Positions 1-20,408 of a stretch of 20,408 bases of DNA are shown here, piece after piece (position 1 is the stretch's first letter; each line of letters starts with the position of its first letter). The DNA is taken from positions 5,296 through 25,703 of IMG/VR virus record IMGVR_UViG_3300022602_000378; one strand, written 5' to 3'. Source of the stretch: a virus. Position numbers and translations under genes: made by a program. The notes under the pieces were generated by a model. That model had not been told where the DNA came from. It searched no databases and saw only the letters and a program-made list of their open reading frames with translations.

Positions 1-1610
1 ATATTTTGTCCAGTATAGATATAGTTGTATGTTCTTTTACTCAATGCTTTTAATTTTGACGCATCAATTTTAAGAGATCCGTATCCAGGAATTCTTGTAT
101 AGTGTACTTTATAAGGAGTTACAATGTAAGTATATGTTTGATATGGTTTTTTTGTTTGCGCATCGTATTTGTCTAAATTTGTTACTTCAATTTTTACTAA
201 AAAGAAATTAATATAACCAAAGTCATCAATTGGACTAGGACTATCTTTAGAATCAATGCGTTTTAATATATCTTTTATGTATTCACTATCTCTAATTACA
301 GAAGAAATAATTTCATTTAATTTTGAACCTGTGTTAAATTGTACTTGTGGGTTTGACGGGTTATATTTAAATGCTTCTGGTTCTGAAGATTGTTGAGCCG
401 GTGTTGGATTAATGAAACCTCTGCCTGCTCCAGCAGATTTAGGAGGAGCAGGATCGTATGCGTCACCTTGTGTTGCGCTACCTGGATCAGGAAAAGCATA
501 CACTTGATTATCTCTTAACAATTTAGATATAGCAGATTTACCAATGTCGTTAATCTGAGTGTAATCCCAGGCGTTGCCAACTTTTACAGGAAATTTAATA
601 TCATATTCATCGTGTTTAGAAGCATCTGCTCCTGGAACCTTGCTGAGTTTGGCGGCTTCAGTTAATTGATCTCCAACATTCTTCATTAGGTTTGTTAGAA
701 TCTCTGCCACGGTACCTCCAGTCATTGGAGTTGGCTTTTTGAGTTCATTTGGTTGTCCAAACCCTTTTTCATTAAATGGTACGCCAGCACATTTATAATG
801 TGTGCCACGTTCAGTGACTTCGACTTCGACTCCAGTGAATCCAAATACAAAATATCTAGTTGCTTCATTGCCTAATTTTTTAGGTTCAGGTAATGGTACG
901 TTATCAGGATATCCGATAAATTCCATTTTTAAAACAAAACTGGCCTGACTATAACTAGTATATCCTGCCGCTTTAGAAGCAACGTGTAGTGCTTCCATAA
1001 ACCCATTTATACTGTAGGGTTCAATTACATCAAACTTTATCGAGTTGGCCTGGCTAACATTACTAGCCTCACTAAATCCCATTATGTTTTCAATTTCAAC
1101 ATTTTCAACGAACATGTCAAATCTACCAGGACTCAATTGATTGAATCCTGCTATCAAATCAGTTGAAGTTGATGCGGATAACCCGCTAGTACCTTTACCG
1201 CCGGATTCAATGATAACATAATCCAGTGTGCTGTTACGATAAGAAGTAGGATCATTAACTGCGTCGGTACTCAGTGCGGCAAGAGTAAATTTGTATGTAT
1301 AAGATCTATAAGAATTTAAAACATTTTGTTCGCCTGATGATACAACAGTAGGGTCTCCTAGATTTGTTCCAGGTTGACCTGTGGTTTGACTATCGTTTGA
1401 AAGTTGCGGTATGTTTTCAAGAGGTGGTTGAACATTGGGTTTTGTGTAAACTGTTTTAACCTGAACATTAGATGAATCTGTTGCCTTAGGAACAGGCATA
1501 GGATTACCAGCTTCATCAAGATTAAGACTTTTTCTGGCCGCCACAGTACGCTGTGATGGTTGATTCATAAAATCAAAAAATCCAGGAGTACTTTGTCGGT
1601 TGGCTGGCAT
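1..1610 (-). CDS. Virion structural protein, probably tail/baseplate (incomplete at window edge)
   Basis: An uninterrupted minus-strand frame of at least 536 codons starts with ATG at 1610 and runs off the left edge, so the C-terminus is missing. The start is supported by a GGGAG ribosome site at complement(1617-1621), six bases upstream and overlapping the end of the gp53 gene. The N-terminal ~100 residues are Pro/Gln/Ser-rich and look disordered. A folded part follows, with segments such as EPYSINGFMEAL and VEVEVTERGTHYKC, then a second linker rich in Pro, Ala and Gly. The last visible residues include KRTYNYIYTGQN. It is one base downstream of gp53 and co-directional with another baseplate-like gene, which suggests a baseplate or hub role. 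No specific T4 protein can be assigned with confidence; a gp27-like hub component is one possibility. No signal peptide or membrane segment is seen. Confidence 0.7.
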   Translation of the reverse strand, partial: MPANRQSTPGFFDFMNQPSQRTVAARKSLNLDEAGNPMPVPKATDSSNVQVKTVYTKPNVQPPLENIPQLSNDSQTTGQPGTNLGDPTVVSSGEQNVLNSYRSYTYKFTLAALSTDAVNDPTSYRNSTLDYVIIESGGKGTSGLSASTSTDLIAGFNQLSPGRFDMFVENVEIENIMGFSEASNVSQANSIKFDVIEPYSINGFMEALHVASKAAGYTSYSQASFVLKMEFIGYPDNVPLPEPKKLGNEATRYFVFGFTGVEVEVTERGTHYKCAGVPFNEKGFGQPNELKKPTPMTGGTVAEILTNLMKNVGDQLTEAAKLSKVPGADASKHDEYDIKFPVKVGNAWDYTQINDIGKSAISKLLRDNQVYAFPDPGSATQGDAYDPAPPKSAGAGRGFINPTPAQQSSEPEAFKYNPSNPQVQFNTGSKLNEIISSVIRDSEYIKDILKRIDSKDSPSPIDDFGYINFFLVKIEVTNLDKYDAQTKKPYQTYTYIVTPYKVHYTRIPGYGSLKIDASKLKALSKRTYNYIYTGQN

Positions 1611-1611
1611 A

Positions 1612-1911
1612 TTAAACTCCCAGCGCCGATTTGATTGTGGTTAATTGTGGTAGATAAATTTGAACCCCAGCAACTAGATCATATACAGGATCTTTAATTA
1701 CTGAAGGATTTCTTACAGCAAACACCCACCATAGATTTACATCACCATAAAGATCATTTGCTAGCAAATCGGGGCGATTTTCATAGTTTGATGTCACGCT
1801 GAATAAAATGTCATCCGTTAAGCCAGGAATATTTCTGTAGGTTAACACATCTAAATATCCGTTTGTAGCTGTTGTGAGATAATAGGGACTTGCTTTATTA
1901 TAGGTAGCCAT
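1612..1911 (-). CDS. 53: Baseplate wedge protein gp53-like (LysM-like fold)
   Basis: This 99-residue protein has the gp53/LysM-like signature: a central segment around residues 44-64 with RPDLLANDLYGDVNLWWVFA, then a DLVAGVQIYLPQ segment near residues 78-89. The pattern P-x-x-L-A-x-x-x-Y-G-x-x-x-x-W-W followed by D-L-x-x-G-x-x-I-x-x-P is typical of T4-like gp53 and related phage baseplate LysM proteins, which join or stabilise wedge subunits around the hub. It is about half the length of T4 gp53 (196 residues) and matches only the core fold. The start codon overlaps the stop of the upstream gene by one base, and an AGAGGA ribosome site lies just upstream. The next gene begins one base after its stop, so the three genes probably form one operon. 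Confidence 0.8.
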   Translation of the reverse strand: MATYNKASPYYLTTATNGYLDVLTYRNIPGLTDDILFSVTSNYENRPDLLANDLYGDVNLWWVFAVRNPSVIKDPVYDLVAGVQIYLPQLTTIKSALGV

Positions 1912-2966
1912 TATAGATATCCTCTTGTTCGGTTAGAATCGCCACCTAACCATCCATTAACTGAAAAGTTTTGCATTTCTTGTCTACTGTAAATTGGTAT
2001 GCATGTTATTGCTATTGTAGATACTGTAGGCACGCTGTTAACACCATAAACTGAATTACCTGCTGATCCTGATATTTTACCTAATTTGTAATAATCAACC
2101 CCGTCTGGTAACTCTATTCTAAAACTGCTAATTACAACAGGAGTATTATCTAACATATAGTCACCATAAGCCATCAGTTGGCAGATAGGCGGTGGGGCTC
2201 CACTATCAGGATCACCAGTTGATCCTCCAGATCTCATTTTTGTTAACGCTCTTAATAGGTGTACTGTTGCCAAGTAAACACCGGCATCGTCTTCATTTTG
2301 AACAGTAAATTTTCCAGATATGTTAATAGGACTTACCTTACTATTTTTGTAAAAATAGATTGAAAAATTGCTGTGTGTTGGGTTTAAATTTGTATAGTCA
2401 GCAGAGTGTTCGTAACTGATAGCAGGTGTATAAGGAAATATGATACCACCTAATTGAACCAATTCACCTCTTAATCCTGTAGTGGCATTGTTCAATACAT
2501 ATTTAGGAGGAACTTTGATTCTAACTCGCATATCTTTAGTGAGTTCTCCCTGAATCATACTTTTAATGTTTACTGCTGCACTTTGAGGTAACGGTGGTTG
2601 AGCTCCATCAGGGACTCCTGCCACCGATCTTATACCAAATGAATTTAAAACAGAACTAGCTTTTTGATTTAACCAATCACCGGCAGATGAAACATATGAC
2701 CCAATAGAAGTATCTCCTGCGATAGGCGCAGAAGCAATTGTTGCGGCACTTGTAGCATCAGATGCGCTAGGATTTGTAGGACTTTCTGTTCCAGATGCGG
2801 CCGCTGCACTGTTATTTGCGGCATCTAAATTTGCGGTAGCCGACGCTAATTGAGACTTAGATGCTTGATATGCCGTTTGGTCTCCAGAAGCAATTGCGGC
2901 CTTAACGTCAGCAGTTGAGTTTGCTACGGCAGTAGTGAATGTTTGTTGATCTGGTGTCAATGCCAT
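1911..2966 (-). CDS. Tail-tube/baseplate protein, possibly gp48/gp54-like
   Basis: The 351-residue product begins with about 110 residues rich in Ala, Ser and Thr that look disordered. A folded region runs from about residue 135 to the end. It contains a segment with GIIFPYTPAISYEHSADY, a segment with INISGKFTVQNEDDAG, and a C-terminal stretch with PTVSTIAITCIPIYSRQEM. The order of beta-rich segments and the ending resemble tail-tube-related baseplate proteins of T4-like phages (gp48 is 364 residues and gp54 is 320), which cap the baseplate and start tube assembly. That assignment is inference from motif style and neighbourhood. The start has an AGGAAA ribosome site, and the stop overlaps the gp53 start. 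Being first in the leftward operon, it should be preceded by the leftward promoter in the 2967-3078 gap. Confidence 0.6.
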   Translation of the reverse strand: MALTPDQQTFTTAVANSTADVKAAIASGDQTAYQASKSQLASATANLDAANNSAAAASGTESPTNPSASDATSAATIASAPIAGDTSIGSYVSSAGDWLNQKASSVLNSFGIRSVAGVPDGAQPPLPQSAAVNIKSMIQGELTKDMRVRIKVPPKYVLNNATTGLRGELVQLGGIIFPYTPAISYEHSADYTNLNPTHSNFSIYFYKNSKVSPINISGKFTVQNEDDAGVYLATVHLLRALTKMRSGGSTGDPDSGAPPPICQLMAYGDYMLDNTPVVISSFRIELPDGVDYYKLGKISGSAGNSVYGVNSVPTVSTIAITCIPIYSRQEMQNFSVNGWLGGDSNRTRGYL

Positions 2967-2984
2967 AATTTTTCCTATATAGCA

Positions 2985-3015
2985 TATTTACCAATAAATA
3001 AAATGCCTATTTAAA
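2985..3015 (-). promoter_or_regulatory. Candidate leftward late promoter boxes
   Basis: On the minus strand the gap upstream of the leftward operon holds two partial matches to the T4 late box TATAAATA: TTTAAATA at complement(3008-3015) and GGTAAATA at complement(2985-2992). The first lies 42 bases from the start codon, similar to the spacing seen at 11250. Each differs from consensus at two positions or fewer, and AT-rich DNA gives such matches by chance, so this is tentative. Confidence 0.3.
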
Positions 3016-3022
3016 TCAACGG

Positions 3023-3050
3023 TTGACCTTCGATAAATCTGTGTTATAAT
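3023..3050 (+). promoter_or_regulatory. Sigma70-type promoter for gp55
   Basis: TTGACC at 3023-3028 and a perfect TATAAT at 3045-3050 are separated by 16 bases, and the gp55 start lies 29 bases past the -10 box. This is close to the vegetative bacterial consensus, as expected for a gene read by unmodified host polymerase before late transcription. Confidence 0.75.
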
Positions 3051-3078
3051 TACAACACAAAGGAATAATAATAAAAAT

Positions 3079-3996
3079 ATGACCCCAATTACTCTCCCAA
3101 GAAAGGTAAAATATCTTAATAACCGAGATCTTCTAGTAGAAATACATCGTAGTAAATGCTCTTATTCTAGTTTTACTAAACCAGAATACAGCCAACATGA
3201 TATAATTTTACCAAATTTAAGTAAAGTTAACATTAGAACAATCGCTGAAGCTAAAAGAGCAAGAGCCAAACGACTTGGATTATATGCATTTGCTCATGCC
3301 AGGGAAAACGGAGATAAAAAAATTAAACTGTCAGAGTGCACTCCAGACTACACCACAATTGCTAAAACAGATGTTATTATTAGAATAATGTCATTTGATC
3401 ACATTCCACTATCTCCCGGACGTAAAAAGACTGTTAAAAGTACTGCCGACGGACATGATAAAATCAACTTCCCTCCGTTCCAACATTGGAAATTTGATGA
3501 AAATGATGAGCTTGTATGTGTTGGTAAAAGTCACTGGAAAGGTGATTTAGAAAAGGGCCACTTTAGCAAGGATCACGGACGCATTACAGAAAATCTTGGT
3601 AAGATGTTTATCAAGTTGTCAGAGCGTTACGCACAACGTAGTAACTGGCGTGGTTATACTTATGTTGATGAAATGAAAGGACAGGCTATCCTACAGTTAA
3701 GCCAAATTGGATTACAGTTTGATGAATCAAAATCAGAAAATCCATTTGCGTATTATACTGCCGCAGTAACAAATTCATTTACTAGAATCTTAAATCTCGA
3801 AAAGAAAAGCCAAAACATTCGTGATGACTTGTTAGAGGACGCAGGATTGACTCCCAGTATGACACGTCAAAACAGTCAATTATACGCTGAAGAAATTTCC
3901 AGACAAGCAGAAATTTATAAAAATCTTCGTATGCCAAAGAGCGAAGAAGATCCAATTGACAACATATTCGAAGAAGAAGACGAAACAAAAGTTTGA
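3079..3996 (+). CDS. 55: Late-transcription sigma factor gp55
   Basis: gp55 of T4-like phages is a minimal sigma factor that redirects host RNA polymerase to TATAAATA late promoters, working with the sliding clamp and gp33. The signature is in the C-terminal half: residues ~174-192 with GKMFIKLSERYAQRSNWRGY, the Y-V-D-E-M segment, and residues 221-245 starting NPFAYYTAAVTNSFTRIL and ending in the EKKSQN region, which is the sigma region 2-like core. The C-terminus is acidic. At 305 residues it is far longer than T4 gp55 (185); the extra ~160 N-terminal residues are basic near the start and match nothing I recognise. The start follows an AGGAA site. The stop codon falls within the -35 box of the next promoter. 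Confidence 0.88.
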   Translation: MTPITLPRKVKYLNNRDLLVEIHRSKCSYSSFTKPEYSQHDIILPNLSKVNIRTIAEAKRARAKRLGLYAFAHARENGDKKIKLSECTPDYTTIAKTDVIIRIMSFDHIPLSPGRKKTVKSTADGHDKINFPPFQHWKFDENDELVCVGKSHWKGDLEKGHFSKDHGRITENLGKMFIKLSERYAQRSNWRGYTYVDEMKGQAILQLSQIGLQFDESKSENPFAYYTAAVTNSFTRILNLEKKSQNIRDDLLEDAGLTPSMTRQNSQLYAEEISRQAEIYKNLRMPKSEEDPIDNIFEEEDETKV

Positions 3997-4022
3997 CTTT
4001 GCCGTTGACATTCTGTTATACT
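3993..4022 (+). promoter_or_regulatory. Sigma70-type promoter for gp47-gp46 operon
   Basis: TTGACT at 3993-3998 and TATACT at 4017-4022 are 18 bases apart, 21 bases before the gp47 start codon. The -35 box overlaps the gp55 stop codon (3994-3996). An AGGAG ribosome site follows at 4030-4034. Confidence 0.65.
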
Positions 4023-4043
4023 TTTAGTTAGGAGAATTATAAT

Positions 4044-5057
4044 ATGGCCTTGTTTAAAAAGGTTGCGTGTTTTACTGACATACATTTTGGCTTAAAAAGC
4101 AATTCGTCAACGCATCTTAGAGATTGTGAAGAATTTGTTGACTGGTTTATTGAGGAGTCTAAAAAAGCAGGGTGTGAAACTGCTATTTTCCTTGGTGACT
4201 GGTCACATAACCGAAACAGTCTTAATCTAATTACTTTAGATACCAGTATCCGTTGTTTAGAAAAACTAGGTGCCGCTTTTGAACAGTTCTTCTGGTTCCC
4301 TGGCAATCACGATCTATTTTATAAAGACAAGCGTGACATTCATTCCAGTGGGTTTGGTCGCCACATTCCAGGAGTTACTGTTGTAGATGGTATTACTACT
4401 CTTGATGATGTTACCCTTGTCCCTTGGCTAGTAGGAGACGAGTGGAAAAGTCTCGGAAAAATTAAGAGCAAATATATGTTTGGTCATTTTGAATTACCAC
4501 TGTTCTACATGAATGCCATGGTACAAATGCCAGACCATGGAGAATTATCACCAGGACACTTTGTACACCAAGACTATGTGTTCTCGGGACATTTTCATAA
4601 ACGTCAAAACAAAGAACGTGTATGGTACATTGGAAATGCGTTTCCACACAACTTTGCCGACAATTGGGACGATGAGCGAGGCATGATGATATTAGAGTGG
4701 GGTGGTGAACCAGAATTTATCAACTGGCCAAACTGTCCCAAATATCGTGTTATAAAATTAAGTGAGTTGATTGATCGTGAAGCAGAAATCATAAAATCAA
4801 AAATGCACTTGAAGGTTAATCTTGACATTGACATCACCTACGAAGAAGCAAATTTTCTCAAAGAAGAATTTACCAAAAAATACGACATTAGAGAAATTAG
4901 CCTAGTACAAGACAAAGTTAATCTCGACGGAACCATAGACGATAATCCTGATCAAGAATTTGAAAGTGTTGATCAAATTGTAATGGATCAGTTGTTGAAC
5001 ATTGAGTCACAACAAATTGACAAAAACACATTATTAGACATCTACAGGAACATATGA
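4044..5057 (+). CDS. 47: Recombination endonuclease subunit gp47 (Mre11/SbcD-like)
   Basis: This is the metallophosphoesterase subunit of the phage Mre11-Rad50 type complex, which resects DNA ends for recombination-dependent replication. All metal-binding motifs are visible in order: D12-x-H14 in FTDIHFG, G51-D52 with H55 in LGDWSH, G87-N88-H89-D90 in FPGNHD, H148 in MFGHFE, and G182-H183-F-H185 in FSGHFH. The length of 337 residues matches T4 gp47 (339). The C-terminal ~100 residues are acidic and would form the capping and gp46-binding region. It has a good AGGAG site and its own sigma70-type promoter. Its stop overlaps the start of the glycosyltransferase gene in an ATGA arrangement, so gp46 is separated from it by that insertion. 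Confidence 0.95.
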   Translation: MALFKKVACFTDIHFGLKSNSSTHLRDCEEFVDWFIEESKKAGCETAIFLGDWSHNRNSLNLITLDTSIRCLEKLGAAFEQFFWFPGNHDLFYKDKRDIHSSGFGRHIPGVTVVDGITTLDDVTLVPWLVGDEWKSLGKIKSKYMFGHFELPLFYMNAMVQMPDHGELSPGHFVHQDYVFSGHFHKRQNKERVWYIGNAFPHNFADNWDDERGMMILEWGGEPEFINWPNCPKYRVIKLSELIDREAEIIKSKMHLKVNLDIDITYEEANFLKEEFTKKYDIREISLVQDKVNLDGTIDDNPDQEFESVDQIVMDQLLNIESQQIDKNTLLDIYRNI

Positions 5058-5878
5058 TACTTGATTGTTTTACATTTTTTAACGAACTTGACCTATTAGA
5101 AGGCAGGTTAGAATATCTGTATGATAGTGTAGACTATTTTATATTGGTTGAATCTAATCTTACTCATTCTGGAAAATCAAAGCCAATGATTTTTATACAG
5201 AATATTGAAAGATTTAAAAAATATCAAGATAAAATATTATATTTTCCCTTTATAACCACACCCGAAGAATACAATTTTAATAGGCTGCCTTCATGGGAAA
5301 GAGATTATGAATCAGGTTCTTGGAAAATGGAAAACGCACAACGAAATCATATTACAGAAGCACTAAAATTGTTTAGTGATGATTCCATTGTTATGATTAG
5401 TGATCTAGATGAAATTCCACATAAAAGTTGTATTGATATAGCAAGAAATAGTTTCAGAGATGATTGGCTAATTTTTGCCATTGAACAAACGCTGTTCAGT
5501 TCTAATTTTACTCGTAAAATGATAGGTACATGGCACGGAACTGTTATTACTACCAATAGATATGCTAAAAGTGTAGGAGCACAAGGCTGTAGAGAAGTAA
5601 AGTATGCCATTCCTGTTATTAATAACGGAGGATGGCATCTAACATTCTGGGGCAGTATACAAGACATACAAATAAAAATAGATTCGTTCAGTCACCAAGA
5701 ATTAAACACAGATTTTTACAAAGATCCGGAAAGATTAAAAGAAAAAATTGCTAACGGTGGATGTATTTTTGACAAAGGTACACAGTTCGAAACTGTTGAC
5801 ATCAACACAATTGATCCAGATATTTTAAGAATTTTTGGAAATTTTAACAACAAATTATTATCGTCAATAAATGTTTAA
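5054..5878 (+). CDS. Glycosyltransferase family 17 (MGAT3-like) protein
   Basis: The 274 residues match the GT17 family, named after the N-acetylglucosaminyltransferase that makes bisecting GlcNAc and also present in bacteria and large viruses. Visible motifs are NELDLLEGRL near the N-terminus, a beta strand with DYFILVESNLTHSGKSKP (27-44), DLDEIP at 117-122 (the likely metal/nucleotide-sugar site, a DxD-type motif), GGWHLTFWG from 192, and KIDSFSHQE. No signal peptide or membrane segment is seen, so it should act in the host cytoplasm. The substrate is unknown: phage DNA base, virion protein or host glycan are all possible. It starts on the gp47 stop (ATGA) and ends 8 bases inside gp46, so its translation is coupled to both. 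T4 has no glycosyltransferase here; this looks like an acquired cargo gene. Confidence 0.85.
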   Translation: MILDCFTFFNELDLLEGRLEYLYDSVDYFILVESNLTHSGKSKPMIFIQNIERFKKYQDKILYFPFITTPEEYNFNRLPSWERDYESGSWKMENAQRNHITEALKLFSDDSIVMISDLDEIPHKSCIDIARNSFRDDWLIFAIEQTLFSSNFTRKMIGTWHGTVITTNRYAKSVGAQGCREVKYAIPVINNGGWHLTFWGSIQDIQIKIDSFSHQELNTDFYKDPERLKEKIANGGCIFDKGTQFETVDINTIDPDILRIFGNFNNKLLSSINV

Positions 5879-7655
5879 AATAAAAAATATAACTCTTCGT
5901 AATTTTATGAGTGTGGGTAATCAAACCCAGGCTGTAGATTTTGATAAAGAACATTTAACTCTTGTACTAGGAGAAAACGTTGACCTTGGTGGCGACGATA
6001 CCGGTTCTCGTAACGGCACAGGTAAGACAACCATGATTAATGCGTTGAGTTACGCATTGTACGGACAAGCACTTACTAATATTCGTAAAGAAAATTTAAT
6101 TAATAAAACAAATACCAAGGGCATGTTGGTTACGGTTGAGTTTGAAAAGAATGGCATTTATTGTCGCATTGAACGTGGACGTAAGCCTAATATTTTAAAA
6201 TTGTTTGTAAACGACCAACAGTTAAAAACTGATGAAGTTGAAGATGATGCTCAAGGTGACAGTAGAGAAACACAAAAAGCTATTGAGCAAATGTTAGAAA
6301 TGTCACATACTATGTTCAAACATCTTGTGGCATTGAATACCTATACCGAGCCGTTCTTAAGTATGAAGGCCGCTGATCAACGAGAAGTAATTGAACAGTT
6401 GTTAGGTATTACGTTGTTAAGTGAAAAGGCTGAAAATTTAAAAGGCCTTGTCAAAGAAACAAAAGATCTTATACAAGCAGAAACATTAAAAATTGAAGCC
6501 ATTAAAACTGCTAATGAAAATGTACAAAAAAGTATCGACAGTTTAGGTATAAAAAGTTCTGCCTGGGAAACACAAAAAGATAGAGACATTGAAAATCTAG
6601 GTAAGGCAATGATGCAATTGGAAAGTGTAGATATTGAAAAAGAAATACAACTTCATGCTGAACTTAAAATTTGGGAAGATAATAACGTTGCCTTACGCAG
6701 TCTTAATAAAGAAAAAGCAACACTAGAGTCTGCCGCCATACAGGGCGAAAAGACCTTGAACAAATATTTAAACGAGCTTACCAAGTTAAGTAATAAACAA
6801 TGCCCTGCATGTGAACAGGATCTTCATGATCATAAGCATGAAGAAATGACAACAGTTGCTACAAACAATGTTACTGAAGCTACAACTTATCTAGAAAAAC
6901 TCAAAACAGATCACAATAAAATTGTTGCTGAATTATTAGCAATAGGTGAACAACCACACAGGCCACAAACATTTTACGATACTGAAGCAGAAGCATTAGG
7001 ACATAAAAATAATCTTGGAAATTTAGAAAAACAATTAACAAATAAAATTGATGAAAAAAATCCTTACGAGGAACAAATTGAAGAACTAAAGAAAACTGCT
7101 ATTCAAGAAATTTCTTGGGATAATATAAACGAGCTTACAAAACTTAAAGAACATCAAGAATTTTTATATAAGTTGTTAACTAACAAAGACTCATTTATTC
7201 GTAAGAAAATTATTGATCAAAATTTAACATACTTAAACAAACGCCTTGGATATTATATTGATAAGTTAGGATTACCACATCGTGTTGTTTTCCAAAATGA
7301 CTTAAATGTAGAAATTACACAGTTAGGACAAGATTTAGATTTTGATAATTTGTCGCGTGGCGAACGTAACAGATTAATTTTAAGTTTGAGTTTTGCTTTT
7401 AGAAACGTTTGGGAAGGCTTATATCAAAATATTAATCTATTGTTTATTGACGAGCTTGTAGATGCTGGTATGGATAGTGCCGGTGTTGAAAGTGCGTTGG
7501 CTGTCCTGAAAAAAATGGCCAGAGAACAAAATAAGAATATATACCTGATAAGTCACAAGGATGAATTGCAAGGTCGTGTAAACAATGTTTTAAGAGTAAT
7601 TAAAGAACATGGTTTTACCAGTTATAGTAACGATATAGATTATGTTGAAGCATAA
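5871..7655 (+). CDS. 46: Recombination endonuclease subunit gp46 (Rad50/SbcC-like)
   Basis: This is the SMC-like ATPase partner of gp47. Every landmark is visible: Walker A GSRNGTGKT at ~45-53, a long coiled coil broken by the zinc hook C311-P-A-C314, a second coiled coil, the ABC signature LSRGERN starting at residue 494, Walker B ending FIDE at 525-528, and the H-loop histidine 562 in LISHKDE. At 594 residues it is slightly longer than T4 gp46 (560). The start ATG lies inside the end of the glycosyltransferase gene, so translation probably depends on reading through that gene. The last 14 bases overlap the next small gene. All catalytic residues are present, so the complex should be active despite the insertion upstream. 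Confidence 0.95.
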   Translation: MFKIKNITLRNFMSVGNQTQAVDFDKEHLTLVLGENVDLGGDDTGSRNGTGKTTMINALSYALYGQALTNIRKENLINKTNTKGMLVTVEFEKNGIYCRIERGRKPNILKLFVNDQQLKTDEVEDDAQGDSRETQKAIEQMLEMSHTMFKHLVALNTYTEPFLSMKAADQREVIEQLLGITLLSEKAENLKGLVKETKDLIQAETLKIEAIKTANENVQKSIDSLGIKSSAWETQKDRDIENLGKAMMQLESVDIEKEIQLHAELKIWEDNNVALRSLNKEKATLESAAIQGEKTLNKYLNELTKLSNKQCPACEQDLHDHKHEEMTTVATNNVTEATTYLEKLKTDHNKIVAELLAIGEQPHRPQTFYDTEAEALGHKNNLGNLEKQLTNKIDEKNPYEEQIEELKKTAIQEISWDNINELTKLKEHQEFLYKLLTNKDSFIRKKIIDQNLTYLNKRLGYYIDKLGLPHRVVFQNDLNVEITQLGQDLDFDNLSRGERNRLILSLSFAFRNVWEGLYQNINLLFIDELVDAGMDSAGVESALAVLKKMAREQNKNIYLISHKDELQGRVNNVLRVIKEHGFTSYSNDIDYVEA

Positions 7656-7962
7656 AGAATTAGACATTTACAAAGAATTACACAGTAAATTCATGCTTGA
7701 TATTTTAGAATATCATAATAAGCATTGTGTTCATGTTGAACAACCGACAAATAGAACAACTGTTAATCTTAGAAGTCAGTTGCGCGAACTCAGAAAACTC
7801 ACCAAGCAGATGGCTATACAACTTACAGCAACCTACAACGAAGAACGAGAAAACTTTAAAACACGTAAAGAATTAATTAAACAAAAAGGCAGATCAGGCG
7901 ACATTTATCGAGAGCGTATAAGAGAAAAAATTAAGACCAGGGAGACAAAGTCCGATAAGTAA
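7642..7962 (+). CDS. Small basic hypothetical protein overlapping gp46
   Basis: A 106-residue frame starts 14 bases before the gp46 stop in another frame. The protein is mostly charged and predicted helical, with strongly basic stretches after residue 60 (RSQLRELRKLTKQM and the C-terminal Arg/Lys run), which would suit nucleic-acid or protein binding. There is one histidine/cysteine cluster, HNKHCVH, around residues 26-32. I do not recognise the family. Compact overlap with gp46 and co-direction suggest it is a real gene translated by coupling, made at the same time as the recombination proteins. No clear ribosome site is seen before the ATG. A small transcription or recombination accessory role is possible, but nothing in the sequence proves it. 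Confidence 0.65.
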   Translation: MLKHKELDIYKELHSKFMLDILEYHNKHCVHVEQPTNRTTVNLRSQLRELRKLTKQMAIQLTATYNEERENFKTRKELIKQKGRSGDIYRERIREKIKTRETKSDK

Positions 7963-7965
7963 GTG

Positions 7966-8397
7966 ATGACATGGACATTTCAAAATACTGTTATCAACGA
8001 ATTACCTAAAGATTGTGTTGGATTTGTGTACCTAATTACAAATAATGTAACCGGAAGAAAATACATAGGCAAAAAGTTAGCAAAATTTAGTAAAACGACC
8101 TACAAGACTGTAAAGTTAAAGAACGGCACCAAAAAGAAAAAGAAAATTCGTAGCAAAATTGATAGTAATTGGCAAGATTATTGGTCTAGTTCAGATGAAC
8201 TTAAAAAAGATATAGTGGCTCTCGGACAGGAAAATTTTACAAGAGAAATATTATATTACTGTAAAAGTAAAGCAGAATGTAGTTACATTGAGGCCCGTGA
8301 ACAATTTGACCGCAAAGTACTTGAATCTACAGACTACTATAATGGACAAATTTCAGTCCGTGTACATGGCTCACATATTTTAAAAAACAAAATATGA
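7966..8397 (+). CDS. GIY-YIG superfamily nuclease-like protein
   Basis: The N-terminal region has GFVYLITNNVTGRKYIGKK at about residues 19-37, which fits the GIY-YIG pattern of a G-x-x-Y strand, a short N/G turn and a YIG strand. Further down are the W-x-D-Y-W-x-S-S segment, the L-G-x-E-N-F-x-R-E-I-L strand, and a Glu-bearing helix (YIEAREQFDRK) that could supply the catalytic glutamate. A Lys-rich insertion (NGTKKKKKIRSK) separates the two halves. Such nucleases in phages act as homing endonucleases or as DNA-processing enzymes. The protein has only the nuclease domain and no obvious separate DNA-binding module. GTG at 7963 and ATG at 7966 are adjacent in-frame starts; I prefer ATG. The stop overlaps the next start (ATGA). 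It is followed by one more gene and then by the structured non-coding region. Confidence 0.75.
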   Translation: MTWTFQNTVINELPKDCVGFVYLITNNVTGRKYIGKKLAKFSKTTYKTVKLKNGTKKKKKIRSKIDSNWQDYWSSSDELKKDIVALGQENFTREILYYCKSKAECSYIEAREQFDRKVLESTDYYNGQISVRVHGSHILKNKI

Positions 8398-8672
8398 CAA
8401 AAATTAATTGGAATAGAGAACCAACCAGCAGTGTAATGAACTCTGAGTATTGGACAAATCCAAAAACAGGGTTTGACAAAGGTTGGCACGATAGGCTCAA
8501 ACAAAAACAAGAAAAAAAGCAAAGATTATTAAATCAAAAGATAGATTTAGGCATACACGAAGATCACGATTTAGATATAGTCAAGCTCAACTCAGGCCCA
8601 CACGTAGGAAAGCTCATCTGTATTACATGTAATGACAAATTCATTAGATGGCTTCCAAAAGGCATATTTTAA
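8394..8672 (+). CDS. Small hypothetical protein with CxxC and KFIRWLP ending
   Basis: The 92-residue product starts on the stop codon of the nuclease gene (ATGA overlap), so it is likely coupled. The N-terminal part has aromatic residues and NP-x-x-G-F-x-x-G-W. The middle is a Lys/Gln-rich helix. The C-terminal ~25 residues read HVGKLICITCNDKFIRWLPK, with a CxxC pair and a tryptophan. Short phage proteins ending in a G-K-L-x-C-x-x-C-x-K-F-I-x-W-L module occur in many T4-like genomes without a known function; that recollection is not checked. Only one CxxC pair is present, so a zinc site would need a second partner or other ligands such as the nearby histidines. It is the last gene of the rightward early block. 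Confidence 0.65.
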   Translation: MTKINWNREPTSSVMNSEYWTNPKTGFDKGWHDRLKQKQEKKQRLLNQKIDLGIHEDHDLDIVKLNSGPHVGKLICITCNDKFIRWLPKGIF

Positions 8673-8677
8673 CTAAC

Positions 8678-9057
8678 ACCGAAGGTTGGCGGGCCAGTTT
8701 GTAATACCGCTGTGGAAAAACCGGGGAATAACCGGACACGTAACATATTGATGCACTCCCGTCGGTAAATCTGACTATCCTGAAAAATTGGAAGCGAGTC
8801 TGAGGGTACGAACCATACGCCCAACGCATTGATATAGTATGAATGTTAGCATACGAAAAACCGTGCTATAAAAACTTAAACACTAGGAACGAGGTTTAAG
8901 ACGCTTTTTAAGCGAGTCAATGTAGGTTGGGAAAGATTAGAGCCCATTAGCATAACGGTAAAAACACCTATTTCCAATGTCTCGGCTGTGATAACTCACA
9001 TGAAGACAAAAGACGGAACCGAGCAAAACGGTTCCGTCTGACTGAAACAATCTACAT
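8678..9057 (+). ncRNA. Candidate structured RNA of unknown family
   Basis: The 507 bases from 8673 to 9179 have no credible gene, unusual in this compact genome, and hold many complementary segments. Helices seen directly: ACCGA 8678-8682 with TCGGT 8762-8766, stacked near CGGG 8690-8693 with CCCG 8758-8761; GTATG 8837-8841 with CATAC 8850-8854; CTTAAAC 8875-8881 with GTTTAAG 8894-8900; CGCTT 8902-8906 with AAGCG 8910-8914; a long-range 10-pair helix 8920-8929 with 9048-9057 (one G-U); inside it TGTCT 8978-8982 with AGACA 9004-9008, and an 11-pair perfect hairpin 9011-9021 with 9029-9039. The strand is inferred from G-U tolerance and flanking genes. I do not recognise tRNA, tmRNA, RNase P or group I intron cores. 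It may be a novel RNA or a long structured 3' UTR. Confidence 0.4.
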
Positions 9058-9095
9058 GAATTTAAATGCTTCGCATTAATCATATAATTAAAAAA

Positions 9096-9138
9096 TGCTC
9101 TGAGTAAAACGAAAGAGCAAATGAGCTTTAGCTCATTT
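9096..9138 (+). terminator. Paired hairpins, likely terminator of the early block
   Basis: TGCTCT 9096-9101 pairs with AGAGCA 9114-9119, and AAATGAGC 9119-9126 pairs perfectly with GCTCATTT 9131-9138 across a TTTA loop. The second hairpin ends in a short T run, as in a weak intrinsic terminator. It sits six bases before a late promoter, which fits insulation of the late transcript from the early one. Confidence 0.5.
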
Positions 9139-9143
9139 CTGTA

Positions 9144-9151
9144 TATAAATA
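9144..9151 (+). promoter_or_regulatory. T4-type late promoter TATAAATA
   Basis: This is a perfect match to the late box recognised by gp55-programmed polymerase, 28 bases before the start codon at 9180. gp55 is encoded in the same window, which supports the reading. Confidence 0.8.
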
Positions 9152-9179
9152 AGTTATCAATTACTTAGGATATGCCTTT

Positions 9180-10121
9180 ATGCGTCTCAATGATATTATC
9201 GAATCAAAACAGCTAGATGAATTAAACCTAGGAGGAGTTAGTCCCAGTGGACAAACTAGCGCAAAACCTCAAGGAGTGTTGGGTAAACTTAAATTAGGAG
9301 CTCAACAGTACTTAAACCCTAACTCTAATGTAAGAGCTAGAGCAAAAGGTATTTCTAGCGTGGCCAAGGAGGCCAATGCTCTAATGACGCAATATCAAGA
9401 GTGGGTTGGACGTACCTACCCAGATCAAGGAACAACAAAAGAAAATTTAACCGCTTGGTTAACACAGCAAAGATTACCTGTTACAGGACGAGTAGATGCT
9501 TTATTAAAAAGTATCAATCCACCTGCTCCTCAAGCACAACCAGCGGCACCAGCTAGTGCTACTGCTACTACACCAACAGCTCAACCCGCCGCTCCTGCAG
9601 CAACTCCGCCAGCACAGCCAAATCAACAAGCATTAAAAGGCAGATTACGAGCAGGTCAAGGCCTAGGACAACAAACACCTGGTGGATTTGGCAACTATGT
9701 GGCTGGTAGTGGACAAAGAATACAAGGTGCTAATCCCAATGGCTCACCTAGAGTTGTTAATATTCAACGTGAAGCTCAAGGAGGAGGAACAGTAACTCCT
9801 ATTGATAATAAAATGGTTAGCCAAATTATATCAGCGGCAGTTGCTGAAAGAAATCGAGCAGGCGGTGGCGCACAACCAGCTTCTGCTATTCCTCAAGGAC
9901 AACCAAATACAGGTACAGGTAGTTCCTCATCAAGATCAAGTTCTATGCCTACTGCTCAACTAACAGTAGGCGGTGTTGTGAATTTTTATAAGCGTTTAAA
10001 TGCTGCCGGAAGACAACAGTTAAGAGCAGAATTAGATAAAATTGATAAAACACCTGTACCAGAATCAACAGTTGATGTTGACAGTGTAGGCTACAGTCGT
10101 TTTTTAGAAATTAAACTTTAA
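9180..10121 (+). CDS. Ala/Pro/Gln-rich hypothetical late protein
   Basis: The 313-residue product comes directly after a consensus late promoter, so it is probably a virion or assembly protein. The N-terminus MRLNDIIESKQLDELNLGGV could be a short targeting helix and includes an I-x-E-S site resembling the gp21 cleavage consensus. Residues ~35-110 look folded and helical, including YQEWVGRTYPDQG. Residues ~112-155 are an Ala/Pro/Gln linker, followed by Gly/Gln/Ser-rich sequence to about residue 260. A small helical C-terminal domain begins near LTVGGVVNFYKRLNAAGRQQ and ends YSRFLEIKL. I do not recognise the family. Its stop overlaps the stop of the opposite-strand gene by four bases, so the two late transcripts converge here without an obvious terminator. 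Confidence 0.75.
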   Translation: MRLNDIIESKQLDELNLGGVSPSGQTSAKPQGVLGKLKLGAQQYLNPNSNVRARAKGISSVAKEANALMTQYQEWVGRTYPDQGTTKENLTAWLTQQRLPVTGRVDALLKSINPPAPQAQPAAPASATATTPTAQPAAPAATPPAQPNQQALKGRLRAGQGLGQQTPGGFGNYVAGSGQRIQGANPNGSPRVVNIQREAQGGGTVTPIDNKMVSQIISAAVAERNRAGGGAQPASAIPQGQPNTGTGSSSSRSSSMPTAQLTVGGVVNFYKRLNAAGRQQLRAELDKIDKTPVPESTVDVDSVGYSRFLEIKL

Positions 10122-10336
10122 AAGAATGGCAAGCCAGATTCTTTAGTTATCTTAAGATTTGACTCAATAATTTTTCCAACAATTTCTCGTTCATCAGGAG
10201 TTAAACAATGACTTTCATTGTAACTGATTCCGCCACGCATGAACCAACATATTCTCATTAATTCATCTTTAATGGCTTTTGTCCCTTTTTCGTAATCAGC
10301 AATCATTTTGATTACGCTATCTCTGTCTAAGGACAA
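10118..10336 (-). CDS. Small conserved-looking tail/baseplate-associated protein
   Basis: The 72-residue product begins with TTG at 10336, preceded by a TAAGG ribosome site that also contains the upstream stop; the first ATG in frame would be 10 residues later. The sequence is helical and charged with a compact centre, including RICWFMRGGISYNESHC, then LTPDEREIVGKIIESNL. No signal peptide or membrane segment is seen. It lies five bases after the gp26-like gene on the same strand, so a tail or hub assembly role is plausible; small partners of gp26 are common next to it in T4-like phages. I cannot name it. The stop overlaps the stop of the converging gene. Confidence 0.65.
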   Translation of the reverse strand: MSLDRDSVIKMIADYEKGTKAIKDELMRICWFMRGGISYNESHCLTPDEREIVGKIIESNLKITKESGLPFF

Positions 10337-10341
10337 AAGCC

Positions 10342-11208
10342 TTACGCGAAAAAAGTTGATGGATCAAATGTTAAAGGAATTTCTACAGTTTCACCTGTTA
10401 CACCTTGCTCTCTCATTTCATCTGTAACAGCCACTGCGATAGGCTTAATCTTGTTATTTTCATTGAGCTGTTCGATGTGTTTTTGTACTGTATTAAAAAT
10501 TTCCTTATCAGAGTTGTTGATAAACTCAGATATAAATGCAGGATCACTAGTACTGCCTTGATTAGTATCAATACGATCTATACTTTTGGTTACTGCTTCA
10601 ATAGTGTAGGTGCTGAGTTTTTTAAAACTTTCTTGGAATAGTTTTATTTTGTCATCATCTGATAAATTTTCATCATTTACCACTGACATTATTTTTTGAG
10701 TTTCAAAACTTTGTATGTTGACATTGGTCAAATCTTTATAGGTCAAGGGTTTTACAAATACAGTGATATCAGAATTAATAGGTACAGCTGGATTCCAGGT
10801 AATGCGAGACATTAGGCTGTCCATGACCACATGTAGATCGATGTTATATTCTAATTCTAAATCTCCAATTTTTATAGGAGTATCCATGGTTTCACCGTAT
10901 GTTGCCAATCTAATAGCAATTAATAGTACATCTAAATCTATAACTGGAGTATTCCAGGCATTTACAATGTTAGGAACACAATTTTGTATCACATCAACAA
11001 CTGCTTGTCCATTCATTAGGGCATCTGGGATCTTTAACAGTATCTCATCTTTGGCTGTCATGCTGTACACAGGATATTCTCCGGTGTCAGTGACGTTTAA
11101 ACTGCCTTCAGACCAATATGCGCCATTGCTGGGTAATTTGATGTAAATCTTAGGCTGTCGCATGAATCCTGACAGTGGATTGTTTGTTGACGGTACGGTG
11201 GAAACCAT
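10342..11208 (-). CDS. 26: Baseplate hub subunit gp26-like protein
   Basis: The N-terminal 150 residues match the T4 gp26-type baseplate family: KIYIKLPSNGAYWSEG, then EYPVYSMTAKDEILLKIPDA, NGQAVVDVIQNCVPNI, and DLDVLLIAIRLATYGETMD. This run of a sheet with L-P-S-x-G, M-T-x-x-D-E, and the A-I-R-x-A-T-Y-G helix is distinctive of that family, whose members take part in hub assembly. The length is 288 residues against 208 in T4 gp26; the extra part is a helical, charged C-terminal half ending in DPSTFFA. I chose ATG at 11208 rather than the in-frame TTG at 11223 because a GGAG ribosome site at complement(11218-11221) overlaps that TTG and is well spaced from the ATG. It heads a two-gene leftward operon behind a late-promoter-like box. 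Confidence 0.8.
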   Translation of the reverse strand: MVSTVPSTNNPLSGFMRQPKIYIKLPSNGAYWSEGSLNVTDTGEYPVYSMTAKDEILLKIPDALMNGQAVVDVIQNCVPNIVNAWNTPVIDLDVLLIAIRLATYGETMDTPIKIGDLELEYNIDLHVVMDSLMSRITWNPAVPINSDITVFVKPLTYKDLTNVNIQSFETQKIMSVVNDENLSDDDKIKLFQESFKKLSTYTIEAVTKSIDRIDTNQGSTSDPAFISEFINNSDKEIFNTVQKHIEQLNENNKIKPIAVAVTDEMREQGVTGETVEIPLTFDPSTFFA

Positions 11209-11217
11209 ATGTTTTAT

Positions 11218-11221
11218 CTCC
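11218..11221 (-). promoter_or_regulatory. Ribosome site that sets the gp26-like start
   Basis: GGAG on the minus strand, nine bases before ATG at 11208. It rules out the longer TTG start, whose codon directly overlaps it. Confidence 0.7.
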
Positions 11222-11229
11222 AATAAATA
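11222..11229 (+). promoter_or_regulatory. Possible rightward late promoter, AATAAATA
   Basis: One mismatch to TATAAATA, 51 bases before the tape measure start. It lies upstream of the leftward box at 11250-11257, so the two transcripts would start inside each other's leader. Confidence 0.4.
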
Positions 11230-11249
11230 ACTATTAAGCGGGTATGTAT

Positions 11250-11257
11250 TATTTATC
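11250..11257 (-). promoter_or_regulatory. Possible leftward late promoter, GATAAATA
   Basis: One mismatch to the late consensus on the minus strand, 41 bases before the gp26-like ATG. The same GATAAATA form occurs at 19599. Confidence 0.5.
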
Positions 11258-11280
11258 TGCTAATTTAACTCGGAAAAATA

Positions 11281-13410
11281 ATGGCTGAAGTAACAGGATC
11301 GATAGGTGGAGAACACGTTGAATTAAACAACGCGGCCTCAGAAGCAACGCTTAAATTACTGCTACAGAGCAGTATGACTGCTAACAAGCAGACACTTGAA
11401 CAACTTAAAAAATTAGGTGTTAAAGGTGGCCTGTTTGATACTGACGCATGGGACAACGCCAATCAAAAGGTACAAGAAGCGGCTCCATTAATGGAGAGAT
11501 TGGGGTCAGCAGCCAAAGAGCTCGAGCCTGCGTTCCAACATCTTAAAACTGTAGCTGGAGCTTATGGAGCCGCTGTAAGTGCGCTGATCAGCGGCAGTAA
11601 CAACATGAGCGATGTGCTCAATGCGTTTAAAGTTTTACCAGGACCGTTGGGCGCAATAGCAGGTACATTTGGAACATTATTAAAACTTCAAGAAGAACAA
11701 TTTGAATCTTATAAAAAGTTAACCAACGCTGGTATTAACTTAGGTGGCAATTTAGATCTTATAAGAGCATCGGCATCTCGTATGGGATTATCTATGGATC
11801 AACTGAGTAGCATAGCGGTTAAAAACAGTGAGGCTATTAGTAGATTAGGTGGCGGCTCTGATTCCGCCATGAAGTCATTTATTAACTTATCTACACAGAT
11901 GAACAGTAGTCAAACTGGTTTTCATCTAAGAGCGTTGGGCTATACCACTGAACAGATTAATGAAAATATGTTACAATATCTGAGTATAACCGGAGGCCGT
12001 ACCAGTAAAGAAATGCAAAATACTGGTAAGTTGATAGCCAGTACCGGGGAATATTTAGAGCAACTAGATGGACTAGCAAGGATAACAGGTAAGAATAGAC
12101 AGGAACAACAAGACGCATTAGCCGAAGCTTCAAAAAATGCTGCATTCCAGGCAAAACTTAATACCATGTCTGAAGACGACAGGAAAAAAGCCATGGAAGG
12201 TATGGCACAGGCAATGGCATTAGGCGGTAAAGGTGCTGTTGATGCTTTCCAGAGTAAATTAATGGGTGTTGCTCCTGACAAGGCTGGAGCCATGTTTGAA
12301 GCAACAGCAAGTCGTACTGCAGCAGTGGTTAGTGGTATTGTTGATCAGGTCAATGACAAAAGTAAGAAATCATTAGACAGCACAGCCAATATGATCAATG
12401 GCATGAGAGCTGCACAGTCTGACATGTCAAAATATGGAAAAGAAACACTGTTTGCTATAATACGTCAAGGAGGTCCATTGGCTGATACTTTACAGCAAAT
12501 GGGAATAACCGCTAATAAAGCAAATACCATGAATGATGCTGAAATTGCTACTGCTTTGAAAAAAGCAGAAGTTGATAAATCAACAGCGGCATCAGCAGTA
12601 GAAAGAGAAAAATACATGCAACAAATGCGTGATCAATTGATATCAGCTCTTAGCCAATTCACAGTAACATTTATGCCAGAAATAATGAAGTCAATAAAAT
12701 TCTTTGCTGATAGTCTTACATGGCTAACATCCGCGGCAATAAAGAATAAAGATCAAATTGTTGAGTGGACTAAGTGGATTGTAATTGCTTGGGGAGTTAT
12801 GAAAGCATTTAGTGCGGTTGCAGCAACTATAAAAGCAGTAGAAGCCTTTAGGGGCACACTAGGTACACCTGGCAGACCTATGCATGTCGTTGGATCAGGC
12901 ATTGGAGGAGGAGGCGCCGGTACTCCAGGAGCAGGTGCTGGTGCAGCAGGTGCTGGTGCAGCAGGTGCTGGGGCAAAAGCAGGCGGTAAGGCGTTAGTTG
13001 GAAAAGCATTGGGCAAAGTATTACCAGGAGTTGGTTTAGCGTTTGGCGCATATGATTCTTATAGTCGAGTTAAAGAAGGTGATTATTTAGGTGGAGGAAT
13101 TGCTGCAGCCAGCGGCTTGGCCAGTTTAATTCCAGTTTTTGGCACAGCGGCCGCATTGGCATTAGATGCTGTCAATATTGGACGTGATTTAGGTAAGAGT
13201 GCAACCGACGATAAACACAACGAAACCGTACCATCTGGTGCTTCAGCAGGTGATCCTGACCCATCAGAAAAATTGATCACTGCCGTAGAAACGTTAAATA
13301 ATCATATGGTGGATTTAAAAAGATATATGCTTCAGACTGCCAATAACACTAAGAATGCAGTCACAGAAATACACCATTTAAGTGGCGATTTATACCCGAG
13401 ACCTCATTAA
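11281..13410 (+). CDS. Putative tail tape measure protein
   Basis: The 709-residue product has the build of a tape measure: long helical, repetitive N-terminal two thirds, then hydrophobic segments around residues 498-520 (WIVIAWGVMKAFSAVAATIK) and ~605-632 (with GLASLIPVFGTAAALALDAV), separated by a Gly/Ala-rich stretch at ~540-570, and a helical C-terminal tail. Such proteins set tail length and may help DNA cross the host membrane. T4 gp29 is 590 residues, but gp29 homologues are poorly conserved, so this call rests on architecture, length and position just before the portal. It begins with an early segment containing SGSNNMSDVLNAFK and GPLGAIAGTFGTLLKLQEEQ. The ribosome site is weak. It ends two bases before the portal start, so the two genes are probably coupled. 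Confidence 0.65.
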   Translation: MAEVTGSIGGEHVELNNAASEATLKLLLQSSMTANKQTLEQLKKLGVKGGLFDTDAWDNANQKVQEAAPLMERLGSAAKELEPAFQHLKTVAGAYGAAVSALISGSNNMSDVLNAFKVLPGPLGAIAGTFGTLLKLQEEQFESYKKLTNAGINLGGNLDLIRASASRMGLSMDQLSSIAVKNSEAISRLGGGSDSAMKSFINLSTQMNSSQTGFHLRALGYTTEQINENMLQYLSITGGRTSKEMQNTGKLIASTGEYLEQLDGLARITGKNRQEQQDALAEASKNAAFQAKLNTMSEDDRKKAMEGMAQAMALGGKGAVDAFQSKLMGVAPDKAGAMFEATASRTAAVVSGIVDQVNDKSKKSLDSTANMINGMRAAQSDMSKYGKETLFAIIRQGGPLADTLQQMGITANKANTMNDAEIATALKKAEVDKSTAASAVEREKYMQQMRDQLISALSQFTVTFMPEIMKSIKFFADSLTWLTSAAIKNKDQIVEWTKWIVIAWGVMKAFSAVAATIKAVEAFRGTLGTPGRPMHVVGSGIGGGGAGTPGAGAGAAGAGAAGAGAKAGGKALVGKALGKVLPGVGLAFGAYDSYSRVKEGDYLGGGIAAASGLASLIPVFGTAAALALDAVNIGRDLGKSATDDKHNETVPSGASAGDPDPSEKLITAVETLNNHMVDLKRYMLQTANNTKNAVTEIHHLSGDLYPRPH
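12931..12975 (+). repeat. Three tandem 15-bp repeats in tape measure gene
   Basis: GCAGGTGCTGGTGCA is repeated three times head to tail, the last copy with one change (GGGCA end). It encodes Ala-Gly-Ala-Gly-Ala units in the flexible linker between the two hydrophobic segments and could expand or shrink by slippage. Confidence 0.9.
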
Positions 13411-13412
13411 TT

Positions 13413-15140
13413 ATGACATGGCGCAAGTACTTTACCCCCGTTAATGCTAGTGGACAATTAAGTCCAATTAGTGGATCTTTAGGATCCACAGGAGCAAATC
13501 CTGCTCGTACAAATTACAGCAGTTATTTGCCAGATGTTTATGCTGGCCATCCCAACCGTCTTGAACGTTATGGTCAATATGATACCATGGATACAGACAG
13601 TGAGGTTAATGCTGCACTTGATATTTTAGCTGAATTTTGTACTCAATCTAACACAGAAAATCTAACACCATTTCAAGTATTTTTTAAAGATGCCGCTACC
13701 AATACTGAAATCACAATTATTAAAAAATATCTACAACAGTGGACAAAATTAAACAAGTTTGACAAACGCATGTTTAAAATTGTGCGTAATGCGTTTAAGT
13801 ATGGTGATGTATTTTTTGTTCGTGATCCAGAAACACAAGCATGGATGTATATCGATCCACAAAAAGTAGACAAAATTATTGTCAACGAATCAGAAGGCAA
13901 AAAGCCCGAGCAGTATATGATTCGTGACTTCAATCCCAATTTAGAAACGCTGGCAACAACTGCTATCCAACCTAGTAATGTACAAGGTGGTGGCAGTCAG
14001 TTTGGTGGCAGTTACGGAACAGGTCAAGGCGGTGCCGGAGGTTCACGAGGTATGGTTGGAGCATTTCCTACCAGTACAAACAGCAGTAGATTTACACACA
14101 ATCAAAATCAATACGCAATTGATGCTCGCCATGTGATTCACATCAGCATGAGCGAAGGCATTGACAACAACTTTCCATTTGGTAATAGCCTAATGGAAAG
14201 TATTTTCAAAGTATTCAAACAAAAAGAATTACTTGAAGATGCTATCTTAATCTATCGTATACAACGTGCTCCTGAGCGCAGAGTATTTTATATTGATGTA
14301 GGTAATATGCCAAGTCACTTGGCTATGAGTTTTGTTGAGCGTGTTAAAAACGAAGTTAATCAACGTAGAATTCCTAGCAATACAGGTGGCGGTCAAAGTG
14401 TAATCGACAGCAGTTATAATCCACTCAGCATCAACGAAGATTATTTCTTTCCACAAACAGCAGAAGGCCGCGGTAGTAAAGTTGAAATCTTACAAGGTGG
14501 TCAAAATCTTGGCGAAATTGATGACCTTAAGTATTTTACAAATAAACTGTTCCGTGCGTTGCGAATTCCTAGTTCTTATCTACCTACAGGTTCAGACGAC
14601 GGTGGTAGCAATTTTAACGATGGCCGAGTAGGTACAGCCTACATACAAGAATTGAGATTTAACGAATACTGTAAACGTCTACAAAGTTTAATTAATGATA
14701 CATTTGATACAGAGTTTAAACTATATCTACATACCAAAGGTATCAATGTAGACAACAATATTTTTGATATCAAATTCAATCCACCACAAAACTTTGCGTC
14801 TTATCGTCAAGCAGAAATGGATACAGCTCGTGTTAATACATTTAATACAATGATTGCTATTCCAATGATCAGTAAACGTTTTGCTCTAAAACGATTCTTA
14901 GGATTAACTTCTGAAGAAGTGGCAGAAAATGAAAATCTATGGAAAGAAGAAAACGTTGATGCTGGAGCAACCTTAAGTGCTGGCGCAGAATTACGTGGTG
15001 CTGGTATTACTGCCAACGGAATGAGCGGCGATATCAATGATTTATCAGCTCCTCCAGAACCGTTACCTGGAGAAGAAGGTGCCGAAGGTGCTGCACCCGG
15101 TGGTGCTCCTGGAGGTACAGAGCCACCTCCTGCCGCATAA
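13413..15140 (+). CDS. 20: Portal vertex protein gp20
   Basis: gp20 forms the dodecameric portal through which DNA is packaged and on which the prohead core assembles. The sequence shows typical portal segments: RLERYGQYDTMDTDSEVNAA with the DILAEFCTQS helix near residue 50-75, IYRIQRAPERRVFYIDVG near 275, the EDYFFPQTAEGRGSKVEIL segment, and the FTNKLFRALRIPSSYLP helix-turn. The length is 575 residues against 524 in T4. Two parts are extra: a Gly/Ser-rich insertion at about residues 188-214, and a Pro/Gly/Ala/Glu-rich C-terminal tail of ~30 residues. The start follows the tape measure stop by two bases without a strong ribosome site. The 20-67-21-22-23 order after it matches T4. Confidence 0.95.
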   Translation: MTWRKYFTPVNASGQLSPISGSLGSTGANPARTNYSSYLPDVYAGHPNRLERYGQYDTMDTDSEVNAALDILAEFCTQSNTENLTPFQVFFKDAATNTEITIIKKYLQQWTKLNKFDKRMFKIVRNAFKYGDVFFVRDPETQAWMYIDPQKVDKIIVNESEGKKPEQYMIRDFNPNLETLATTAIQPSNVQGGGSQFGGSYGTGQGGAGGSRGMVGAFPTSTNSSRFTHNQNQYAIDARHVIHISMSEGIDNNFPFGNSLMESIFKVFKQKELLEDAILIYRIQRAPERRVFYIDVGNMPSHLAMSFVERVKNEVNQRRIPSNTGGGQSVIDSSYNPLSINEDYFFPQTAEGRGSKVEILQGGQNLGEIDDLKYFTNKLFRALRIPSSYLPTGSDDGGSNFNDGRVGTAYIQELRFNEYCKRLQSLINDTFDTEFKLYLHTKGINVDNNIFDIKFNPPQNFASYRQAEMDTARVNTFNTMIAIPMISKRFALKRFLGLTSEEVAENENLWKEENVDAGATLSAGAELRGAGITANGMSGDINDLSAPPEPLPGEEGAEGAAPGGAPGGTEPPPAA

Positions 15141-15148
15141 ATACTATC

Positions 15149-15391
15149 ATGCTACTAAAAGAATTCATGTATTACGATAAAGAACAGTCTGCTCCGCAAG
15201 AAGATGGCCGTTATTTGAGTCAAAATGACACTAGTATTTTGCGTCAAAAAGACCTACGTAAAACACGTTTGACACTAAAAATGTTAAATGATATTCGCAT
15301 AGCAGGCGAAGCACACAATAAAGAACACCAAGAAGAATTGGGTTTAATTAGAAAAATGTATGCTTCTCCACCGCCTGAAGCGGCACCATAA
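15149..15391 (+). CDS. Small hypothetical protein between portal and prohead core
   Basis: The 80-residue product lies between gp20 and the gp67-like gene, where T4 has only gp67 and gp68 further on. It is helical and charged, with the segment LRKTRLTLKMLNDIRIAGEAHNKEH cut here only as a description of residues ~36-60, and a Pro/Ala C-terminus. It is not acidic like gp67, so the identical length to T4 gp67 is a coincidence. No ribosome site is clear before ATG at 15149; ATG at 15167 is an alternative. A small conserved gene occurs at this position in other T4-like phages, but I cannot name it. A head-assembly role is inferred from position only. Confidence 0.6.
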   Translation: MLLKEFMYYDKEQSAPQEDGRYLSQNDTSILRQKDLRKTRLTLKMLNDIRIAGEAHNKEHQEELGLIRKMYASPPPEAAP

Positions 15392-15415
15392 TAAAGGCTA
15401 ATATAAGTTTTTTTT

Positions 15416-15436
15416 CTAAAATCTTAAATATTTTAG
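15416..15436 (+). other. AT-rich hairpin after the small gene
   Basis: CTAAAAT 15416-15422 pairs with ATTTTAG 15430-15436, preceded by a T run. It may help end or protect the upstream message, together with the hairpin at 15467-15490. The rest of the 15392-15568 gap holds only the features listed here. Confidence 0.4.
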
Positions 15437-15466
15437 CAAAAAGATTATAAAAATTAGTCGTCTATT

Positions 15467-15490
15467 GCCTAAAAACCGCAGTTTTTAGGC
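15467..15490 (+). terminator. Likely terminator before the prohead core operon
   Basis: GCCTAAAAAC at 15467-15476 pairs perfectly with GTTTTTAGGC at 15481-15490 across a CGCA loop. The 3' arm carries five T residues, but only a short T run follows, so termination may be partial. It precedes a late-promoter-like box by eight bases, the same arrangement as at 9119-9151. Confidence 0.55.
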
Positions 15491-15497
15491 CATTTCC

Positions 15498-15505
15498 TAT
15501 AAGTA
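15498..15505 (+). promoter_or_regulatory. Probable late promoter, TATAAGTA
   Basis: One mismatch to TATAAATA, 63 bases before the gp67-like start and directly after a hairpin. It is the only late-box candidate ahead of gp67-21-22-23, so it could drive the whole prohead operon to the terminator at 19566. Confidence 0.55.
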
Positions 15506-15553
15506 TTGCACATTGGCTGTAAATACAGCTACAAAACCTTGCCCGCAACCTTT

Positions 15554-15560
15554 AAGGAGA
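15554..15560 (+). promoter_or_regulatory. Strong ribosome site that sets the gp67-like start
   Basis: AAGGAGA lies eight bases before ATG at 15569, fixing that start over in-frame upstream non-ATG codons from 15506. Confidence 0.85.
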
Positions 15561-15568
15561 TATACGCA

Positions 15569-16603
15569 ATGTCAACAAAATTTGAACAGTTATTAGATTA
15601 CCTGGTCAACGAAGAGCATGATAAGGCTAATGAGCTGTTTCATGAAATCGTAGTTGAAAAATCTAGATCAATTTATGAAAACCTAATCGCCGAAGAAGAA
15701 GAGGAAGACATGGACGAGTCAGCTGATGACGAAGAAATGGACGAGTCTAAAAAAGAAGACGATGAGGAAATGGACGAGTCTAAAGAAGAAGACATGGACG
15801 AGTCAGCTGATGACGAGGAAATGGACGAAGCTGAAGAAGACCTAGAAGACAGCTACATGATGGACGGTGACGACGGTTTCAGCGGTGGCGCCGAAGGCGA
15901 TGCCACTGACGATTTTGGAAAAGAAATTGGTGCTGATGGCGAAGACGAATTTGAAAAGTCTGAAGATGACGCTATCCTTGATATCAAGAATGCTATCCAG
16001 GAATTAGAAGCTGCATTTGCTGAACTAGAACAAGCTCAAGGCTCTGAAGAGCACTCAATGGGCATGGACGGTGATAAAGATCAGGATGCTGACGAAGACA
16101 TGATGGGCATGCCAGCAATGGAAGGCAAGCGTATGACACGTGAGTATGTTGAAAAAGTTGGTAATGACTGGGAAAAGAACAGCCAAAAGACACAAGGTCA
16201 GTACGCAGGTGCTGGTACAGGTGACAAAGATGGCGCACCTAAAGAAGGTAAAAGCCCAATAAGCAGTGGTTCTGGTAAGCCAACAAGTGGTGCTAATGCA
16301 AATAATATTGCTAAAGGTTCCACAGAAGGTCAACACAACACAGGTACAACACCTAACAAAGTAAACAAAGGTATCACTCCAGAAAAGGGTGAGCAGTACA
16401 CAGGTAAAGACTGGGAAACAAATAGTGCTCCTGGTGGAAAAGCTGGTGTTAAAAACTTAAGCAAAGTTGGTGATGCTAAAGGCCTAGCAGGTGCTACTAA
16501 GAACAATGGTTCTGAAGGTGTAGCAGTTGGTGCTGGAACAGGTCAAAACAATGTTAAAGGTGCCACAAACACTAAATCCATTGTTGATCGCAAGATTGGT
16601 TAA
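15569..16603 (+). CDS. 67: Prohead core protein, gp67-like with long C-terminal extension
   Basis: The first ~40 residues (MSTKFEQLLDYLVNEEHDK, then ELFHEIVVEKSRSIYENLIAE) followed by a very acidic tract match the design of T4 gp67: a short helical region with a two-part repeat look, then an Asp/Glu-rich tail. gp67 is an internal scaffold protein removed by gp21. T4 gp67 is only 80 residues; this protein is 344. The acidic tract holds repeated EEMDES and EDMDES units and continues to about residue 190. The C-terminal ~150 residues are Gly/Asn/Lys/Thr-rich and net basic, with two related segments, GNDWEKNSQ and GKDWETNSA. That half has no counterpart I know. Position between portal and gp21 agrees with T4 67/68. 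Start fixed by AAGGAGA. Confidence 0.75.
   Translation: MSTKFEQLLDYLVNEEHDKANELFHEIVVEKSRSIYENLIAEEEEEDMDESADDEEMDESKKEDDEEMDESKEEDMDESADDEEMDEAEEDLEDSYMMDGDDGFSGGAEGDATDDFGKEIGADGEDEFEKSEDDAILDIKNAIQELEAAFAELEQAQGSEEHSMGMDGDKDQDADEDMMGMPAMEGKRMTREYVEKVGNDWEKNSQKTQGQYAGAGTGDKDGAPKEGKSPISSGSGKPTSGANANNIAKGSTEGQHNTGTTPNKVNKGITPEKGEQYTGKDWETNSAPGGKAGVKNLSKVGDAKGLAGATKNNGSEGVAVGAGTGQNNVKGATNTKSIVDRKIG
15704..15828 (+). repeat. 41-bp direct repeat in acidic tract of gp67-like gene
   Basis: 15704-15744 and 15788-15828 are identical except at one position (15733/15817), 84 bases apart. They encode the same EDMDESADDEEMD unit, and a partial copy, EEMDES, lies between. This looks like recent internal duplication. 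Confidence 0.9.
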
Positions 16604-16616
16604 TTAGAGAAACTGG

Positions 16617-17246
16617 ATGAAATATTCTTATCTAAGAGAAACATTAAGTTTTGATCAAGCTGGAGTTATGCTCGAGTCTGACGACAAGGACGGCAAAAGC
16701 CTTTATTTAAAAGGTATTGCTATCCAAGGTGGTATACGCAATGCTAATCAACGTGTATACCCTGTCGATGAGATTGAACGTGCTGTTAAGACACTTAATG
16801 ATCAGATACAAAATGGTTATAGTGTCTTAGGTGAAGTTGATCATCCTGATGATTTAAAAGTAAATTTGGACCGTGTATCCCATATGATCACTCAGATGTG
16901 GATGGAAGGTCCTAACGGTTATGGAAAGATGAAAATCCTTCCTACACCGATGGGTAACTTGATACGCACAATGCTCGAAAGTGGTGTAAAACTTGGAGTC
17001 AGTAGCAGAGGCAGCGGCAACGTTGATGATGGTTCTGGCAAAGTTTCTGATTTTGAGATTATCACCGTAGACGTAGTTGCACAGCCTAGTGCTCCTGGCG
17101 CATATCCTACACCTGTGTATGAACATTTGATGAACACACGCAGAGGATATAACGCTATTCAAGTAGCACATGAAGTAAAAGAAGATCCAAAGGCCCAGAA
17201 ATATTTGAAGGAAAGTCTCCTTCAAATTATTAAAGGTCTAAAATAA
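16617..17246 (+). CDS. 21: Prohead core protease gp21
   Basis: gp21 is the maturation protease of T4-like heads (peptidase family U9/S80 with a herpes assemblin-like fold); it digests the core and trims gp23. The expected catalytic elements are visible: H76 in LGEVDHP and the serine in LGVSSRG (S129 or S130). The GIAIQGGIRNANQRVYP segment at 33-49 is also typical. The length of 209 residues matches T4 gp21 (212). A likely self-cleavage site M-L-E/S occurs at residues 18-20. The ribosome site is a weak AGAGA. It sits between gp67-like and gp22, as in T4 except that no gp68 is present. Confidence 0.93.
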   Translation: MKYSYLRETLSFDQAGVMLESDDKDGKSLYLKGIAIQGGIRNANQRVYPVDEIERAVKTLNDQIQNGYSVLGEVDHPDDLKVNLDRVSHMITQMWMEGPNGYGKMKILPTPMGNLIRTMLESGVKLGVSSRGSGNVDDGSGKVSDFEIITVDVVAQPSAPGAYPTPVYEHLMNTRRGYNAIQVAHEVKEDPKAQKYLKESLLQIIKGLK

Positions 17247-17262
17247 GCCCGAGGAGAAATAA

Positions 17263-18348
17263 ATGTTGGACGCATTCAAACAATTAGTTGAGTCAGGTGT
17301 AATGACAGAAGACGTAAAGTCAGTCATTGAAACTGCCTTTGCTGAGAAAATTAAAGAGAATCGCGACCAAGTTAGCGCAGAACTTCGTGAAGAATTCGCA
17401 CAAAAATACAATCATGATAAAACAATGATGGTAGAAGCGATCGACAAGATGTTAAGCGATAGATTGGCTGCAGAAATGTCCGAATTGCATGAAGATAAAA
17501 AAGCCCTAGCTGAAGCTAAGGTTGCTTATCAACAAAAGATTACAGCAGACGCTAAGAAATTAGAAGGGTTTGTTATCAAGCAATTAGGTAAAGAGTTAGT
17601 AGAGTTCCAAAACGATCGTAAGAAAGTTTCTGAGAATTTTACCAAGTTAGAGCAGTTCGTTGTACATGCTCTATCTAAAGAAATCAATGAGTTTGCTACA
17701 GATAAGAAGGATCTAGCTGAAACTAAAGTTAAGTTAGTTCGTGAAGCACGTAGCAAGTTTAGTGAAATCAAACAAAGTTTTATTCAACGCAGTGCTAAGG
17801 TAGTTGAAGCCGCAGTTACTAAAAAATTAACAGCTGAAATCAAGCAATTGAAAGAAGATGTTGAAAGTGCTCGCAACAACGATTTTGGTCGTCGTATATA
17901 TGAAGCTTTTGCCCAGGAATTTAGTGCTAGTTTCTTAAATGAGAAATCTGAAACAAGTAAATTGTTAAAGATTATTCAGAAGAAGGAACATGAACTTGCC
18001 GAAGCACAACAACAAATAGCAGAAAAACAAAATCTAGCCGAGTCTGTTAACCGTGAACTACGTGTTACTAAAGACTTGATGGAGCGCAAGACTGTTATGA
18101 GTGAAATGTTAGCACCTCTGGATGCTAGTAAGAGAGAAATCATGAAGGAACTTTTAGAGTCTGTACAGACACCAAAACTTTCTAGTGCTTTCGAAAAATA
18201 CCTACCCGCAGTAATGGAAGGCGATCACAAAGTTGCTAAGAAAGCTATGCTTGCAGAAAGCACAGCAGTAACCGGCAACCGTGGAGCAAAACCAGCGGTA
18301 GGCTTAGATAACATTTTAGATATCCGCAAGCTAGCGGGTCTAAAATAA
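17263..18348 (+). CDS. 22: Major prohead scaffold protein gp22
   Basis: The 361-residue product is almost entirely helical and charged, with heptad-like coiled coils over residues ~20-290, as expected for the core scaffold that shapes the prohead and is degraded by gp21. It starts MLDAFKQLVESGVMTEDV; an L-V-E/S site at 8-10 and an M-L-A-E/S site near the C-terminus fit the gp21 consensus (I/L)-x-E. T4 gp22 is 269 residues, so the coiled coil is longer here. The C-terminal segment with ILDIRKLAGLK is a possible contact with the shell or portal. A GAGGAGA ribosome site precedes the start. Position between gp21 and gp23 is decisive. Confidence 0.9.
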   Translation: MLDAFKQLVESGVMTEDVKSVIETAFAEKIKENRDQVSAELREEFAQKYNHDKTMMVEAIDKMLSDRLAAEMSELHEDKKALAEAKVAYQQKITADAKKLEGFVIKQLGKELVEFQNDRKKVSENFTKLEQFVVHALSKEINEFATDKKDLAETKVKLVREARSKFSEIKQSFIQRSAKVVEAAVTKKLTAEIKQLKEDVESARNNDFGRRIYEAFAQEFSASFLNEKSETSKLLKIIQKKEHELAEAQQQIAEKQNLAESVNRELRVTKDLMERKTVMSEMLAPLDASKREIMKELLESVQTPKLSSAFEKYLPAVMEGDHKVAKKAMLAESTAVTGNRGAKPAVGLDNILDIRKLAGLK

Positions 18349-18369
18349 TTTATATTCAAGGAGACGTAA

Positions 18370-19542
18370 ATGTCACAATTATTAAATGAAAGATGGTCTG
18401 AGACCAAAGAAGCTCTGCTTGAAGGCCTACAGGGTAACCGTCGTGCTTCCATGGCAGTATGCTTAGAAAATACTCGTCGTAGCTTGACAGAGAGCGCAAC
18501 AGCTGGTGCTACAAGTGCTGGTAACGTAGCAACACTTAATCGTGTTATTCTACCAGTTATCCGTCGTGTAATGCCTACAGTTATTGCTAATGAGATCGTT
18601 GGTGTTCAGCCTATGACTGGCCCAGTTGGTCAAATCCACACATTGCGTGTACGTTATGCTGATGGTTCTTCAGAAGTTAGCGCAGGCGAAGAGGCATTAA
18701 GCCCATTCAAAATTGCTAGTGCTTATTCTGGTAACGATTCTTCTCCAGCTTCAGCTTCAAATACTGCTAGCTTAGAGGGTACACCAGGCAAGCGCATGAG
18801 CATCCAAATCTTGAAGACACCAGTCGAAGCTAAGAGCCGCAAGCTATCAGCTCGTTGGACCTTTGAGGCTGCACAAGATGCACAAGCACAACAAGGTATT
18901 GATATCGAAGCAGAAATTATGGCCGCTTTGGCTCAAGAAATTACAGCTGAGATTGACCAAGAAATTCTTGGCTCACTACGTTTGCTAGCTACAGTTGAAG
19001 AAACATATGATCAATCATTGGTTTCTGGTACAGCTACATTCGTTGGTGACGAGCACGCCGCTCTAGCTATCCAAATTAACCGTGTCAGCAACTTGATTGC
19101 TCAAAGAACACGTCGTGGTGCTGGTAACTGGGCTGTTGTTTCTAACCAAGCATTAACAATTCTTCAATCTGCTACTACTTCAGCTTTTGCTCGTACAACA
19201 GAAGGTACATTTGAAGCTCCAACAAATACAAAATTCGTTGGTACATTGAATGGCGCAATGAGAATTTATGTTGACGCATATTTAGCTGACAATGTTGACA
19301 GCAACCAAGTATTGATTGGTTACAAAGGTGCTAGCGAGGCAGATGCTGCAGCGTTCTATTGCCCTTATATTCCATTGATGTCGTCTGGTGTTGTTCTAGA
19401 TCCAGCAACATTTGAGCCAGTAGTTGGCTTCTTAACACGTTACGGATATGTAGCATTGACAAACACTGCTTCATCTCTAGGTAACGCTGCCGACTACCTA
19501 GGTAAGGTTGCTATTACTAGTGCTAACGTAAGCTTCAAGTAA
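18370..19542 (+). CDS. 23: Major capsid protein gp23
   Basis: gp23 forms the hexamers of the head shell (HK97 fold). Recognisable segments include NRVILPVIRRVMPTVIANEI and GVQPMTGPVGQIHTLRVRY, AKSRKLSARWTFEAAQDA, GNWAVVSNQALTIL, and the C-terminal MSSGVVLDPATFEPVVGFLT with RYGYVALTN. The N-terminal propeptide probably ends at E41, in S-L-T-E/S-A-T-A-G, which fits the gp21 consensus and would leave ~349 residues. At 390 residues it is much shorter than T4 gp23 (521), mainly through a shorter propeptide and a reduced insertion region. It has a strong AAGGAGA site, high use of common codons, and is the last gene before a strong terminator, all as expected for the most abundant protein. Confidence 0.96.
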   Translation: MSQLLNERWSETKEALLEGLQGNRRASMAVCLENTRRSLTESATAGATSAGNVATLNRVILPVIRRVMPTVIANEIVGVQPMTGPVGQIHTLRVRYADGSSEVSAGEEALSPFKIASAYSGNDSSPASASNTASLEGTPGKRMSIQILKTPVEAKSRKLSARWTFEAAQDAQAQQGIDIEAEIMAALAQEITAEIDQEILGSLRLLATVEETYDQSLVSGTATFVGDEHAALAIQINRVSNLIAQRTRRGAGNWAVVSNQALTILQSATTSAFARTTEGTFEAPTNTKFVGTLNGAMRIYVDAYLADNVDSNQVLIGYKGASEADAAAFYCPYIPLMSSGVVLDPATFEPVVGFLTRYGYVALTNTASSLGNAADYLGKVAITSANVSFK

Positions 19543-19565
19543 TCACTTACTTGTCTTAAGAAAAC

Positions 19566-19587
19566 AAAACCCGCTTCGGCGGGTTTT
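19566..19587 (+). terminator. Strong intrinsic terminator after gp23
   Basis: AAAACCCGC at 19566-19574 pairs perfectly with GCGGGTTTT at 19579-19587 around a TTCG tetraloop, with the T-rich 3' arm. It ends the prohead-capsid operon 24 bases after the gp23 stop. Confidence 0.92.
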
Positions 19588-19598
19588 CGTTTGGCTTC

Positions 19599-19606
19599 GA
19601 TAAATA
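19599..19606 (+). promoter_or_regulatory. Probable late promoter, GATAAATA
   Basis: One mismatch to TATAAATA, 11 bases past the terminator and 90 before the next structural gene. Repeats the terminator-then-late-box layout seen at 9119 and 15467. Confidence 0.6.
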
Positions 19607-19615
19607 TACTGTACG

Positions 19616-19672
19616 ATTCACACGGGGTGAATTTTATGCGGAAATCCAACCGCGTACGGCCTAGAACGCCGT
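19616..19672 (+). other. Three adjacent hairpins in the leader of the post-gp23 gene
   Basis: ATTCAC 19616-19621 pairs with GTGAAT 19627-19632; ATGCGG 19636-19641 pairs with CCGCGT 19650-19655 (one G-U); ACGGC 19656-19660 pairs with GCCGT 19668-19672. The second and third abut. They would form a compact structured 5' leader just after the late box and before the ribosome site at 19681-19687. The first hairpin would partly hide the GGTGA site used by the leader ORF. Confidence 0.5.
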
Positions 19673-19683
19673 GTTTTCTATAA
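19636..19683 (+). CDS. Possible 15-codon Arg-rich leader ORF
   Basis: ATG at 19636 opens a frame encoding MRKSNRVRPRTPCFL and stops at TAA 19681-19683. A GGTGA ribosome-like site (19626-19630) lies five bases before it, and the stop codon is part of the TAAGGAG ribosome site of the next gene. Four of 15 residues are Arg and one Lys. This is a classic leader-peptide geometry, but it is so short that chance is a real alternative. Confidence 0.3.
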   Translation: MRKSNRVRPRTPCFL

Positions 19684-19695
19684 GGAGAAACAAAA

Positions 19696-20408
19696 ATGGG
19701 ACGTCCAATTAAAGCAAGATATTTTTTACGCGGTGGTAAAGTACCATCACAAATAAGTTTTAACGAAGGATGGATTGGTCTTTCCGGTAGTGTTACTACA
19801 CCAGGAGCATGGTATCCACAAGGAACATATATTACGTTCCCACAAGGTCAGTTAGGATCTGCTAGTACAACAGCAAAAGCAACTCTAACAATTAGCACTT
19901 CAACAGGTGCTGTTACTGGCATTACAATGACCAACGTAGGTTCTGGTTATAATTCTACTGTAACAAATTACACAATTACACAACCTGCCACTGTTACAAG
20001 TACTGTTAACGGATCAGGTCCAGTTACTGCTACAAATACATTTACAGTTGGAAGCGCGGTAGGTATTCAAATAGGTATGTTAATATCTGGTGCCCAAACT
20101 GGATACAATGGACACGTTCAAGCAGTTAATGGTAATGTTATCACATCTACTGTTAATAACCTTGGAATATGGACTAACGCATCAAACTTAACATTTAGTT
20201 CAACAGGTTCAGGTGCTGTATTATATTTTAATGCTGTAACTCCTGCTGACACAAGCCTCATTGCAGCTACAGCATACATTTCTGGTGATACACAAGGCCG
20301 TGCAGCCGCCATTATTAAACAAGAAGGTAGTCATCGTTATCTAGTGGAAGCTGATGTTAGCGGTACACTAAGACAAGGTATTTGTAAATTAGCAAGTACT
20401 TCTACACT
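19696..20408 (+). CDS. Putative virion structural protein, Gly/Thr/Ser-rich (incomplete)
   Basis: A frame with ATG at 19696 and a TAAGGAGA site nine bases upstream runs off the right edge, at least 237 residues. The start MGRPIKARYF is followed by a beta-rich, Thr/Ser/Gly-heavy sequence with VTGITMTNVGSGYNSTV, a pattern seen in repeat modules of phage virion proteins, and then IIKQEGSHRYLVEAD and TLRQGICKLAS near the visible end. Proteins with a K-Q-x-G-S-x-R-Y-x-V segment followed by G-x-C-x-L are common in T4-like phages of aquatic hosts, where they are annotated as structural; that is from memory. It takes the place of T4 gene 24 but does not resemble gp24. A head decoration or vertex role is possible, not shown. 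Confidence 0.7.
   Translation, partial: MGRPIKARYFLRGGKVPSQISFNEGWIGLSGSVTTPGAWYPQGTYITFPQGQLGSASTTAKATLTISTSTGAVTGITMTNVGSGYNSTVTNYTITQPATVTSTVNGSGPVTATNTFTVGSAVGIQIGMLISGAQTGYNGHVQAVNGNVITSTVNNLGIWTNASNLTFSSTGSGAVLYFNAVTPADTSLIAATAYISGDTQGRAAAIIKQEGSHRYLVEADVSGTLRQGICKLASTST

Follow-up and report, generated by a model that had tools for sequence, protein, structure and literature searches.

A candidate family of large pseudoknotted non-coding RNAs with twin heptamers in aquatic phages

Why should a phage with tightly packed genes keep half a kilobase that encodes no protein? The question is raised by a stretch of viral DNA of 20,408 nucleotides (the window), part of a 25.7-kb IMG/VR virus record that encodes a T4-type capsid protein (Gp23), gp46/47-like proteins and a late sigma factor, and whose capsid and gp46 have their nearest counterparts in jumbo phages, e.g. 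Phosso, PBECO4 and PA5oct. A first-pass annotation had described an ORF-free region of about 507 bases, tight gene packing elsewhere and a perfect 11-pair hairpin. All three observations hold: the region 8673-9179 runs from the stop codon that ends ORF 8394-8672 to the start codon of ORF 9180-10121, the genes around it overlap or almost touch within a compact genome, and the hairpin could be located (P16, Table 1). Since most indels among 72 homologues would shift a reading frame (801 of 980 have lengths not divisible by three), and since stop-free stretches in the homologues are about as long as in shuffled sequences, we consider the region non-coding. The best antisense frame (8644-8829) is open in only 31 of these 72 homologues and was rejected. 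The folding energy has a z-score of -4.4, and none of 100 shuffles reached a value that low. The annotated span does contain a structured RNA, but its conserved part is narrower, consisting of a core followed by variable 3' hairpins that extend to about position 9138.

Through the small protein encoded next to the region, three IMG/VR loci were identified that share 83-87% DNA identity over the region, the protein itself being 54-60% identical. Scanning IMG/VR with the 16-mer ACACTAGGAACGAGGT yielded 112 stretches; 116 of the loci collected by then matched an iterated nhmmer profile, and after further scans with AGGTTCCGTCTGACT and a gapped motif the set was extended at E <= 1e-3. The pattern scans and profile searches together found at least 247 homologous loci in IMG/VR, many of them only distantly similar, and the family is frequent in freshwater and marine phage contigs. 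Among cultured phages no homologue was found by blastn; nhmmer --max found none in the near relatives HTVC111P, HTVC202P, HTVC026P and DSL-LC06, nor near gp46 of the cultured jumbo phages Phosso and PA5oct. The latter two have large non-coding gaps near gp46 (7410-8425 in Phosso; 7867-8531 in PA5oct), in which no similarity to the RNA was found. DSL-LC06 has a 750-nt unannotated gap (572-1328) with AGGCA repeats and a GGTTCC..TTGAC stretch; the latter is faintly similar and possibly represents a very diverged relative. About 85,000 bacterial and archaeal genomes (GTDB) were searched with one exact 16-mer only, which a diverged cellular copy could escape; none of the 11 matches was supported by the profile, and we judged them to be chance occurrences. 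Two further sets of matches were discarded: blastn links of locus L366 to Dinoroseobacter, Roseobacter and Caulobacter phages go back to a short palindrome of the variable loop of P12 (ATACGGT..AGCGTATA), and the Staphylococcus phage matches of locus L342 comprise 28-32 nt within coding genes.

Covariation was tested twice against a null that keeps the tree, with 83 sequences and then with 194 distinct sequences. In the smaller set the highest-ranking pairs were Watson-Crick. In the larger set 12 pairs scored above all 15 simulated alignments, and 11 of them are Watson-Crick base pairs, distributed over eight helices (5' half: 8722-8724 with 8732-8734, 8748-8832, 8753-8827, 8757-8797, 8763-8773 and 8806-8820; 3' half: 8876-8899 and 8920-8921 with 8936-8937). 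From the covarying pairs and the consensus we drew an 82-pair structure, which was compared with an alignment of 72 diverged copies that had not been fitted to it. In the pseudoknotted structure 90.9% of the cells are paired, compared to 34-39% when the partners are slid; double changes occur in 57 of the 82 pairs and in 709 cells (42-134 in the slid control), and the covariation score is 0.323 (0.046-0.070 in the slid control). As the structure was partly drawn from the same sequences, the slid control favours it; the tree null is free of that weakness. Within the helices 478 cells are G-U and 92 are A-C, therefore the RNA is on the + strand. The weakly supported parts are P12 and the closing pairs of P15; P1 is paired in 89% of the cells and has double changes in only 2 of its 6 pairs. 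Homologues with compensatory changes, the test that the first-pass annotation had named for its proposed new phage RNA, have thus been found, and we regard a structured RNA at this locus as practically certain.

Is this RNA a known one? The annotation had seen no resemblance to tRNA, tmRNA, RNase P or group I introns, and indeed neither Rfam nor ARAGORN recognised any of these. The Rfam search it had called for returned no family matching the RNA in the window. With Rfam 15 (cmscan, permissive thresholds) it was also unmatched in ten relatives, diverged types included, and the covariance models of ROOL, GOLLD and OLE had no match in the window or in diverged relatives. Likewise, there was no Rfam match to RNase P RNA or to a group I or group II intron core, and the locus lies between intact ORFs in both the window and its relatives. 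ARAGORN called no tRNA or tmRNA in the window (relaxed settings give many random matches), and no tRNA genes were present in the window or the ten relatives scanned. A tRNA-like reading of TTAGCATAACGGTA...TTTCCAA (8947-8977) was abandoned as the resemblance is not kept in relatives; a scan with a 14-mer from this stretch gave 72 stretches, three of which are homologues. Searches of a library of open-access full texts gave no description of the RNA, although such absence is weak evidence. The family is absent from Rfam 15 and seems to be undescribed.

The RNA is carried by at least three phage groups that are unlike one another: jumbo phages of the T4 superfamily, pelagiphage-related phages of about 30 kb, and a third group. 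In the T4-like group (196 of the loci listed) it comes after a SegE-like GIY-YIG gene, either directly or separated from it by a small CxxC gene, and the core starts at the upstream stop codon or a few bases from it (median about 5 nt). The second group (33 of the loci listed) has terminases 51-55% like those of the pelagiphages HTVC111P, HTVC202P and HTVC026P and the freshwater phage DSL-LC06, and quite different genes precede the RNA. Other neighbour genes again are found in the third group (L115, L364, L370). In the RNA tree the second group is scattered in several clades, some of them weakly supported, among the T4-like copies, which points to repeated movement of the RNA between phage groups. 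As phage genomes are tightly packed, yet dissimilar phages keep these approximately 400 non-coding bases, the bases must pay for themselves. The first-pass annotation had considered a role in the early-to-late switch. This is unlikely, because the ~30-kb phages and the third group carry the RNA without the T4-like early/late layout; in many relatives the downstream genes are on the opposite strand. The late promoter it had placed near the region does exist: it is of the T4 late type (TATAAATA), is the sole + strand copy within the window and was assigned to the downstream gene.

Table 1. Features of the RNA locus (window coordinates)
Feature	Position	Strand	Remarks
SegE-like GIY-YIG nuclease gene	7963-8397	+	Frequent neighbour of the RNA; PF19835
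Small CxxC protein gene	8394-8672	+	Frequently separates the nuclease from the RNA in T4-like loci
AGGC, loosely conserved	8660-8663	+	About 10 nt before the core; overlaps last codons of ORF 8394-8672
Structured RNA core, ~390 nt	8673-9061	+	Homologous in 197 full-length relatives
P1, 5' strand (AGGUUG)	8683-8688	+	Pairs with 9048-9053 (CAAUCU); closes the whole RNA
P2 hairpin (8689-8692/8707-8710)	8689-8710	+	100% paired; GC-to-CG and AU swaps
P3 (8712-8714/8737-8739) enclosing P4 (8721-8724/8732-8735)	8712-8739	+	Covarying pairs 8722-8724/8732-8734 in P4
P5, 10 pairs (8745-8754/8826-8835)	8745-8835	+	Encloses P6, P7, P8 and P9
P10 hairpin	8837-8854	+	Double changes in 5 of 5 pairs
P11 hairpin, conserved loop ACUAGGAACGAG	8875-8900	+	First 3'-half element common to all variants
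Pseudoknot core	8919-8970	+	PK 8919-8921/8936-8938 crosses P13 (8923-8927/8966-8970) and P14 (8928-8931/8943-8946)
R1 heptamer (ACATGAA)	8998-9004	+	Direct repeat of R2
P16, 11-pair hairpin	9011-9039	+	Between R1 and R2; right arm GGUUCCGUCUGAC almost invariant
P1, 3' strand	9048-9053	+	R2 follows immediately
R2 heptamer (ACATGAA)	9054-9060	+	Outside P1; concerted with R1
Three sequence-variable 3' hairpins	9065-9138	+	9065-9077, 9096-9119, 9119-9138
TATAAATA, T4-late-type promoter	9144-9151	+	Promoter of next gene; outside the RNA

The RNA falls into two parts, a 5' half with P2-P10 and a 3' half, starting at about position 8867, with P11, the pseudoknot core, R1, P16 and R2. A second RNA type (L366, L422, L326, L364, L370, L115 and others, including the third phage group) retains the 3' half but has another, shorter domain in place of the 5' half. 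Comparison of these variants shows that the 5' domain closed by P1 is replaceable and the 3' domain with the pseudoknot universal. Many relatives of both main groups have, 3' of R2 and before the last hairpin, a hairpin with a GAGCG-NA-GCGAAA signature (tandem G-A). The last hairpin in the window (9119-9138) may be a terminator; a strict terminator scan called none on the + strand. Upstream of the core, 97 of 143 relatives have GGC between -24 and -3, compared to 25% of control windows. More generally, the 120 nt that precede the RNA are enriched in AGGC/GGCA motifs (in the second group 2.9 per 120 nt versus a background of 0.7, with a maximum of six copies), and in the T4-like group they start inside the upstream gene. 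A sigma-70-like promoter is convincing only in relative L211, with weak enrichment in the second group. A short upstream ORF ending at the start of the RNA in the second group is inconsistent among relatives and was rejected.

The most unusual feature is the pair of heptamers. Over their full length R1 and R2 match exactly in 229 of 239 loci, and still 13 different heptamers occur across the loci (e.g. ACATAAA, ACATGAT, ACAGAAA and GCATAAT, besides ACATGAA in the window). Six of the seven positions agree in at least 187 of 188 sequences, the remaining one agrees in 176 of 182, and the coupling between 9002 and 9058 (G-G, A-A, C-C) is as strong as that in the helices. A column-by-column check revealed no column of the RNA that complements R1 or R2. 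Complements of the cognate heptamer are not above non-cognate ones in the 5' half or in the 150 nt on either side, nor are they commoner over whole loci. Because R1 and R2 change together and their complement is absent inside the RNA, it is most likely, as far as sequences can tell, that both face one shared partner in trans. R1 may also equal R2 through recombination copying one heptamer onto the other; pairing of up to four bases, or a protein partner, would give the same pattern. We also considered the heptamer as a match to a codon or anticodon loop, in which the invariant A could face U33 and C2 would need G37; this idea was dropped by reasoning only.

Our best guess is a two-site docking or decoy RNA, the decoy being one guess among several. 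The RNA would be transcribed as a stable molecule and would act in trans as a scaffold, showing a single-stranded heptamer twice to one partner. This partner would be an RNA or an RNA-binding protein, differing between phages or hosts, and the RNA would either dock on it or sequester it. We see about an even chance that the locus represents a new family of large, pseudoknotted non-coding RNAs that has spread horizontally among several aquatic phage groups and acts in trans as a scaffold with twin heptamers. The mechanism itself, i.e. a stable RNA showing its heptamer twice for docking or as a decoy, is a tentative proposal, and it is just as tentatively that we suggest a new class of trans-acting phage RNAs, whose co-evolving twin heptamers are read by one fast-changing phage or host molecule. 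If true, this would be the first instance of an external partner keeping two distant RNA segments identical because both face it, in an RNA that has spread to unrelated phages.

A cage-forming RNA and a ribozyme are the main rivals. According to the former, the RNA would assemble with itself like ROOL or GOLLD, forming a homo-oligomer or cage via kissing loops and A-minor contacts that serves as container or platform. The RNA is large, pseudoknotted and phage-borne and has A-rich conserved joining segments, which would suit such an assembly, and its plan of a universal 3' half with an exchangeable 5' half has also been reported for GOLLD (PMC12286853). However, ROOL, GOLLD and OLE show no match in sequence or covariance, the tRNAs that frequently accompany ROOL and GOLLD are missing from the window and the relatives scanned, and homo-oligomeric base pairing leaves the identity of R1 and R2 unexplained, since it would require the RNA to contain their complement. 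We therefore consider this reading unlikely, if the most serious competitor. The second rival is a ribozyme or intron-like RNA, in which R2, and perhaps R1, would be a substrate or product site for the pseudoknotted domain that P1 closes. R2 does lie directly after the closing helix, and a pseudoknotted core and almost invariant unpaired segments are present; yet group I, group II, RNase P and self-cleaving ribozyme models of Rfam remained unmatched even with permissive filters, the RNA sits between genes and interrupts none, and an internal guide complementary to R1 or R2 was not found, so that we regard a ribozyme as improbable.

The close junction of the T4-like core with the upstream stop codon would fit an element of the 3' UTR that acts in cis to stabilise the operon before it, or to control it. 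To this we attach a similarly small probability: in the other groups the upstream genes are different, sometimes on the opposite strand, or end hundreds of bases away, and the size and conservation of the RNA would be unusual for such elements. Perhaps slightly less probable still is that the RNA serves the neighbouring SegE-like nuclease as guide or partner. Every intact T4-like locus has the nuclease adjoining the RNA, and so do, downstream of the RNA, 7 of 25 intact loci of the second group; nuclease and RNA share one strand throughout. In the second group the nuclease has been gained two or more times, one of them from inside the RNA-associated clade. But PF19835 is above the cut-off in only 4 of 24 records tested from the second and third groups, it is absent from RNA-bearing contigs of 28.9-31.9 kb and 40-58 kb (which may be fragments), and cultured phages have the nuclease without a 400-nt gap beside it. 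The obligate nuclease linkage of an RNA-guided nuclease RNA is thus not seen, the GIY-YIG gene being absent from most records of the second and third groups. Because it is missing there and occurs in cultured phages without the RNA, the nuclease appears to be a frequent but dispensable companion, and a hitch-hiking homing nuclease profiting from a conserved neighbouring site would account for the association equally well. The nuclease gene of the window falls into PHROG 447, labelled 'NAD synthetase'; the label looks like an annotation error propagated among phage records. Finally, a structured single-stranded DNA element, e.g. an origin or packaging site, is suggested by direct repeats around a strong hairpin, which resemble iteron/relaxase sites, and is very improbable as G-U exceeds A-C five to one in the helices, as expected of a + strand RNA and not of DNA.

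Few large ornate RNAs of unknown role exist (OLE, ROOL, GOLLD), and the family described here adds one that comes with an alignment, a covariation-supported structure model and a specific handle, the two concerted heptamers; with the help of the alternative 5' domain and of the movements between phage groups, roles could be assigned to its parts. Among known RNAs, ROOL and GOLLD come closest; both are large, occur in phages, have no assigned role and are frequently located near tRNA islands (PMC12286853). GOLLD resembles the RNA in being a large ornate phage RNA with pseudoknots, a constant 3' and a less conserved 5' region and an origin in lake and marine samples (PMC12286853). It differs in its length (>800 nt, compared to about 390 here) and gives no covariance match, and our RNA has no tRNA island but twin concerted heptamers. 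ROOL is likewise a large phage or prophage RNA of elaborate secondary structure (PMC12286853), whereas our RNA gives no covariance match to it, was not found in a prophage and has another architecture. Freshwater-2 and other motifs from comparative genomics also derive from metagenomic DNA, and a freshwater-2 copy occurs in the same T4-like phage (19616-19698 of the window, + strand, 73.7 bits versus a gathering threshold of 49.9), immediately preceding an ORF that starts at 19696; freshwater-2 is an element of 84 positions before a gene and is dissimilar to our RNA. Decoy RNAs of the CsrB/RsmZ type present the same short recognition site several times. By analogy, the RNA described here would also act by repeating a short recognition site; their sites are GGA motifs, whereas here the repeated site itself varies between relatives.
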